This document shows, one piece after another, positions 1-64,000 of a stretch of 64,000 nt of DNA. The notes beneath the pieces are model-generated. The model was not told the DNA's origin and did no database searches. It saw nothing but the letters and a program-made list of their open reading frames with translations. This stretch comes from Alphaproteobacteria bacterium (lineage in GTDB: Bacteria; Pseudomonadota; Alphaproteobacteria; GCA-2731375). Made by a program: the position numbers and the translations under genes. Where the stretch lies: NCBI GenBank assembly GCA_016776605.1, contig JADHTB010000001.1, positions 310,001 through 374,000 of the forward strand, given 5' to 3'. Position 1 is the first letter of the stretch. Each line of letters starts with the position of its first letter.

Positions 1-1
1 T

Positions 2-607
2 TGGGCGGGCTATTACCTGCACACCGGCAACATTGCCTTGGCACAGCTGGAACTGGATGGTTTTGCCGTCAAGGCCGGCGGATTGTCGGAGCGCTATGCC
101 CTATCGCCGCCGGGGATCTTTGCCAATGACCCCGATTGGACGTCTGATATCAAATACTTGCCCGTGGCCGCCACGGCGGCATTGGCGGCAAGCGATACAG
201 GCGATGTCAAAAAAACCGAGTCCCTGTTGGCCCCGGTTCGCACACGAATGGGCAATATGCGGCGGCGCAATGGACTGTTTCTATTCGCGGACTGCATAGA
301 TGCGGCCAACGGCGCGTTTGACCGGCTTTGGCGCGTTCGCCACCAACCCCCGGATTTCACCAAGCCGGCGCAGGTTGATGAAATGCGCCAGGATCTAGCG
401 GTAACACTCTATTGGTACCGCCGTTGTCACGCAGAGGCACCGGCAGCGGCCCGCGACAATCAACAATTTCAGCGCTTGATGGAGGATTCCGTGCGCTCCC
501 TAAGCTTGATATGGGAGGCGGCGCGCAACAAAAACAGCCGGCGGATCATCAACATTTTGCGCGAAGTACGGTCCGCCGACCGCCTGTTATATCTGAATTT
601 CTATTGA
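2..607 (+). CDS. Hypothetical protein, C-terminal part (5' end outside window)
   Basis: The frame is open from the first bases of the window, so the gene starts upstream; about 201 residues are visible, ending in a TGA at 605-607. I do not recognise the family. The visible part is mostly helical-looking, with tryptophan and arginine scattered along it, no CxxCH heme motif, no obvious membrane segment and a basic C-terminal third. It converges on the sox operon with only 15 bases between stops. Position beside soxV suggests, but does not show, a link with sulfur oxidation. Confidence 0.6.
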   Translation, partial: WAGYYLHTGNIALAQLELDGFAVKAGGLSERYALSPPGIFANDPDWTSDIKYLPVAATAALAASDTGDVKKTESLLAPVRTRMGNMRRRNGLFLFADCIDAANGAFDRLWRVRHQPPDFTKPAQVDEMRQDLAVTLYWYRRCHAEAPAAARDNQQFQRLMEDSVRSLSLIWEAARNKNSRRIINILREVRSADRLLYLNFY

Positions 608-622
608 AGCGGCCGTAGGCGA

Positions 623-1366
623 TCAGCCAATCCGGCCCAGGACAGGCACTGCTTCCAACAGCCAATAGGCCAGTGCGGAAAATGTTCCACTTAGGAAAAG
701 CAAACCGGTCGCCACCAGCAGGGCGCCAATGCCCCGTTCGATCCAAACCATTCGACTGCGAAAACGCACCATCAAGGCCATGAAGGGTTTCATCATCGCC
801 GCGGCGATCAGAAAAGGCAGGCCAAGACCCAGGGAATAGACGGTGAGGAGACTGACGCCATAACTCACCGAACTCTCACCACCGGCCACCATTAGAATGG
901 CCGCCAGAACCGGACCCACGCATGGCGTCCAGCCAAAAGCAAAAGCCAGGCCAATCATATAGGCGCCGATCCACCCGGCCGGCCGGTTCGGACCCCGAAA
1001 GCGGACGTCACGGTTCAAGAAGGCAAATTTGAAGACGCCCAGAAAATGCAAACCAAGCAGAATGATAACCACGCCGGCGATCTTGGATAACAGATCGATA
1101 TTGTCCGCCAGCAACTCGCCCAACAGACTTGCGGTCGCCCCCAGGGTGATGAACACGGTGGAGAAGCCAAGCACGAACAGCAGAGCCGTAAACATGACCC
1201 GGCGCCACAGTCTGCGGTCCACCTGCTCATCGCCGGTAATTTGTTCCAGCGAGACGCCGCCTAAAAAACACAGATAGGGCGGCACCAGCGGCAGCACGCA
1301 AGGCGATAGAAAGCTGAGGACACCGGCAGCAAAGGCCCCGGCAAAGGAAACGTCGAACCCGCCCAC
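623..1366 (-). CDS. soxV: SoxV/CcdA-type thiol-disulfide electron transporter
   Basis: A 247-residue polytopic membrane protein of the DsbD transmembrane-domain/CcdA family. It moves reducing equivalents from cytoplasmic thioredoxin to periplasmic thioredoxin-like partners; in Sox systems SoxV reduces SoxW, which keeps the SoxY carrier cysteine usable. The two family cysteines are visible as SPCVLP (Cys23) and TPCVGP (Cys149), in membrane segments followed by proline. About six hydrophobic segments are seen. The GTG start overlaps the soxB stop by one base (TAGTG), so it is the last, translationally coupled gene of the soxXYZAB operon. The context favours soxV over a general ccdA. Confidence 0.87.
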   Translation of the reverse strand: MGGFDVSFAGAFAAGVLSFLSPCVLPLVPPYLCFLGGVSLEQITGDEQVDRRLWRRVMFTALLFVLGFSTVFITLGATASLLGELLADNIDLLSKIAGVVIILLGLHFLGVFKFAFLNRDVRFRGPNRPAGWIGAYMIGLAFAFGWTPCVGPVLAAILMVAGGESSVSYGVSLLTVYSLGLGLPFLIAAAMMKPFMALMVRFRSRMVWIERGIGALLVATGLLFLSGTFSALAYWLLEAVPVLGRIG

Positions 1367-3051
1367 TATTCCGCCACCGTCACGTTATTGTGCCCACCGG
1401 CGGGTATCTGTTTCCTGGCCGCGATATAATCGGTGACCAGGTCATAGATCGCCGGGCCCTCGGCATCGGGATTGACCGAGGCCCAGCCGGCGACGGCGTA
1501 TTCCTTCGATGCTTCGATCCGCGCGCCGGTTTTCAATAATGTCATGCCTGATATGCGCTGGCCGATCGCCTTGTTAATGTCCATGTGGTAACTCATGCCA
1601 CCGACCCGAACCATGTCGCCGCCCTGTTGATAATATGGATCGGGATTGAAAAGATTGTCGGCAACATCCTCCAGCACCTCTTTCAAAAAGGCGCCGGTCA
1701 TATTGTTGCGATAAGCCGTCGGATAGGTGATGGCGGTTTGGCTATAGACATCTTCGACCGTGATCTCCTGGCCCGGCAAAAGGCTCGCCCCCCAGCGAAA
1801 ACCCGGCGAAAGCGCAATTTCCGCGTCCCGGCGTTCCAATAGCGCGTCACAAATCAGATCATCGAAGGTGCCGTTAAGATTGCCCCGGCGGTACAATAGG
1901 CCCTCGGTCTTGCCCAGGACCCTGGTCAATTCCTTTTCATAGGGGGCACGGGTTTTGGCGATCACCGCGGCGATTTCCGGATCCGGCGTAATCGCGTCGG
2001 CAAACACCGGAATAAGGCGAAAGCCATAATCCACCACCCTGCCCCCCTTCACCTCTACATCAAGGCGGGCGAGAAACTTGCCGTGGGAACCCGAGGCGAT
2101 CATCAGGGTATCGCCGATTTTAACAATTGCGGGAACCGCATCATGGGTGTGGCCAGAGAACAGCACATCAATCCCCTTGACCCGGCCAGCCAGTTTTTTA
2201 TCGACGTCGAAGCCGTTATGGCTCAACAGAACTACCAGATCAGCGCCGCCGTCGCGGGCCTGCCGCACGCGCTTGGCCAGCAGCTGTTCGCGGATACCGA
2301 ATGACCAATCAGGTATCAGGTATCGTGGATTGGCCACCGGGGTATAGGGAAACGCCTGTCCGATGACGGCAACCTTGACGCCACCGCGTTCGAAAGTCTG
2401 CGTCGCCTGGAAAACGTCTTCTTCCCATTCGGTGTCGCGGACATTGCCAGCCAGGAAGGCGAAGTTGAGCTGGTCTTTCAGTTCTTTCACCCGATCGGTG
2501 CCATAGGTGAATTCCCAGTGCGCCGTCATGGCATCAACCCCCATGGCGTTCATAACCTCGACCATGTCCGCGCCCCTGGTCTTGAGCGCGGTGTAGGAGC
2601 CTTGCCAGGTGTCGCCACCATCCAGCAGCAAGGTGCGTCCAGGACGCTCGGCCCGGATCGCCTTGATCAGGGTGGCCATGCGGTCCATCCCGCCGATACG
2701 GCCGTAAGAGCGGGCCAGCGCGGTAAAATCCTCGCTGCTGAAGGCGTAGGCCGCCGGTGATCCGGACGACAGGCCAAAATGGGTGAGTAAATCGCGCCCG
2801 GTAATATGGGGCGGCCGACCCTTGGCGGCGCCAACACCAAGGTTGACCGAAGGTTCCCGATAAAATAACGGCACCAGTTGGGCGTGGCAGTCGGTGAAAT
2901 TGAGCAGCGTAACCTGACCGACCGGCGTGAATGCCAGCAGATCGTCCTGCGAAATTCTCTGTGCCGCGGCAAGCCGCGAGATTGGGGCGAGGCCTCCCGT
3001 CAGGGCGGCCGTGGCAGCCGTGACCTGGAGAAACTGACGGCGATCCAACAT
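1366..3051 (-). CDS. soxB: Thiosulfohydrolase SoxB
   Basis: Periplasmic dimanganese hydrolase that releases sulfate from the S-sulfonate on the SoxY carrier. It has 561 residues, the normal SoxB length. A Tat signal is present (DRRQFLQV, then an alanine-rich stretch to about residue 30). The metallophosphoesterase motifs are in order: FTDCHAQL (Asp54, His56), DGGDTWQGS, LSHNGFD and FSGHTHD, followed by a 5'-nucleotidase-type C-terminal domain. A purine-rich AGAGGG lies about 10 bases before the ATG. It follows soxA after a 177-base gap that contains a 63-bp palindromic element, the largest gap inside this operon. Confidence 0.95.
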   Translation of the reverse strand: MLDRRQFLQVTAATAALTGGLAPISRLAAAQRISQDDLLAFTPVGQVTLLNFTDCHAQLVPLFYREPSVNLGVGAAKGRPPHITGRDLLTHFGLSSGSPAAYAFSSEDFTALARSYGRIGGMDRMATLIKAIRAERPGRTLLLDGGDTWQGSYTALKTRGADMVEVMNAMGVDAMTAHWEFTYGTDRVKELKDQLNFAFLAGNVRDTEWEEDVFQATQTFERGGVKVAVIGQAFPYTPVANPRYLIPDWSFGIREQLLAKRVRQARDGGADLVVLLSHNGFDVDKKLAGRVKGIDVLFSGHTHDAVPAIVKIGDTLMIASGSHGKFLARLDVEVKGGRVVDYGFRLIPVFADAITPDPEIAAVIAKTRAPYEKELTRVLGKTEGLLYRRGNLNGTFDDLICDALLERRDAEIALSPGFRWGASLLPGQEITVEDVYSQTAITYPTAYRNNMTGAFLKEVLEDVADNLFNPDPYYQQGGDMVRVGGMSYHMDINKAIGQRISGMTLLKTGARIEASKEYAVAGWASVNPDAEGPAIYDLVTDYIAARKQIPAGGHNNVTVAE

Positions 3052-3105
3052 ATAGCGGCCCTCTATTCAGGGATCAGGATACGAATGCGCTCAGACGCTT
3101 AACAG

Positions 3106-3168
3106 TAGAGCAATTGAACCAATCACTTAAGTCGCGAGAGCGACTCCAATTAATTGAAAATTGCTCTA
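3106..3168. repeat. 63-bp interrupted palindrome, copy 1 (soxA-soxB gap)
   Basis: Perfect 10-bp outer arms (tagagcaatt at 3106-3115 and its complement at 3159-3168) enclose a second perfect 6-bp hairpin (agtcgc 3130-3135, gaga loop, gcgact 3140-3145). A second element of exactly 63 bp with the same outer arms lies at 59964-60026. I count 44 of 63 positions identical, and the inner stems differ in sequence yet both pair. This one sits within the sox operon, so it would be transcribed between soxA and soxB. Confidence 0.85.
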
Positions 3169-3228
3169 GATATAAAAAGGGGATGCGAGCCTATATCGCA
3201 CCCCCTATTTCTTGAAACCGGCAATCGG

Positions 3229-4053
3229 TCAGTTGCGAACCGCCGGTGTTTCAATTGGCAAGCCCCGGCCGCGCCAGCCAACATACAATTCCAGATTGAC
3301 ATATTCATCGGAACCATAGCCATAAGGCTTCGCGCGCACGTTCTTGTTGCAGCCCCGGAAACGGCGGTGTATCGAACCAAGTTTTTGCCATTTCAGGCGA
3401 TACAGCGGAAAGCCGGTGCTTTGCCCCTCGCTGAGCAGGTTGGCCCGCGCCATATTGCCGGCGTTGTCTTCGTGGCAGTTCTTGCAGGCCATATTCAATT
3501 GGCCACGGCGCTCGTTAAAAAACGCCTTGCCCTTCTCAAAAAATGGCGCGGCCGCGCCATCGACCTTAACGTTCATCGCCATGCCACGGGACTGGCTATT
3601 TACGTATGCCGTCATGGACAGCATCTGGCTCGATTCCCATTTAAAGGGTTTCGCCTGCATCTGCTTGACACGACAGATATTGATCTGCTGTTCGGTGCTT
3701 TTCATTTTGCCCAGCGATTTGTCGTACGCCGGATAACGGGTTGCCACGCCCTTCATGGTATCAGCCGCGTCATCATGGCAGGTCGAGCAGGATTTTCCGG
3801 CGGCGCCTTCCGCTGTTGACCAAAGCGCCTCGCCCTGGTCTATCCAGATATACGCCGGATTTGCAAAATCATCGTCCTGCATGGCGCGGGTTTCCTTGGC
3901 GGCATAGGTATAGCCGCTACTGCGGTCACCAGCCCGGTATTTGTCGTCGCTCCCGGCATTGGCGATAGAACCGCCTAGACCAACGCCGATCAGCGCCATA
4001 ATTATCGTACCCAAGCGCAAATGCCGTTTTAAGCCCTGTTGTTCGATGCCCAT
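3229..4053 (-). CDS. soxA: Diheme cytochrome SoxA
   Basis: Subunit of the periplasmic SoxAX complex, which oxidatively couples thiosulfate to the SoxY cysteine. I place the start at 4053 (274 residues) because AAGGAAGAA lies just upstream; the open frame extends 15 codons further without a ribosome site. A signal peptide covers about residues 10-33. Two c-type heme sites are present, CSTCH (Cys89-His93) and CKNCH (Cys190-His194), so this is a diheme SoxA and not the monoheme form. Cys235 in the RGCN-x3-R context matches the active-site cysteine that carries the persulfide and ligates heme. Cys127 is an extra cysteine. Operon with soxXYZ upstream. Confidence 0.93.
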   Translation of the reverse strand: MGIEQQGLKRHLRLGTIIMALIGVGLGGSIANAGSDDKYRAGDRSSGYTYAAKETRAMQDDDFANPAYIWIDQGEALWSTAEGAAGKSCSTCHDDAADTMKGVATRYPAYDKSLGKMKSTEQQINICRVKQMQAKPFKWESSQMLSMTAYVNSQSRGMAMNVKVDGAAAPFFEKGKAFFNERRGQLNMACKNCHEDNAGNMARANLLSEGQSTGFPLYRLKWQKLGSIHRRFRGCNKNVRAKPYGYGSDEYVNLELYVGWRGRGLPIETPAVRN

Positions 4054-4099
4054 TTTTGCGTTCTTCCTTTTTATTATCTTTACAGCCCCACCCTGCACA

Positions 4100-4429
4100 T
4101 CAATTGACGGTTATGGATGCCGTTTTCTCGACGGTCTTGCCATTATCGTCGGTCCATTTGAAGGCGAGCTCGCCGCTCTTATCCGCCTTGACGAAAAACG
4201 CCAGGTACGGATTGGCGGATATTGACGGAAACCAGTCGCAGTCGATCACCATGTCGCCGTTATAGGTGCAGGTAAAATTGTTGATGATCATCCGCGGGAT
4301 CTTGGCGCCGGTTTTTTTGTTCTTGCGTTGACCGGATTCCATCTTGTGCGAGATCAGCGTCTTGACCTGGAAAATCTCGCCCTTCTTGGCGGATTTAGGC
4401 ACCTTTACGCGCGCTTTGCTTTTAGCCAT
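4100..4429 (-). CDS. soxZ: Sulfur carrier partner SoxZ
   Basis: SoxZ pairs with SoxY in the periplasm and presents its swinging arm to SoxAX and SoxB. The 109-residue length is normal for the family. It opens with a lysine-rich segment (AKSKARVKVPKSAKKGE), has the family sequence KTLISHKMESGQRK near residues 25-38, and an immunoglobulin-like beta-strand pattern. No signal peptide is seen; SoxZ is normally exported together with the Tat-bearing SoxY. GGGAG lies about 10 bases before the ATG. It is 23 bases after soxY and 46 before soxA. Confidence 0.95.
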   Translation of the reverse strand: MAKSKARVKVPKSAKKGEIFQVKTLISHKMESGQRKNKKTGAKIPRMIINNFTCTYNGDMVIDCDWFPSISANPYLAFFVKADKSGELAFKWTDDNGKTVEKTASITVN

Positions 4430-4452
4430 TTTTATAACTCCCTATTCTCAAC

Positions 4453-4932
4453 TCAGCCGCCGCAGCCGCCAATCGTTACCTTGACCTCGGTCTTGGCCAT
4501 GTAAACCGAGCCGTCGCTCATCTCGGCCACCGCGATAATGTTCTGGGTTTTGGCCAGGCGCATCCGCGTGGCGGCCTTGGCCCGCCCCGATGCCGGCGAA
4601 AAACGTATGCTGGCCACGGATGGCTCTGGATTGCCTTCGGCAAAAAGATGCACAGCCTTGACGTGATCGGCACCGATCATGGGGCTTTGCACTTCAAAGC
4701 CTACGGGTACCGTGTTGCCGTTTTCGGCAATTTGCGGCAGTTCCAGCGTAATGCGGCCCTGCTGCAGGGTCTTACTGCCGATAATTTTCTTGATCGCGGC
4801 GGCCGTCGATGCGGCATCGGCGGCGGCCAAATTCGGCAGCAGGGACGATGCGACAAAGGCGGCAGCGCCGGCGCCACTCAGGCGCAAGACGTCACGCCGA
4901 CTAAGTGCCGTCATGTTTACTTTCCTCAACAT
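4453..4932 (-). CDS. soxY: Sulfur carrier protein SoxY
   Basis: SoxY carries sulfur intermediates covalently on the cysteine of its C-terminal arm. The protein is 159 residues and ends in IGGCGG with Cys157, the diagnostic carrier motif. The N-terminus has a twin-arginine signal (SRRDVLRLSG, residues 11-20) followed by an alanine-rich hydrophobic run to about residue 41. GAGG lies about 7 bases before the ATG at 4932, which supports this start over the methionine six codons later. It lies 30 bases after soxX. Confidence 0.95.
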   Translation of the reverse strand: MLRKVNMTALSRRDVLRLSGAGAAAFVASSLLPNLAAADAASTAAAIKKIIGSKTLQQGRITLELPQIAENGNTVPVGFEVQSPMIGADHVKAVHLFAEGNPEPSVASIRFSPASGRAKAATRMRLAKTQNIIAVAEMSDGSVYMAKTEVKVTIGGCGG

Positions 4933-4962
4933 GCTTTTACCTCAATGGTTTGGTGTGATCGG

Positions 4963-5436
4963 CTACTTCAGCGTCAGTAGATAGGCGAGGATATCCTCGA
5001 CCTCCTGCGCCTTCAGCACCGTCTTGTCCTTGAATTTTTTCAGGACGCGATGCAGACCGGCGGTACGATAAAATGCCGGCATGATAGTGTCTTTATTGAC
5101 GATGGTGGCATCCACCAGACGCAACCGAAGTTCGCCGGCACTGTAACGGCTTGCCACGCCGGCCAGGTCGGGGCCGATGTTGCCGTGGAACGACTGTTCC
5201 GGTATCGGCATGGCGTGGCAGGCAAGGCAGTTGCCTTTTTTTCGATGAATCGCCAGCCCGCGGCCCTTGGCCGCATCGCCCGGTTTTCCGGTCAGGGATT
5301 TCGCTATGCTCTCCCCACCCGTGACTTCATACTTGACCAACGCCACTCCGGCATCGGCCACAACCGGCATCGCGGCGGCCATGGCCACCACCGCAACCGC
5401 CATCGCGGATCTCAATACGGATATTCTAAAATTCAC
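4963..5436 (-). CDS. soxX: Monoheme cytochrome SoxX
   Basis: Small electron-accepting subunit of SoxAX. The 157-residue product has a signal peptide (about residues 1-29), one c-type heme site CLACH (Cys70, Cys73, His74) and a methionine (Met119, in TIMPAFYR) in the expected place of the axial ligand. Start is a GTG at 5436 with GGGGGAAG upstream. It is the first gene of the soxXYZAB-V operon; a plausible promoter lies at 5522-5550 on this strand. Confidence 0.92.
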   Translation of the reverse strand: MNFRISVLRSAMAVAVVAMAAAMPVVADAGVALVKYEVTGGESIAKSLTGKPGDAAKGRGLAIHRKKGNCLACHAMPIPEQSFHGNIGPDLAGVASRYSAGELRLRLVDATIVNKDTIMPAFYRTAGLHRVLKKFKDKTVLKAQEVEDILAYLLTLK

Positions 5437-5521
5437 GACTGCTTCCCCCTCGTATCACCATCGGCCAAACGCTCAGGACGTCCGACGCTGCGTCTCCCGG
5501 GCTCCTTGATTGGGAGCTCCT

Positions 5522-5550
5522 ATTATTTTTTTTGGATTCATTCTTCGCAA
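5522..5550 (-). promoter_or_regulatory. Candidate promoter of soxXYZABV
   Basis: Reading the minus strand, TTGCGA (complement of 5545-5550) is followed after 17 bases by AATAAT (complement of 5522-5527), a five-of-six match to a -10 box. It lies about 90 bases before the soxX start codon. A 13-base palindrome overlaps the -35 (next entry). The match is by eye; no start site is known. Confidence 0.4.
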
Positions 5551-5558
5551 TAATTGCG
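5546..5558. promoter_or_regulatory. Palindrome over the sox -35, possible operator
   Basis: Perfect 6-base arms around one central base (cgcaat-a-attgcg). It overlaps the proposed soxX -35 and lies in the divergent soxX/soxW region, a normal place for a sox repressor site. No regulator of the SoxR/ArsR type is encoded in the window, so the binding protein is unknown. Confidence 0.35.
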
Positions 5559-5726
5559 GCATGCCAGCAAATGACTGCTTACCTGCCAAAAGCGATCAGT
5601 TTTATTATTTTGCATAATATGCATTTTTTGGCAAGTATGAATCTGCTTACATTGCAACCACTGAATTGAACCGCAGCATTGCTCCAGCGGAAAGCGGCTG
5701 CGGGTTCACGGATTATGGAGAGCGAC

Positions 5727-6380
5727 ATGCTGATCTGCCGGCGCGTATGGTTACCAATGCTAACCCTGTGCCTTACCGTTCTGTTGGCCTCAATGACCAC
5801 CACGGCCGGTCTGCATGCGGCGGGGGGCAAAAAATTGCCCGAGGCGGAGGTCAATGACGAGGGCCTGCATGTCCAACCGTGGTTTCTGGATTCCTTTCTC
5901 GACCTGCGCGAAGACGCGGCCGAGGCGGCGGCGGCGAACAAACAATTGGTGATATTTTGGGAGCAACGCGGCTGCCCCTATTGTGCTGAGATGCACCGGG
6001 TCAATCTGCGCATTCCCGAAACGGTCGATTACATCACCAGGCACTTCGTGGTTTTGCAACTCAATCTATGGGGCGACCGCAAGGTCACGGATTTTGACGG
6101 CGAGGTGTTGAGTGAAAAAAAGCTGGCGCGCAAATGGCGGGTGCAGTTCACGCCGACGATCAACTATCTGCCCAAGGCCATGCCCGCCAATCAGCAAAAC
6201 GCCGGCCACGATTTAGAGGTCTGGCGCCTGATGGGTTATTGGAAGCCCTTTCATTTCCATCACAGCTTCGTCTACGTGCGCGAAAAGGGTTATGACAGTC
6301 AGCCCAATTTTCAGCGCTGGCTGCAAACCAAGGCGGAGGCGCTGCGGGCACAAGGCAAGGACGTCAAACTCTGGGACTAG
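5727..6380 (+). CDS. soxW: Periplasmic thioredoxin SoxW
   Basis: Thioredoxin-fold protein that receives electrons from SoxV and keeps the Sox carrier reduced. ATG at 5727 gives 217 residues and has GGAGAG immediately upstream; an ATG four codons earlier lacks a good site. A signal peptide spans about residues 1-31. The redox motif is WEQRGCPYC (Cys83, Cys86), and a second SoxW-type stretch (RVQFTPTINYLPK) holds the cis-proline region. It is divergent from soxX, and its end overlaps the end of the downstream convergent transporter gene by four bases. Confidence 0.88.
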   Translation: MLICRRVWLPMLTLCLTVLLASMTTTAGLHAAGGKKLPEAEVNDEGLHVQPWFLDSFLDLREDAAEAAAANKQLVIFWEQRGCPYCAEMHRVNLRIPETVDYITRHFVVLQLNLWGDRKVTDFDGEVLSEKKLARKWRVQFTPTINYLPKAMPANQQNAGHDLEVWRLMGYWKPFHFHHSFVYVREKGYDSQPNFQRWLQTKAEALRAQGKDVKLWD

Positions 6381-7468
6381 CTGCGCCCCACCAGGGCGGC
6401 AATGGCACCGCCAAGGCTGCCTTCTTCCTGATATTTAAGACCGAGCAGACCGCCGACAATAATCGCGGCGATGGCGATCAATGACCCCAGCGACAATGTC
6501 GACATTCCCGTTATGCCCTGGCCGATGGTGCAGCCAAGTGCAAGGACACCGCCCGTCCCCATCAGCGCCGCGCCCACCAGATGGCGCAGCATGTCGTCAG
6601 CATCAGTAAAACTTTCAATATGGAATTCACGCCGCGCCACTGCCGAAAGGAAGGCACCGACGACGATGCCGCCGACGGCGGCTATGCCGAAGTTGATGCT
6701 CGCGCCGGTAAACGTCATCAGATATTGCAGTGACTCGCCGATTGGTGCGACGAAGGTCATGGAGGTCAAGGGCACCGGATCGAATTCATCGGCGCCAACG
6801 ACACCGGTCACAACCCAGGCGGCCGCAACCAACAGGCCAACCACAAGGCCGGCGCCGATATCTCGCGGCGAACGGCGAAAGCCGGCATCCTTGAAACAGA
6901 AGATCGCCAAGCCGCCCGCGATAATGACGGCAAGGGCAATGCGGGCGGGGATAACAGGGGCGCCCAGGGCCGCTAGCAATTCCGGCATGCCCTGATTGCC
7001 AGCGCCCCAACCGCTGACATCGGTCATGCTGAATGCCTGCAATTGCACCCGCGCCAGACCTATCAGGCCACGCAGGGTCATATAGGCGAACATCCCCAAT
7101 ACCAGAACGACAACGATCGACTTCAAATTACCGCCGCCCAAACGCACCAAAGTCTTGTTGGCGCAACCACCCGCCAGCGTCATGCCAAATCCGAACATCA
7201 AGCCGCCGATGATGGCGCCCAGCCAGCCCAGGTTCACGCTGCGATAGATCGAACCGCTTAAATCGACAACGCCGAATAATTCCAGGCCCTGGCTGGTCAG
7301 CATGGCCACGGCGATTGCCAGCATCCAGGCGCGAAACCGGTTCCAATCGCCGATGAAGACAACATCCGATAACGCACCCATGGTGCAAAAATTAGTGCGT
7401 TGCGCCGTGATGCCGAACAGACCGCCAAGAACAAAGGCCAAAATCGCGACTTGCGTGTTTATGGACAT
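6377..7468 (-). CDS. YeeE/YedE-family sulfur compound transporter (SoxT/TsuA-like)
   Basis: Polytopic inner-membrane protein built of two YeeE/YedE repeats. Members transport thiosulfate or other sulfur species, and related SoxT proteins are found in sox clusters. Conserved cysteines occur in RTNFCTMG near the N-terminus, GGCANKTL at the end of the first repeat and ALGCTIGQG in the second; the TsuA thiosulfate channel uses cysteines in such positions. I choose the ATG at 7468 (363 residues, GGAAG two to three bases upstream, a tight spacing). The frame stays open another 25 codons to 7543, so the start is uncertain. It is divergent from the soxS-like gene. Confidence 0.85.
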   Translation of the reverse strand: MSINTQVAILAFVLGGLFGITAQRTNFCTMGALSDVVFIGDWNRFRAWMLAIAVAMLTSQGLELFGVVDLSGSIYRSVNLGWLGAIIGGLMFGFGMTLAGGCANKTLVRLGGGNLKSIVVVLVLGMFAYMTLRGLIGLARVQLQAFSMTDVSGWGAGNQGMPELLAALGAPVIPARIALAVIIAGGLAIFCFKDAGFRRSPRDIGAGLVVGLLVAAAWVVTGVVGADEFDPVPLTSMTFVAPIGESLQYLMTFTGASINFGIAAVGGIVVGAFLSAVARREFHIESFTDADDMLRHLVGAALMGTGGVLALGCTIGQGITGMSTLSLGSLIAIAAIIVGGLLGLKYQEEGSLGGAIAALVGRS

Positions 7469-7638
7469 ATCTTCCAGCACTACCGGTCCTCCAGCAACCA
7501 TCAGGCGCGCGGCGCGGGGCACCGCTAAAAATCCAGGATGCATTAGTTGAATTTAACAATTGAAGTCAAGCAACCGGCCCGAGACCTAACGCATTCCACC
7601 GTTTAAAAATCTGCTAGCGAATTTGTGAATGGACCTAT

Positions 7639-7668
7639 TTGACATATTCAATTATCGTTAAGTGAATA
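7639..7668 (+). promoter_or_regulatory. Candidate promoter/operator for the soxS-like gene
   Basis: A perfect TTGACA (7639-7644) is followed directly by an inverted repeat, tattca (7645-7650) and tgaata (7663-7668), with 12 bases between arms. The right arm falls where a -10 box would be, though it matches that consensus poorly. The arrangement resembles a repressor site laid over a promoter. It is in the divergent region between the YeeE transporter and the soxS-like gene. Confidence 0.4.
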
Positions 7669-7714
7669 AACCGCGCCCATTGAGGCCGGATAAGCGGAGG
7701 AAAACGATTCTATC

Positions 7715-8293
7715 GTGAGCATGCCAAACTGGTTTCAGTGGTATTGTCGAAAGGGACACGGTCAATACAAATTGGGCCGGCCGCACGGCGTGCGGCGCGG
7801 GCGTTTGTTCGGCATATTGGCCAGCCTATTCACCAGTCTTTTCACCAGTCTTTTCATTGTTGCCGCCGGCCACGCGCCGGCTCAGGCAGCGGAATTGATC
7901 ATGTTCGAAAGCGCTTCCTGCACCTGGTGCGAGACATGGGATAGAGAAATCGCCCCGACATATCCAAAGACCACGGAGGCGCGGATCGCACCGCTACGCC
8001 GCGTCGATATCGATGACCAGCGGCCGGCGGACCTGTTGGAGCTTAGGTCGGTGATTTATACGCCGACCTTCGTGTTGATGCATGCGGGCAAAGAAATCGG
8101 CCGCATTCAAGGTTATCCCGGCGAGGATTTTTTCTGGGCGCTATTGGATGAATTGATCGGCAAGCTGCCCAGAGCGCTGCCCGGAACCCAAAAAGGCACA
8201 CAGCTTTCATCGAACGACCGTGCAGGACAAAACGTTGCCTGCCGCACCACCCCTAAACCGGATACGAACCGAAGGAGGAGGATATTATGTTGA
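7715..8293 (+). CDS. soxS: SoxS-like periplasmic thioredoxin
   Basis: A 192-residue thioredoxin-fold protein with a basic N-terminus and one hydrophobic export segment (about residues 31-58). The redox motif is SCTWC (Cys69, Cys72) and the cis-proline is in YTPTF. SoxS in Paracoccus reactivates SoxYZ by reducing the mixed disulfide on SoxY; the same role is inferred here. The export segment contains a 12-base tandem duplication encoding TSLFTSLF. The start is GTG 7715 or ATG 7721. The last 40 residues are polar and probably disordered. Its end overlaps the next start by 7 bases, so the two are coupled. Confidence 0.72.
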   Translation: MSMPNWFQWYCRKGHGQYKLGRPHGVRRGRLFGILASLFTSLFTSLFIVAAGHAPAQAAELIMFESASCTWCETWDREIAPTYPKTTEARIAPLRRVDIDDQRPADLLELRSVIYTPTFVLMHAGKEIGRIQGYPGEDFFWALLDELIGKLPRALPGTQKGTQLSSNDRAGQNVACRTTPKPDTNRRRRILC

Positions 8294-8787
8294 AAAAACT
8301 GATCGCCATTGCCGCCTTTACGCTTCTGATCCCGCAAACTGCAAACGCGGAAAAAGAGGCGATGGTGTCTTTCAAGGTGCTGACGCCGGAAGTCGCGCTG
8401 GAAATGGCGCAAGGCGCGCTAAACAGCTGCCGGGACGCGGGTTTTCAGGTTGCGATTGTTGTCGTTGACCGTTTCGGCATCATCCAGGTGGTCATTCGCG
8501 ATCAACTGGCAGGGCCCCACACGGTTGAAACAGCCCGCCGCAAGGCGTGGACGGCGGTAAGTTTCCGAACCGATACCAAAGCCATGGCCGCCTTGACCCA
8601 GGCGGGAAAAGAACAGTCAGGTGTGCGCCAGGTAGCGGGCGCGTTGATGATCGGTGGTGGCGTGCCGGTGCAGGCGGCGGGAACGATTGTCGCTGGCATC
8701 GGCGTTTCCGGCGCCCCCGGCGGCACGGCCGACGACGCGTGCGCCCGTCAAGGGATAGAGTCCATCATCGAAAAACTCGAATTCTAA
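8287..8787 (+). CDS. GlcG/HbpS-family exported protein
   Basis: A 166-residue protein of the GlcG/HbpS (DUF336) family, whose members bind heme or cobalamin or have no known activity. A signal peptide is clear (residues 1-22, ending TANA). Family features are the VVDRFG strand near residues 59-64, the ARRKAWTAVSF helix and the glycine-rich IGGGVPV and GVSGAPGG loops. A strong GGAGGAGG precedes the ATG. It overlaps the soxS-like gene by 7 bases and is followed by an exported DsrE-like gene, so a periplasmic role in sulfur oxidation is suggested by place only. Confidence 0.8.
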   Translation: MLKKLIAIAAFTLLIPQTANAEKEAMVSFKVLTPEVALEMAQGALNSCRDAGFQVAIVVVDRFGIIQVVIRDQLAGPHTVETARRKAWTAVSFRTDTKAMAALTQAGKEQSGVRQVAGALMIGGGVPVQAAGTIVAGIGVSGAPGGTADDACARQGIESIIEKLEF

Positions 8788-8850
8788 GATCTAGCTTATC
8801 TATTGATCGTCTTACCACCCACGAAAACTCAAACAGGGAGAACAACGAAA

Positions 8851-9291
8851 ATGTATCGAAAAGCTTTTATGGCCATTTTGGCAATTTGTTTCTTGGCCGC
8901 CAGTCCGGTAATGGCCGGCGAAAAGGCCCACCGTCTGGCACTGCAGATCAGCGATGACAGTCCGCAAAAAATGAACACGGTGCTGAATGTAGCGGCGAAC
9001 ATGTCCCGTTACTATTCCGCCAAGGGCGAGGAAATCGAAATCGAAATCATCGCCTTTAACAAGGGCCTGCACATGTTGCGCACCGATACCTCGCCGGTAA
9101 AGAAGCGCATCGGCGACTTCTCCAAAAGCATGACCAACGTCAGCTTCAAGGCCTGCGGCAATACCATCAAAGGCATGACGAAGAAGGAAGGCAAGATGCC
9201 TCCGATCTTTGCTTTCGCCGATGTGGTACCCGCCGGCGTGGTGCAGATTATGGAACGGCACGAAGCCGGCTGGGCCGTCGTCAGGCCTTAA
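8851..9291 (+). CDS. Exported DsrE-family protein
   Basis: ATG at 8851, chosen because GGGAGAA lies 7-8 bases upstream, gives 146 residues with a signal peptide (about 1-24). The mature part has the DsrE/DsrF fold signature: an LQISDD strand, the EIEIIAFNKGLHML segment and a single conserved-type cysteine in FKACGNTI. Cytoplasmic DsrE relatives transfer sulfur on such a cysteine. This exported form may bind sulfur or sulfide in the periplasm, which is an inference. It is the last gene of the soxS-like operon. Confidence 0.78.
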   Translation: MYRKAFMAILAICFLAASPVMAGEKAHRLALQISDDSPQKMNTVLNVAANMSRYYSAKGEEIEIEIIAFNKGLHMLRTDTSPVKKRIGDFSKSMTNVSFKACGNTIKGMTKKEGKMPPIFAFADVVPAGVVQIMERHEAGWAVVRP

Positions 9292-9309
9292 ACCAAGCTA
9301 TACGGGCGA

Positions 9310-9360
9310 GCCTTCACGCACCGGCATTTCATGGATGCCAATTAAACAGGGCGTGAAGGC
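9310..9360. repeat. Nested inverted repeat in a convergent gap
   Basis: Perfect 10-base arms (gccttcacgc 9310-9319, complement 9351-9360) enclose a smaller hairpin with 5-base arms (9323-9327 and 9335-9339). It lies between the converging dsrE-like and hemerythrin genes, where a two-way terminator is expected, but no U-run follows on either strand. A short direct repeat (atccgtgacg) follows near 9396-9418. Confidence 0.45.
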
Positions 9361-9421
9361 CCCCGCGCCCGCCGAAAGTTCGTGGCGCACAGTATCCGTG
9401 ACGCGCAAAATCCGTGACGGC

Positions 9422-9922
9422 CTATGCCTCGGCGAACAGCAGCGCCAGTTCGCTGTCCTGCTGTTCTTCGAACACCTCGCTCAAGACCGGCAACAGGCCC
9501 ATTTCCTCTTTCTGGATATGGGTGATTTGCCGTTCCACCAATTCCAATGCCAGATCGCGGAACGCCGCCCACTCGTCCGCCGTGAAACCATCGCCGCGGG
9601 CCTTCTGAACCATGGGCAGCATGACTTCTGAAAGATTGCGCAGCAGGTCATGTTCCTGGCGCAACATATACGGGATCGCGACATCACCGATGGCCGTCAA
9701 TGCAGGGAAAATATTATCTTCCTCGAAGTTGAAATGATGTCCCGCCACGCCTTGCAATTCCGCGTTCAGATCGGCCAGTAGAATGGTGGTCGCCGCGTCA
9801 TCACCGGCAGGCGCGTTTCTTGCCTTTCGGCCCGTGGTAAGACCTTCCAGGCGATTCATCAAATCAATGATCCGCAAATGCTCGTCATGCAGCACCTGGG
9901 CAATCTGGCTGTCGTAATACAT
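9422..9922 (-). CDS. Hemerythrin HHE-domain protein
   Basis: A 166-residue cytoplasmic protein with the diiron ligand pattern of the hemerythrin family: HDEH near residues 12-15, GHHFNFEEDNIFP in the middle, EHDLL, and HIQKEEMGLLP near the C-terminus. Such proteins bind oxygen or NO, or store iron. GGGGAG precedes the ATG. It is the last gene of the minus-strand run that starts with the Crp/Fnr gene. HHE and DUF2249 proteins often occur together in NO and denitrification contexts, so a role in gas sensing or protection is likely. Confidence 0.85.
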   Translation of the reverse strand: MYYDSQIAQVLHDEHLRIIDLMNRLEGLTTGRKARNAPAGDDAATTILLADLNAELQGVAGHHFNFEEDNIFPALTAIGDVAIPYMLRQEHDLLRNLSEVMLPMVQKARGDGFTADEWAAFRDLALELVERQITHIQKEEMGLLPVLSEVFEEQQDSELALLFAEA

Positions 9923-10008
9923 TCCGTGCTCCCCGCAGCATCAATCATAAATCATAAATCCAGAACGCTAGGGTAACCGCGTCGCGCCGGAGGTTTCATT
10001 GATCGTGG

Positions 10009-11295
10009 TCAAGCAGACGGCGGCGCCACGGCGGTGCGGTATTTCAACACCGCCAAGAGGAAGAACCAGGTAAAAGCAGCCGCACCCAATAACCCCGCCA
10101 GGGCGCCCAGGTACACCAGCAAGGGCATGGGCCAGACAATCCCGGCGGATAGCAATACCAGTGCCGCGCAATGGCAATAAAGATGCGCGGCAAGCGGGCC
10201 GGGGGCGGTCAGCGCGGTCACGGTGGGGGGGCGGCGGCGCACGGCGAGGGCTGCATGCATAGACGCCAAAAACGGTACGATCCGCTGCAAAATCGCCAAC
10301 AAAAAGCCTAACAACCAACCGAACAGCCATAGGCCGAATATCACCGGCCCCCAGGGCGGAAGTAAGTCCAAGGCCCAGGCGATGCCCATTAACAGGCTCA
10401 AAGGCATTAAAGCCCACGACAAGCGCATTAAAATAAATGCCGGGCCCAATTTTTTGCGCATCCTTTGCCGCAAGGTCATGACCATCAGGCCCAGATACAG
10501 GGTAACCCCGATCAGGCCGACGGCGCCGCCCGCCGCGGCCCAGATATCCTGGTTGAACCAAGTCCCCGCAAGCCCCAGGGCCAGCCCGGCACAGGCGCAA
10601 AACATGGCCCCAAGCGCGCCTTTAACAGAGGGCATCGGCGCCAGGGCAAACATCGGCACCAGGACATAACTAAAACCCATGGCCAGCAACCCCATGAAGC
10701 CATAGGCAGCCAATAACATATGGCTCACCGCGCCGCGCTGGGCATTGGCCAGAAAGCCGTGCTCCTGATTAACGATCAGGATCAGGCCAAGCCCCAACAG
10801 CCCGACCAGGGCGCCGGCCGCCAGCCAGCCATGCGCCACCACCGCCAGCATGGCGCCGCCACGGCGCAAATTAGCCAGCAACAGCCACAGATAAAGGGCA
10901 ATGGCCAGCGCCAGCAGGCCGCCGCCTGCCGCCATTACCGGATGCTGGGACAGGTACATACCGGCGGTCAGGCAGATGGTGCCGGCGTTGAGCAACCACC
11001 AGATGGCGTTGATCGTGGCCGGGGCGGCAAAGCCCTGCAGGGTGGCGACGGGCAATAGTTGCAGGCTGGCGCCCATGGCGGTCATGACGAATACCCCCAG
11101 GGTCATCAGATGCACGGCGGCCAGCACCGGCCCACCGCCGCCCCTGAAAGCCGCTAATTCGTCTGCGCCGGACAACAGCACCGCCCAGGCCGCCAGATGA
11201 AATAATGCGGCCGCGCCGAAAAACCGAAAAGGCACGAACAGCGGCAGCAAACGTTCCCCCGCGCTGCCCAGGAATGAACTCGGAGCTAGAGCCAT
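10009..11295 (-). CDS. Polytopic membrane protein, NnrS/heme-copper-subunit-I-like
   Basis: A 428-residue, very hydrophobic protein with about 12 membrane segments. Histidines lie within or next to segments (AVHLMTLGVF, VVAHGW, AVSHMLLA, AAHLYCHC), a pattern seen in NnrS and in proteins distantly related to heme-copper oxidase subunit I. I cannot assign the exact family. It follows the DUF2249 gene and precedes the hemerythrin gene in one run; that trio recalls NO-response clusters. A role in heme or NO handling is inferred, and quinol or cytochrome chemistry is not excluded. Confidence 0.6.
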   Translation of the reverse strand: MALAPSSFLGSAGERLLPLFVPFRFFGAAALFHLAAWAVLLSGADELAAFRGGGGPVLAAVHLMTLGVFVMTAMGASLQLLPVATLQGFAAPATINAIWWLLNAGTICLTAGMYLSQHPVMAAGGGLLALAIALYLWLLLANLRRGGAMLAVVAHGWLAAGALVGLLGLGLILIVNQEHGFLANAQRGAVSHMLLAAYGFMGLLAMGFSYVLVPMFALAPMPSVKGALGAMFCACAGLALGLAGTWFNQDIWAAAGGAVGLIGVTLYLGLMVMTLRQRMRKKLGPAFILMRLSWALMPLSLLMGIAWALDLLPPWGPVIFGLWLFGWLLGFLLAILQRIVPFLASMHAALAVRRRPPTVTALTAPGPLAAHLYCHCAALVLLSAGIVWPMPLLVYLGALAGLLGAAAFTWFFLLAVLKYRTAVAPPSA

Positions 11296-11313
11296 GGAGT
11301 AATACCAACCTGC

Positions 11314-11580
11314 CTAACCGTTATCCTGCCATAGGCGAAGGCGAACCTCGCCATCCTCGCTCGGCAAAATTTCATGGTTCCAGCCGCGCTCCGCCAATTC
11401 CGGGTACAAATAGATCGGCTCGCGGTCGTGATGCACGATTACCGCGGTTCCGGCCCCCGCCACAATCGTCTCCAACAGAGCCAGAATTTGCAGCATCGGC
11501 TGCGGTGCGGGCAAACCGCGTACATCGATATGGCGACCGTCGTCGGCCTGCCAATGCGGCGCGCTAATCTGCACCGCCAT
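11314..11580 (-). CDS. DUF2249/TusA-like small protein
   Basis: An 88-residue protein with the TusA-like fold of DUF2249: the motif DVRGLPAPQPMLQILALLE, where a TusA protein would have its CPxP cysteine. Here the position reads LPAP, so the sulfur-carrying cysteine is absent and sulfur transfer on that residue is excluded. ATG 11580 begins two bases after the preceding stop; a TTG 8 codons upstream is possible. Proteins of this type accompany hemerythrins and NnrS-like proteins, as here. Confidence 0.72.
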   Translation of the reverse strand: MAVQISAPHWQADDGRHIDVRGLPAPQPMLQILALLETIVAGAGTAVIVHHDREPIYLYPELAERGWNHEILPSEDGEVRLRLWQDNG

Positions 11581-11582
11581 TG

Positions 11583-12491
11583 TTATGGCCCACTCTTGCT
11601 CCAACCAGGCTTATCGCCCGGACCGGCCTGTCCGGTTCCACGCACCGGGGTCAAAGGCAGGGCAAAGCCCTGGTTGAAGGCGGCGCGGGCGACGACAACG
11701 AACTTCAGCCGCCAGCCACCCGCAATAGCGGCCAATCCCGCCAGAGCCGCGAATAGGGGGCCAAAGTCACCGGCGACCAGGGCCAATAAAACCAAGATGG
11801 CCGCCAGATAATGTCCCAGATTATTGATCATCGGGGTGGCGCCGTTCAGGACAGCCAATGCCTTGCCCGGCGCGCCGGTTTGCGTCAGCTTCGCCAGATA
11901 GCGGCGCCATGCCATCCAGCGGCCCAGCAGCAGGATAAACAGCAGCACCAATGGCCAAACGGAAAAACCCCCAAACAAGGCGATCCCTAGCAGCAAAAAG
12001 CCACAGCCTTCGGTCAAACCGGTCAGAATAATGACCGGTATGAGGCTGGGATGCCGCCAGGCCGGAATACCTTTCGAGCCATGCAGAATACGGGCCTGAC
12101 AATAGAGATAAAATATCGCCAATAGTGCCGCCAGCCAGATCACATCGTTAGCTATGGCGGGCCAATGAATAAAGGGGGCGGAAGCCGCCGCCGCCAACAA
12201 TGTGGCGGGTAGCAACAGGGTCGAGACAAAGGCCTCGCGGGTCATCCACGAGGTTTGCGGATGAAAGAAAACATGCAGGGCGCGCCAGGGCCGGCCGATC
12301 TCCAACCAAACGCAAACCAAGCCGACGCCAACCAGAATGGCGCCGAAAAAGCCCAATGGCCAATAGGCGATCCCCTGGTCCGAGGCCGCCGCCGCCAGAA
12401 TTACCAGGCCGGTGCCACTGCCGCCGCCAATAAAATTACCGGCAGCCCGCCAATCCCAATTGACCTGATGCCAAGGTTCAATACGGCTCAT
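11583..12491 (-). CDS. soeC: NrfD/DmsC-type membrane anchor of a molybdoenzyme
   Basis: A 302-residue membrane protein with about eight hydrophobic segments, translationally coupled by a 4-base overlap to the ferredoxin-like subunit. The stretch FFHPQTSWMTREA near residues 76-88 is typical of the anchor subunits of DMSO-reductase-type complexes that exchange electrons with the quinone pool. In SoeABC this subunit passes sulfite electrons to quinone; in PadBCD it accompanies phenylacetyl-CoA:acceptor oxidoreductase. The gene symbol is provisional, since sequence alone does not separate these options for me. Confidence 0.7.
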   Translation of the reverse strand: MSRIEPWHQVNWDWRAAGNFIGGGSGTGLVILAAAASDQGIAYWPLGFFGAILVGVGLVCVWLEIGRPWRALHVFFHPQTSWMTREAFVSTLLLPATLLAAAASAPFIHWPAIANDVIWLAALLAIFYLYCQARILHGSKGIPAWRHPSLIPVIILTGLTEGCGFLLLGIALFGGFSVWPLVLLFILLLGRWMAWRRYLAKLTQTGAPGKALAVLNGATPMINNLGHYLAAILVLLALVAGDFGPLFAALAGLAAIAGGWRLKFVVVARAAFNQGFALPLTPVRGTGQAGPGDKPGWSKSGP

Positions 12492-13138
12492 TGGTTTTTA
12501 TCCCAGATGTAATAGAAACCGGGATCAGTCCCCAGTTCCTCGTGCATGCGAAAGGTCTGATTTTCCGCCAACAGGTTTGAAACATTGCTGTTGGGATCAT
12601 CCCGGTCACCAAAATGCAGGGCATCGGCAATGCAGGAATTGACGCAGGCCGGCGTCACCTCAGGGTCGACGCCGGGGGTTTGCCCGGTCTCCTTGGCGGT
12701 ATCGATGCGGCTCTGACAAAAATTGCACTTCATGGCGACGGACATGCGTCCCTCGTCAAAGCGCGCCTTTTCATGCGCCATTTCCTGATTTTCATAGGCC
12801 AGGTCCCTTTTGTGCACGATATGGCGGGCCTGATAGGGACAGGCCACCGCGCAATAGCCGCAGCCGATACACAGATCATAATCGATTTCGACAATGCCAT
12901 CGGGGCGGATCTTGGTGGCGGTGGAGGGGCAGACGGTTTCGCAGGGCGGGTCGGCGCAATGCATGCAACCCACCGGCACGAATGTGCGTTGCACCTGGGG
13001 ATAGGTACCGGTTTCCATGTCCAGCACCTGGCGCCATTGCACACCGGGCGGCGTCGCATTGGCATGCTTGCAGGCCGCCGTGCAGGTCTGGCAACCCACG
13101 CAGCGGCGCAGGTCGGCAACCATCACATAGCGGGTCAT
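12488..13138 (-). CDS. soeB: Four [4Fe-4S] ferredoxin-like subunit of a molybdoenzyme
   Basis: A 216-residue DmsB/NrfC-type subunit. Four cysteine groups are visible: CVGCQTCTAAC at the N-terminus, CMHCADPPCETVC, CIGCGYCAVAC, and the split CNFC with CVNSC group, enough for four clusters. It carries electrons between the catalytic subunit and the membrane anchor. It overlaps the upstream large-subunit gene and the downstream anchor gene by 4 bases each, so the three are one translational unit. No signal peptide is seen, which puts the complex on the cytoplasmic side. Confidence 0.82.
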   Translation of the reverse strand: MTRYVMVADLRRCVGCQTCTAACKHANATPPGVQWRQVLDMETGTYPQVQRTFVPVGCMHCADPPCETVCPSTATKIRPDGIVEIDYDLCIGCGYCAVACPYQARHIVHKRDLAYENQEMAHEKARFDEGRMSVAMKCNFCQSRIDTAKETGQTPGVDPEVTPACVNSCIADALHFGDRDDPNSNVSNLLAENQTFRMHEELGTDPGFYYIWDKNQ

Positions 13139-15855
13139 GCCGGACCCTCCAACCGGTTCACCGCGACCCGAACAATATCGGCGGACGAACCGGTGGAATC
13201 CGTCAGCGCCAGGGACATGGGCACGACCGTATTCATGCTGGGCGCGGGATTATCCTTTGAAAACGGCGTAACCCAATGATCGAACTGGCCCTGGATCAGA
13301 ATGGTGTCGGGGCGGATGCCCTGTTTCAGGACGACCCGGCCCTTGGTGCCGCGCAAGGTCGATTTGATCTCCACCAGATCGCCTTCCTCTATGCCCATTT
13401 CCGCCGCCCGCCCGGCGTTCATCACGACCGCCCGGTGGCCGCGGATGTTTTTCGCCACCTCGTCAATCATCTGGATAGAACTGTTGGAGCCCCAGGCCAA
13501 TTGCATGCTGCGCGAGGTCAACAGCCAGAAGGGATAGTCCGCCAAGGCGCCGCCGGAATTCACCGTCGCCTGTTCCCAAATGCCAGGAATATCCTTCCAG
13601 GGCGGTAACGGATCATATTCCTTAAGTTGTTCGTCCCACCAATCAATGCCTTTTTCGTGCAAGCGATTGCCCAGTTCCTTGCCGACCCGGGTTAGCCGTT
13701 CCTGATAGGGCATTTCAAAGCGCAGCCCCTTTTTGCGCATTTCCGGGAACAGATACCAGATCAGGCGCGAGATCGGCCGCGTGCGGATGCCATGTTCCTT
13801 GTACCAATCCAGGCCGTCGGTTTCCGCCCCATCGGTCAATTCGGCCGAGGCAGCCCGGCACATGGCGTCCCAAATCTCGTCCGCCTCGTGGCTCTGCGTA
13901 ACATCCAGGCTGAAGTCATAATTGTCGCCGCGCAACGGCACGCCGCCGGCGCCGCGATTGATGGCATTGTTGTATTTATCCAGAATGCCGGCACGCGCGG
14001 CCAGCTCGGTGGCGATATCGGTGAAGTCCCGCGTCTCGCCCAGTGGCTTAATGGCCGGTTGACGCAGGGCCACGCCTTCATGATCCCAATAGCTTTCAAT
14101 GAACTTCGTGCCGCCGACCCGGATCAATTGGGTGCTTTCAAAGTCCGTACATTCGGGCAGCAGCACATCCGCCATATGATTGGTTTCGTCCCGGATGTAA
14201 CAGAACGAGACGATGAAAGGGAATTCGGCGATCCGCTCGGTTATCGCCTTGGTATCCCAAAACGAAATGGCCGGATTGGTACGATAGACGAACCACAGAT
14301 CTGGGGCCGAGACCTCGGGCCAGTTTTTCGGGCTTTCCTTGCGGAACATCCAGGCCAGATGGGTTGGGCCCAGGGCCTGGCTCCACGGTGAATTGGCCGA
14401 CAGAGGCACCAGGGTTGAATGAGCATTGCGGGCGGTTGGCTCCGCCTGCCAGTTTTCCTTGTCCGTGGGGTTCATCGGATATTGCATGAAGCCGTCCGGG
14501 CCGCCGATAACGCTGGCCTGGCGCGTGGTGGCCGGCCGGTTCAGACGCACCGTGGTGCCAAGGGTGCCGCCGGGCACCTCCAAGGCGCCAACCAGACAGG
14601 CCAGCAAGGTACGCCCCCAGCAACATTCGTATCCGCCCCAGCCATTGTTGACGGTTTTGCCCAGAATCACCGCCACGGGACGCAGGGGCAGCACTTCGCC
14701 ATCGATCTCTATGGTATCGCCAATCTGGGCATGGCTGACGAATTCATCGGCGATGCGGCGGATGCAGCCGTCCGGTACCTGGCAAATTTCCTCGGCCCAT
14801 TCCGGGGTGTATTGCGCCATCTGTTGGACCAGATGGCTAAAGGCGGTCTGCACTTCGATATTTTCGTGTTGCCACTCTTCGTCATCGGCGCCGACCTCGA
14901 TGCCGGAGGTGGTGAAGCTGCCCTCCAGCGCCGGTTCGATGTCCGGGGCGTCAAAGACCACCGCCGCGCCGCGTTTTTTGTCCCACATCAGCGGCTTGTG
15001 GGTGACGGGGTCGCGCAGGAAATAGCCGTTCGGCGCCACCAGATAGGGCGAGCCGGTGTGGTCGGTCAAAAATTCCAGGTCCAGCCGTTCCCGGGGCATC
15101 TCGTGCAACATGACGTGCATCAGGCCGTACATGAAGGCGGGATCGGTCTTGGGACGAATGGGCACCCATTCCGCCGAACAGGCCCCGGTGATCGACAGGT
15201 GCGGTTCGATCTGCACCCGTTTGGCCCCCCGCGCGCGCGCGTCCGCATGACGGGTAATGCCGATTACCCCGGCGGATGCTTCCGGATTACCGCCGAAAGA
15301 CAGGATATATTTCGTCGTCGGCGTGTCGGCGGCGACAGTGAAGCCGCGATGCCACAATTCGCCGTACAAATGTTCGGAATGGGTGCATTTGACCCCCTGC
15401 CCCGAACCAAAGCTGAAATCCACCGCCCCCCAGGCGCCCAGAAAGGCCGGAAAGGTTCCCATGTAATAGGTCGGCGTACCACCCCCCCCAAACGAGGCCG
15501 CGACGCGGGCATAGCCCAATTCATCATGCAAACCCTTGGCTTGAATTTCCTTGAGTTTTTCGCCCACCATCCCCAACGCCTCGTCCCAGGAAATGGGTAC
15601 GAAACCGGGGTCTTCATCGCGCCCCTTTTTCGGATTGGTCCGCTTCATCGGCGTCAGCAGGCGGTTCGGATTGTAGGTCTTTTGCACCAGGCCATAGGCC
15701 TTGACGCAGGACTTGCCGGCGCCGGGATGAACATCCGCCAAGGCGAAATTCGGCTCTATCTCGGTCGCTACGCCGTCCTCGACCTTGACGGTCATAAAAT
15801 CCGGCCCGGCGACGCATTGATAACAATACTGCGGAACTTTTTTTACCGTGCTCAT
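13135..15855 (-). CDS. soeA: Molybdopterin oxidoreductase large subunit (SoeA-like or PadB-like)
   Basis: A 906-residue DMSO-reductase-family catalytic subunit. ATG 15855 is chosen because GGGGA lies 6 bases upstream; a TTG 7 codons earlier has no site. Near the N-terminus the cluster motif reads CYQC (Cys11, Cys14), then Asp19 where a third cysteine is usual, then Cys50 (GKSCVKAYG). The motif PKKGRDEDPGFVPISWDEA and the C-terminal molybdopterin-dinucleotide domain (from about residue 770) are clear. No Tat signal, so it is cytoplasmic. In a sulfur oxidiser a SoeABC sulfite dehydrogenase fits well. The N-terminal motif, however, also recalls PadB of phenylacetyl-CoA:acceptor oxidoreductase, so the substrate is open. 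Confidence 0.72.
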   Translation of the reverse strand: MSTVKKVPQYCYQCVAGPDFMTVKVEDGVATEIEPNFALADVHPGAGKSCVKAYGLVQKTYNPNRLLTPMKRTNPKKGRDEDPGFVPISWDEALGMVGEKLKEIQAKGLHDELGYARVAASFGGGGTPTYYMGTFPAFLGAWGAVDFSFGSGQGVKCTHSEHLYGELWHRGFTVAADTPTTKYILSFGGNPEASAGVIGITRHADARARGAKRVQIEPHLSITGACSAEWVPIRPKTDPAFMYGLMHVMLHEMPRERLDLEFLTDHTGSPYLVAPNGYFLRDPVTHKPLMWDKKRGAAVVFDAPDIEPALEGSFTTSGIEVGADDEEWQHENIEVQTAFSHLVQQMAQYTPEWAEEICQVPDGCIRRIADEFVSHAQIGDTIEIDGEVLPLRPVAVILGKTVNNGWGGYECCWGRTLLACLVGALEVPGGTLGTTVRLNRPATTRQASVIGGPDGFMQYPMNPTDKENWQAEPTARNAHSTLVPLSANSPWSQALGPTHLAWMFRKESPKNWPEVSAPDLWFVYRTNPAISFWDTKAITERIAEFPFIVSFCYIRDETNHMADVLLPECTDFESTQLIRVGGTKFIESYWDHEGVALRQPAIKPLGETRDFTDIATELAARAGILDKYNNAINRGAGGVPLRGDNYDFSLDVTQSHEADEIWDAMCRAASAELTDGAETDGLDWYKEHGIRTRPISRLIWYLFPEMRKKGLRFEMPYQERLTRVGKELGNRLHEKGIDWWDEQLKEYDPLPPWKDIPGIWEQATVNSGGALADYPFWLLTSRSMQLAWGSNSSIQMIDEVAKNIRGHRAVVMNAGRAAEMGIEEGDLVEIKSTLRGTKGRVVLKQGIRPDTILIQGQFDHWVTPFSKDNPAPSMNTVVPMSLALTDSTGSSADIVRVAVNRLEGPA

Positions 15856-15939
15856 CGCCAATCCCCAACTCGCCAATTAAATGCTATTGTTATGTATCTC
15901 GATGGCATCCGTCCAGGCGTATTGATTTTCCGCTATGAC

Positions 15940-16662
15940 CTAATCGTCATCCTCGTTGATAGCGTGCAACGCGGCAACATCCTTGACGATAACCCGGTGC
16001 CCTTCGGTTGCCACCCCTATGGAACGTAGCTTTGACAATGCGCGGGACAAAGTTTCCGGCTGCATGCCCAGTCGGCCGGCAATCAGCATTTTATCCAGGG
16101 GCAATTCGAATTCATCCGAGCCTTCCTCCACATCGACCAGCTTTTCGAGAAAAGAAGCCAGACGCTGGGTCGCCGATTTGACCGTCAATTGTTCCACTTG
16201 CTGGACAAAACCGCGCAGGCGGCGCGACATGGACGCCAGCATTTTCAGGGCAATATCAGGATCCTCGCGCAACTGTTTCAACAGGCCGCTGCGCGGTATC
16301 ACCAACAGCCGCGCATCGGCCGCGATTTCGGTGCTGATGGGAAAATTGCCTGAAACGAACATCGCCGCTTCGGCGAAAGTTTCACCGGGGCCGAACACCG
16401 CGATCACGCTTTCATGGCCATCCGGGGCCTGGCGAAAGCCCTTTATCCAACCTTCCAGAACGACAAAAAAACGATCCGCCTGTTCGCCCTGCATAAATAA
16501 CGACGTACCACGGGGATAGCGCCGCGCGGTGGCATCCACCAGCAGATTCATAATGGTATCGTCGGTCATGCCCGCGAATAACGGGATCTTTTTGAGCTGA
16601 TCATAATCGGTGGAGCGAATACCCGTCCGCCGCTCGAATGTATCGCGATCAAGTTTCGCCAT
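15940..16662 (-). CDS. Crp/Fnr-family transcription regulator
   Basis: A 240-residue regulator: cyclic-nucleotide-type beta-barrel (about residues 25-140), long dimer helix, then a winged helix (LDKMLIAGRLGMQPETLSRALSKLR, about residues 189-213). No cysteine cluster of the FNR type is present at the N-terminus, so oxygen sensing through Fe-S is unlikely; DNR/NnrR-like heme or NO sensing is possible. ATG 16662 is preferred over the TTG one codon earlier. It lies 84 bases upstream of the molybdoenzyme genes on the same strand and probably controls them. Confidence 0.85.
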   Translation of the reverse strand: MAKLDRDTFERRTGIRSTDYDQLKKIPLFAGMTDDTIMNLLVDATARRYPRGTSLFMQGEQADRFFVVLEGWIKGFRQAPDGHESVIAVFGPGETFAEAAMFVSGNFPISTEIAADARLLVIPRSGLLKQLREDPDIALKMLASMSRRLRGFVQQVEQLTVKSATQRLASFLEKLVDVEEGSDEFELPLDKMLIAGRLGMQPETLSRALSKLRSIGVATEGHRVIVKDVAALHAINEDDD

Positions 16663-16757
16663 CAACTCGTCCCATACCCGGTGGTGCCCCCGCGAGCATA
16701 CGCATTAGCGATGCAGACGCAATGTTGGCGGCAAAAATGAATTAGCCACGGGCTGCC

Positions 16758-17171
16758 TTAGGCCAGCACCGCCTCGCCCTCGATCTCGACCATGGCGTTG
16801 GGATCGATCAGGCGGCTGACCTCGACCAACGTCATGGCCGGGAAATGCTTGCCCAGATGCGTCCCCCAGGCCGCGCCCACGGCCGCGCCGGCTGCCTTGA
16901 ACGCATCAACATCCGTTACATAGGCCCGCATCATAACCAGATTTTCGGGCTCGCCCCCCGCGGCCCGTAGAACCGTAATCATATTGCCCATGGCGCGTTC
17001 CCACTGACCGCCGAAATCCAGATCAGGGTCCACCGGCTTGTTACCGTCCGTGGCGGCGATCTGTCCGGCGATGCGCAGGACGCGGCTGCCCGTGGCGGCA
17101 ACGCCATAGGAAAAACCCCGCGCCCGGTTCCAGCCCTCGGGCAAAATGGCCTGATAGTCGATGTCGCTCAT
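16758..17171 (-). CDS. RidA/YjgF-family protein
   Basis: A 137-residue protein of the RidA family, whose best-known members hydrolyse reactive enamines and imines formed by PLP enzymes. Family features are the RIAGQIAATDG strand-turn, the GQWERAMGNM helix and VRAYVTD-type stretch (here MMRAYVTDVDAF), and the C-terminal EVSRLIDPNAMVEIEGEAVL. The start is ATG 17171, with AGAGGGATCAGG upstream. It is divergent from the rhomboid gene. The usual RidA arginine in the C-terminal region appears to be within the SRL stretch, but I cannot define the subgroup. Confidence 0.82.
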   Translation of the reverse strand: MSDIDYQAILPEGWNRARGFSYGVAATGSRVLRIAGQIAATDGNKPVDPDLDFGGQWERAMGNMITVLRAAGGEPENLVMMRAYVTDVDAFKAAGAAVGAAWGTHLGKHFPAMTLVEVSRLIDPNAMVEIEGEAVLA

Positions 17172-17261
17172 AACCTGATCCCTCTCTGCTTTCATTGCTG
17201 CAGGGAATCTAACCCGACCGGGCGCCCTTTCACCAGCCTTGATTGAGCACTCCCAGCGCCT

Positions 17262-17963
17262 ATGCTGCGTCATTGCCCCATCCAACGCCAATCGAACGAG
17301 TCCCCCTTGTCCCAAGTCTCTCAACCCGTTTTTAACGCCACCCCCGCGGTGCTGGCCCTGATTGCCATAAACGCCGGTATTCATGTGGTCCGCATGGCAC
17401 TGCCCGCCGAATGGTCGATGATCGCCGGCACGCTGGGCGGCTTCTCGCCGCCCTGGTTTATCGCCGCCGTCATGGGCGATGGCGCCCCCTATAGCGTTAT
17501 CCTGCTGCTCTCGCCCATCACCTACGCCTTTCTGCACGCGGATCTTTTGCATTTGGCCCTGAACATGGCCTTTATGCTGGCATTCGGCACGCCCATGGAG
17601 CGGCGGTTGGGGCGGAGTTGGTTCTTGGGGCTCTATTTCGCCTGCGCCTTGTTCGGCGCCGGCACCAGCATGGCGCTGTTTTTCTATAGTCACGAGCAGA
17701 CCATAATGGTCGGCGCCTCGGGTGCCATTTCGGGTCTGTTCGGCGCTGTCCTGCGTTTAACCACGCGCCGCGCCTGGCTGGTCATTGCCGTCTTCATCGC
17801 CAGCAATGTGATCCTGGGCTATACAGGTATTCCAGGCTCGGGCGAGGTACGGTCAATCGCCTGGGAGGCGCATATTGGCGGCTTTCTGGCGGGGTTTATT
17901 TTATTTCCGCTGTTTGATGCCCTGCGTCGACGCGGGGGACAATTTGGAGGGGGACGTTCATGA
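17262..17963 (+). CDS. Rhomboid-family intramembrane serine protease
   Basis: A 233-residue protein with six hydrophobic segments. The catalytic serine is in GASGAISG and the catalytic histidine in WEAHIGGFLAGF of the last segment. The family element HADLLHLALNMAFMLAFG, with its asparagine near the oxyanion site, is also present. It would cut transmembrane helices; the target is unknown. The start is uncertain: ATG 17262 has no clear ribosome site and a TTG near 17307 is possible. Its stop overlaps the next start by 4 bases (ATGA). Confidence 0.87.
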   Translation: MLRHCPIQRQSNESPLSQVSQPVFNATPAVLALIAINAGIHVVRMALPAEWSMIAGTLGGFSPPWFIAAVMGDGAPYSVILLLSPITYAFLHADLLHLALNMAFMLAFGTPMERRLGRSWFLGLYFACALFGAGTSMALFFYSHEQTIMVGASGAISGLFGAVLRLTTRRAWLVIAVFIASNVILGYTGIPGSGEVRSIAWEAHIGGFLAGFILFPLFDALRRRGGQFGGGRS

Positions 17964-19045
17964 AAATCACCCAATTGCGTACGCAGCAAGTGCAGATCCC
18001 GTTTGATAAGCCATTTCGCACCGCCATTCACAGGGTCGAATCCGTCGCCTGTGTGCTGTTACAGGTTGATACGGACGAGGGTCTGGTTGGCGAAGGTCTG
18101 GTCTGGTGCATGGGCACCCAGCGATTGGCCGTACTGGATGCGATGATCCACAGCCTGGCCCACAAGGTGGTGGGCCGGGACCCCCACGAGCACGCGGGCC
18201 TGTGGGAGGAGATGTGGCGCGACGTCAATTTTTTCGGGCACAAAGGCATCACATTATTCGGCATCGCCGCCATCGACATGGCGCTGTGGGATCTGGTGGG
18301 CAAGGCCCACGGCCTATCGGTCTGCCGTCTGTTGGGACAAAGCCGCGACCGCGTCCGGGCCTATCATTCAGGCGGTCTGTGGGTCTCGCTTTCAATCGAT
18401 GAATTGCAGGCCGAGGCCAAGGATTTCCTGGCCCAGGGCTACCGCGCCATGAAAATGCGTCTGGGCAAAGCCACGGTGGCGGAAGATATCGAGCGGGTGG
18501 CGGCGGTACGCGAAGCCATCGGCCCGGATATAGACCTGATGGCCGATGCCAATCAGGGCTTTACCGTCAACCATGCCATCCGCATGGGCCGGGCACTGGA
18601 GCCTTATAATCTGGTCTGGTTCGAGGAACCGGTGCAGGCCTATGACCTGGCAGGTTCGGCCAGGGTCGCGGCAGAGATTGACACCCCCATTGCCAGTGGC
18701 GAGACCGAATACGCCCGCTATGGCTTTCGCGATATGTTGGAGCGCCAATCGGCCGATGTGCTGATGCCAGATCTGGAACGGGTCGGCGGCATCACCGAAT
18801 TCGTCAAGGTAGCGCATATGGCCGATGCGTTTGATATCCCGATCTCGCCCCATCTCTACACAGAGCAATGCTTGCAGCTCTGCGGCGCCTTGAGCAATAT
18901 CAGATATTCAGAGATGATGCCCTGGTTCGGGCCGTTGTATAACGAGTCCATGGAACTGGTGGATGGCGATCTGTTGGTCCCGGACCGGCCGGGCTTGGGC
19001 TTTACCTTTAATCCTGACGCCATCGGGCGTTACAGTGTGAAGTGA
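17960..19045 (+). CDS. Enolase-superfamily enzyme, mandelate racemase/muconate lactonising type
   Basis: A 361-residue enzyme with an N-terminal capping domain (about 1-120) and a barrel domain. Metal ligands are seen in MADAN (Asp), WFEEP (Glu) and ASGETE (Glu). The base motif on the second strand reads KMR, and the opposite-face histidine is in SPHLYTE. Members abstract a proton next to a carboxylate in sugar acids or cycloisomerise dicarboxylates; the exact substrate cannot be read. GGAGG is in the end of the rhomboid gene, and a second family member follows 19 bases downstream. Confidence 0.85.
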   Translation: MKITQLRTQQVQIPFDKPFRTAIHRVESVACVLLQVDTDEGLVGEGLVWCMGTQRLAVLDAMIHSLAHKVVGRDPHEHAGLWEEMWRDVNFFGHKGITLFGIAAIDMALWDLVGKAHGLSVCRLLGQSRDRVRAYHSGGLWVSLSIDELQAEAKDFLAQGYRAMKMRLGKATVAEDIERVAAVREAIGPDIDLMADANQGFTVNHAIRMGRALEPYNLVWFEEPVQAYDLAGSARVAAEIDTPIASGETEYARYGFRDMLERQSADVLMPDLERVGGITEFVKVAHMADAFDIPISPHLYTEQCLQLCGALSNIRYSEMMPWFGPLYNESMELVDGDLLVPDRPGLGFTFNPDAIGRYSVK

Positions 19046-19064
19046 CGAAATACGGAGTTAAGCA

Positions 19065-20168
19065 ATGAAAATCGGCAAGATTGAAAGCTTCCTGGTGAAA
19101 CTGCCCTACACCACGGGCGGCGACGGCAACATCGGTAAAATGGATTGGTCCACACTGGATTATGTCCTGATCCGCATAGAGACCGAACAGGGGCTGGTCG
19201 GCTGGGGCGATGCCTTCGCCTATGGTGCGTCGGCCCAGTCAGTGAAGGCGGTCGTGGATAACATGCTGGCGCCATCGCTGATCGGCAAGGACGCGGCGGC
19301 GGTCGGGCAACTTTCATACCTCCTGCAGCAGGGCAACCACCTGCTTGGGCGCTACGGCATCACCATGTTCGCCATATCCGGCATTGATATCGCGCTATGG
19401 GATCTGGCCGGCAAGGCGGCGGGCGTGCCCCTCTCAACTCTGCTGGGCGGCGCCCGGCGTGGGGAGATTCCGGCCTATGCCTCTCTGTTCAATTATAGCG
19501 ACCCTGATCGGGTGGCGGAACATTGTCAGCGCGCCCTGGGCGAAGGTTACAAATCAATCAAATTGCATGAAACCGGTGAACCGGAGGTGCGCGCCGCGCG
19601 CATTGCCATGGGCGACGGTGTTCCCCTGATGGTCGATACCAATTGCCCCTGGACCCCTTGGCAGGCACGGGAGAAAGCCCTGGCCTTCAAGCCCTACGAT
19701 CTGCACTGGCTGGAGGAGCCGATTTTCCCGCCGGAGGATTTTGACAGCCTGGCCCGCCTGGGGATAGAGGTGGATATCCCACTCGCCGCTGGAGAAAACG
19801 CCTGCACCGCGTTTGAATTCCAGAAGATGATCGAGGCCGAAGCCGTCACCTACATCCAGCCCAGCGTGACCAAGGTGGGCGGCATTACGGAATTCCGCAA
19901 GATCATCGCCTTGGCGGAAGTTCAGGGCGTAACAGTGATGCCGCACGCGCCCTATTTCGCGCCCGGCCTGCTGGCCACCCTGCACCTGCTCTCGACCATG
20001 CCCGACGAATGCCTGGCGGAGACCTTCTATTACAAGACCTTGGAAGCCAGCCTGTATGGCGACGCCATTGTCGCCAAGGACGGCAACATCACCGTCCCCA
20101 CCGGGCCCGGCCTGGGCTTGGAGCCAGACATGGACGTCATTCGCGACTACGCCGCCAAGGACGGCTAA
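19065..20168 (+). CDS. Enolase-superfamily enzyme, mandelate racemase type
   Basis: A 367-residue paralogue in family only of the preceding gene. Metal ligands are in MVDTN, WLEEP and AAGENA, with a histidine in MPHAPYFAPG. The base motif reads KLH (IKLHETGEP), different from the KMR of its neighbour, so the two are unlikely to act on the same substrate or step. It could be a sugar-acid dehydratase or racemase. GGAG lies a few bases before the ATG. It converges on fccB with 20 bases between stops. Confidence 0.85.
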   Translation: MKIGKIESFLVKLPYTTGGDGNIGKMDWSTLDYVLIRIETEQGLVGWGDAFAYGASAQSVKAVVDNMLAPSLIGKDAAAVGQLSYLLQQGNHLLGRYGITMFAISGIDIALWDLAGKAAGVPLSTLLGGARRGEIPAYASLFNYSDPDRVAEHCQRALGEGYKSIKLHETGEPEVRAARIAMGDGVPLMVDTNCPWTPWQAREKALAFKPYDLHWLEEPIFPPEDFDSLARLGIEVDIPLAAGENACTAFEFQKMIEAEAVTYIQPSVTKVGGITEFRKIIALAEVQGVTVMPHAPYFAPGLLATLHLLSTMPDECLAETFYYKTLEASLYGDAIVAKDGNITVPTGPGLGLEPDMDVIRDYAAKDG

Positions 20169-20188
20169 GGCCCGGCGGATTTGGGCGG

Positions 20189-21466
20189 TCAGCCGAAAAT
20201 ATCGGCCGTGATGCTGTCGTACCAGCCGCGGGCGAAGTCCGCCTCCTGGCCATGGAAGGCATCGGATGCGCCCGATGGGCTGAGCCCGCCGGAGCCTTTT
20301 ACCTTGATGATCTTGCCATCGGCAAAGTCGTAGACCATGGCCACGGAAATGCCGTAATCCTGGGCGATCAGGCTATAGCAGGTGTTGACGAACTTCGGCT
20401 TGGAAACCGCTCGTCCGCTCAACAGCGCAGTCACCGCCGCCGCGCAGACCTTGGCCTGGGTAGAGGCGGCGAAACCTGACTTCGGCATCGGCGCGGCAAT
20501 CGCGGCATCGCCAATGACGTGAACATTCGGCAGCAACCGCGATGCAAACGTCAACTGGTCAACCGGGCACCAGCCGGTCTTGTCCGCCAGGCCGGAACTC
20601 TGGGCAATCTTGCCGGCCCTCTGCCCCGGCACGAAATTGACCACGTCGCCCTTTACCATGTCGCCGAAATTCGTCTCCAGGGTCATCGCCCCGGCATCGA
20701 CCCTGACGACCTGGCCGTCGTTGTCCAGATTTCGGTAGTCGATCATGCCGCCATAGAGCTTGGCCCAACCTTCCTTGAACAGGCCCTGTTTGGAAAACTT
20801 CTTCTTGGGGTCGAGCACGATGATCTTGGATTTCGGCTTGGACCGCTTGAAATAGTTGGCGACCAGACTGATCCGTTCACCCGGCCCCGGCGGGCATCGG
20901 AATGGATTGACCGGTGGCGAAATCACGAAGACGCCGCCGTCCGGCATGGCTTCAAGCTGCCTGCGCAACAACACGGTCTGCGGGCCGGCCTGCCAGGCAT
21001 GGGGCATGACGCCGGCAATCGAGGCATCCGCACCGTTGATCGCGCCCCAGCGAAAATCAATACCGGGCGAGACGATCAGGCGGTCATAGGACAGCGTGGC
21101 GCCGCCAGCCAGCCTTACCTTGCGCCCCGCTGCATTGACCGCGGCGGCCTTGTCGTGGACCACCTTGATGCCCCGTTTGCGCAGGCCGTCATAGCCGTGG
21201 GTGATGCGGCCGATGGGATTGAGGCCGCCGATCACCGTGTTGGAAAACGGGCATGTCACAAACGATTTCGCCGGCTCCACCATGGTCACATTGATGGATG
21301 GGTCGAACCGTTTGAGGTATTTGGCCGCCGTGGCGCCGCCAAAGCCGCCGCCGATCACCACCACATTGGCGCCCTTGGCGCGGGCCAGCATGGGAAAACC
21401 GAGGACCGAAAGGCCCGCGGCCGAGGCTGCCAGATGGGTAAATGTTCTGCGCTTCATCTTGGTCAT
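20189..21466 (-). CDS. fccB: Flavocytochrome c sulfide dehydrogenase, flavoprotein subunit
   Basis: Periplasmic FAD protein that oxidises sulfide and passes electrons to the FccA cytochrome. It has 425 residues, a Tat-type signal (KRRTFTHLAASAAGLSVLG), and a dinucleotide-binding VVVIGGGFGGATAAKYL. The family cysteines are seen: VTCPFSN, NPFRCPPGPGER, and TGWCPVDQ, the last two matching the redox-active disulfide of the Allochromatium enzyme. The C-terminal FCSD dimerisation domain is complete. AGGAGG lies 8 bases before the ATG. It follows fccA by 12 bases. Confidence 0.92.
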   Translation of the reverse strand: MTKMKRRTFTHLAASAAGLSVLGFPMLARAKGANVVVIGGGFGGATAAKYLKRFDPSINVTMVEPAKSFVTCPFSNTVIGGLNPIGRITHGYDGLRKRGIKVVHDKAAAVNAAGRKVRLAGGATLSYDRLIVSPGIDFRWGAINGADASIAGVMPHAWQAGPQTVLLRRQLEAMPDGGVFVISPPVNPFRCPPGPGERISLVANYFKRSKPKSKIIVLDPKKKFSKQGLFKEGWAKLYGGMIDYRNLDNDGQVVRVDAGAMTLETNFGDMVKGDVVNFVPGQRAGKIAQSSGLADKTGWCPVDQLTFASRLLPNVHVIGDAAIAAPMPKSGFAASTQAKVCAAAVTALLSGRAVSKPKFVNTCYSLIAQDYGISVAMVYDFADGKIIKVKGSGGLSPSGASDAFHGQEADFARGWYDSITADIFG

Positions 21467-21478
21467 TGTCCCATCCTC

Positions 21479-21778
21479 CTATTGTTGGGCGAAATGTTTC
21501 GCCAGGGCGACGATTTCGTCATCGCTGAAGCCCTTGGCGATGCGGGCCATGACCGTCGATGGCTTTTTACCATCACGGAATTTCCGCAGGGTTTCGACGA
21601 TATAGTCCGACGACTTACCGGCGATGGACGGCATAGCGCCAACACTGCGGCCATCGGTGCCGTGGCAGGAGTGGCAGGTGTTGGCCATGATGATGCCGCG
21701 CTGGTCCTCGGCCCGCGCGCCGCCCGGCAGGACAAGCCCCGCAAGGGCCAAGATGGTGATGCAGCCAATTGCTCTCAT
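21479..21778 (-). CDS. fccA: Monoheme cytochrome subunit of sulfide dehydrogenase
   Basis: A 99-residue cytochrome c with a signal peptide (about residues 1-23) and one heme site CHSCHGTDG; a methionine in PSTVMARIAKG is the likely axial ligand. I place the start at ATG 21778, preceded by GGGAGG; the frame remains open 44 codons further, but without a signal-like start. Allochromatium FccA is diheme, so this short monoheme form is closer to the Chlorobium type. It pairs with fccB 12 bases downstream. Confidence 0.87.
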   Translation of the reverse strand: MRAIGCITILALAGLVLPGGARAEDQRGIIMANTCHSCHGTDGRSVGAMPSIAGKSSDYIVETLRKFRDGKKPSTVMARIAKGFSDDEIVALAKHFAQQ

Positions 21779-22003
21779 AAGATCCTCCCTTGTGTTACCG
21801 GCGGTGGGCGCCGGCATTCCGTTCGGCGCGTGTAAAGCCGCAGCCTGTGGGGAGGGAAAGGACGGGGCTATTTGCGTGCGCTCGATATTCCAGAATAGCA
21901 AAACCGCCATTCCCCAAATATCCCTTATACCTTGCTAGATCGTAGCCAAGACGAATTCTCTACACAAGATCGAAATTGATTTCAGGCGCGGCGAATTGTC
22001 CCA

Positions 22004-22675
22004 TCAGGTGTTTCGGCGAAGATGTTCCAATACTGAATCCAGGGATTCCACGTCGCCGAATTTGGCGTCGATGTCGTAGAGGTTCCATTCGACAGCGCCG
22101 GCGATGCGGTCGCCGATGCATTCGCGCACGACGATGGGCCGGAACCCGTCCGCGATGGCATCTTCAACCGTGGCCCGGATACAGGCGCTGGCCGTGGCCC
22201 CGGTTACGACCACGGTATCGACCCCGCAGGCGTTGAGGTAGCTGTTCAGATTGGTGCCGCGAAAACCGCTGGCCTGTTTCTTGACGATCAGCATCTCGTC
22301 CTCCCGGCGTTCCAGGCGGTCGTCGATCTGCACGGCGTCCGAGCCCGCGCGCAATACCTCCGCCGGGATCTTCTTGCCCCACAGTCCCATATCACTGTGC
22401 TCGCCCTCGATGATGTCATAGGCGGTGGTGGTGAAGACGATGGGCAAACCTTTGGCGCGGAACGCCGCGAGGACCTGTTGTACCGCCGGGATAACAGTGT
22501 CCATGCCCTCGCAGGTGAACGCATTGTCCGCCTGGGTCCAGGCATTGGCCAGATCGATATTGATGAGGGCCGGTTTTTTGCCCCAGCCGATGCGCCTTTG
22601 GAAGCCGCGCGATTGATAGAGACTGCTGTCGGAGGCGAACAATTTGTCCAAGGCCGCCTTGATATCCGGATCCAT
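22004..22675 (-). CDS. Isochorismatase-family cysteine hydrolase
   Basis: A 223-residue alpha/beta hydrolase of the isochorismatase/nicotinamidase family, closest in pattern to N-carbamoylsarcosine amidase-like members. The triad is visible: Asp41 (INIDLANAW), a lysine at 132-133 (LIVKKQASGF) and Cys165 (GATASACIRAT). ATG 22675 is chosen because GGAGAGGAAAAG precedes it; 17 more codons upstream are open. A C-N amide or carbamoyl bond is the likely substrate. It stands alone, 225 bases after fccA on the same strand. Confidence 0.82.
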   Translation of the reverse strand: MDPDIKAALDKLFASDSSLYQSRGFQRRIGWGKKPALINIDLANAWTQADNAFTCEGMDTVIPAVQQVLAAFRAKGLPIVFTTTAYDIIEGEHSDMGLWGKKIPAEVLRAGSDAVQIDDRLERREDEMLIVKKQASGFRGTNLNSYLNACGVDTVVVTGATASACIRATVEDAIADGFRPIVVRECIGDRIAGAVEWNLYDIDAKFGDVESLDSVLEHLRRNT

Positions 22676-22883
22676 CTGCTTTTCCTCTCCATGCAGGGCG
22701 CCCAGTTTCAGTGCGATGGTAGCCAAGTTATGCCGCCATGGGAATGTGTTCCAGCAACCGGCTATCGCTGAACCACGCCGGGACCGGCGGATCGAACCCG
22801 ACGCGCCTTCGGCTTGCTTGGCAATAGCATTAGAAACTAGGGTAGGGTGAATGGGTTGGGTTGAAATGTACCGAGCAGGATAG

Positions 22884-24089
22884 ATGTCCAGTAAAATGAC
22901 GGAATCAAGATCCGAGGCGGGCCGGAAATTGGCTGGCGAGGCCTTGGATAACGCCCGTGCGGTAGCGGCGGTTTTGCGTGGCGCCGCGGATCAGATCGAG
23001 GCCGGGCGCGCCTTGCCGCCAGATGTGGTGGCGGCAATGCACGATGCCCAGCTGTTTCGCCTCACCTTGCCCAGGCGTCATGGCGGGGCCGAATTGCCAT
23101 TGCCTCAATTGACCCAGGTGGCAGAGATCATCGCCGGGGCCGATGCCTCCGCCGCCTGGTGTCTGGGCCAGGCATCGGGCTGTGCCATGTCCGCCGCCTT
23201 CATGGAGGAAGCCCCCGCGCGCGAGGTGTTTGACCCACGGGATGCGGTGCTGGCCTGGGGTGCGGGGGTTCAGGGCAAAGCGGTCGCGACCAAGGGGGGC
23301 TATCTGGTCAGCGGCACCTGGCGCTTTGCCTCCGGCAGCCATAACGCGACTTGGCTGGGCGGCCATAGCAAGATATTCGAGGCTGACGGCACGCCCCGGC
23401 CCGGTCCGCATGGCCGGCAGGCTGACCGCACGGCGCTGTTTCCCCGTGCCGAGATCAAAATGGCCGATGACTGGCATGTCATGGGCCTGCGCGGCACACG
23501 CAGCGAAGGTTACACGGTTGAAAACCTGTTCGTTGCCGAGGCTTTGACCCTGGACCGGGAGGCAGAGTCCGAACGCCAGGTAAATACGACTCTGTTCCGC
23601 TTTCCCACCACTACCGTTTATGCCTCCTTATTCTCCTCCGTCGCCCTGGGCATCGCCCGCGGCGCCCTGGATGATCTGTTGGCCCTGGGGTTGGAAAAAA
23701 GGCCCCGCGCCGCCCGCAGTTCACTGCGCGACAGCCCGGTCTTTCAAACCAGACTGGCCGAGCTTGAAGCCCAGCTTGGTTCCGCCCGGGCCTATCAGCA
23801 AAGCGCCGTGACCGACGTTTGGGAGGTGGTTGATGGGACCGGCGAACTAACCATGCCTGACAGGGCCCGCATTCGTCTGGCTACCACCTATGCCATCAAC
23901 GAGGCGACGGCGGTTGTGGAACAGGTCTACCGCCTGGCCGGCTCCACCGCGATCTTCAACGATCAACCGTTCGAGCGGCGCTTCCGCGATATCCACGCCG
24001 TTTCGCAACAGGTCCAGGCCCGGCATACCAATTATGAAACCGTCGGCCGCTATATGCTGGAACTGGATGTCGACACGATCTTCATGTAG
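22884..24089 (+). CDS. Acyl-CoA-dehydrogenase-fold flavoenzyme (monooxygenase-like)
   Basis: A 401-residue protein with the three-domain acyl-CoA dehydrogenase fold. The central GTWRFASGSHNATW and the WHVMGLRGTRSEGYTVENLFV stretches resemble the flavin-dependent monooxygenase branch (DszC, HpaB-like) more than beta-oxidation enzymes. No clear catalytic glutamate of acyl-CoA dehydrogenases is seen in the C-terminal part. AGCAGGAT lies just before the ATG. It is 99 bases upstream of the lipoate-assembly operon on the same strand; whether it belongs to it is unknown. Confidence 0.7.
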   Translation: MSSKMTESRSEAGRKLAGEALDNARAVAAVLRGAADQIEAGRALPPDVVAAMHDAQLFRLTLPRRHGGAELPLPQLTQVAEIIAGADASAAWCLGQASGCAMSAAFMEEAPAREVFDPRDAVLAWGAGVQGKAVATKGGYLVSGTWRFASGSHNATWLGGHSKIFEADGTPRPGPHGRQADRTALFPRAEIKMADDWHVMGLRGTRSEGYTVENLFVAEALTLDREAESERQVNTTLFRFPTTTVYASLFSSVALGIARGALDDLLALGLEKRPRAARSSLRDSPVFQTRLAELEAQLGSARAYQQSAVTDVWEVVDGTGELTMPDRARIRLATTYAINEATAVVEQVYRLAGSTAIFNDQPFERRFRDIHAVSQQVQARHTNYETVGRYMLELDVDTIFM

Positions 24090-24188
24090 CGCACGGTTTG
24101 GTTGTCCGTCGGAATACGGCGCTAAACACGGCTGGAAAAGACCGCGGAATGTGTCTAGAATTACATATTCGATTTTTCGCAACTGAGC

Positions 24189-25238
24189 ATGGGCGATTTC
24201 ATGAGCTGGCACGAAATAGCTTCCAATTTAGAGACATTCGCGGATTTAGAGTTGCAGTTTGACGCTGGCCTTGTCAGCCGCCTCGAACAGGCAGCGGGGA
24301 GCGGTCCTTTGCGGCCGATCCGGATGCACACCCCGACGTTTCGGTCATACGCCAGTGACGAAATCCAAGGCTGCGGCAAAAACAGTTTCCCTGCTTTTTC
24401 CATTACCGGGCCGGCCTGCGCGCTCAATTGCGATCATTGCCAGGCTAAAATTCTGGAGCCGATGATACCGGCAACCAGCCCGGACGAGTTGGACCAGCGG
24501 GTACGTGATATGATCCTGCTGCAAGACCTAAAGGGCTTCCTTCTTTCCGGCGGTTCGAACAAACGCAACGAAGTGCCCTATGACCGTTATCACGCCACGT
24601 TGGAAAAACTCAAGCGTGATTTCCCTTATCTGAAAATTGCCATGCATTCCGCTCTATTGGACGAGGCCAAGGCCAGATCGATGGAGGCGGCTGGCGTTGA
24701 TGTGGCCATGACCGATGTGATCGGCCATCAGGACACGATCCGCGATGTCTATCATCTGGACCGCTCGGTCGATGATTTCGAGGAAACCCTAAGGGCCTTG
24801 CGTTGCACCAGCATGAATGTGGTGCCCCATATTGTCATCGGCCTGCACTATGGCCGGATTTTAGGTGAATACAACGCGCTCGACATGATTGCGCGGCATA
24901 ATCCCGACAGCCTGGTTTTAGTCGTCGTCATGCCGTTCTATGCACCAGTGGAAAAACCTTTCGCCACCGTCGATCCAATCGAGGTCGCGGAGATCTTTAT
25001 CGCCGCCCGCCAGCGGCTGGCGGATAAGACGGTACAGTTGGGCTGCGCCCGGCCCGCGGGCCTGCATAAAATGCTGACCGACACTTATGCCACAATGGCC
25101 GGCCTGGATGGCATTGCCTTTCCCGCCGATGGGATTGTTGCGTTGGCGCGCGCCATTGGCCGGCCGGTCGATCAGCAACATGCCTGCTGTTCGATGGTGG
25201 TGGACGACGCCGCCGGCGAGATTACCTGCGCGGCATGA
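24189..25238 (+). CDS. lipS2: Radical SAM lipoyl synthase component LipS2
   Basis: A 349-residue radical SAM protein. The SAM-cluster motif is Cys77-x3-Cys81-x2-Cys84 (PACALNCDHC); Cys62 and the C-terminal HACC and ITCAA cysteines may hold an auxiliary cluster. In the LipS1/LipS2 pathway two radical SAM proteins together insert the two sulfurs into a protein-bound octanoyl group. The naming as LipS2 rests on gene order: read backward, sLpl-lipS1-lipT-lipS2 matches the order I recall from Hyphomicrobium. ATG 24189 or 24201 could start it. It overlaps lipT by 4 bases. Confidence 0.78.
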   Translation: MGDFMSWHEIASNLETFADLELQFDAGLVSRLEQAAGSGPLRPIRMHTPTFRSYASDEIQGCGKNSFPAFSITGPACALNCDHCQAKILEPMIPATSPDELDQRVRDMILLQDLKGFLLSGGSNKRNEVPYDRYHATLEKLKRDFPYLKIAMHSALLDEAKARSMEAAGVDVAMTDVIGHQDTIRDVYHLDRSVDDFEETLRALRCTSMNVVPHIVIGLHYGRILGEYNALDMIARHNPDSLVLVVVMPFYAPVEKPFATVDPIEVAEIFIAARQRLADKTVQLGCARPAGLHKMLTDTYATMAGLDGIAFPADGIVALARAIGRPVDQQHACCSMVVDDAAGEITCAA

Positions 25239-26326
25239 CGGCCATGGCGATGCGCCCCTTCGTCAACCAGGTGGATGTGGCCGTGGTCGGTCTGGGACCC
25301 GCCGGGGCGTCCGCCGCGGCCATTGCGGCCCAGGCCGGCCTTGGCGTGCTGGCTTTCGACCGCAAGAAAACCGCCGGAAAGCCGGTGCAGTGCGCCGAAT
25401 TCGTGCCGGCCATGTTAGGCCATGAAATCGGCGGAATAGACACCGTCGCACAGCAGCTGATTTATCGCATGCGCAGCTTTGTCGAGCAGCAGCAGCCCGA
25501 CGAGACGCCTGACTTTCGCGGTCATATGGTCGATCGTGATCGGCTGGACGCACAGCTTGTCGACCAGGCCCGTGCGATGGGCGCGAAATGCGAAATGGCC
25601 GTTGGCTTGGCGGAAATTGCCGGCGACGGCGTTCTCGAAACCACCGACGGCCAATGTTATCGGCCCCGCCTTTTGATCGGTGCCGATGGTCCTCATTCCA
25701 AAGTCGGCCGGGCGATCGGCTCGCGCAACGTGGCAATGGTTGAAACCCGGCAAATTACCGTACCGTTGCTGCAGCCCCATGATGCGACCGACATATTTCT
25801 GCGGGCGGATATTATTGGCGGTTATGGCTGGCTGTTTCCCAAGGGTGATGTTGCCAATCTGGGTCTGGGCGTGCTGCCGCAAGAACGGGCGCGCCTCAAA
25901 CCACTGTTGGACGAATTGCATCTTGCCCTGGCGGATCAGGGCCGGGTTGGACGGGACGTTCTGCAACATACCGGTGGTGCGATCCCGGTCGGCGGTATGC
26001 TCAAGTGTGTTGGTGATTTGCAAGGCGTCCCGGTGCTGCTGGCGGGTGATGCCGCCGGGCTTACCAATCCCATTACCGGGGCCGGCATTCCGGCTGCCAT
26101 TCAATCGGGTATGATGGCGGGTGCGGCGGCAAAAGCCTGGTTTGTCGACGATGGGCAGGCACTGGCGAATTATGAAGAAGAACTAGAAGATTTATTTCAG
26201 ACCTCGTTGGCGCGCGCCTGTCTGCGGCGCAACGAATTATTGGCTCAATATGCGCGATTCGAACAGCCTGACGCCGCCGCGTTGCGCCGTGGCTGGATTG
26301 CCTATGACGCATACTGGGCCGCTTGA
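25235..26326 (+). CDS. lipT: FAD-dependent oxidoreductase LipT
   Basis: A 363-residue flavoprotein of the geranylgeranyl-reductase-like family. The N-terminal VAVVGLGPAGASAAAIAA binds FAD; KPVQCAEFVP and the GDAAGLTNPITGAGIPAAIQSG motif are typical of the family. LipT proteins are linked to LipS1/LipS2 genes and are thought to supply electrons to the radical SAM steps. It is coupled to lipS2 by an ATGA overlap and lies 25 bases before lipS1. Without these neighbours it would only be called a generic FAD reductase. Confidence 0.78.
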   Translation: MTAMAMRPFVNQVDVAVVGLGPAGASAAAIAAQAGLGVLAFDRKKTAGKPVQCAEFVPAMLGHEIGGIDTVAQQLIYRMRSFVEQQQPDETPDFRGHMVDRDRLDAQLVDQARAMGAKCEMAVGLAEIAGDGVLETTDGQCYRPRLLIGADGPHSKVGRAIGSRNVAMVETRQITVPLLQPHDATDIFLRADIIGGYGWLFPKGDVANLGLGVLPQERARLKPLLDELHLALADQGRVGRDVLQHTGGAIPVGGMLKCVGDLQGVPVLLAGDAAGLTNPITGAGIPAAIQSGMMAGAAAKAWFVDDGQALANYEEELEDLFQTSLARACLRRNELLAQYARFEQPDAAALRRGWIAYDAYWAA

Positions 26327-26351
26327 GAGCTTAACCAAGGGGAGTGCCTGA

Positions 26352-27593
26352 ATGTCTTGTTCGGAAATGCCGCGCCAGGTGGCGCCGGATTTTGGCGTCG
26401 AGAAACGCCAAGACATGAACATCGCCAAGGAAATGCAGCCCCGCGTGCCGGACGTCGCGCCGAAAGACGTTCGCAATGGTGGCCGGGTCAAAGGCAACGA
26501 TGTGGCGGCAAAAGGTCTGTACCGCCCCGACTATCGGGTTCTGACGCCAAACATGCGTTCACCGGAATTTGTGCAGATGTCCACCGCCGCCGCGATCACC
26601 CTGGGTGTCGCGCCGGGAAAGATGTACCGCACCGGGTGTACCCGCTGCCTCAATCTGTTGTTGACCTATCCCGAAGGCTGCCGGGCGAATTGCGCCTATT
26701 GCGGATTGGCGCGGCATCGCGAGGCCGAGCGTGATTTCGCGGACCGTAATTTCATTCGCGTCGACTGGCCGGCGGTGCCCTACGACGATGTTCTGGACAT
26801 CATGGCGGCGGGCGGTGATCAGGGCCGGTTTCACCGCATGTGTATTTCGATGATCACCCATCCGAATTCCGACGCCGATACGGTGACGGTGTTGCGCCGG
26901 TGGAACGAAAGAATAAAACATATTCCGGTGTCGATCCTGTCGAACCCAACCACCATGCAGCGTCAGGATGTGCAGCAACTGCACGACCTTGGCGCCGATA
27001 TCTTTACCGTGGCCATTGATGCCGCCAGTCCAACCGTATTCGAGCGGACCCGTGGTTCCGGTGTCCAGTCGCCACACAGTTGGAAAAAATATTGGAGCAT
27101 CCTGGAACATGCGGCCGATATATTTGGCCCGGAAAAATTTGGCGCCCATTTAATCGTGGGCATGGGCGAGACCGAGTTTGATGTCCTTACTCAGGTGCAA
27201 AAGCTGCGTGACATGGGCGGTCACAGCCATATGTTCGCCTTTTTCCCCGAAAAAGGCTCGCTCATGGATCACTTGCCGCCAACCCCGCGCGGGCAATGGC
27301 GGCGGGTGCAACTGGCCCGGTATCTGATCGATTACCGCGGGGTAAAATTGGACCGGATGAGCTTTGACGAAGCCGGCCGGGTGACGAGTTTTGGTTTGCC
27401 CCAGGCGGAGTTGGACGCGATCATCGATGCCGGGACAGCCTTTCGAACCTCGGGTTGTCCGGGCAAGGAAGGTGAGGATATTTCCGCCTGCGACCGGCCC
27501 TTTGGTGATAGCCCGCCCAGCGACATCGCGTCCTATCCCTTCAAGTTGAACAAAAAAGATGTGGCCAAGGTTCGCCGCCAACTTGGCCCCTGA
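26352..27593 (+). CDS. lipS1: Radical SAM lipoyl synthase component LipS1
   Basis: A 413-residue radical SAM protein of the biotin-synthase-like branch. The SAM cluster motif is Cys110-x3-Cys114-x2-Cys117 (CRANCAYCG). Two more cysteines just before it (GCTRC, Cys96 and Cys99) and two near the C-terminus (Cys369, Cys380, followed by RPFGDSPPSD) are placed to bind an auxiliary cluster that donates sulfur, as in lipoyl synthases. GGGGAG precedes the ATG. It lies between lipT and the lipoate ligase gene, 36 bases before the latter. Confidence 0.82.
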   Translation: MSCSEMPRQVAPDFGVEKRQDMNIAKEMQPRVPDVAPKDVRNGGRVKGNDVAAKGLYRPDYRVLTPNMRSPEFVQMSTAAAITLGVAPGKMYRTGCTRCLNLLLTYPEGCRANCAYCGLARHREAERDFADRNFIRVDWPAVPYDDVLDIMAAGGDQGRFHRMCISMITHPNSDADTVTVLRRWNERIKHIPVSILSNPTTMQRQDVQQLHDLGADIFTVAIDAASPTVFERTRGSGVQSPHSWKKYWSILEHAADIFGPEKFGAHLIVGMGETEFDVLTQVQKLRDMGGHSHMFAFFPEKGSLMDHLPPTPRGQWRRVQLARYLIDYRGVKLDRMSFDEAGRVTSFGLPQAELDAIIDAGTAFRTSGCPGKEGEDISACDRPFGDSPPSDIASYPFKLNKKDVAKVRRQLGP

Positions 27594-27629
27594 AATTGCT
27601 AGAACATTTCCGGAATCCGGTGAGCCGGG

Positions 27630-29492
27630 ATGATTAAGCAGCCCTTTCGGGTTATCGATACGGGCCTTCGCGAAGCGCGAGCCAATATCGCGTTCGATCA
27701 GGCCTTGATCGATAGCCGCGGCCAGGACGCTATTCCAGATACCATCCGGTTTCTACGTTTTCCGCCATCCGCTCTCATTGGCGTGCATCAGGTGCTAGCC
27801 CATGAAGTTCGCCTGGATTATTGCCGCGAACACGGTATCCAGGTGGCGCGGCGGCTGACGGGCGGCGGCGCGCTGTTCATGGACGAAATGCAGCTTGGTT
27901 GGGAGCTGGTATTTGACCGCGCCGGTTTTCAACATGAACAGCCTACCGCCTTGAGCCTGGCGGCGTTCAGCGAACGGATTTGCCATGCCGCCGCCGCCGG
28001 CCTGCGCCGGCTTGGGGTCGATGCTGCTTTCCGCCCGCGCAATGATATCGAGGTAGCCGGCCGCAAGATCGGCGGCACGGGCGGTATTTACGATGGTCCG
28101 GTGTTGTTCTTTCAGGGCACGTTATTGGTCGATTTTGATCCCGCACGGATGATCTCCGCGCTGAAAGTACCGGCCCACAAGCTCGCCCGCCGCGACCTGC
28201 GCGAGGCCCGGGACCGGGTTGTCTGCCTGTCCGAATTATTAGGTGATGCGCTGCCGGATATGGCGGCAATTCAGCAGGCGCTGTTAGAGGGCTTTGCCGA
28301 GCACTTACAGATCGCGCCGCAATGGGGAGAGATCACGGAGGCGGAAGAAGCCCTGGCCCGCGATCTGTTGAAGGAGGAAATTGGCTGCGACGGGTTTGTC
28401 GATGGTATCGCGGTTCCGGAAAGCGGCGAAACCCACTTAAGCGCGACCTTGAACCTTGAAGGCGGCAGCATACGGGCGGATATTCGCGTCCCTGATGCGC
28501 GCCGGACCCGTATTCAGGAGATTTTGCTGACCGGCGACTACTTTGTCACGCCGCCACGGGCGATTTTCGATCTGGAAGCCCGTTTGCGGGGCGCCAGCCG
28601 TGAGGATTTTGCCGATATTGTTCGCAGCATGTTCGCGGATGGCGCCATTGAAGGCGTGGAACTGGGACCTGACGATTTTTGCCGGGCGATAGCTATGGCG
28701 TTTTGCCAGCTTTCGATTGTCAGCGACGGCAAGGTGCTGCGCGGGCATTTCATTGGTGCGCCCGCCACCACCGGCCCAACCTTGATATTCCTGCATGATG
28801 CGCTGGGCAGCAGCCGCGTTTGGCGCGACTTTCCCCATCGGTTGAGCCAGCGCACCGGTCTGCCGGCGCTGATCTATGATCGCCTGGGCGCGGGCGATTC
28901 CGACCCCCTGGAGCCCCCATTCGAGACGCTTTATATGCGCCAGGAGGCCTTGCGGACGCTGCCCGACGTCATCCGGGCCGCCGGCATCGAAGAGGCCATC
29001 CTGGTCGGTCACTCCGATGGCGGCACCATTGCGTTGACCTATGCCGGTACGGCGCCGCAAAAGGTGCGCGGCATCATCGCCATCGCGCCGCATTTATTCC
29101 GTGAACCACGCACCCTTGCCGCCATTCGCGAGCGGATCGCGGAGTTTGATGCGGGCGACTTAAGAGCGCGCCTGGCCCGTTACCACGGCAGCAAGACCGA
29201 CGCCTTGTTTCAACGGCTGGTGGAAACCTGGATGGCTAAAGATGCCCCAAATTGGGGTGTGGAACCTTACATTTCGCAATTGCATTGCCCCGTACTGGCC
29301 ATTCAAGGCGCCGAGGATGAGTATTTCTCGGCAACGCAATTGGATGCCATAGAGGCCGCTGTTCAGGGTCCCTTCGACAGACACATTATCCCCGAATGCG
29401 GCCATGTCCCCCATCATACCGCGGCGGACGAGGTGCTGGACAGCATGACGGATTTCATTACCCGCTGCCTCGCCTCCGACCCCAAAATCTGA
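27630..29492 (+). CDS. slpl: Lipoate:protein ligase sLpl(AB) fused to an alpha/beta hydrolase
   Basis: A 620-residue two-part protein. Residues 1-230 are an LplA-type ligase with RRLTGGGAL (74-82) and the substrate lysine Lys146 in GRKIGGTGG. Residues about 235-365 are the LplB-type accessory domain (ADIRVPDARRTRIQEILLTG). Residues about 370-620 are a complete alpha/beta hydrolase with nucleophile Ser462 (GHSDGG), acid Asp563 (GAEDEYF) and base His592 (ECGHVPHH). Known sLpl proteins end after the accessory domain, so the hydrolase is an addition. The frame is continuous and the hydrolase has no own start with a ribosome site that I can see. It probably attaches octanoate or lipoate to the target; the hydrolase substrate is unknown. 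Confidence 0.85.
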   Translation: MIKQPFRVIDTGLREARANIAFDQALIDSRGQDAIPDTIRFLRFPPSALIGVHQVLAHEVRLDYCREHGIQVARRLTGGGALFMDEMQLGWELVFDRAGFQHEQPTALSLAAFSERICHAAAAGLRRLGVDAAFRPRNDIEVAGRKIGGTGGIYDGPVLFFQGTLLVDFDPARMISALKVPAHKLARRDLREARDRVVCLSELLGDALPDMAAIQQALLEGFAEHLQIAPQWGEITEAEEALARDLLKEEIGCDGFVDGIAVPESGETHLSATLNLEGGSIRADIRVPDARRTRIQEILLTGDYFVTPPRAIFDLEARLRGASREDFADIVRSMFADGAIEGVELGPDDFCRAIAMAFCQLSIVSDGKVLRGHFIGAPATTGPTLIFLHDALGSSRVWRDFPHRLSQRTGLPALIYDRLGAGDSDPLEPPFETLYMRQEALRTLPDVIRAAGIEEAILVGHSDGGTIALTYAGTAPQKVRGIIAIAPHLFREPRTLAAIRERIAEFDAGDLRARLARYHGSKTDALFQRLVETWMAKDAPNWGVEPYISQLHCPVLAIQGAEDEYFSATQLDAIEAAVQGPFDRHIIPECGHVPHHTAADEVLDSMTDFITRCLASDPKI

Positions 29493-29683
29493 CGCTCCAG
29501 AAGCCCCAACAGCCGCTAAACCGCCATAAACCTTAGTCCTGTTTTGGCGATCCAGCACTTGGGTTGATTGTTTGGCATGCCGCGTTCGCCTATTTCTGCA
29601 GCATGAAATCTGGTGAAAAATACTCCGCCCGTCGGCCAGCGTGCGCGGACGTCGAGGGCGGCGGAGAGGTTAAGGTCAAGCTC

Positions 29684-30805
29684 ATGGCCAAGGTCATGAT
29701 TTGGGATCTGCCGCTCAGGTTGTTCCATTGGTTGATGGTGGCGACCGTCGCCATCGCAGGAATTACGGGGTTTGTCGCGCCGGCAGCATGGTTGGATATC
29801 CACCTGTTCGCGGGATACGCTTTGGCAATACTTTTGGCCTTTCGTTTGGCCTGGGGCGTCCTGGGCAGCTATTATAGCAGGTTCAGGTCATTCCCGCTGG
29901 CGCCGCGATCCGCCTTTCGCCATCTCCGTTCCCTCCTGCGGAACAGCGCGGCGGCGCATACGGGCCACAATCCCGTCGGGGCCTGGATGATCATTGCCGT
30001 TCTTTTCCTGTTATTGGCACTCGTGCTGAGCGGGTTGATCGTGCTTGGAGGCCAGGAAAATCTGGGGCCACTTGGTTTTCTGGTGGATTTTCAGACCGGC
30101 TGGCGCGCAGCGGCGCTGCATGAGATCGCCGCCTGGGGTCTTGCCGGCGCCATTGCCGTTCATCTGCTGGGGGTTTTTGTTGAAGCCCGCCTGCTTCGCC
30201 ATCCCGTAGTGTCGGCAATGATTACCGGCAACAAGCTGGTTACCCGCGCGAAGGCGAAAGGCCAGGGACGGTCGTATAAGGCGCGGGGCCTGACACTGTT
30301 CACCATCGCGGCCCTGATGCTGCTTGGCGGCGGAAAAATGCTCGCCAGCATTCCCGCCTCCGGCTGGAAACCGGTCCAGACGCCCGCGGTATATTCGGCT
30401 GAGTGCGGCGACTGCCACGACGCTTATCACCCTAGTTTGCGGACCGCGGCATCCTGGCGCGGCATAATGTCGGGCCTTTCAGACCATTATGGTGAAGATG
30501 CCTCGCTGGATGCGGAAACGGCGGCGGCCATGGGAGCATTCCTCGCCGCCAACGCAGCGGAAACGTTCGATACCGAGGCCGCCTGGCGGATGGGGCGGAT
30601 CGACACGAAATCTCTGCGCATAACGGATACGCCATACTGGACGGCGCGCCATGCCGGCATTGCCGACGGTGTCTTTAAGCTGAGCAGCGTTGGCTCAAAG
30701 GTAAATTGCAACGGCTGCCACCGGGATGCGGCGTCCGGCCGATTTGCTGACCAGGATATTCACCTACCCAACCTATCGAAGCTACCGAATGGAAGCCAAA
30801 AATGA
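29684..30805 (+). CDS. Cytochrome b fused to a diheme cytochrome c (DHC-like) domain
   Basis: A 373-residue protein from ATG 29684 (40 more open codons upstream look non-coding). Residues 1-190 are a four-helix cytochrome b561-type domain with histidines 15, 40, 146 and 160 as heme candidates. A further membrane segment (about 203-220) leads to a periplasmic domain with two heme sites, Cys241-His245 and Cys342-His346. This tail resembles the free DHC encoded two genes later (shared GEDASLDA, LRIT-TPYW). In Rhodobacter the b cytochrome, SHP and DHC are separate. It overlaps shp by 4 bases. Confidence 0.84.
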   Translation: MAKVMIWDLPLRLFHWLMVATVAIAGITGFVAPAAWLDIHLFAGYALAILLAFRLAWGVLGSYYSRFRSFPLAPRSAFRHLRSLLRNSAAAHTGHNPVGAWMIIAVLFLLLALVLSGLIVLGGQENLGPLGFLVDFQTGWRAAALHEIAAWGLAGAIAVHLLGVFVEARLLRHPVVSAMITGNKLVTRAKAKGQGRSYKARGLTLFTIAALMLLGGGKMLASIPASGWKPVQTPAVYSAECGDCHDAYHPSLRTAASWRGIMSGLSDHYGEDASLDAETAAAMGAFLAANAAETFDTEAAWRMGRIDTKSLRITDTPYWTARHAGIADGVFKLSSVGSKVNCNGCHRDAASGRFADQDIHLPNLSKLPNGSQK

Positions 30806-31242
30806 AGATACGCATCATCGTCCCCCTCCATCCAAAGTTGATCATTGCCGTATTGGCGCTTTCGCTACTGCCAATCCAGGGCTCGGCGTCGGAATTACGC
30901 CAGCAGATCATTGCCGGATTTGCCCAGGACGCTAAATTAAAGAATAGCGGTTTTGCCGGTTTTTCGGCCGGGCGGGGACAGACGTTATTCCTATCCAAGC
31001 CGGCAACCGGAAAACCGGACACGCCGTCATGTACAACCTGTCATAGCATCAACCCGGCGGCGAAGGGCCAGACCCGCGCCGGCAAGGAGATCGCGCCGAT
31101 GGCGGTTTCAAAGACGCCGGAGCGGTTTACCGACAGCAAGAAAGTCGAGAAATGGTTCCGCCGGAACTGCAAAAGCGTCCTGGGGCGGATCTGTACCGCG
31201 TTGGAAAAAGGCGACTTCGTAACCTTCATGAGTAATCAATAA
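30802..31242 (+). CDS. shp: SHP-type monoheme cytochrome c (DUF1924)
   Basis: A 146-residue exported cytochrome (signal about residues 1-30) of the SHP family, which binds oxygen or NO at its heme after loss of an asparagine ligand. The heme site is CTTCH (Cys77, Cys80, His81). The C-terminal pair RNC and RIC would form the family disulfide. An asparagine that follows the heme site (SINPAAKG) is a candidate distal ligand. It overlaps the cytochrome b gene by 4 bases and precedes DHC, its usual electron donor. Confidence 0.85.
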   Translation: MKIRIIVPLHPKLIIAVLALSLLPIQGSASELRQQIIAGFAQDAKLKNSGFAGFSAGRGQTLFLSKPATGKPDTPSCTTCHSINPAAKGQTRAGKEIAPMAVSKTPERFTDSKKVEKWFRRNCKSVLGRICTALEKGDFVTFMSNQ

Positions 31243-31263
31243 CAGATCACAAGGAGTGTAATT

Positions 31264-31740
31264 ATGTTGATGAATTCAAAGACATACATCGCCGCCGCAT
31301 TCGTGGCGCTGGCCTTTGGCGCACCGGCCCAGGCGGATGAACGGTATGCGCCAGTGCGCGATCAGACCGTCATAAAGGAATGCGGCGCCTGCCACATGGT
31401 GTTCCAACCGCAAATGCTGCCGGCAAAATCCTGGTCAAAGATTGTCGATGGCTTGGCCAACCACTTTGGTGAAGATGCGTCCCTGGACGCCGATACGGCC
31501 AGGCAGATCAAGGCATACCTTGTGAAGGACGCGGCGGACGCAGGTTGGTGGGGCGGCAAATTCATGCGCGGCCTGTCCAAAACCTCCGCCCCCTTGCGCA
31601 TCACTGAAACGCCCTATTGGGTGCGCGAACACAACGAAGAGGTGCCGCAACGGGCCTGGAGCGATCCCAAGGTCAAATCGAAGGCAAATTGTTTGGCTTG
31701 TCATTCTCGTGCCGACAAAGGTAATTACGATGACGATTGA
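31264..31740 (+). CDS. dhc: Diheme cytochrome c DHC
   Basis: A 158-residue exported diheme cytochrome with a signal peptide (about residues 1-24). Heme sites are CGACH (Cys40-His44) and CLACH (Cys143-His147). DHC reduces SHP in Rhodobacter. Its spacing of hemes and the GEDASLDA and LRITETPYW stretches are shared with the C-terminal domain of the cytochrome b two genes upstream. AAGGAG lies 9-10 bases before the ATG. It is the third gene of the cytochrome operon. Confidence 0.87.
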   Translation: MLMNSKTYIAAAFVALAFGAPAQADERYAPVRDQTVIKECGACHMVFQPQMLPAKSWSKIVDGLANHFGEDASLDADTARQIKAYLVKDAADAGWWGGKFMRGLSKTSAPLRITETPYWVREHNEEVPQRAWSDPKVKSKANCLACHSRADKGNYDDD

Positions 31741-31755
31741 GCCACGCATAACCAA

Positions 31756-31794
31756 ATGCCGCCGGATGCCATGTTGATATAATCCTCGCGGCAT
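31756..31794 (+). promoter_or_regulatory. Inverted repeat around a TATAAT box
   Basis: Perfect 7-base arms (atgccgc 31756-31762, gcggcat 31788-31794) flank a perfect TATAAT (31778-31783). No good -35 is present. The downstream HTH gene starts at 31818, so this could be its promoter with an activator or self-regulation site, or alternatively a weak terminator of the cytochrome operon. Confidence 0.35.
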
Positions 31795-31817
31795 AGCTTC
31801 ACAAAGGGCGTACCGCG

Positions 31818-32342
31818 ATGAAAAGCCAAGGCGACTTCGAGGTCAAATCACTCGTCGTGTCTTTTATCGTCATCGCGGTCTGCGAAGTGTTTTTCATTCT
31901 GGATGTGGTGGCCGACGCTTTTTACATCGACATCCAGGCGCCCTGGATCGACCACGGCGCGGTCGAGTTGCTCTCTACGCTCAGCCTTGCCCTGGCATTG
32001 GTTGTCATCGGCTGGCAGATCAAGCGGCTGTTGCACGCGCATCGGAATGCCCAAGCCCATATTCAGGTGGCTTCGGGTGAGTTGATACAGGTCATCGAAC
32101 AAAAATTCGACGATTGGCAATTGACCCATTCCGAACGCGATATCGCGTTGTTGTTGATCAAGGGGCTGTCAAACCAGGAAATCGCGGATATCCGCGCCAC
32201 CCGCACCGGCACCGTCAAAAGCCAAGGCAGTGCGATTTACCAAAAAGCCGCCGTCAAGAACCGGCATGAACTGGCCGCTTATTTCGTCGAGGATCTTTTA
32301 GCCGGCGAACGCCTGTTGCAGCGGGACCGACAAACTCCCTAG
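31818..32342 (+). CDS. Membrane-anchored LuxR-type HTH regulator
   Basis: A 174-residue protein with two hydrophobic segments (about residues 9-34 and 49-66), then a linker helix and a GerE-type helix-turn-helix (LTHSERDIALLLIKGLSNQEIADIRATRTGTVKSQGSAIYQKAAVKNRHEL, about residues 101-153). There is no receiver or autoinducer domain, so the signal is probably sensed in or near the membrane. It follows dhc by 77 bases on the same strand and converges on the MaoC gene. A link with the SHP redox cluster is inferred from place. Confidence 0.75.
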   Translation: MKSQGDFEVKSLVVSFIVIAVCEVFFILDVVADAFYIDIQAPWIDHGAVELLSTLSLALALVVIGWQIKRLLHAHRNAQAHIQVASGELIQVIEQKFDDWQLTHSERDIALLLIKGLSNQEIADIRATRTGTVKSQGSAIYQKAAVKNRHELAAYFVEDLLAGERLLQRDRQTP

Positions 32343-32352
32343 CTGAAACCGC

Positions 32353-32769
32353 CTAAGAATACCGCACTTGCGCCGTGCCGGGCGTGATGACGTCGCCTTT
32401 TTCGTTTTTGATGAAGATTTCCAGATCGACGGTTCCGGCCTGCTTATCGATGGCGGTGATGGCGCCGCCGGAGGTCAGGGTTTCGCCCAGGTACGAGGCG
32501 CGGCGGTTGGAATAGTTAAATGAGGTCAAAGTACCGTTGTCGCCCATCCAGTTCAGCACCACCTGGTTCAGCCAATCGCCCTGCAACGGGCCATCGATCA
32601 CCACGCCGGGGTGTTTTTCCACCTGCGTCGTATAGGTTTCATCATAGTGGATACGATGGGGGTTCCAGATTATGGCGTTGTACAAAAACAACGACACATT
32701 GGTGGCCGTATGGCTGCGTTCGGGCAATGCCTCACCCACGGCCAGGGCGGAAATGTTGATATCGCTCAT
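32353..32769 (-). CDS. MaoC-like hydratase, second half-size protein
   Basis: A 138-residue hot-dog-fold protein of the MaoC family. The stretch YNAIIWNPHRIHYDETY holds the catalytic-type aspartate and histidine context (NPHRIHYD). Such enzymes hydrate enoyl-CoA; when split in two halves, one subunit carries the catalytic residues. It overlaps the preceding MaoC gene by 4 bases, and the pair follows a class III CoA-transferase, so the three probably act on one CoA thioester. Confidence 0.76.
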   Translation of the reverse strand: MSDINISALAVGEALPERSHTATNVSLFLYNAIIWNPHRIHYDETYTTQVEKHPGVVIDGPLQGDWLNQVVLNWMGDNGTLTSFNYSNRRASYLGETLTSGGAITAIDKQAGTVDLEIFIKNEKGDVITPGTAQVRYS

Positions 32770-33221
32770 CGTAGTATCCTCGTTTGCCGTTCTTCCATGA
32801 CCAATTCGCCGGCTTCCGTCTCGACACGCAGATCATAGACCACGAAAATCAGCGGCCCGGTGCTGCCTTGCTTTTCAATGATATCGCTGAGGGACCGCGT
32901 GGCGCGCAGCACATCGCCGGGATGAATGGTACGGTGGAACTTCATTTCAGTGCCCCCCGCCATGACCCGTTTCAGCGGCAATTCGGGCAGGAATTTGTCC
33001 ACCGAAATACCGTCCGGGCCCAGTTCGCTCATGGGCACCAGAGGGCGCAGGGCGCCGAACATGAACATTGGCGGCGCTTCGTCGCCTTGCAGGTACTTCG
33101 CCTGCCGCTGTTCCGTCGCGATGGAATACTTGATGATATCGGTACGGTTAATCTCGACCCTTTGCGGCTCGCCACTGCGTCCGATCCAGGATTTAGCTTC
33201 CGCGCTAATCAGCTCGCTCAA
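32766..33221 (-). CDS. MaoC-like dehydratase, N-terminal half-size protein
   Basis: A 151-residue hot-dog-fold protein of the FAS1/MaoC N-terminal type: SAEAKSWIGRS at the start, then APPMFMFG and the strands FHRTIHPGDVLRATRSL. It lacks the hydratase dyad seen in its neighbour and is likely the structural half of a heteromer. It is coupled to the following MaoC gene by a 4-base overlap and lies 30 bases after the CoA-transferase gene. Confidence 0.76.
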   Translation of the reverse strand: MSELISAEAKSWIGRSGEPQRVEINRTDIIKYSIATEQRQAKYLQGDEAPPMFMFGALRPLVPMSELGPDGISVDKFLPELPLKRVMAGGTEMKFHRTIHPGDVLRATRSLSDIIEKQGSTGPLIFVVYDLRVETEAGELVMEERQTRILR

Positions 33222-33251
33222 TTCTGACCCCTTTGCTCTTTTACAGGCAGA

Positions 33252-34481
33252 CTATACGGCGCCGCCGCCTACTATGCCGTCATCGTGCAGGCTGGCGATC
33301 TCGCCATCGCTCAAGCCCAGAATATCCGCCAGGATCTGGTCCGTATGCTGGCCCAAAGCCGGGGCAGGTTGCACAGTTTGGCGCGGCGCGGCGCCAAAGT
33401 CCATGGGTGATCCGGGCGTCAGGTAACGCCCGATGCCCGGCTGGTCGACATTTTCGAACACGGGGTTTTCACTCGAACAGCGCCAATCCTCGGCCAAGGC
33501 CTGGGCGACGCTCTGATAAGGTCCCCAGGATACTCCGCCGGCGGTCAAAACCGCCGATAGGTCGGCGAAATCCTGCCCCCGGCACCATGGTTCCAATAAG
33601 GCCGCGATATCAGCCGTGGCCAGATATCGGTCGCCCTCGCGGTTCAGATCCAATTTCCGCCGCGCCTCGATCGCCGCCACCCCAGCCGCGATCCCCGCGG
33701 TCTCCACCAAGGCCGGCCATTGCCGTCCGGTTATCGCCACGATCATCACCCGGCGGCCATCGCGGGTGACGAAATCGCGCCCAAAAGCGCCATAAAGATC
33801 ATTACCCGTGGCCGGGCGCTCGGTCCCATTGATCTGGGTTTCCCCAATAAAGCCCAAGGTCCCCAGGGTAGCAAAGGCCATGTCGGTCAGGGCAAGAGAG
33901 ATAAACTGCCCCTCGCCACTCAGCCGGCGATGCCGGTCGGCCGCCAGTATGCCGTTGACCGCCGCCAGGCCCGTGGCGATATCCCAGGCTGGCATGACAT
34001 GATTGACCGGGGCAGCCGCCCCCGCCGGGCCTGTCAGATTGGGAAACCCGGCGGCTGGATTGACCGTGTAATCAACCTCGGAGGTGCCATCGCGGTTGCC
34101 CTTGATGTTCAGCATGATCAGATCGTCGCGCTGCGCCTTCAAGCTCTCGTAGGACATCCAGCCGGTGGTGGGAAAGTTGGTCAGGAAGATACCGGTGTTT
34201 TCGGGATTCTCGCCCGGCGCACAGATCAGCCAGGTCAGCAATTCCCGCCCTCTGGGATTGCGGATATCGACAGCGAAGGATTTCTTGCCCTTGTTCAGAC
34301 CGGCCCAATAGAGGCTTTCGCCGCTCTCGGTCACCGGCCAGCGGCGATAATCAAGGCCGCCGCCCAGGGGATCGAAACGGATCACCTCGGCGCCCATTTG
34401 CGCCAGCGTCATGCCCGCGCTGGGGGCCGCGATAAAGGCCGAGCCCTCAATGACCCGCAGGCCGCGTAATATGCCGTTCAT
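33252..34481 (-). CDS. Class III CoA-transferase (CaiB/BaiF family)
   Basis: A 409-residue family III CoA-transferase. The N-terminus has the family order: VIEGSAFIAAPSAGMTLAQMGAEVIRFDP, then YWAGLNKGKKSFAVDI. The catalytic aspartate is probably in the AWDIATGLAAV stretch. ATG 34481 is preferred, with GGGAGAG upstream, over a start 16 codons earlier. With the two MaoC proteins downstream it recalls pairs such as mesaconyl-CoA transferase and hydratase, or itaconate-type pathways; which acid is used cannot be read. Confidence 0.82.
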   Translation of the reverse strand: MNGILRGLRVIEGSAFIAAPSAGMTLAQMGAEVIRFDPLGGGLDYRRWPVTESGESLYWAGLNKGKKSFAVDIRNPRGRELLTWLICAPGENPENTGIFLTNFPTTGWMSYESLKAQRDDLIMLNIKGNRDGTSEVDYTVNPAAGFPNLTGPAGAAAPVNHVMPAWDIATGLAAVNGILAADRHRRLSGEGQFISLALTDMAFATLGTLGFIGETQINGTERPATGNDLYGAFGRDFVTRDGRRVMIVAITGRQWPALVETAGIAAGVAAIEARRKLDLNREGDRYLATADIAALLEPWCRGQDFADLSAVLTAGGVSWGPYQSVAQALAEDWRCSSENPVFENVDQPGIGRYLTPGSPMDFGAAPRQTVQPAPALGQHTDQILADILGLSDGEIASLHDDGIVGGGAV

Positions 34482-34597
34482 TGCACTCTCCCTATGGCCA
34501 CCCAGGCAAAGCTGGGTAACGGCCGGCAACCGTCCTGGATATGACTGTTTTTAATATTTTCAATTAAACAAATATTGTAACCATTTGTATTTAAACA

Positions 34598-35413
34598 TTA
34601 CATATAAGGATTCGGATCAGACAGATGATTGTTCGTCAGTTCTGTTGTCAGATACTCAAATGCATCGTCGACGCTGTCGGAGCGGTGCATCAGCTTCAAA
34701 TCCTCGGCATCTATCGTACCGAACTCCACCAACGCCTGGAAATCAACCGCCCGATCCCAGTATTCCTTGCCGTAAAGGATAATTGGCACTTTTTTGCGGA
34801 TTTTCCCCGTCTGCATCAAAGTGAGGGTCTCAAACAATTCATCCAAGGTACCAACACCGCCGGGCATGGCAATAATGGCCTTGGATAGGTAAGCAAACCA
34901 GAATTTCCGCATGAAAAAATAATGGAATTCAAAAGTCAGGTTGCGGGTGACGTAAGGATTGGCGATTTGTTCGAACGGCAGGGAAATATTCAGGCCGATA
35001 TTCAAGCCCTTGGCTTCCGAGGCGCCGCGGCTGGCTGCCTCCATGATGCCGGGTCCGCCACCAGTACAAATAACGAAACGCTTATCCTCCCGGTCCAGGC
35101 CCTTTGACCATTGCGTCAGCCGCGCCGACAGGGCGCGGGCCTCTTCGTAATAGCGGGACATTTTCACGCCCCTTTCCGCCTCGGCCAGATCGCCGCCTGC
35201 CGCCTTGGCTGTTTTCAAAGCCGCTTGCGCAACGTCAGCCGACGAAAAGCGCGACGAACCAAAGACCACGATGGTGTCGCGCACGCGAGCCTGACGAAAG
35301 CGTTCTTCAGGCTCTAAATATTCGGCAAGTATCCGTAGGGGCCGGGCCGACCGGCTGCCGAGAAATTCCTCGTCACGATAAGCCTTTACGGGACGAAACG
35401 GTTCATCATTCAT
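34598..35413 (-). CDS. LOG-family Rossmann-fold protein
   Basis: A 271-residue protein of the TIGR00730/LOG family, once called lysine decarboxylase-like; members hydrolyse nucleoside 5'-monophosphate ribosyl bonds. The phosphoribohydrolase motif PGGVGTLDELFE is clear, with GGGPGIMEAASRGA earlier. The length fits the longer bacterial type. It stands alone, divergent from the GtrA gene, and its end is followed by an AT-rich gap before the CoA-transferase. Confidence 0.82.
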   Translation of the reverse strand: MNDEPFRPVKAYRDEEFLGSRSARPLRILAEYLEPEERFRQARVRDTIVVFGSSRFSSADVAQAALKTAKAAGGDLAEAERGVKMSRYYEEARALSARLTQWSKGLDREDKRFVICTGGGPGIMEAASRGASEAKGLNIGLNISLPFEQIANPYVTRNLTFEFHYFFMRKFWFAYLSKAIIAMPGGVGTLDELFETLTLMQTGKIRKKVPIILYGKEYWDRAVDFQALVEFGTIDAEDLKLMHRSDSVDDAFEYLTTELTNNHLSDPNPYM

Positions 35414-35588
35414 TCCAATATTCTCATCTTTACGTGGCCTTTACCCGGACCCGTCATAACATGGCTTCCAATTAGGCGCCCGGTAGGGCAGCATTCGCTA
35501 GGAATGTGAGGCGCGTCACTGGCGGTCGGTAGCAGAGCCACCAGATCTATGGCTCAGGGATACGCGAACCTGGGAGGGAGATGACCGT

Positions 35589-36056
35589 ATGTCGCAACGG
35601 ACTTGTGAACAAGAAGAATTCAACATCCAGACCCAACGTACATCCCGGCGCACATCCCGGCGTTTGGGTAGCGGCGCCCTTTCTGGGGAATTATTCCGGT
35701 ATTTGGCCGTCAGCGCCGCCGCGTTGACCGTGGATTTCTGTCTTTTGTTCCTGCTGTCGCAAGGTTTGGGCACGCATTATCTGCTTGCCAACCCGATTGC
35801 CTTCGCGCTCGGCGCCCTGGTGGCCTATGTCGGGTCGGTGCACTGGGTCTTCGGCCATCGCAGGGTTTCCCGGAAGGGCCTTGAATTGGCTATATTCATA
35901 GCCATCGGTGTTGGTGGTCTGGCGGTCAACGAAGGATTTTTGTGGTTGGGGATCGAGTTTGCGGCGCTGTCGCTGTTTTATGCCAAGGCGGCCGCGGCGA
36001 CAACATCGTTCGGCTTTAATTTCATCGTCCGGAAAATGGTTCTGTTTTCGGCATGA
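35589..36056 (+). CDS. GtrA-family membrane protein
   Basis: A 155-residue protein with four membrane segments (about residues 38-150) of the GtrA family, thought to flip polyprenyl-phosphate-linked sugars across the membrane or to support glycosyltransferases. The N-terminal 36 residues are polar and contain a tandem TSRRTSRR encoded by a direct DNA repeat. GGGAGG lies upstream of the ATG. It overlaps the next gene by 4 bases, placing it at the head of a probable glycan cassette. Confidence 0.78.
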
Positions 36057-37642
36057 GCGCCAAACGCACGGCGATCATTATCGGCGGCGGCCCGGCCGGC
36101 CTGACAACGGCCCTGGAGTTGTTGGAGCGCACGGACATTAAGCCCATTGTCTATGAAGGCGCCGACAATGTCGGCGGTATCGCGCGGACCTATCTGCATG
36201 CGGGCAATCGCATCGATATCGGCGGCCATCGGTTTTTTTCCAAATCCGATCGGGTGATGGACTGGTGGTCACGGATCCTACCCCTGCAAGGCCGCCAGGA
36301 TGGGCGGGGCGGCCCGGTTTCGCTGGGTTATCAGAATAAGTCCCGTTGGCTCGATATGCCCGCCGATGGCCCGAACCCGGACCTGGTGGATGATGTCATG
36401 CTGGTGCGGGCACGCAAGTCGCGCATCCTTTGGGGCGGCACGTTATTCGATTATCCCCTGTCCTTGAACCTGGCGACCCTGCGGAAACTGGGCCTGGGCG
36501 CCACCATGTTGATCGGTTTCAGCTTTCTACGCAGCCAGATCGCCCCGATCCGGCCGGAAAAGTCCCTACAGGATTTTTTCATCAACCGCTTTGGCCGGCG
36601 GCTCTACGACACCTTCTTCAAGGACTACACCGAGAAAGTCTGGGGCGTGCCCTGCGCACAAATCTCAGCCGAATGGGGGGCGCAGCGGGTCAAGGGGTTG
36701 TCTTTATCAGGCATCGTCAAACACGCACTGGGCGCGGTCTTTCGGCGCCGCGGCGATGTGGCGCAAAAAGACCTGGAAACCTCGCTGATCGAACAATTCC
36801 TATACCCCAAGCACGGCCCCGGCCAAATGTGGGAGCGGGTGGCGGATTTGGTCCGCCAGGGGGGCGGCGAAGTTCACACAAATTGCCGGGTTACCGGTTT
36901 GCAGCATGCCAATGGCCAGATCATTGGTGCCACGATGATGAACGGCACGGGCGCCCCGCGGACGGTGCAAGGGGACTATTATTTTTCCACCACCGATGTG
37001 CGCCAGTTGATGGGGGCCATGGAGCCGGCCCCGCCGGCAGCCGCCAGCGAAGTATCGAAAGGCTTGATCTATCGGGACTTCATCACCGTGGGCCTGTTGT
37101 TGCAGCGCCTGAAGCTGGGCGGTGACGCCACCGGCAGGGATATTGCCGAGAAAATGTCCGATAACTGGATTTACGTCCAGGAGCCGGGCGTCAAGGTGGG
37201 CCGATTGCAGTTTTTTAACAATTGGAGCCCCTATCTGGTCGCCAATCCTGAACATGTCTGGATCGGCCTGGAATATTTCTGCGACGAGGGTGATGCTCTA
37301 TGGACAAGGGATGACGCCGCCCTGTCCGCGTTCGCTATTGAGGAATTGCAGCGGATCAACGTGATCGAAGCGGATGCGGTGCTGGATCATGTGGTGATCC
37401 GGGTGCCCAAAACCTATCCGGCATATTTTGGCAGCTATGACCGATTCGATGAAGTGCGCGAATTTACCGACAGTTTGGAGAATTTGTACCTGTTGGGCCG
37501 CAACGGCATGCACCGTTACAACAACATGGACCATTCCATGCTGACGGCCATGGTCGCGGTGGACAACATCATCGCCGAGAAGATCGATAAAGCGAACATC
37601 TGGTCCGTCAACACCGAAGCCGATTACCATGAGGAGAAGTAA
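36053..37642 (+). CDS. FAD-dependent amine-oxidase/UGM-like flavoprotein
   Basis: A 529-residue flavoprotein. The N-terminus [19 protein letters not shown] binds FAD, and [10 protein letters not shown] and [11 protein letters not shown] are typical of a family related to UDP-galactopyranose mutase and protoporphyrinogen oxidase. The last part ([19 protein letters not shown]) closes the FAD site. It is coupled to the GtrA gene and followed by two GT-C membrane proteins, so isomerisation or oxidation of a sugar precursor is a reasonable inference but not shown. Confidence 0.78.
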
Positions 37643-37681
37643 TACCAACCACCGCTGATACGAGATTTTGATGCGAAACAG

Positions 37682-39400
37682 ATGCACCGCGCGCTGATCC
37701 TGGTTCTTTCTATTCTGGCATTGCTGGCCGCCCAATGGTGGATGGCCGGGCGGCACGACGGCGCCGTCTTTCAGGGTGAGTTGTACGACAGCGATAGCTA
37801 TATGCGTCTGGTACGGGTGCAAAAGCTGATCCAGGGCGATGGCTGGTATGATAACCGCATTAGCCGCGCCAATGCCCCGCACGGCCACGACCTGCATTGG
37901 AGCCGGCCCCTGGATGTCCTGTTGCTGGCCGGGGCCGCCCTGTTGGCGCCCAGGTTCGGCTGGGACGAAGGTTTGCAGCAGGCCGGCGTTTGGCTGTCGC
38001 CACTGCTGCACCTGCTGACCCTGTTGGCGCTGTTATGGGCGGTCCGACCGCTGCTGGACCGCCAGGATCTGCTGTGGCTGGGCCTGCTGTTTCCCTTGCA
38101 ATTGTTTCTCGATCACCAATTCGCCCCTGGCCGCCCCGATCATCATGCCTTGCTGTTGTTGTTGTTCGTCTGCGCCCTGGGCGCCCAGATACGGGTCATG
38201 GCTTCGAACGCCGCCCGCCGCGTGGCCTGGACGATGGCTCTGGCCCTGCCCCTGGGCTTGATGGTCTGGGTCAGTGTCGAGGGCCTGGTTGCCGCCGCCC
38301 TGGCCTTTGCCGCATTGTTTTTGCGCTGGTTATGGCAGGGACGGGCCTGGAGTCTTGCCGGCCTCTCCCTGGGGGCCGGGCTGACGGTCATCAGCGGCCT
38401 TGCCGTGGTGGTGGAATACGCCCCCGGCGATTGGGGCAGTATCGCCTACGACAAGATTTCCATTGTGCATGTGACCCTGTTCACCTTGCTGACATGCGCC
38501 TTCGCCGTCGCGGCTTATTTCCCGCCCCGCTGGCCGGGTCTGATCGCCTTTGCGGCGGTGCCCGTTTGCCTGTACTGGGCCTATCCCGGCTTTTTCCAGG
38601 GCCCCCTGGCGGGACAGGATGCGATTTTCGCCGCCGCGATCTTTCAATATGCCGGCGAAGCCGCGCCCCTGCGGACAGCGGGGGAACTGATGCTCTATCT
38701 GGGTCCGGCCCTGCTGGCCCTGCCCCTGGGCATTTGGCGCCTGCGTACGCCCCGGACAGGCTGGCCATGGCTGGTGCCAACCGCCGGGCTGATGCTGTAT
38801 CTGCCCCTCGCCGTCCTGCAATTGCGCTGGGCGCCTTACGTGGCCCTTCTCGCCCTGCCCGGCTACAGCGCTGTTCTGACCTCAACTCTGAAGGCCCTGG
38901 CGCCTAAACCGGGATTGGCTGCGGTATTTACCGCGGCCCTGGCCCGCACGGCGGTGGTGTTGGGCTTCGCCTTTGGCTTCCTCCTGCTCTCGGCCAGATT
39001 GCCCGGCAGCACCATAACGCAGACAAAATGCCCGTACGACGCCATGGCCCGGCATTTGGCGAGCCGCTTTCCGGCCCCGCAACGCATTTTATCTTACATG
39101 ACTATTGCGCCGGCAATCCTGTATCGTAGCCGCCATGAAGTTATTGCAACGCCATACTTCCGCAATGCCCAGGGGGGCCGCGACAGCCTGGCGTTTTTTC
39201 AGGCCGTGGACCCCGTGACCGCGCTGGCAATCGCCCGGCGGCGAAACATCGATCTGGTGTTGAGCTGCCCGCAAGACCGGGAAAGCCGGATTTATGGCCC
39301 GGCCCGGCCCGCGCCATCCTGGTTGCGGCCCCTGGAACTGCCAGGGGAACTGCCGGCGGAACTGAGCCAATGGTACCGCCTGTACCGGGTGCAACCATGA
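37682..39400 (+). CDS. GT-C-type polytopic membrane protein, first paralogue
   Basis: A 572-residue protein with about 12 membrane segments. The first extramembrane loop has DSDSYMRLVRVQKL followed by WYDNRISRANAPHG and LHWSRPLD, and a later loop has QFAPGRPDHHA. The acidic D-x-Y-x-R element before a basic helix recalls the STT3/PglB class of GT-C transferases, which use lipid-linked sugars. The C-terminal soluble region has a conserved-looking APAILYRSRHEVIATPY. It lies 39 bases after the flavoprotein gene and overlaps the next paralogue by 4 bases. Confidence 0.65.
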   Translation: MHRALILVLSILALLAAQWWMAGRHDGAVFQGELYDSDSYMRLVRVQKLIQGDGWYDNRISRANAPHGHDLHWSRPLDVLLLAGAALLAPRFGWDEGLQQAGVWLSPLLHLLTLLALLWAVRPLLDRQDLLWLGLLFPLQLFLDHQFAPGRPDHHALLLLLFVCALGAQIRVMASNAARRVAWTMALALPLGLMVWVSVEGLVAAALAFAALFLRWLWQGRAWSLAGLSLGAGLTVISGLAVVVEYAPGDWGSIAYDKISIVHVTLFTLLTCAFAVAAYFPPRWPGLIAFAAVPVCLYWAYPGFFQGPLAGQDAIFAAAIFQYAGEAAPLRTAGELMLYLGPALLALPLGIWRLRTPRTGWPWLVPTAGLMLYLPLAVLQLRWAPYVALLALPGYSAVLTSTLKALAPKPGLAAVFTAALARTAVVLGFAFGFLLLSARLPGSTITQTKCPYDAMARHLASRFPAPQRILSYMTIAPAILYRSRHEVIATPYFRNAQGGRDSLAFFQAVDPVTALAIARRRNIDLVLSCPQDRESRIYGPARPAPSWLRPLELPGELPAELSQWYRLYRVQP

Positions 39401-41190
39401 CCCTGCGCCGCCTGCTGCTGTTTGCATTCATACCGGGCCTGCTGATCGTCGGCGCGCATGTCCTGCTGCAGGTTCTGGCCGACTGGTTTGTACTGGAAGG
39501 CCGTCTGATCGGCCCGGATGCCTATATGCGGGTGCTGCGCGTTATGGATCTGGCCCATGGCGGGGGCTGGTACGACCCCATATCGGAACGCAGCAACGCG
39601 CCCTTTGGCGAGGTTTTACATTGGACCCGGCCATTGGATCTGCTGTTGCTGGCAGGCGGCGCCATTGGCGCGCCGTTCGTAGGTTTTGACACTTCGCTGT
39701 TCGTCTGGGCCGCGGTGATCGGGCCAATTCTGCATCTGATTGCGCTTGTCGTGCTGCTGTGGGCCTGCCGGCCCCTGTTCAACCAGGCCGGCATTATATT
39801 GCTGGGCCTGCTGTTCGCGGTGCAATTCTTCATCAGCTTTCAATTCGCCGTCGGCCGTCCCGATCATCATGGCCTGAACACCCTGCTGTTCATTTGGCAA
39901 ATGGGTTTCGCCTTTCGCCTCTCCCGCCCCCAAGCCCCGGCCAAATTAGCCCTATGGGCCGCGTTGCCGGCAAGCATCGGTTTGTGGATCAGCATCGAAG
40001 GCGTGGTCGGCACGGGGATGATCCTGGCCGCCCTGACGCTCGCCTGGATCATGCGGGGCGGCAACTACCTGCACCGTTTGAGCCAGTTTCTGCTTGCCCT
40101 CTGCCTCGGTCTGGCCATTGCCCTGGTGCTGGAACGGCCGCCGGCGGACCTGATGGCGGTGGAGTTCGACCGTCTGTCGCTGGTTCATCTCGCTCTGTTC
40201 GGGCTTTTGACCTTATGCGTCCTGGCGGCCTTGGCCATGCCGGCTTTGTCGGCGCAAAAATCCTATCGCCTTGGCCTGACTGTCGCGGGTGCCGCGATCA
40301 CCCTGATCGGCATTGGCTTTTGGGTGCCGGATTTTTATCGCGGTCCCATGGCCGCGATGGACCCCCTGGTCTACGAGGTCTGGTTCCGCAACAACGCCGA
40401 AGTTAGCCCGATCTTGAAATTCGATGATTTGCGCCAAACAGGCGCTAAAGCCCTGGCCCACCTTGGCCTGGTACTGTTCGCCGCCCCCGCATTGCTATTG
40501 CAAATCCGCTATAGTCAGGCGCAACGTCGGCGTAACTGGCTGATTTTAGCGATTTTTCTGGCTGCGACCTTGCTGTTGGCCCTAAGCGAGAGGCGCTGGA
40601 TGGCCTACCCCGAGGTGCTGGCGCTGCCGCCCTGTGTTGTCCTGTTACAGGTCCTGTTCTATCGCTTTGGCGGCCCCGTGCTGGGCCGCACTGCTGTCCG
40701 CGTGGCAGCCGTCATCATACTTGCGACCGGGCCCCTGATCGGTGGCGGTCTGTTGCGTCTGGCCTTGCCCGTCCCCGATCGGGGTAAGGCATGCAAATTG
40801 CCGGCGATGTCGCGGTTTTTAGTCGAAAATTATCAATACCAGCCACAGCATCTGCTGAATTTCATCTATTCCGGACCGGAATTGCTGTACCACACCCCCC
40901 ATTTCGTGGTGGCGACGCCCTATCACCGCAACACCGCCGGTATCGTGGACACCATAAAATTCCTGCGCAGCACCACGGACACCGTACCCAAAGCGGTGAT
41001 CGCGGCGCGGGGGATCGACCTTGTCCTGATCTGTCCGGCCGATCCCGAAGCCGGCAATTATCGCAGCCCCAACGGACCCCCTACGCTGTTGATGCGGCTG
41101 GAGGCCGATCAGCCGCCGCCCTGGCTGGTACCGGTCAGCCTGCCCCCCATTTTGGCGCGGGATTTTAAATTGTTCCGGGTTCCGCGGTAG
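39397..41190 (+). CDS. GT-C-type polytopic membrane protein, second paralogue
   Basis: A 597-residue paralogue of the preceding protein, from ATG 39397 in an ATGA overlap (nine more codons upstream are open). It shares the signature loops: PDAYMRVLRVMDL, WYDPISERSNAPFG, LHWTRPLD, QFAVGRPDHHG, and the C-terminal HFVVATPYHRNTAG. A tandem pair may act as a dimer or on two successive sugars. No name can be given; the nearest guess is an oligosaccharyltransferase-like or lipid-sugar transferase protein. Confidence 0.65.
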   Translation: MTLRRLLLFAFIPGLLIVGAHVLLQVLADWFVLEGRLIGPDAYMRVLRVMDLAHGGGWYDPISERSNAPFGEVLHWTRPLDLLLLAGGAIGAPFVGFDTSLFVWAAVIGPILHLIALVVLLWACRPLFNQAGIILLGLLFAVQFFISFQFAVGRPDHHGLNTLLFIWQMGFAFRLSRPQAPAKLALWAALPASIGLWISIEGVVGTGMILAALTLAWIMRGGNYLHRLSQFLLALCLGLAIALVLERPPADLMAVEFDRLSLVHLALFGLLTLCVLAALAMPALSAQKSYRLGLTVAGAAITLIGIGFWVPDFYRGPMAAMDPLVYEVWFRNNAEVSPILKFDDLRQTGAKALAHLGLVLFAAPALLLQIRYSQAQRRRNWLILAIFLAATLLLALSERRWMAYPEVLALPPCVVLLQVLFYRFGGPVLGRTAVRVAAVIILATGPLIGGGLLRLALPVPDRGKACKLPAMSRFLVENYQYQPQHLLNFIYSGPELLYHTPHFVVATPYHRNTAGIVDTIKFLRSTTDTVPKAVIAARGIDLVLICPADPEAGNYRSPNGPPTLLMRLEADQPPPWLVPVSLPPILARDFKLFRVPR

Positions 41191-41230
41191 AGCTTTTGAC
41201 CGCGCGGCGAGCCTCTATTATGGTGATGCC

Positions 41231-41662
41231 ATGAGCAAGATTACGACGACACTGGCGGAACTGTCGGAACTGGCGGACCGGGTGAATGGCAATGCGGGCC
41301 AGGTCCGGCGCGGCCGTTTCGTCGAATTGGAATTTTTGCTGCAAATTGGCGATGAGGCGCATTATCTCTGCATCAGCCACGGCCAATTGACGGCCATTAC
41401 GCCGGGGCCGTTGCTGATGCGGCCATGGCGTTTTGCCATCCGTATTCAGGCGGATGCCTGGCAACGGTTTTGCCAGCCCATGCCCCGGCCCGGCTATCAC
41501 GACCTGTTCGCCATGTGCAAGCTGGGCGTGGCCGGGATCGAGGGCGATATTCAGCCGCTGATCGCCAATTTGCGCTATTTCCAGGAAATGCTGGCCATGG
41601 CGCGCCCAGAAAGCAGCCCGGAAAGCCAGCATGCTTCCCATGGGGCCGCCCATGTTGGCTGA
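41231..41662 (+). CDS. Hypothetical protein, possibly SCP2-like
   Basis: A 143-residue cytoplasmic protein. The pattern of a basic strand (RRGRFVELEFLLQIGDEAHYLCIS), a PGPL turn and an amphipathic C-terminal helix recalls SCP2 lipid-binding domains, but the match is weak. The end overlaps the hydrolase gene by 32 bases. ATG 41231 has only a weak GGTG upstream. It opens a catabolic-looking cassette that runs to 45765. Confidence 0.55.
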   Translation: MSKITTTLAELSELADRVNGNAGQVRRGRFVELEFLLQIGDEAHYLCISHGQLTAITPGPLLMRPWRFAIRIQADAWQRFCQPMPRPGYHDLFAMCKLGVAGIEGDIQPLIANLRYFQEMLAMARPESSPESQHASHGAAHVG

Positions 41663-42497
41663 ATTGGAACCGGTGACCGGGCGCTATATGCGGTTGGAAA
41701 TCCAGGGGCGCCAGAACCGGGTTTATTTCGAACAAGCGGGCCAGGGCATTCCCCTGCTTTGTCTGCATACCGCCGGCGCTGATGGCAGCCAGTTCCGGCA
41801 TCTGCTGAATGATCCCGAAATCACCCGGAATTACCACGTCATCGCGTTCGATATGCCCTGGCATGGCAAAAGCCTGCCCCCCGTTGGCTACCATTTGGAA
41901 GAATACCGGCTGACCACCGATCTGTACGTAGATACGGTGATGGCGGTCTGCCGGGGTTTAGAACTGGAACAACCGGTTATCATGGGCTGTTCCATGGGCG
42001 GCCGCATCGTGTTGCAACTGGCCCTGACCCATGGCGCCGACCTGCGCGCGGTGATCGGCCTGGAAAGCGCCGATCATCAGGAACCCTGGTACGATACCGA
42101 TTGGCTGCATCGCCCGGATGTGCATGGCGGCGAGGTTTCCGCCGCCCTGGTCTCGGGCCTGGTGGCGCCGCAAGCCCCGGCCGAATACCGCTGGGAGACG
42201 TTATGGGGCTACCTGCAAAGCGGGCCCGGCGTTTTCAAGGGTGATTTGTATTTTTATCGCGCCGACAGCGATTACCGGGACCGGGTTGGCGCCATTGATA
42301 CCGCGCAATGTCCGGTCTATCTGTTGACCGGAGAATATGATTTTTCCTGTACCCCGGAAGATACCTTGCGCACGGCCGAACGCATCAAGGGTGCCCAGGC
42401 AAGCATCATGGAAGGGCTGGGGCATTTTCCCATGTCGGAAGACCCACGGCAGTTCCGCCGCTATATCATGCCCATATTAGATCAGATCAGAGGATAA
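41631..42497 (+). CDS. Alpha/beta hydrolase
   Basis: A 288-residue alpha/beta hydrolase. The oxyanion stretch is LCLHTAGADGSQF, the nucleophile serine is in GCSMGGRI, an acid lies in TGEYDFSC and the histidine in EGLGHFPMSE. The start may be ATG 41631 or the in-frame ATG at 41652. It lies between the SCP2-like gene and tcuA, 8 bases before the latter, so an ester or lactone opened before oxidation is a reasonable guess. Confidence 0.8.
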   Translation: MLPMGPPMLAELEPVTGRYMRLEIQGRQNRVYFEQAGQGIPLLCLHTAGADGSQFRHLLNDPEITRNYHVIAFDMPWHGKSLPPVGYHLEEYRLTTDLYVDTVMAVCRGLELEQPVIMGCSMGGRIVLQLALTHGADLRAVIGLESADHQEPWYDTDWLHRPDVHGGEVSAALVSGLVAPQAPAEYRWETLWGYLQSGPGVFKGDLYFYRADSDYRDRVGAIDTAQCPVYLLTGEYDFSCTPEDTLRTAERIKGAQASIMEGLGHFPMSEDPRQFRRYIMPILDQIRG

Positions 42498-42505
42498 TTA
42501 CGAAC

Positions 42506-43978
42506 ATGCCCGAATATGACGTCATTGTTGTCGGTGGCGGGAATGCCGCCCTGTGCGCCGCACTGTCCGCCCGCGAAAATGGAGCATCCGTTGTGGTCCT
42601 GGAGCGGGCGCCCGAGGAGGAAGCGGGGGGCAACACCCGTTTTACCGCCGGCGCTATCCGCACCGTATACAATGGCCACGACGATATCCTGGAACTGATG
42701 CCCGACTTGTCGGACGAAGAACGCAACAACACGGATTTCGGCACCTATACGGAAGAAAAATTCTTCGATGACATGGGCCAGGTTACCGATTACCGGACCG
42801 ATCCGGACCTGGCGGAACTGTTGATCAAGCAATCCTTCCCAACCTTGAAATGGCTGCAAGGCAAGGGTCTGCGCTATCTGCCGCTCTATGCCAAACAAGC
42901 CTTCAAGGTGGATGGCCGGTTCAAATTCTGGGGCGGCCTGACCGTGGAAGCCTGGGGCGGCGGCCCCGGCCTGGTCGAGGGCCTGACGGACGCCTGCGGG
43001 CGGGAAGGCATCGAAATCCGCTATAACGCCCGCGCCCTGTCGCTGATAAAGGACGATGATGGTGTTCATGGGGTCCACTTGCGGCAGAATGGCAAGACCG
43101 CCGAGCTGCGCGGCAAGGCGGTTGTCCTGGCCTGCGGCGGCTTCGAGGCGAATGCGGAAATGCGCACCAAGTATCTGGGCCCGGGCTGGGAACTGGCGCC
43201 GGTTCGCGGCACCCGTTTCAATACCGGCGACGGCATCGAGATGGCCCTGGCGGCAGGCGCCAGCCCACGCGGCAACTGGTCGGGCTGTCACGCCGTTGCC
43301 TGGGACCGCAACGCCCCCGAATTCGGCGATCTGGCGGTCGGCGACGGCTTTCAGAAACACAGCTATCCCTTTGGCCTGATCGTCAACGCCGACGGCAAGC
43401 GCTTTGTCGACGAGGGCGCGGATTTCCGCAATTACACCTATGCCAAATATGGCCGGGATATTCTTAACCAGCCGCGGCAATTCGCCTATCAGGTGTTCGA
43501 TCAAAAGACCGTTCATCTGTTGCGTGACGAATACCGCATTCGCGAGGTGACAAAGGCACAATCGGACACCCTGGAAGGCCTGGTGGCCCAGATGGAAGGG
43601 GTTGATGCGGAACAGTTCCTGCGCACGGTGGCGGACTACAACGCCGCCGTCCAGACCGACATCCCCTTTAATCCCACCGTCAAGGACGGCCGCCGCACCA
43701 ATGGCCTGACCATCGATAAAACCAATTGGGCCAATACCTTGGACCAGCCGCCTTACATGGCCTTTGGCGTCACCTGCGGCATCACCTTTACCTTTGGTGG
43801 CGTCCGCATCGATACCGATGCCAACGTGATCGACACCGACGGCATGGCCATACCGGGCCTGTACGCGGCCGGCGAGATGGTCGGCGGTCTGTTCTATTTT
43901 AATTACCCCGGCGGCACCGGCCTGATGTCCGGCTCTGTCTTTGGCCGTATTGCCGGCGCCGCCGCAGCGAAAGGTTGA
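42506..43978 (+). CDS. tcuA: FAD-dependent tricarballylate dehydrogenase-like protein
   Basis: A 490-residue FAD-binding dehydrogenase of the fumarate-reductase flavoprotein family, closest in pattern to TcuA, which oxidises tricarballylate to cis-aconitate. The FAD site is DVIVVGGGNAALCAALSAREN, followed by AGGNTRFTAGAIR. The C-terminal GLYAAGEMVGGLFYFNYPGGTGLMSG is typical. No TcuB or TcuC partner is nearby, so the symbol names the family and not a proven substrate. It overlaps or abuts the HIBADH-like gene. Confidence 0.72.
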   Translation: MPEYDVIVVGGGNAALCAALSARENGASVVVLERAPEEEAGGNTRFTAGAIRTVYNGHDDILELMPDLSDEERNNTDFGTYTEEKFFDDMGQVTDYRTDPDLAELLIKQSFPTLKWLQGKGLRYLPLYAKQAFKVDGRFKFWGGLTVEAWGGGPGLVEGLTDACGREGIEIRYNARALSLIKDDDGVHGVHLRQNGKTAELRGKAVVLACGGFEANAEMRTKYLGPGWELAPVRGTRFNTGDGIEMALAAGASPRGNWSGCHAVAWDRNAPEFGDLAVGDGFQKHSYPFGLIVNADGKRFVDEGADFRNYTYAKYGRDILNQPRQFAYQVFDQKTVHLLRDEYRIREVTKAQSDTLEGLVAQMEGVDAEQFLRTVADYNAAVQTDIPFNPTVKDGRRTNGLTIDKTNWANTLDQPPYMAFGVTCGITFTFGGVRIDTDANVIDTDGMAIPGLYAAGEMVGGLFYFNYPGGTGLMSGSVFGRIAGAAAAKG

Positions 43979-43983
43979 TAGCC

Positions 43984-44883
43984 ATGACCGCGGAAACAAT
44001 CGGCTTTATCGGTCTGGGCGTGATGGGCGAGCCCATGTGCCACAATTTGCACAAAAAATCGGGGCAGAGCGTTATTGCCTGCGACATTGACCCAGGCCCC
44101 CTGGAGCGGGCCCGCGAGGCCGGGATGGAGACAACCGACAGCCTGGAGACGATCGCACAGCGTTGCGGCACCATCTTTATCTCCATGCCCAGCGGCGTAC
44201 AGTTGGAACAGGTTTGCGCGGGACTGATGCCGCATATGAAATCCGGGCAGACCATCGTCGATACCACCACGGCGCCGGTGGCCCTGACCAAGGAATTGGC
44301 CGCCCGGTTCCAGGCAAAGGGCGTCGATTACGCCGATGCGCCGATCGCGCGGACCCGTCAGGCGGCCCGTGATGGCACCCTGGCCGTCATGGTCGGCGCC
44401 AGTGAAGCCGTGTTCGCGCGGATCGAGCCGCTGATCGCCTGTTATGGCAACGACATCACCCTGTGCGGCGATGTGGGCAGTGGCCAGGTGGTAAAGATCC
44501 TCAACAACATGATCGTGGCGGAAACCGTCAATGCGGTGGCCGAGGCATTGACCATTGGGCGCCGCGCCGGCCTGGACGGGGCCTTGTTGCTGGACACCTT
44601 GTCCAAGGGTTCAGCGGATAGCTTCGTGCTGCGCAATCACGGCGTCAAGGCAATGCTGCCAGGGGTCTTTCCGCTGCGCGCATTTTCGGTAAACTATATG
44701 CTCAAAGACATGCGGTATGCCATTGAATTAGCAGAAGAAACCGGTGTGGAAATAAAAAGCGCTAAAACCACCAACGAAATCTTGCAGGCCGCTGCCACCG
44801 AACAACTGGCGGACGCCTATTGGCCCGCCCTGCTGGCCGTCATTGACCCCACGGTGGAGCCGCAAACGCCCGACGGTGACTGA
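43984..44883 (+). CDS. 3-hydroxyisobutyrate dehydrogenase-like NAD(P) oxidoreductase
   Basis: A 299-residue beta-hydroxyacid dehydrogenase. IGFIGLGVMGEPMCHNL binds the nucleotide; YADAPIARTRQAARDGTLAVMVG is the substrate loop; GSGQVVKILNNMI holds the catalytic lysine. I use ATG 43984; a TTG at 43975 would overlap the tcuA stop. Substrates of the family are short hydroxyacids such as tartronate or hydroxyisobutyrate. It is in one unit with tcuA and the DUF1445 gene. Confidence 0.85.
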   Translation: MTAETIGFIGLGVMGEPMCHNLHKKSGQSVIACDIDPGPLERAREAGMETTDSLETIAQRCGTIFISMPSGVQLEQVCAGLMPHMKSGQTIVDTTTAPVALTKELAARFQAKGVDYADAPIARTRQAARDGTLAVMVGASEAVFARIEPLIACYGNDITLCGDVGSGQVVKILNNMIVAETVNAVAEALTIGRRAGLDGALLLDTLSKGSADSFVLRNHGVKAMLPGVFPLRAFSVNYMLKDMRYAIELAEETGVEIKSAKTTNEILQAAATEQLADAYWPALLAVIDPTVEPQTPDGD

Positions 44884-44904
44884 TTTAAGCAAAGGAGTGC
44901 CGCC

Positions 44905-45765
44905 ATGACCCCCGCCGTAGATGTCGCAGATGCTGCTGATGCCGCCGAAGCCACGGCCGCGGCCTTCGTGTTTCCCAAGGATACGGCCGTGGCCGGTGGA
45001 CGGGAGGCGCGGGCAAATATCCGGGCCGGCCGCTATCAAGGCCGGACAGCGGGCATGGCACCGGCCATCGTGCAAGCCAATCTGGCTATTCTGCCTGCCG
45101 AATACGCCGGCGATTTCCTGCGCTTTTGCCAGCTAAACCCAAAGCCATGCCCGTTGCTGGGCATGTCGGAACCCGGCAATCCCACGCTGCCCATGCTGGG
45201 CCGGGATATTGACGTGCGGACCGACCTGTCGGCCTACCGGGTGTTCAGGGATGGGGTGGAAACCGACGAGGTTTCCGATCTGGACGATTACTGGCGGGAC
45301 GATCTGGTCGCCTTCGCGATCGGCTGTTCCCTGTCCTTTGACTGGGCGCTGATGGACGCCGGCCTGCCGGTACGGCGCTATGAGCTGGGAATGGGGGTTT
45401 CCGCCTATCGCACGACGCTTGAAACCACGCCGGCTGGGCCATTTAGTGGCGGCATGGTGGTGTCTATGCGCTCGTTCACGCCGGCGAATGCGATCCGGGC
45501 GATACAGATCACCTCGCGTTTTCCCAACGTGCATGGCGCCCCGGTGCATTTCGGCGATCCTGGTGCGATCGGCATCAAGGATATCCTCAAGCCCGATTAT
45601 GGCGACTGGGCCATTATTCCCGAAGGCGACGTGCCGGTATTCTGGGCCTGCGGGATCACGCCCCAAGTGGTCATAGAACAGGCCAAGCCGCCGCTTTGCA
45701 TCACCCACAAGCCCGGACACATGCTGATTACCGACCTGCTGAATGCCGAATTGGCGTCCATGTGA
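44905..45765 (+). CDS. DUF1445 protein (D-glutamate cyclase/hydro-lyase family)
   Basis: A 286-residue protein of the DUF1445 family, which includes the D-glutamate cyclase domain and putative hydro-lyases. Family stretches are seen: [37 protein letters not shown], and [12 protein letters not shown] near the end. AAGGAG precedes the ATG. It ends the catabolic cassette. With TcuA and the dehydrogenase it suggests the breakdown of a carboxylic acid; D-glutamate is possible. Confidence 0.82.
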
Positions 45766-46076
45766 CAGGACCGGGGCGCCGGGGTGCCGGGAATAGGGAA
45801 ATCTTGCCGGCCCGGCAATTCCGCCCGGCCTGCCCGCATCGTCATTTCAAGTTAAATAGGCGAAACACCTATACGAGGCTTGAACACACATGATGAATAA
45901 AAACTAATTCATTCACATTATCAATGTATTACATGTATTTTCTAATGCTAAAAATAAGATTATTCAGGGCGACCTATTGATCGCGGTTTGGTGATTTGGT
46001 TCCGGAAAACCTGGCACGGTTCCTGCAGGGATGTGTGGTGAAACCTGCTGAACCGCTATCCTGGAGCACCCTCACG
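45766..46076. other. Non-coding gap between the DUF1445 and PAS genes
   Basis: This 311-base gap starts GC-rich with a perfect 7-base hairpin (ttgccgg 45804-45810, complement 45812-45818), which may end the upstream operon although no U-run follows. From about 45885 to 45970 it is strongly AT-rich, with an 8-base palindrome tacatgta at 45930-45937. The AT-rich part probably holds the promoter of the PAS gene. I see no coding frame in it. Confidence 0.5.
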
Positions 46077-46586
46077 ATGTCCCTGCAAAGCCTTGAACTT
46101 AACCTTGCGGACGCCCCTTATGAAACCGACGGCGTCATAGCCAATGACTACGCGGGACGCGATCGGCGGGCCACGGCACGGGCCGGCGCGAACTGGCACA
46201 ATGCGTGCGAGGGCGCGGCATGGCCCCGGCTGGCCGGCCTGCACATCGGCGAAGCAGCGGATTGGAATGACTGCTTCGTTATTCGCTGCGACAACCGGGG
46301 GCGCCATGCGATCATTGTCGCCTGCGGCGACACATTGCAGTCCGATTGGCAGATGGATCGCCCGGGCGGCGTCCTGGAAGATATACTGCCCGACCATTTA
46401 TGCGACAAATTCGCCGAGGGCTGCGAACGCTCGTTGACGGAGGGCCGTCCCATTTACCTTGAAGACAGCTACCAGGAACGCGATCAGCGCGAGATTCTGT
46501 TCCGCGGCGTCATGATGCCAGTGCGCGCCAACGGCGATGATATCGATTTCATCTATGGCGCCTACTCCCACAAAATCAACGCCTGA
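46077..46586 (+). CDS. PAS-like domain protein (PAS_5 type)
   Basis: A 169-residue protein without output domain. The layout (WPRLAGLHIGE, FVIRCDNRGRHAIIVACGDTL, EGRPIYLEDSYQ, LFRGVMMPVRANGDDIDFIYGAYSHK) fits the single-domain PAS_5 family common in alphaproteobacteria, of unknown function. I take ATG 46077, with GGAG 11 bases upstream, over an ATG 27 codons earlier in the AT-rich gap. It precedes selA by 111 bases on the same strand. Confidence 0.65.
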   Translation: MSLQSLELNLADAPYETDGVIANDYAGRDRRATARAGANWHNACEGAAWPRLAGLHIGEAADWNDCFVIRCDNRGRHAIIVACGDTLQSDWQMDRPGGVLEDILPDHLCDKFAEGCERSLTEGRPIYLEDSYQERDQREILFRGVMMPVRANGDDIDFIYGAYSHKINA

Positions 46587-46650
46587 GCCAACCCACGCAA
46601 ATTTGACGACGCTTATCTTGCCGCCGGCGTTGACCGGCGTGACCTGTGGG

Positions 46651-46679
46651 CCTAGCTTCACTGACTCGGTTAGGCTAGG
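46651..46679 (+). promoter_or_regulatory. Bulged hairpin in the selA leader
   Basis: Outer stem cctagc (46651-46656) with gctagg (46674-46679), a four-base bulge, then inner stem ctgac (46661-46665) with gttag (46669-46673), one wobble, and a tcg loop. It ends 18 bases before the selA start. Escherichia coli selAB has a SECIS-like element in its leader that binds SelB and lowers expression; this hairpin sits in the right place for a similar role. Confidence 0.4.
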
Positions 46680-46697
46680 AAACGGCGCCCGGCATAG

Positions 46698-48119
46698 ATG
46701 TCCATCTTGGATCCAAAGCAAGACAAAGACCAAAGCGATATTCCATCGCTTGACCGCCTGTTGCGGCAGCCTGGTCTGCAACAATTACTGGCGCGGACCG
46801 GCCGGCAATTGGTGCTGGACGAGGCGCGCGCGGAATTGGGCCAGTTGCGCCAACACATTAGGCAAGGCAAGAGTGCCGACACCGGCATCAATGGTTTGGC
46901 CTCGCGGATCGAGGCGCGGGTCGGAGCGGCCCTGCAAATGTCATTGCAACCGGTGTTCAATCTGACCGGCACCATCCTGCATACCAATTTAGGCCGGGCA
47001 CCCCTGGCGGAAGAAGCCATCACGGCCATGGCCGCGGTGGCGCGGGGGGCCACCAATCTGGAATTCGATCTGGGGCGGGGCCGGCGCGGCGACCGGGACG
47101 ATCATGTGGAGGATTGGCTGTGCCGCCTGACCGGGGCCGAGGCGGCGACGGTGGTCAACAACAATGCCGCCGCCGTTCTGTTGATGCTGAATACCCTGGC
47201 CAACCGGCGCGAAGTCCCTGTTTCCCGGGGCGAATTGATCGAGATCGGCGGCGCCTTCCGCATTCCGGAAATCATGCGCCGGGCCGGTTGCCGCCTGGTC
47301 GAGGTGGGCACCACCAACCGCACCCATCTGAAAGATTTTACCGGGGCCATGTCGCCACGTACGGCCGCCTTGATGAAGGTCCATACCTCCAACTATGTGG
47401 TGCAGGGCTTCACGGCGGAGGTGGCGGATACCGATTTGGCCACCCTGGCCCATCAGCACGGCCTGCCTTATATCGTCGATCTGGGCAGCGGTTCGTTGAT
47501 CGATATGGCGGCGCTGGGACTGCCCCACGAAACCACGGTCCGCGAAACCCTGGCCCAGGGCGCCGATCTGGTCAGTTTTTCGGGCGACAAGCTGCTGGGC
47601 GGTCCGCAAGCCGGCCTGATCGCCGGGCGGGCCGATCTGATTTCAAAACTGAAGAGCAACCCCATGAAGCGCGCCCTGCGGGTCGATAAGGTGACCATGG
47701 CCGCCCTGGCCGCCACCCTGCGTCTTTATGCCCAGCCTGAGACCCTGCAGGCCAAATTGCCCACCCTGCGCCTGTTGACCCGTCCGGTGGACGAGATCCG
47801 GGCCATGGCGGAACGCCTGGGCCCGGCCCTGCAGAACGCACTGGGTGACCAGGCCCAGGTCGGCATCCAACCATGCAGCGGCCAAATCGGCAGCGGCTCG
47901 TTGCCGGTGGAAAGCCTGGACAGTGTTGCCCTGGCCATCACCCCGAATACCGGCCGGCGGGGCACCGGCGGCGCCCTGAAGCGTCTGGCCACGGCCTTTC
48001 GCGCCCTGCCGATCCCGGTCCTGGGCCGGATCGGTGGCGATGCCCTGCATTTCGATTTGCGCTGTCTGGAAGACGAGGCCGCCTGGTTGGGGCAATTGCC
48101 GGAATTGCGGGTAAAATAA
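46698..48119 (+). CDS. selA: L-seryl-tRNA(Sec) selenium transferase
   Basis: A 473-residue PLP enzyme that turns seryl-tRNA(Sec) into selenocysteyl-tRNA(Sec). The PLP lysine is Lys298 in SFSGDKLLGGPQAGLI. NLTGTILHTNLGRAPL, GATNLEFDL and VNNNAAAVLLML are typical of SelA, as is the C-terminal GRIGGDALHFDLRCL. The length is near the bacterial norm of about 460. No strong ribosome site is seen. It lies 3 bases before selB. Confidence 0.95.
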   Translation: MSILDPKQDKDQSDIPSLDRLLRQPGLQQLLARTGRQLVLDEARAELGQLRQHIRQGKSADTGINGLASRIEARVGAALQMSLQPVFNLTGTILHTNLGRAPLAEEAITAMAAVARGATNLEFDLGRGRRGDRDDHVEDWLCRLTGAEAATVVNNNAAAVLLMLNTLANRREVPVSRGELIEIGGAFRIPEIMRRAGCRLVEVGTTNRTHLKDFTGAMSPRTAALMKVHTSNYVVQGFTAEVADTDLATLAHQHGLPYIVDLGSGSLIDMAALGLPHETTVRETLAQGADLVSFSGDKLLGGPQAGLIAGRADLISKLKSNPMKRALRVDKVTMAALAATLRLYAQPETLQAKLPTLRLLTRPVDEIRAMAERLGPALQNALGDQAQVGIQPCSGQIGSGSLPVESLDSVALAITPNTGRRGTGGALKRLATAFRALPIPVLGRIGGDALHFDLRCLEDEAAWLGQLPELRVK

Positions 48120-48122
48120 GCC

Positions 48123-50135
48123 ATGATCATCGCGACTGCCGGCCATGTGGACCACGGCAAGACAACATTGGTAAGGGCCCTGACCGGCGTCGATACGGAC
48201 CGCCTGCCGGAGGAAAAGAAACGCGGCCTAACCATCGATATTGGCTTTGCCTATCAGGATGTTGCGGGCGACGGCGCAGCTAATTCTGAAGCCGGCGGCG
48301 GCACCGTCATGGGCTTCGTCGATGTGCCGGGCCACGAACGCTTTGTCAAAAATATGCTGGCGGGCGTTGCCTCCATCGATTTCGCGTTGTTGGTGGTGGC
48401 TGCCGACGACGGCGTGATGCCGCAGACCGAGGAACATCTGGCGATCCTGGGATTGCTGGGCATCAAGCAGGGTGCGGTCGCCATAACCAAGATCGACCGG
48501 GTTGAGCCAGAGCGGGTACTGGCGGTTAAGAACCAGGTAACGGCCCTTTTGGCCCCCACGCCCCTGGCCGGTTCCCCGCTGTTTCCGGTGTCGGGCGAAC
48601 TGGGTACGGGCATGGCTGAATTGCAACAATATCTGGAAACCGCGGCGCGGCGCCATGCCGCGCGCGACGGCGGCGTTGACCGGGGCCATTTCCGGCTGTC
48701 CATCGACCGCGCCTTTACCGTGCCCGGCGCCGGCCTGATTGTCACTGGCGCGGTGTTTTCGGGTCGTGTCGCAGTCGGTGATCGCCTGATCCTGGCCAGC
48801 CATGGCAAGACAGAGGGTATTGAAGCGCGGGTGCGCGGTTTGCGCGCCCTGGACCGCGAGGCGGAGATTGGCCGCGCGGGGCAGCGTTGCGCCATCAACA
48901 TCGCCGGCGCGGATTTGCACCAATCCGTGGTCAGCCGGGGCGATTGGCTGCTGGCCGAGCCCATTCATGCGCCGGTACGCAAATTTGACGCCCGGGTCCG
49001 GGTTTTGGATAGCGAGGCAAGGCCGCTGGCCCACTGGACACCCGTGCATTTGCATCTGGCCGCCGCCGATGTCACCGGCCGTATTGCCGTTTTAGGCGAT
49101 CGCAATATCATGCCGGGGGAGGATGCCCTGGCGCAATTGGTTTTGGACGCCCCTATTGGCGCCCTGTTTGGCGACCGTTTCATCCTGCGCGATCAATCGG
49201 CCCAACGTACCCTGGCGGGCGGCGTGGTGATCGACCCCTTTCCACCCCATCGCGGCCGGGCCCGCCCGGAACGCCTGGCGATGCTGGGCGCCATGGAGAC
49301 GGAAGCCCCCGATGCGGCCCTGATCGCCATGCTGGCCGTCTCGAACAATGGGGCGAACAATGGCGTGAACCTGTCGCAGTTCGCTCAAACCCGTAATTTA
49401 ACCGAAGCCGAGGCGGCAAATCTGCGTCAGATGGATGGGCAAATTGTCCTGGCCGCCAGTAACGGCGATCTGGCCTTGTCCCTGACGCGCTGGCAACAGA
49501 TCGAACAGGCCATCCTGGCCGCCCTTGCCGCCTGGCATGAAAAACAGCCCGAGGCCGTCGGCCCCAACGATAACGCCCTGCGTACCGCCTTGATGTCGGC
49601 GCCCGCCCCCGCCTCCGCGCCCGTACCCGCACCCATACTGCTGGCGGCGGCCATTGGCCATCTGGTGGATCAACGCGCGATCGTTCGTGACGGCATGTCC
49701 CTGCGCCTGCCCAGCCACAGCCCCCGCCCATCGGATTCGGACCTGGCGTTGTGGAAAGCGGTGGCCCTGATCCTGGAAGAAGGCGGCATTCGGCCGCCAC
49801 GGGTACGCGAACTGGCGGAAGAGTTGAAAATGGACCACAAGCGCCTGGAAGCCTTCATGCAGCGTTGCGCCCGCCAGGGACGCCTCATGGCCGTAGCGCC
49901 TAACCGTTTCTTTCCGCCCGCTGCCGTACGGGAACTGGCGGAGGTGGTGGAAAGGTTATGCGCGGCCGCGCCGGAGGACGGCTTTACCGCCGCCACCTTC
50001 AAAAACGATACCGGCATCGGCCGCAACGTGGCCATTGAGGTTCTGGAATTTTTCGACACATCGGGACTGACCAGACGGCAGGGCAACGTCCGTTACCTGC
50101 GCCGCCCGGCGGCCGCGGTCTTCGGCGAGAATTAA
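48123..50135 (+). CDS. selB: Selenocysteine-specific elongation factor SelB
   Basis: A 670-residue translation factor that brings Sec-tRNA to UGA codons with a SECIS hairpin. GTPase motifs are in place: GHVDHGKTTL (residues 7-16), DVPGHERFVKNM, and TKID. EF-Tu-like domains follow to about residue 350, then winged-helix repeats at the C-terminus (LALWKAVALILEEGGIRPPRVREL and DNTGIGRNVAIEVLEFFD-like, here NDTGIGRNVAIEVLEF) that bind the SECIS. It forms one operon with selA. The tRNA(Sec) gene, selD and any selenoprotein gene are not in the window. Confidence 0.95.
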   Translation: MIIATAGHVDHGKTTLVRALTGVDTDRLPEEKKRGLTIDIGFAYQDVAGDGAANSEAGGGTVMGFVDVPGHERFVKNMLAGVASIDFALLVVAADDGVMPQTEEHLAILGLLGIKQGAVAITKIDRVEPERVLAVKNQVTALLAPTPLAGSPLFPVSGELGTGMAELQQYLETAARRHAARDGGVDRGHFRLSIDRAFTVPGAGLIVTGAVFSGRVAVGDRLILASHGKTEGIEARVRGLRALDREAEIGRAGQRCAINIAGADLHQSVVSRGDWLLAEPIHAPVRKFDARVRVLDSEARPLAHWTPVHLHLAAADVTGRIAVLGDRNIMPGEDALAQLVLDAPIGALFGDRFILRDQSAQRTLAGGVVIDPFPPHRGRARPERLAMLGAMETEAPDAALIAMLAVSNNGANNGVNLSQFAQTRNLTEAEAANLRQMDGQIVLAASNGDLALSLTRWQQIEQAILAALAAWHEKQPEAVGPNDNALRTALMSAPAPASAPVPAPILLAAAIGHLVDQRAIVRDGMSLRLPSHSPRPSDSDLALWKAVALILEEGGIRPPRVRELAEELKMDHKRLEAFMQRCARQGRLMAVAPNRFFPPAAVRELAEVVERLCAAAPEDGFTAATFKNDTGIGRNVAIEVLEFFDTSGLTRRQGNVRYLRRPAAAVFGEN

Positions 50136-50502
50136 TCCACAGCGGCCCTTATCCACAGCGATCCTGATTGAACTCTGGAAAACGCCACGGCGCGTTGCGG
50201 CCTTATCCGATTCGCCTAAAGCTGCGTCCTCGCAATGCCATGGCATCGACCGCACTGAACCACGAGCGGTCATTGATGTTTCTGCATCGTCAAATGAGCT
50301 GGCGAAAAATTTCCTTATAAATCAATGAATTAGATTTACATTTTTAATAAAAAAGGTATTTGGCCGAGCCCGCGGGGCCACGTCGTTATCCGGGCCAATG
50401 CCTCGTTAATATTTTATTAACCTAATTATTACAAATTCTATTAATCGTTAGATTATTCTTATGTTCTGTGCGTAAGCCTGTGAATAACTTTATGGAAAGA
50501 TC
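50136..50502. other. AT-rich gap with DnaA-box matches
   Basis: This 367-base gap after selB has a perfect DnaA-box match (ttatccaca 50149-50157), a one-mismatch copy 16 bases before it overlapping the selB stop (50133-50141), and a consensus match on the minus strand (50479-50487). The stretch 50300-50460 is strongly AT-rich for this genome and has a 7-base-arm palindrome (gttaata-ttt-tattaac, 50405-50421). It may be a DnaA-regulated promoter or an origin-like element. No coding frame is seen apart from the small ORF that follows. Confidence 0.5.
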
Positions 50503-50679
50503 ATGAATAACATGAAAAACAACCGCCGCTGCAGTCCCTATCTGCAACGGCCGTTACGATCGCTGGAGCAAGCGTTGAGAGACCAGGCCGATAACGCCCG
50601 AAAGGACGACGAAGCCAGTCCCAAGCCGCATGATCTAATAACGCTGCTGCGTTTTTCGGTGGACAAAGAGGCGGCTTAA
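50503..50679 (+). CDS. Small hypothetical protein, 58 residues
   Basis: ATG 50503 to TAA 50677-50679, with GGAAAGA 3-4 bases before the start. The product is hydrophilic: NNRRCSPYLQRPLRSLEQAL, then an acidic-basic middle, then HDLITLLRFSVDKEAA. No membrane segment. It is preceded by the AT-rich DnaA-box gap. I do not recognise a family; small cytoplasmic proteins of this kind are often overlooked. It converges on the acyl-CoA synthetase gene, with 40 bases between stops. Confidence 0.5.
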   Translation: MNNMKNNRRCSPYLQRPLRSLEQALRDQADNARKDDEASPKPHDLITLLRFSVDKEAA

Positions 50680-50719
50680 CCAACGCCACCTGTCGAACAG
50701 ATGGGCCGCTCTATTTTAT

Positions 50720-52249
50720 CTAGATTTGCCGGCCGGCGCGTTCCCAATAGGGTTGGCGCAGTTTTCTCTTGAAAATCTTACCCGTATCCTCGCGCGGCAT
50801 GGCAGCGTGGAATGTCACCTCGCGTGGAATTTTATAGGCCGAAATGTGTGCCCGCAGGTACGCCTTGACGGCATCGGCTGACACTTTGGCGCCTGGCTGC
50901 AGTTCCAGGGCGGCGGCAACGGATTCACCGAATTCGTCGTGGGGAATACCAAAGACGGCGCAATCCTGCACACCGGGCATGCCCTGCAAGGCAGCTTCAA
51001 TCTCGGCGGGGTAGATATTCACGCCGCCGGAAATAATCATGTCGCGCTTGCGGTCGTTCAGGAACAGATAGCCGTCTGCATCCTGATAACCGACATCGCC
51101 GTTGGTGACCATGCCGTCGCGCTCAATCTCCACCCGTTTGTCATGCTTGTTGTGATAGGTGAAGTCGGACAGATCGTTCATGGTCATGTAGATCTCGCCA
51201 CTTTCTCCCGCCGGCACGACGTTGCCGTCGTCGTCATAGATCCGCACAATTGTGCCGTCCAGGGGCCGGCCCACGGTGCCCGGCTTGGCCAGCGCATCGG
51301 CGCTGTTGGCCACGCTGACGATCCCGGCCTCGGTCGAGCCATAATATTCGAAGATCACCGGGCCCCACCATTCGATCATGCCTTTCTTGGCTTCGGGCGG
51401 GCAAGGTGCTGCGCCATGAATGACATGCACCAGGGAAGACATATCGTATTTCGCCTTCACTTCGTCGGGCAGCCGCAGCATGCGCACGAACATGGTCGGC
51501 ACCACATGCATATGGCTGAGTTTATGGGTATGGATCGCCTGTAGCAGTTCTTCCGGTTCGAAGCGGGGGAGAAGGTGAATATCGTTGCCCAGGGCCATGG
51601 CCAGACTGGCATAAGCGCCAGGGGCGGAGTGGTACATGGGCCCGGTCATGGCGCACACGCCCCCGGTACCGATACCAAATGCGCGCATGGCCAATTCGCC
51701 GATGCGGGCCTGACGCTCGGGCGAGGTCGGCTCGCGCCGCACACCTTTTGGATTGCCCGTGGTGCCGGAGGTATAGATCATGCTGCCCCGCTCCAGGGGA
51801 GGTTCTTTGTCCCAGGGCTGAAAGCCATCGCGCCAGATCTCGTAATCCAGCGCGCCGTCGGGCACTTCGCACAATTCCGGCGGGATGCCGTAGGCGCCGG
51901 CGATCTCCGGCGGCGTAGCGCAAACCAGGACGGGAATGCCATCGGGCAGATGGCTGGCGATGCCGGGCAGCAGATCGGCATGCACCACCACGACCTTGGC
52001 CCCTGAATCCGTAAGGATGTATCCGGCTTCCTCCGCCGTGGCGTGCCAATTGACCGGCACCGCATAGGCGCCGATCTGATTGCCGGCTAGCTTGGTTTCC
52101 AGCATGGCAATATCGTTGCGGGTTACCGTAGCGAAACTGTCGCCGTCGCCAACCCCCAGGGACGCCAGGCCGGCGGCCAGCTTGGCGCCATTCAAGGCGA
52201 CTTCTTGCATCGGCACTTTACGTGGGCCGCTATAGACGTGATATGCCAT
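50720..52249 (-). CDS. AMP-binding acyl-CoA synthetase
   Basis: A 509-residue ANL-family ligase that activates a carboxylic acid to its CoA ester through an acyl-adenylate. The P-loop-like motif SMIYTSGTTGNPKGVRREP, YGSTEAG, and the C-terminal lysine region REDTGKIFKRKLR are present. I take ATG 52249; 15 more codons upstream are open, with no ribosome site. The acid is unknown. Upstream on the same strand are a 6PGDH-like gene and a D-aminoacylase gene. Confidence 0.82.
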   Translation of the reverse strand: MAYHVYSGPRKVPMQEVALNGAKLAAGLASLGVGDGDSFATVTRNDIAMLETKLAGNQIGAYAVPVNWHATAEEAGYILTDSGAKVVVVHADLLPGIASHLPDGIPVLVCATPPEIAGAYGIPPELCEVPDGALDYEIWRDGFQPWDKEPPLERGSMIYTSGTTGNPKGVRREPTSPERQARIGELAMRAFGIGTGGVCAMTGPMYHSAPGAYASLAMALGNDIHLLPRFEPEELLQAIHTHKLSHMHVVPTMFVRMLRLPDEVKAKYDMSSLVHVIHGAAPCPPEAKKGMIEWWGPVIFEYYGSTEAGIVSVANSADALAKPGTVGRPLDGTIVRIYDDDGNVVPAGESGEIYMTMNDLSDFTYHNKHDKRVEIERDGMVTNGDVGYQDADGYLFLNDRKRDMIISGGVNIYPAEIEAALQGMPGVQDCAVFGIPHDEFGESVAAALELQPGAKVSADAVKAYLRAHISAYKIPREVTFHAAMPREDTGKIFKRKLRQPYWERAGRQI

Positions 52250-52318
52250 GGAAATCCAAACGTGATCGGTTATTCGGGGTGGGAAGTGTGGCAAAGCGCG
52301 GGCCTTGCCGCAATCCCC

Positions 52319-53218
52319 TTAAGCTTTGGCCATTTTTTCCAGATGATCGGCAAAAATCCGCACGGTCTCGGCCAGGGTACGGTCGCCGTCAATGGTCTCG
52401 CGGGTTTCCGCCGCCAGGGGCGTCGCCGCCATCAGCTGCAATATCCACGACGCGCCGCGATGAAAATCCCCCGTCACGCCGGCGCCTTCCAGGGTCGCGG
52501 CGATCTCGTCCATCTCCGGCCACCAACGTTCGGAATCCGCCGGCAGGCGCGAAATGCCGCTTTGCATATAGTTCCAGGTGTCTTTCTGGCTGAATTCAAG
52601 TTCCTCGCCCAGTTCATCCAGCAGACCCATGGCCTGGGCCGCCGTGGCCATGGTGGCCAGCAGGGAAAACCGTCCCTTGTTCAGGCCGGCGTACAACATC
52701 TTCAGGCCCGAGGCGCGGCCGATTTCCGCCCCCAGCCCCTTGACCAGAATGCCGTCCACCGCCAACGCGTCCGCCAGGGCCAGTGCGGGACCGGAGACAT
52801 AAAAGCGCGTCGGTTGCGGCCCCTTGCCCGGCGCCCAGCCGATAATGCCGCAATCGATGTAAGCCGCCCCCGCCCCGGTAATTTCCGCACCGACCCGCGC
52901 CGTGGTCGCGGGAGAGATGGCGTTGCAGTCCATATAGACGGGCCGCGCGCCCGTGCGCGTCATCGCGGCGGCCACCTGCCCGGCCAGATCGATAGCAGAG
53001 GCCGGCGGCAGAATGGACAGGATCAAGGCCGCATCCCCCACCACCTGGTCCAGATCCGGCAGATCGCGAAAGCCGCAACGTTCCGCCCGCGCCCGGCTGG
53101 CGGCACTGCGCCCCGCCAGGCAGGTCACCACGTCATGCCCGGCCTGGGTCAAGGCCTGACCGACACCACTGCCCATATCGCCGGGCGCGATGACCGCGAT
53201 GGTTTGTTTATCCACCAC
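52319..53218 (-). CDS. 6-phosphogluconate-dehydrogenase-like oxidoreductase (DUF1932)
   Basis: A 299-residue protein with an N-terminal NAD(P)-binding domain (IAVIAPGDMGSGVGQALTQAG) and a C-terminal DUF1932 helical domain (AEIGRASGLKMLYAGLNKG holds the likely catalytic lysine). It starts with GTG one base after the stop of the D-aminoacylase gene, so the two are coupled. The family oxidises small hydroxyacids, for example products of sugar acids; the substrate here is not known. Confidence 0.8.
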   Translation of the reverse strand: MVDKQTIAVIAPGDMGSGVGQALTQAGHDVVTCLAGRSAASRARAERCGFRDLPDLDQVVGDAALILSILPPASAIDLAGQVAAAMTRTGARPVYMDCNAISPATTARVGAEITGAGAAYIDCGIIGWAPGKGPQPTRFYVSGPALALADALAVDGILVKGLGAEIGRASGLKMLYAGLNKGRFSLLATMATAAQAMGLLDELGEELEFSQKDTWNYMQSGISRLPADSERWWPEMDEIAATLEGAGVTGDFHRGASWILQLMAATPLAAETRETIDGDRTLAETVRIFADHLEKMAKA

Positions 53219-53219
53219 G

Positions 53220-54917
53220 TCAGGCCGCCTGGCCGCCGCGCAGCATCTGGCCGGGCAGGCCAGCGCCGGGGCTGACCGTATCCGTGCCGTCTTCGCGGAT
53301 CAGCGTGCCGTTGACGATTACCGCCTGAATACCAATGGCCTGGGCCACCAATCGATCCTGGCCGGCGGGCAGGTCGTGGACCCGGGTCAGGCCCGAGGCC
53401 CCCACGCTATCGGGATCGAACAGCACCACGTCCGCCGGGCGGCCTTGGGCCAGCAGGCCGCGATCCTTGATACCCATCAGATCGGCCGGCTTCTGGGTCA
53501 GCATATGGATGGCCTTTTCAACCTCCATGGCGCCCTCGTCCCGGCTCCAATGACCCAGTAGATGGGTGGAATAGCAGGCATCACACAGTTGCGAGGCATG
53601 CGCCCCCGCATCTGACAGCGCCACAATGGTGTTGTCATCCGCCAACAGCTCCCGCACCTCCGCCTCGTCATGGTTGACCAGGGGAATGCGGAAACGGGCG
53701 GCAAAATCGCTGTTAATTGACATATCCAGCGCCATGTCGATAGGGTCCAGGCCCCGTTCGGCGGCGACCTCGAGCAACGGGCGCTCCTCAATCCCGGCAT
53801 CGCCGGGTGCGGCGGAGATCACCGCGCGTTGTACCCAGCCGGCCAGCATGTGCTTTTCCCTGGGGTCGGCATCCGCCCGGAAGTTCTGGCGAAAACTATC
53901 GTCGGCATAGATGGCTTTTTTACCCTGGCGGTTGGTCTGCATGGTCTCCTTGAAGATGGGACGCATTTCGAAGGGAAACGGCTCGCCAAAATCAAAGTCG
54001 AACATGATCGGCCGACAGGCCACTTGCGGCACGATATTCAGCCCTTCGGCCCGTTCTTCCGCCGTGCGGGCCAGATGCTTTTTATGCGAACCCGGCCCGG
54101 ACATGCCGGCCAATAGAGCGGTCCATGTTACCGGCACCCCATGACGGCGGGCCAAGGCGCTCATTTCGTCATGAAACAGGGTTTTGCCGATGGTGCATTG
54201 CAGGATGCCGCGGCCACTTTCGGCCATGGCGCCAACCAGGGCGTCGATTTCGGAAAATGCGGCCAGACGAGAGGGAATAGGCCGGCCGTCAAAGGCATGA
54301 TGGGTGGCGGCCTGCGAGGTGGAGAAACCGATGGCGCCCGCCGCCATGGCCCCGCGCACGATGTCCGCCATGGCCGCGACCTCGGCCTCGGTCGCCTCCC
54401 GCTCCGAGGCGTCTTCGCCCATGACATACAGGCGCACCGGCGTATGGCCGATAAAGGCGGTCAGATTGATCGCCGTGCCGCTGCTTTCCACGGTCGACAG
54501 ATATTCCGGGAAACTCTCGAACGGCCAATCCAGGCCCAGGCCGGCTTCCAGCGCCGCGTAGCTCATGCCTTCGACCTTTTCCAGGGTCTGCATGATGCCC
54601 TTGCGATCATAGGGATGCATGGGCGCGACGCCAAAGCCGCAATTGCCCATGACGGCGGTCGTCACGCCATGCCAGGGCGAAATAGACAACATCGGGTCCC
54701 AAAGAACCTGGGCGTCATAATGGGTATGGATATCGACAAACCCGGGACAGACCACCAGGCCGCCCGCATCAATGGTGCGCGTGGCCTCGCCCTTGGCCTC
54801 GCCCAGCGCCACCACGCGGCCGCTCCGTACTCCCAGATCACCGCGATAACCCTGGCCGCCGCTGCCATCAACAATGGTGCCGCCAACAATCTTCAAGTCG
54901 TAGTCCATACCACCCAT
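53220..54917 (-). CDS. N-acyl-D-amino-acid deacylase family amidohydrolase
   Basis: A 565-residue amidohydrolase of the D-aminoacylase group. The metal site begins with GFVDIHTHYDAQ, and VMGNCGFGVAP follows; ALSDAGAHASQL near the C-terminus holds the catalytic aspartate. A beta-sandwich domain is made of the first 50 and last 90 residues. Members cut N-acyl D-amino acids or act on related amides. The start is ATG 54917 or 54908. The gene is upstream of, and coupled to, the DUF1932 gene. Confidence 0.82.
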   Translation of the reverse strand: MGGMDYDLKIVGGTIVDGSGGQGYRGDLGVRSGRVVALGEAKGEATRTIDAGGLVVCPGFVDIHTHYDAQVLWDPMLSISPWHGVTTAVMGNCGFGVAPMHPYDRKGIMQTLEKVEGMSYAALEAGLGLDWPFESFPEYLSTVESSGTAINLTAFIGHTPVRLYVMGEDASEREATEAEVAAMADIVRGAMAAGAIGFSTSQAATHHAFDGRPIPSRLAAFSEIDALVGAMAESGRGILQCTIGKTLFHDEMSALARRHGVPVTWTALLAGMSGPGSHKKHLARTAEERAEGLNIVPQVACRPIMFDFDFGEPFPFEMRPIFKETMQTNRQGKKAIYADDSFRQNFRADADPREKHMLAGWVQRAVISAAPGDAGIEERPLLEVAAERGLDPIDMALDMSINSDFAARFRIPLVNHDEAEVRELLADDNTIVALSDAGAHASQLCDACYSTHLLGHWSRDEGAMEVEKAIHMLTQKPADLMGIKDRGLLAQGRPADVVLFDPDSVGASGLTRVHDLPAGQDRLVAQAIGIQAVIVNGTLIREDGTDTVSPGAGLPGQMLRGGQAA

Positions 54918-54993
54918 TCCCCAAGCAACAAATCAAAGGCGCATTATAGCGCAAATTCCGCCCCGCCAATCCCAGCCGACATCGTCTGCCAGC

Positions 54994-56697
54994 CTATTTC
55001 GGCACCATATCCCGCAATTCCCGGCGCAGCACCTTGCCAACCGGGGACTTGGGGATTTCATCAACGATAACAATCCGCTTTGGCACCTTGTAGTTGGTCA
55101 GGCTTTCGCGGCAATGAGCGATAATGGCTTCTTCCGTCACCTTCGGATTGGTCGCGACCACGAAGGCCATGGGCACCTCGGAGGAACGTTCATCGGGTAT
55201 GCCGATCACGCCGACCTCGACCACGCCGTCGAACTTGGCGATCACGTCTTCGATCTCGTTGGGCGAGACGTTGAAGCCGGAGACCAGGATCATGTCCTTC
55301 TTGCGGTCGACGATTTCCAGGAAGCCATCCTGATCCATCACCGCGATATCGCCGGAATAGAGCCAGCCATCCTTGAGCGCCTCCGCCGTGGCCTCCGGGC
55401 GGCCGAAATAGCCTTTCATGATGGTCGGCCCCTTGAACAGCAACTCGCCGGGCGAGCCGATGGGTTGCTCCACATCGTTGTCATCGACGATCCGCACATC
55501 CAGGCCGGGCACCGGGATGCCGACCGAGCCCAGGCGGTTGTCGCCGACCGGGTTCAGGCTCATGACACCACAACATTCCGTCATGCCGTAACCCTGATAA
55601 ATTTCGATGCCGGTCATCTTCTCCCAACGGCGGGCCACTTCGGTATGTTGCGCCGCGCCGCCGGAGCCGCAAAACCGAACGTTTTTGAACAGCTCACGGT
55701 CAAACCACGGTTCTTCCATCAGGGCGGCGAAGAGCGTGTTGATGCCCGTGAACACGGTTACGTCGAAGTTCTCGAACGCCGTCTGCAGGTTCGAGGGTGG
55801 GCGCGGCGACGGCACCAGGACAAGATGGTCGCCGCTGCCGATACCGATAATGAAGATCAAGGCAAAGGCGGTAATATGGTAGAGCGGCAGGATCACCAGG
55901 GTGGTATCGCCCTCGGGGTTGCGGACATGCCCGATCAAGGTTTGCGCCTGATGGGCGTTGGCCAGAATGCCCGTGTGGCTCAATTCAGCGCCCTTGCTGC
56001 GCCCCGTGGTGCCGGAGGTGTATTGGTACAGGGCCGTATCGCTGCCCTGCAAACCCGCCGTGTAGGCCGCGACATCAACGCCGCCGCCCCGCCGCGCCTT
56101 GCCCCCTGCCATCAGGGCTTGGCCAAAGCTGATATGCGCGCTGCGCATGTCGGGAATGGCCTTTTTCACCCGCTTCAGAACAAAACCGATAATCAGTTTT
56201 TTCATGGGGGGGAAGAAATCCAACAGTGAGATTTTGACCACCTGGCGGACCCCGGTCTTGCCAATGACCTCATCCACCTTGTCACCGAACATATCGATGA
56301 TCACCAGCACCTTGGCGTGGCTGTCGTTCAGCTGATGTTCCAGCTCCGGCGCGGTATAGAGGGGGTTGATGTTGGTGCAGGCCGCGCCGGCCAGAAACGC
56401 ACCGGATGCAGCGATGGTGAAATCAATGCAATTCGGTGTCATCAGCGCCACGGTCTCGCCGCGCTGTAGGCCCGCGCTCTCGCGCAAATAGACGGCGAAA
56501 TTCTTGGCATGCTCCAAAAGATCGCCGTAGTTGATGGTGGCCGTGGCGCCGTTGGGCAGGATCGTGGTCGCCGCCGAACGGGTGGCATATTTCGCGCCGG
56601 CATCGTTGATCAACTCGACAATGGTGCTGTGCGGCATGTTGTCCGCATCGAAGGTCTTGGCCGCCTCGGTGTAGTATTTTTCCCAGGGTCGCGACAT
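54994..56697 (-). CDS. Long-chain acyl-CoA ligase, FadD-like
   Basis: A 567-residue ANL-family ligase of the FadD type. The adenylation motif YQYTSGTTGRSKGAELSH, the GYGMTECCGV motif and the C-terminal KSPVGKVLRREL with its lysine are seen. It converts a fatty or aromatic acid into the CoA ester. GGAGG precedes the ATG by 9 bases. It is 76 bases upstream of the D-aminoacylase gene on the same strand, and divergent from the enolase-superfamily gene. Confidence 0.85.
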   Translation of the reverse strand: MSRPWEKYYTEAAKTFDADNMPHSTIVELINDAGAKYATRSAATTILPNGATATINYGDLLEHAKNFAVYLRESAGLQRGETVALMTPNCIDFTIAASGAFLAGAACTNINPLYTAPELEHQLNDSHAKVLVIIDMFGDKVDEVIGKTGVRQVVKISLLDFFPPMKKLIIGFVLKRVKKAIPDMRSAHISFGQALMAGGKARRGGGVDVAAYTAGLQGSDTALYQYTSGTTGRSKGAELSHTGILANAHQAQTLIGHVRNPEGDTTLVILPLYHITAFALIFIIGIGSGDHLVLVPSPRPPSNLQTAFENFDVTVFTGINTLFAALMEEPWFDRELFKNVRFCGSGGAAQHTEVARRWEKMTGIEIYQGYGMTECCGVMSLNPVGDNRLGSVGIPVPGLDVRIVDDNDVEQPIGSPGELLFKGPTIMKGYFGRPEATAEALKDGWLYSGDIAVMDQDGFLEIVDRKKDMILVSGFNVSPNEIEDVIAKFDGVVEVGVIGIPDERSSEVPMAFVVATNPKVTEEAIIAHCRESLTNYKVPKRIVIVDEIPKSPVGKVLRRELRDMVPK

Positions 56698-56845
56698 GGC
56701 AACGCCTCCATCCCAAAAATTTGATTATTGTCGCCCTGACGGTATCGCGTATTGCCCCGCGAAACAATTGCCTGGCGCAAAGCCGCCAAACTGTTGTTAA
56801 GCTTAGGGCAGCAAAACGCGGCATTTCAACAATCAGGATTGACCC

Positions 56846-58021
56846 ATGAAAATCACCGGCTGTGAAACCCTGCATTGCGGCGCGGGCTGGCGCAATTTTT
56901 CCTTTCTGAAACTACAGACGGACGACGGCCTGACCGGCATTGCTGAATACAACGAAAGTTATGGCTCCAAGGGCCTGACCGGCGTGATCGAGGCACTGGT
57001 GGAGACAATTGTCGGCGACAATCCATGCAATCACGAGGCCATCAGCCAGCGGCTTTACGCCATGACCCGGCAGGCGCCGGGCGGCATCAACCAACAGGCC
57101 ATGGCGGCCATCGAAAACGCCCTGATGGATATCAAGGGCAAGGCCCTGGGCGTACCGGTCTATGACCTGCTGGGTGGGGCGGTACGGGACCGCATGCAGC
57201 TCTATTGGTCCCATTGCGGCAGCTATCTGATGAACCCGAACGCCGCGAAGGCGATCGGCCGGAAGCAACTCAAATCCCTGGATGACGTCACCGCCCTGGG
57301 GGCACGGGTGCGGGAAAGCGGCTACAAGGGCCTGAAGACCAATATTTTCCGCTTTGGCGAGGATCCGCCTATGTACATGCCCGGCTTTGGCCGCGGCCCG
57401 GGCTATCCTGAATTGAACGTGGAGAAAAAGATCATCGACGATCTGCGGGCCCAGTTGGAAGCTTTCCGGATTGGCGCCGGCCCCGATATCGGTATCCACC
57501 TGGACATCAATTTCAATTGCAAGACCGAAGGCTATTTACAAATCACCAGGGCCCTGGATGACCTGGGCCTGACCTGGTTCGAGATCGATCTCTATGACCC
57601 GGCCGCCCTGCGCCATATCCGCAATTCCGTACAGACCCCCATCGCCTCGTGCGAAAGCCTTTTCCGGCTGCGGGAATTCCGGCCGTTTTTTGAACAGCAT
57701 TCAATGGACGTGGCCATCATTGATCTGCCCTGGAACGGCATTTTCCATTCCATGAAGATCGCGGCCATGGCGGAAGCCTACGAGATCAATGTCGCGCCGC
57801 ACAATTTCTATGGCCATCTATCGTCCATCATGAGCGCCCATATGTGCGCCGCCGTGCCCAATTTCCGCATCATGGAAATCGACGTGGACGACGTTCCCTG
57901 GAAGGACGACATCGTCACCTACGTGCCGGAGATCGAGGACGGTTATTTGAAATTGCCCAAAGGCCCCGGCTGGGGCACGGAACTGAACGAAGACGTCATC
58001 CGCGCCCACCCTCCTATTTGA
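56846..58021 (+). CDS. Enolase-superfamily enzyme, galactonate-dehydratase-like
   Basis: A 391-residue enzyme of the mandelate racemase group. Metal ligands are in HLDIN, WFEID and ASCES; the histidine is in VAPHNFYGHL. The base motif reads KTN (GLKTNIFRFG), different again from the two other family members in the window. The insert MYMPGFGRGPGYPEL is notable. A sugar-acid dehydratase role is likely. It lies 14 bases before the panE-like gene, whose product could reduce a keto acid. Confidence 0.82.
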   Translation: MKITGCETLHCGAGWRNFSFLKLQTDDGLTGIAEYNESYGSKGLTGVIEALVETIVGDNPCNHEAISQRLYAMTRQAPGGINQQAMAAIENALMDIKGKALGVPVYDLLGGAVRDRMQLYWSHCGSYLMNPNAAKAIGRKQLKSLDDVTALGARVRESGYKGLKTNIFRFGEDPPMYMPGFGRGPGYPELNVEKKIIDDLRAQLEAFRIGAGPDIGIHLDINFNCKTEGYLQITRALDDLGLTWFEIDLYDPAALRHIRNSVQTPIASCESLFRLREFRPFFEQHSMDVAIIDLPWNGIFHSMKIAAMAEAYEINVAPHNFYGHLSSIMSAHMCAAVPNFRIMEIDVDDVPWKDDIVTYVPEIEDGYLKLPKGPGWGTELNEDVIRAHPPI

Positions 58022-58035
58022 GATTGGATAAAAGA

Positions 58036-58995
58036 ATGAGATTTGTCGTCTTGGGCGCCGGCGCCCTGGGTACGGTGATTGCGGCCTATCTGGCCCGCGC
58101 GGGCGAGGATGTCGCCCTGATCGCACGGGGAGCCAGGGCCAAACAGTTGGCCAACGAAGGCGTGACCATCACGGGTCTGGAAGACTTCACGGTCAAAATG
58201 GAAATCGTTGATCAGCCCGCCAACCTGGATGCGGCGGATGTATTGATCATGGCAACCAAGACCTATGACACCGCCACCGCTATCGACGCCGTCCGCCACG
58301 TCAAGGTGGGAAGCGTTTTTTCCATCCAGAACGGCGTCATGAAGAACGCCCAACTGGCCGAAGCCTTTGGCGAGGAAGCGGTACTGGGCGCCGTTGGCAT
58401 GCTGGGCGGCGCTGTTCAGGCGGATGGCGTGGCCAATTATATGATGGCTAACCCCATCATCGTTGGCGAAATATCGGGCGAGGTGAGCCCGCGGGTGGAA
58501 GACATTATCAAGACCCTACAGGCCGCCAAACTGCCAGCGGCCGTGTCCGACAATATCCAGACCGAGGAATGGTCGAAATTCGTCGGCTGGCTGGGCCTAT
58601 CGGCGCTCGCCGTTTTGACACGGGCGGAGACTTGGAAGTTCCTGGCGGATGGGGATACCGCCCGCATTGCCGCCCGCATCATGCGCGAGACGGCGCAACT
58701 GCCGCAACACCTGGGCATTCCGCTGAAGGCCGGGCCGCCGTTTGATCTGGATATCGTCACCTCCAAGGGCGAAGACGAGGTGGTTGCGCTGTTGCAACGG
58801 CGCGGCGAGGCACAAAGCAAGACGGCGCCGAACTTCCGGCAATCCATGCTGCAGGACGTGGACAAGGGCAAACAGTTCGAGGTGGAAGAAACCTTTGGCT
58901 TCACGGTCCGGGAGGCCGAAAAACTCGGCCTGTCCGTGCCCACGGTGGAAACCTGCTACCGCGTCCTGGCCGGCCTCAACCGGATGATAAATTAA
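58036..58995 (+). CDS. 2-dehydropantoate 2-reductase family protein
   Basis: A 319-residue ApbA/PanE-type ketoacid reductase. The NADPH site is FVVLGAGALGTVIAAYLARAG; the family lysine is in EEWSKFVGWLGLSAL and the C-terminal helix in KGEDEVVALLQRRG. Some members make pantoate; many paralogues reduce other 2-keto acids. Since it follows a sugar-acid dehydratase-like gene, reduction of a keto-deoxy sugar acid is as likely as pantoate synthesis. Its end overlaps the convergent transporter gene by 4 bases. Confidence 0.8.
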   Translation: MRFVVLGAGALGTVIAAYLARAGEDVALIARGARAKQLANEGVTITGLEDFTVKMEIVDQPANLDAADVLIMATKTYDTATAIDAVRHVKVGSVFSIQNGVMKNAQLAEAFGEEAVLGAVGMLGGAVQADGVANYMMANPIIVGEISGEVSPRVEDIIKTLQAAKLPAAVSDNIQTEEWSKFVGWLGLSALAVLTRAETWKFLADGDTARIAARIMRETAQLPQHLGIPLKAGPPFDLDIVTSKGEDEVVALLQRRGEAQSKTAPNFRQSMLQDVDKGKQFEVEETFGFTVREAEKLGLSVPTVETCYRVLAGLNRMIN

Positions 58996-59900
58996 CCCGT
59001 CAAAATAATGGCGACGATGGCGACCAGGATCAGGGCAATGCCGCCCAGTTCCATCGGCGAGGTCTTTTCCTTGAAGAAGACGATCGAGGCGATGAAGGTG
59101 AAGATCAGTTCGATCTGCCCGACGGCGCGGACATAGGCGGCATTTTGCAGGGTGAAGGCGGTGAACCAGCCGACCGAGCCCAGGAACCCCGCCAGGCCCA
59201 CACCCGCGGCCGGCTTCCAATGGCGGAATACCAGCATCATCTGCCCCGGCTCGCGCCAGAGCAGATAGACCCCCATCAATACCGTCTGTATGGTCAACAC
59301 CACCGCCAAGGTAAAGCTGGCCCGGATCATCACATCCAGATCTCCAAGGGCCAGGGTGGCGCCGCGGACAAAGACCACGGAAGCGCCCAAAAAAGCGCCA
59401 CAGACCAAGCCCACAAGAGTGGATTTCTCAAACAGAGAAGTGGCCAGGTTGCTCCACGTAACGGCGGACTGCGCCATGGACAGAACCACCACCCCGGTCA
59501 TACCGACCACGATCGCAGCCATACCCAATGGGCTGATGTTATCTCCTAACAGGATCAGGCCCAGTACTGCGATCTGCAGAATTTCGGTCTTGGAAAATGT
59601 GGTGGCCACGGCAAAATTGCGCAGGGAAAACAGGTAAATCAAAATGAACGTGAAGATGATCTGCGTCAGTCCACCCAAAATACAATAGAGCAGGAACAGG
59701 CCGTTGACCTGGGGCAGCTCATAGCCACCATAGTGCCGCACCGCCCACAGATAGATTAGGGCAAGGGGCAGAGCATAGAGGAAGCGCACATAAGCCGCCC
59801 CGCCGGTGGACAAACGTCCCTTGATATATTTTTGCAACGCCGAACGCAGGTTCTGCATGAAGGCGGCGAAGATGGTGATGGGTATCCAGTAAGAGAACAT
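58992..59900 (-). CDS. EamA/DMT-family transporter
   Basis: A 302-residue protein with ten predicted membrane segments in two EamA repeats, the normal length of the family. Members export or import amino acids, sugars or nucleotides; the substrate is not readable. It converges on the panE-like gene with a 4-base overlap. A palindromic repeat lies upstream, between it and the Mth938 gene, so its promoter would fall in or near that element. Confidence 0.82.
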   Translation of the reverse strand: MFSYWIPITIFAAFMQNLRSALQKYIKGRLSTGGAAYVRFLYALPLALIYLWAVRHYGGYELPQVNGLFLLYCILGGLTQIIFTFILIYLFSLRNFAVATTFSKTEILQIAVLGLILLGDNISPLGMAAIVVGMTGVVVLSMAQSAVTWSNLATSLFEKSTLVGLVCGAFLGASVVFVRGATLALGDLDVMIRASFTLAVVLTIQTVLMGVYLLWREPGQMMLVFRHWKPAAGVGLAGFLGSVGWFTAFTLQNAAYVRAVGQIELIFTFIASIVFFKEKTSPMELGGIALILVAIVAIILTG

Positions 59901-59925
59901 GGGCGGCGCGGTCCGTTCTACGCTA

Positions 59926-59950
59926 GAGCATTTTCATTCTGAAAATGCTC
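59926..59950. repeat. Perfect hairpin beside the 63-bp repeat
   Basis: Eleven-base perfect arms (gagcattttca 59926-59936 and its complement 59940-59950) with a ttc loop. Its left edge tagagca is the same as the end of the 63-bp element that starts 14 bases later. It may be a shortened relative of that element. Similar tagagca-edged hairpins are common between genes in alphaproteobacteria. Confidence 0.7.
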
Positions 59951-59963
59951 AGATCTTTAGAAT

Positions 59964-60026
59964 TAGAGCAATTTTTCCAATCACTTAGAATCGCTTCGCG
60001 ATTCTCATTAATTCGGAATTGCTCTA
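59964..60026. repeat. 63-bp interrupted palindrome, copy 2
   Basis: The same 10-bp outer arms as copy 1 (59964-59973 and 60017-60026) and the same length. The inner hairpin has 7-bp arms (gaatcgc 59988-59994, gcgattc 59998-60004) with a ttc loop. The inner stem sequence differs from copy 1 on both sides yet still pairs. Its right end supplies the TAG stop codon of the Mth938 gene (60024-60026, minus strand), so the element borders coding sequence exactly. Confidence 0.85.
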
Positions 60027-60401
60027 GTCAATAGCGATCAGGGCAGCGGCGACATCCCGATCTTCGCTTAACAGTACATTATAAGTACGGCAGGCTGCCC
60101 CCGTTCCCATGGCCTCTATCACCATGCCCCAGCTTCTAACCTCCGCCCGCAGGTCCGGCGCGATCAAGGCGCCCCTATCGCCACAACCCAGCAACAATAC
60201 GCCGGCCACATCCCCCCGATCGCGGATGGGTGCCAGATCATCAATCGTCAGATTTTCAATATCCCGCAACGTCCAGGCCAGGGTCAGGCGCGGCAGCACC
60301 AGGATCGAGCCTTCGTGACGCGCGCCCGAAACCCGAAAGCCGCCTTTTCCATAGCCTTGGATCAACTGGCGATCAGCGGCGACGGGCGGCGTGATATCCA
60401 T
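60024..60401 (-). CDS. Mth938-like (DUF498) domain protein
   Basis: A 125-residue protein of the Mth938/NDUFAF3 family. The pattern of IQGYGKGGFRVSGARHEGSILVLP, GVLLLGCG and a C-terminal NVLLSEDRDVAAALI is typical. In alphaproteobacteria this gene regularly follows secF; the mitochondrial relative helps complex I assembly. It lies 14 bases after secF on the same strand. The stop codon lies in the 63-bp repeat. Confidence 0.85.
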   Translation of the reverse strand: MDITPPVAADRQLIQGYGKGGFRVSGARHEGSILVLPRLTLAWTLRDIENLTIDDLAPIRDRGDVAGVLLLGCGDRGALIAPDLRAEVRSWGMVIEAMGTGAACRTYNVLLSEDRDVAAALIAID

Positions 60402-60415
60402 CTGTTAGCGCGACG

Positions 60416-61369
60416 TCAAGTGGACGTCTGTGCCTTGCCCTGGTCTTTGCCCTTGTCCTTGTCCTCGCCGCTACGATGCCGCTCGCCCAGGCCCAGGACG
60501 ATCAACAGCGGTGCGGCAATAAAGATCGAGGAATAGGTGCCAACGACAACGCCCCATATCATGGCAAAGACAAACCCCTGAATGACCGCGCCGCCAAAGA
60601 TGAACAACGCCCCCAGCGCCAATAGCGTCGTGACAGAGGTCATCGCGGTGCGCGAAAGAGTATCATTGATGGACAGGTTCAGAACATCCGCCAGGTTCAT
60701 GCTCTTGAACTTACGCAAATTTTCCCGCACCCGGTCATAAACCACCACGGTATCGTTGATGGAATAGCCAACGATGGTTAGCAGGGCGGCAATGGTGGAC
60801 AGGTTGAACTCCATCTGCGTAATGGCAAACATGCCCACGGAAAGGGCTACGTCATGGATTAAGGCAACCACGGCGCCAACGCCGAAATGCCATTCGAAGC
60901 GGAACCAAATATAGATCAGCATCAAAACCACGGACAAGGCGATGGCTATGGCGCCGGCTTCAATCAATTCACCACTGACCTTGGGGCCGACAAATTCGGT
61001 GCGGCGGTAATCCAGGTCATCACCAAGGGCGGCGCGCACCTTGGCCACCGCTTTTTGCTGCGCCGTGGCGTCGCCAGATTGCTTCTCGATCCGGATCAAG
61101 ACGGTGTCGTCGGCACCAAATTCCTGTAGGGAGACCTCGCCCAGGCCCAGGCCACCCAGATTGGCGCGCATGGCGCGCTGATCGGCCGGCCCCTTGGTCT
61201 GCACTTCGATCAGAATGCCGCCACGAAAATCGATGCCGAAATTCAGCCCCGGCGCGAATGCCAGGACAGCGGAAAGCAATACCAGAGCCGCCGAAATAGA
61301 CATCGCCGCCTTACGCCAGCGGATGAACTGAATATTAGTCTTGGTGGGGACAATTTTGATGAGAAACAT
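60416..61369 (-). CDS. secF: Protein translocase subunit SecF
   Basis: SecF works with SecD and YajC to draw proteins across the inner membrane using the proton gradient. It has about 317 residues, six membrane segments, the GIDFRGGILIEV periplasmic motif at about 45-56 and YSINDTVVVYDRVREN at about residues 196-212. The C-terminal tail is rich in lysine, aspartate and glutamine (KDKGKDQGKAQ). ATG 61369 is used; a TTG two codons earlier is open. It is 11 bases after secD. Confidence 0.95.
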   Translation of the reverse strand: MFLIKIVPTKTNIQFIRWRKAAMSISAALVLLSAVLAFAPGLNFGIDFRGGILIEVQTKGPADQRAMRANLGGLGLGEVSLQEFGADDTVLIRIEKQSGDATAQQKAVAKVRAALGDDLDYRRTEFVGPKVSGELIEAGAIAIALSVVLMLIYIWFRFEWHFGVGAVVALIHDVALSVGMFAITQMEFNLSTIAALLTIVGYSINDTVVVYDRVRENLRKFKSMNLADVLNLSINDTLSRTAMTSVTTLLALGALFIFGGAVIQGFVFAMIWGVVVGTYSSIFIAAPLLIVLGLGERHRSGEDKDKGKDQGKAQTST

Positions 61370-61380
61370 TTTCAACGTCC

Positions 61381-63003
61381 CTAAATCGGCAACGCCGCGG
61401 GCCGGGACCGGCGCAACCAGATCACCAGAATCAACCGGGTCACGGTGACGGCGGTAAAGACCGAGGTGATGATGCCGATACCCAAAGTGATGGAGAAACC
61501 CTTGATCGGGCCGGAACCCATGACAAACAGAATGACGGCGGCAATGAAGGTCGTGATATTGGCGTCCAAAATAGTGCCCAAGGCACGCTGATACCCCGCC
61601 TCCATGGCCGCGAAGGGCGTCTTGCCCGTACGCACCTCTTCACGAATCCGTTCAAACACCAACACGTTCGCGTCCACCGCCATGCCGATGGTCAGCACGA
61701 TACCGGCGATGCCCGGCAAGGTCAGCGTGGCCTGCAATAACGATAAAGCGCCCATGATCAGGAACAGGTTGATCAAAAGCGCAATGTCGGCGGCAAGACC
61801 AAAGACGCCATAGGACAGCACCATAAACACCATGACGGCGACGAAGGCGATGATACAGGCGATCTCGCCGGCGGCAATGGAATCGGCGCCCAACGCCGGT
61901 CCCACCGTTCGTTCTTCCAATATCTTCAAGGGCGCGGGCAATGCGCCGGCACGCAGCAGCAGGGACAGGTCCTGTACTTCCTGGACGGTAAAATTGCCGC
62001 TGATGATACCGGTACCACCCAGGATCGGTTCCCGGATCACCGGGGCGCTGATCACCCGGCGGTCAAGCACGATGGCGAACGGTTTGCGGACGTTCTTGGC
62101 GGTCACATCGCCAAACCGCTTGGCGCCAACGGAATCAAAGCGGAACGAGACCACGGGCTGGTTGTCCTGAAAAGTCGCGGCACTGTCCACCAGAGTATCG
62201 CCGCTGACCATGACCCGCTTGCGCACCACGTACATGTTGGCGGGGCTGCCATCGGGTCTGCGTTCATCGGATTCCAATAATTCCGAACCGGGAGGGGTCC
62301 GCGCCCCGGCCATGATCTCGGCCGGCGAGGTGGTCACGTCGACCAGACGAAAGACCATCTTGGCGGTCTTGCCCAGGATGGCTTTCAACCGCTCGGGGTC
62401 TTGCAGTCCCGGCACCTGAACCAGTATGCGCTCGTCCCCCTGGCGCTGGATGGTCGGCTCCCGCGTGCCCAATTCATCGATGCGCCGGCGCACGATCTCA
62501 ATCGATTGCTTGATCGCCGAACTGCGTCTCTCGCGGATCGCCGCCTCGGTCAGGGTAATGGAAATCTGATTACCATTCACCACCTCGACCTCGAGGTCCC
62601 GGCCGCCCGCGACGCCGATAACGGTATTGCCCTGGACCGGCACCGCCAATTTTTTGATTTCCGCTACCGCCAGATCCATTTGCCCAGGGTCGCGTATGGT
62701 CACGGTGACGGCGTTGTTGCGCTCGCCCAGATCCCGATAACCGATACGCTTGCCGCGCAGGGCGGGACGCACCGAATCCACCAGGGTATCCAGGCGTTCC
62801 TTCACCACGACTTCAGCCTCGACCTCCAACAGCAGGTGCGAGCCACCCTGCAAATCCAGGCCCAGGTTGACCTGCTTATGGGGCAGCCAGTCTGGCAGTC
62901 CCTCGGCGGTCTCTTTGGACAGAAAATTCGGCATCGTAAAGGCCAGGCCGAGCACACACAAAAGCGCGACCAGGGTAACTTTCCAAGGGGCGAAATACAG
63001 CAT
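61381..63003 (-). CDS. secD: Protein translocase subunit SecD
   Basis: A 540-residue polytopic subunit of SecDF. The first membrane segment (about 7-25) is followed by GLDLQGGSHLLLEVE, then a large periplasmic part, and a C-terminal five-helix domain with GMAVDANVLVFERIREE near residues 436-452. The length is a little below the E. coli protein and usual for alphaproteobacteria. It lies 18 bases after yajC. Confidence 0.95.
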   Translation of the reverse strand: MLYFAPWKVTLVALLCVLGLAFTMPNFLSKETAEGLPDWLPHKQVNLGLDLQGGSHLLLEVEAEVVVKERLDTLVDSVRPALRGKRIGYRDLGERNNAVTVTIRDPGQMDLAVAEIKKLAVPVQGNTVIGVAGGRDLEVEVVNGNQISITLTEAAIRERRSSAIKQSIEIVRRRIDELGTREPTIQRQGDERILVQVPGLQDPERLKAILGKTAKMVFRLVDVTTSPAEIMAGARTPPGSELLESDERRPDGSPANMYVVRKRVMVSGDTLVDSAATFQDNQPVVSFRFDSVGAKRFGDVTAKNVRKPFAIVLDRRVISAPVIREPILGGTGIISGNFTVQEVQDLSLLLRAGALPAPLKILEERTVGPALGADSIAAGEIACIIAFVAVMVFMVLSYGVFGLAADIALLINLFLIMGALSLLQATLTLPGIAGIVLTIGMAVDANVLVFERIREEVRTGKTPFAAMEAGYQRALGTILDANITTFIAAVILFVMGSGPIKGFSITLGIGIITSVFTAVTVTRLILVIWLRRSRPAALPI

Positions 63004-63021
63004 GGTAAGGGCGGTTGTGAC

Positions 63022-63486
63022 CTACTTCTTGGAGCCGAAGCTAAATATTGATTTTCTAGGGGCCGGGGCGTCGCCACCCTCCGTATTGCCATCGCCGTCA
63101 GCCTTGGTGTCATCCTTGCCACCACCACTGCCACCGCCACTGCCACCGCCACTGGCGCCGCTATTCGCCACCGGCGCGCCCTTACTGAGCACATCCGCCA
63201 GAGTTGATGAAATCACTTTGACCCGGACATTTTCCGCCAATTCCACCTGCACGGTGGTTTCATCGATAACCTTGGTCACCTTGCCCATCATGCCGCCGCC
63301 CGTAACCACCTGATCGCCACGGCGTACATTCGACACCATTTCGCGATGGTCCTTGGCCTTTTTTTGCTGCGGGCGGATCAAAAAGAACCAAAAAACCACG
63401 AAAATCAGCAACAAGGGCATCAATTGAATAAACATGTCACCGCCGGGCGCACCGCCGGCCTGCGCATAAGCGGGCGAAATCAGCAT
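63022..63486 (-). CDS. yajC: YajC preprotein translocase subunit
   Basis: A 154-residue single-pass membrane protein. One membrane segment (about 20-40, LIFVVFWFFLIRPQQKK) and the conserved VRRGDQVVTGGGMMGKV follow. After residue 105 there is a Gly-Ser-rich linker (GGGSGGGSGGG) made of repeated 12-base units, then a charged tail ending in a basic motif. The tail is longer than usual for YajC, which is about 110 residues. GGAGA precedes the ATG. It is the first gene of the yajC-secD-secF-Mth938 operon. Confidence 0.92.
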   Translation of the reverse strand: MLISPAYAQAGGAPGGDMFIQLMPLLLIFVVFWFFLIRPQQKKAKDHREMVSNVRRGDQVVTGGGMMGKVTKVIDETTVQVELAENVRVKVISSTLADVLSKGAPVANSGASGGGSGGGSGGGKDDTKADGDGNTEGGDAPAPRKSIFSFGSKK

Positions 63487-63591
63487 AAAAAAAATCTCCG
63501 GTATCTGCTTGAGGCGGGCGGACTATAGCCCCGCCGTTGTGGATTGCAAACGCTAAAGCATTGTATCAGGCACCGTTTCACTCGTCACAAA

Positions 63592-63617
63592 TTTAGAGCA
63601 GGCCCAGTTTAGAGCAG
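63592..63617. repeat. Tandem tttagagcag direct repeat
   Basis: Two identical 10-base copies (63592-63601 and 63608-63617) in the divergent yajC/DUF815 gap. They include the tagagca edge seen in the palindromic elements at 3106, 59926 and 59964. No hairpin is formed here, so it may be a decayed end of that repeat family or a coincidence. Confidence 0.35.
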
Positions 63618-63706
63618 TTCCGAGATATTCTGAACCATTTGACCGCCAGGGCCGGTACGATTAGGTTGCCGCCCTTCCGATATCAAAAGGCCCCATAGGA
63701 ACCCCA

Positions 63707-64000
63707 TGTCCGCTTCGAAGTCCGACAATACGCCTAGCCCGAACCTTGAACTTGCCCCGCTGCTGGGCCGTATCGCCGATGCTCTGGACCGGCTCTCGCC
63801 GTCACCAGCCAGCAACATCGACCTGGACGGCGCCGATGCCTTCGTCTGGCACGCGGACGAGGCGACGTTGGAGCCGATAACCAAAGTCAGCCGCATCGAT
63901 CTGCATCTGTTGCAGGGCATCGAGAGCCAATGCGACACCCTGTCGGAAAACACCCGCCGCTTCGCCGCCGGGCTGCCGGCCAACAATGCCTTGCTATGGG
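63707..64000 (+). CDS. DUF815 family ATPase, N-terminal part (3' end outside window)
   Basis: ATG 63707, with AGGA upstream, opens a frame to the end of the window (98 codons). The sequence LELAPLLGRIADALDRL, then DAFVWHADEATLEPITKVSRIDLHLLQGIESQ, then NTRRFAAGLPANNALLWG matches the start of the DUF815 AAA-type ATPases; the P-loop would follow just beyond the end. The family is common next to yajC in alphaproteobacteria and its role is unknown. Confidence 0.8.

Follow-up and report, generated by a model that had tools for sequence, protein, structure and literature searches.

The question raised by this locus is why a lipoate:protein ligase should share its chain with a complete alpha/beta hydrolase. 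The window, i.e. the whole stretch of 64,000 nucleotides that was analysed, contains a plus-strand frame of 620 residues at 27630-29492 that is free of internal stops. The first-pass annotation had described it as a single frame of 620 codons joining an LplA-type ligase, an LplB-type domain and a full hydrolase, and this description was borne out by translation, Pfam and NCBIfam, the LplB match being weak. The following features were located in it.

27630..29492, + strand: gene for the fusion protein of 620 aa, an sLpl(AB)-type lipoate:protein ligase joined to an alpha/beta hydrolase (translation, Pfam, NCBIfam, 12 other genomes)
27675..28298, + strand: LplA/B catalytic domain (LplA-B_cat, PF21948), residues 16-223 (Pfam, 1.4e-39)
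27849..27869, + strand: RRLTGGG motif, residues 74-80 (translation, conservation in 47 proteins)
28065..28067, + strand: Lys146 in the GRKxxGT motif (position in the motif, conservation in 47 proteins)
28461..28700, + strand: LplB-type accessory domain, residues 278-357 (NCBIfam NF053749, 9.1e-8; weak, with 32.2 bits where the cut-off is 65)
28737..29483, + strand: alpha/beta hydrolase domain, approximately residues 370-618 (Pfam, phmmer, model, Foldseek)
29013..29015, + strand: Ser462, predicted nucleophile (GHSDGG), in 12/13 fused and 38/38 stand-alone proteins
29316..29318, + strand: Asp563, predicted triad acid, in 13/13 fused and 38/38 stand-alone proteins
29403..29405, + strand: His592, predicted triad base, in 13/13 fused and 38/38 stand-alone proteins

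The ligase half was found to hold an LplA/B catalytic domain with both the RRxTGGG and the GRK motifs, and the RRLTGGGAL stretch and Lys146 lay where they had been annotated. Residues R74, R75, T77-G80 and K146 were at least 95% conserved among 47 ligase sequences, 8 of them from fused and 39 from unfused proteins. By analogy with LplA, Lys146 is presumably the catalytic lysine of the ligase. By its sequence the protein is an sLpl(AB)-type ligase, predicted to attach octanoate or lipoate to LbpA at the expense of ATP. The gap between the LplB-type domain and the hydrolase, which starts at about residue 370, is nearly nil. AlphaFold modelling of the whole chain (three sequences) gave a mean pLDDT of 49.1; this poor model was not used, and the arrangement of the two active sites is therefore left unstated.

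In the second half, Pfam matches to Abhydrolase_1 (residues 383-517, 7e-19) and Abhydrolase_6 (385-604, 3.8e-17) were obtained, and a model of residues 362-620 (three sequences) reached a pLDDT of 77.9 and a pTM of 0.80. The best Foldseek match of this model was PDB 9l75 (8.7e-23), which phmmer also retrieved (9l75_A, 2.8e-39). The entry is titled "A novel PE hydrolase", and a literature search for 9L75 returned nothing related. Pfam, model, Foldseek and alignment agreed on an alpha/beta hydrolase fold with a Ser-Asp-His triad and an oxyanion motif; the half is assigned to this superfamily, and hydrolytic activity is predicted from sequence and model. The triad Ser462-Asp563-His592, as first annotated, aligned with the same residues in all 38 stand-alone relatives. 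These relatives, among them L002 of the window's own genome and PDB 9l75, have the triad and the oxyanion motif HxxLG in common with the fused hydrolases, at an identity of 35-47%. The nucleophile elbow reads SDG in 37/38 of them and SVG in 9l75. An aspartate following the nucleophile (Asp463) occurs in 13/13 fused and 37/38 stand-alone proteins.

The fused group differs from the stand-alone family in having Leu530 in place of Trp, Phe566 in place of Gly/Ala and Arg529 in place of Gly/Ala, each in 13/13 fused and 0/38 stand-alone proteins, and it forms its own branch in the tree. These fixed sequence changes at 529, 530 and 566 hint at a changed substrate or pocket, although a lineage effect is possible since the 13 proteins share one origin. 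The full triad was retained in 12 of the 13 fused proteins despite identities down to approximately 53%. The exception is G1153 (L162, 8706-10463), in which 17 codons including Ser462 are absent in frame and the remainder is kept; this may be an assembly fault in a MAG, where it is seen on a single contig.

A search for other proteins with the same domain order, which the first-pass annotation had proposed, gave 12 further genomes with 53-74% identity across almost the whole chain. An assembly error or a chance read-through at the joint near codon 365, the former of which had been named as a possible objection, is ruled out by these 12 genomes. The fusion is real and conserved. The 13 genomes, the window's (G000) included, are G000, G005, G015, G208, G754, G755, G935, G996, G1152, G1153, G1157, G1167 and G1176; four belong to the window's class, presumably the Alphaproteobacteria, and nine to the family of G755. 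Since the orders of the window, G015 and G755 are mutually different, at least three orders are spanned. In samples that overlap, fusions were counted in 3/61 relatives, 4/385 genomes of the window's class, 1/398 of the phylum (this one being the window), 2/15 of the window's own order, 4/349 of the order of G755 and 9/98 of its family; the window is included in the relatives, class, phylum and own-order sets. A pattern search of 84,980 species' genomes, which detects close relatives only, revealed two fusions (L007 and L008); these are the genomes G754 and G755, titled as Burkholderiales and Nitrosomonadales MAGs. Spread by plasmids was also considered and rejected: of 72,556 plasmid records searched by tblastn, 125 gave a match, none of them covering 80% of the query.

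The fusion is the minority form in the order of G755, as 43 more genomes of this order carry the ligase unfused. Such unfused counts are lower bounds, obtained at E limits of 1e-60 (class), 1e-65 (phylum), 1e-60 (order of G755) and 1e-100 (its family). It had been noted that in related ligases the chain ordinarily ends with the LplB-type domain, and this held for 39 of 40 unfused relatives, with lengths of 344-370 aa that depend on start codons chosen by script; 17 of the 43 unfused ligases from the order of G755 lay outside the length and neighbour checks. Ending after the LplB domain is thus taken as usual, not defining, for sLpl(AB), and the window's protein runs past it. The fortieth relative, L078 (approximately 9440-11090, G395), carries another C-terminal extension, DUF116 (PF01976, 3.3e-10), in a locus lipS1-sLpl-lipT-lipS2 that adjoins sHdr genes. 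It resembles the fused protein in being a C-terminally extended sLpl in a lip locus, and differs in the kind of domain that was added. No split pair, i.e. a hydrolase gene near sLpl, was detected in 21/21 unfused loci at E 1e-6 (one stretch covered 4 kb, the other 20 covered 11-20 kb each; in some, such as L068 and L074, the contig ends close to the ligase, with one flank out of view). A much diverged unfused ligase (L074, 9385-10465; 30-32% identity) was observed beside sHdr genes in G010, a genome of the same genus without the fusion.

In the tree of ligase halves, the 13 fused proteins were separated as a single group from 40 unfused ligases (support 98/90), and in the tree of hydrolase halves they likewise grouped apart from 38 stand-alone relatives (100/100). 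Smaller trees with eight fused proteins gave the same grouping (98/88 for the ligase, 100/99 for the hydrolase). This agreement of both trees points to a single fusion that was kept, with the halves inherited jointly. The hydrolase alignments and trees were made without L123 and L125, both of them parts of fused proteins that the counts include, and without the fragment L035; a second match in L080 (28%, partial) was left out of the ligase sets; and L074, with 30% identity and a very long branch, was left out of the conservation set and the tree of 13 and kept in the ligase tree of eight.

Three genes lie upstream of the fused gene on the same strand:

24189..25238, + strand: LipS1, a lipoyl synthase protein, one of two (NF053742, 1.7e-57; 195 bits, under the NCBIfam cut-off of 230)
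25235..26326, + strand: LipT-like FAD oxidoreductase of the geranylgeranyl-reductase family (TIGR02032, 3.1e-50, above cut-off)
26352..27593, + strand: LipS2, the other lipoyl synthase protein (NF053743, 3.2e-57; 194 bits, under the NCBIfam cut-off of 270)

These NCBIfam matches agree with the earlier placing of the ligase in a LipS1/LipS2 pathway, and the order matches lipS1-lipT-lipS2-slpl(AB), as given for H. denitrificans in the relevant passage of PMC10332631. All four fusions of the window's class lie directly 3' of lipS1-lipT-lipS2. Among the nine of the family of G755, lipS2 was not immediately adjacent in the stretches fetched, and in four (L008, at 5329-6108; L007; L115; L161) a short-chain dehydrogenase gene stands directly upstream. 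One contig of G996 (L147, 1405-12193) holds LipS1-LipT-LipS2-LbpA-sHdr without a ligase gene of its own, the fusion being on another contig; this genome also has a third, weaker LplA-family match. Immediately 5' of lipS1 in the window lies an HsaA/SfnB-like gene for a flavin monooxygenase or acyl-CoA dehydrogenase (22884-24089, +), which did not turn up near the fusions in the stretches from G005, G015 and G208. Just 3' of the fused gene, genes for a cytochrome b561/diheme cytochrome c, a DUF1924 protein and a SorB-like diheme cytochrome (29564-31740, +) possibly form an electron-transfer unit.

LbpA and LipB were present in 8/8 fused genomes tested, and LipB is a separate gene in 12/12 genomes examined. 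In the window's genome, LbpA, which shares 59% identity with the G755 protein and is of the type on which such ligases act, and an sHdr cluster are found on contig C28, which is not the window's. Family searches of this genome gave the fusion and LipB only, and a search with the whole fused protein detected no second ligase at E 0.001. The fused protein was the sole LplA-family protein besides LipB in 7/8 fused genomes. As LipB occurs in all eight, octanoyl-ACP is presumably made. The characterised sLpl(AB) of Thioalkalivibrio K90mix is described, in passages of PMC6067878 and PMC10332631, as using free octanoate or lipoate only and as not taking octanoyl groups from ACP. A ligase that needs free octanoate in genomes that presumably make octanoyl-ACP would be bridged to its substrate by a hydrolase on the same chain.

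The preferred explanation, held tentatively, is that of a bifunctional lipoate-assembly enzyme of the sHdr sulfur-oxidation pathway, in which the hydrolase would free octanoate for the ligase. The hydrolase half would cleave an acyl donor, for which octanoyl-ACP or some other octanoyl thioester or ester is most likely, and the ligase half would convert the octanoate and ATP to octanoyl-AMP and load LbpA; LipS1/LipS2 would next insert sulfur into octanoyl-LbpA. By hydrolysis and ATP, the fused pair would thus reach the result that LipB obtains by direct transfer. In its narrower form, which must be called rather doubtful, the protein would be a single-chain two-step octanoyltransferase that arose by fusion, releases octanoate from an acyl-ACP or another octanoyl donor, immediately re-activates it with ATP for LbpA loading and feeds the sLpl(AB)-LipS1/S2 pathway. 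Counted in favour of octanoate supply are the triad kept in 12/13 proteins, the joint inheritance of the halves and the fixed Leu530 and Phe566. An acid-adenylating enzyme accompanies the hydrolase family in a second setting too, as a benzoate-CoA-ligase-like gene adjoins the hydrolase in 17/39 stand-alone loci (13 of the 17, with the query's own locus among them, come from the window's family; the 39 include L035, and an eighteenth match, L049 at 26%, is uncounted). In the window's genome, a stand-alone hydrolase paralogue (L144, 7559-9965, contig C13) lies directly 3' of an AMP-binding acyl-CoA ligase gene. The named neighbourhoods of three plasmid-borne stand-alone relatives had no theme in common.

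Several observations count against octanoate supply. The predicted nucleophile is missing from G1153. At this kind of locus the step is dispensable as a rule, as no such hydrolase was nearby in 21/21 unfused loci (some ended by the contig). Among solved structures, the nearest relative bears the title of a PE hydrolase and is no known thioesterase. In passages on the sLpl(AB)-LipS1/S2 pathway, the sole hint of an octanoate source is lipY, a putative fatty acid transporter named in such gene clusters (PMC10332631), which would be another source; and the passages of PMC6067878 conclude that the Thioalkalivibrio enzyme only scavenges, without a role in de novo assembly. Asp463 also speaks against octanoate: by its place directly after the nucleophile it is inferred to correspond to D123 of human valacyclovir hydrolase, which is described as neutralising the amino group of the substrate (PMC4198189), and octanoate has none.

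The sequence evidence fits both the release of octanoate or lipoate and the stripping of wrong acyl groups, the two roles that the first-pass annotation had suggested. In the latter case the hydrolase would repair lipoylated LbpA much as ABHD11, a serine alpha/beta hydrolase described in PMC12643935 as a glutaryl-lipoyl thioesterase, repairs lipoyl groups. The carrier protein concerned should also be bound by the ligase half, which would bring the hydrolase to its target, and the absence of a hydrolase near the ligase of unfused species agrees with such a role. This repair reading is nevertheless unlikely: ABHD11 is not named among the PDB matches listed (the best 60 of 120 and the best 60 of 103), and stand-alone relatives often adjoin acyl-CoA ligases, while none was noticed beside a lipoylated enzyme. 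Release could also serve scavenging, the hydrolase freeing lipoate or octanoate from imported esters or amides, or attacking lipoyl proteins as a lipoamidase, with the product re-used by the ligase. The ligase takes lipoate besides octanoate and is viewed as a scavenging enzyme in the passages of PMC6067878, and the nearest solved enzyme carries the PE hydrolase title. However, these genomes hold the LipS1/LipS2 synthesis genes, lipoamidase and ligase on one chain would give a futile cycle, and the lipoamidases among the matches listed are, by title, an amidase-domain enzyme and sirtuins; scavenging is accordingly given little credence.

It is also improbable that the substrate of the hydrolase, possibly an amino-bearing one, is unrelated to lipoate and that the chain is shared for co-expression or stability. 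Such a reading draws on the aspartate after the nucleophile, conserved in fused and stand-alone proteins alike and recalling the amino-ester specificity of valacyclovir hydrolase (PMC4198189), and on the family of G755, in which four of the nine fusions directly follow a short-chain dehydrogenase gene outside the lip operon. It sits poorly with the 4/4 window-class fusions directly behind lipS1-lipT-lipS2 and with a fused protein that is usually the sole such ligase of its genome. A catalytically idle fold, serving as a structural or protein-binding domain, would suit G1153 (1/13), where Ser462 and its surroundings are lost in frame and the rest is retained. It is considered very unlikely, as the full triad persists in 12/13 proteins over at least three orders at approximately 53% identity, and the exception is one contig that may be faulty.

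Compared by description, the sLpl(AB) proteins of Hyphomicrobium denitrificans and Thioalkalivibrio sp. K90mix also combine the LplA catalytic and LplB-type domains, in an operon with LipS1, LipT and LipS2, and their genomes carry LbpA and sHdr genes, as here; the window's protein has the extra hydrolase of 250 residues. ABHD11, likewise compared by description, is a serine alpha/beta hydrolase of lipoate biology too (PMC12643935), but it is mitochondrial and a separate protein. The octanoyltransferases LipB and LipM have the overall outcome proposed for the fused route, octanoyl-ACP to octanoyl-protein, in a single step without hydrolase or ATP. A literature search over titles and the beginnings of abstracts, mainly of non-subscription papers, found no description of a ligase-hydrolase fusion among the matches listed. 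The word "hydrolase" is absent from the main text of PMC10332631, and "thioesterase" from PMC10332631, PMC6067878 and PMC9585515 outside their supplementary tables. As far as these searches show, this is an undescribed domain fusion in a known pathway. The conserved fusion offers a direct, assayable candidate for octanoate production inside the cell; alternatively, it suggests that lipoylated LbpA is repaired in sulfur oxidation. Either outcome would extend the sLpl(AB)-LipS1/S2 pathway, and the function in the fused species would show which separate enzyme to seek in the unfused ones.
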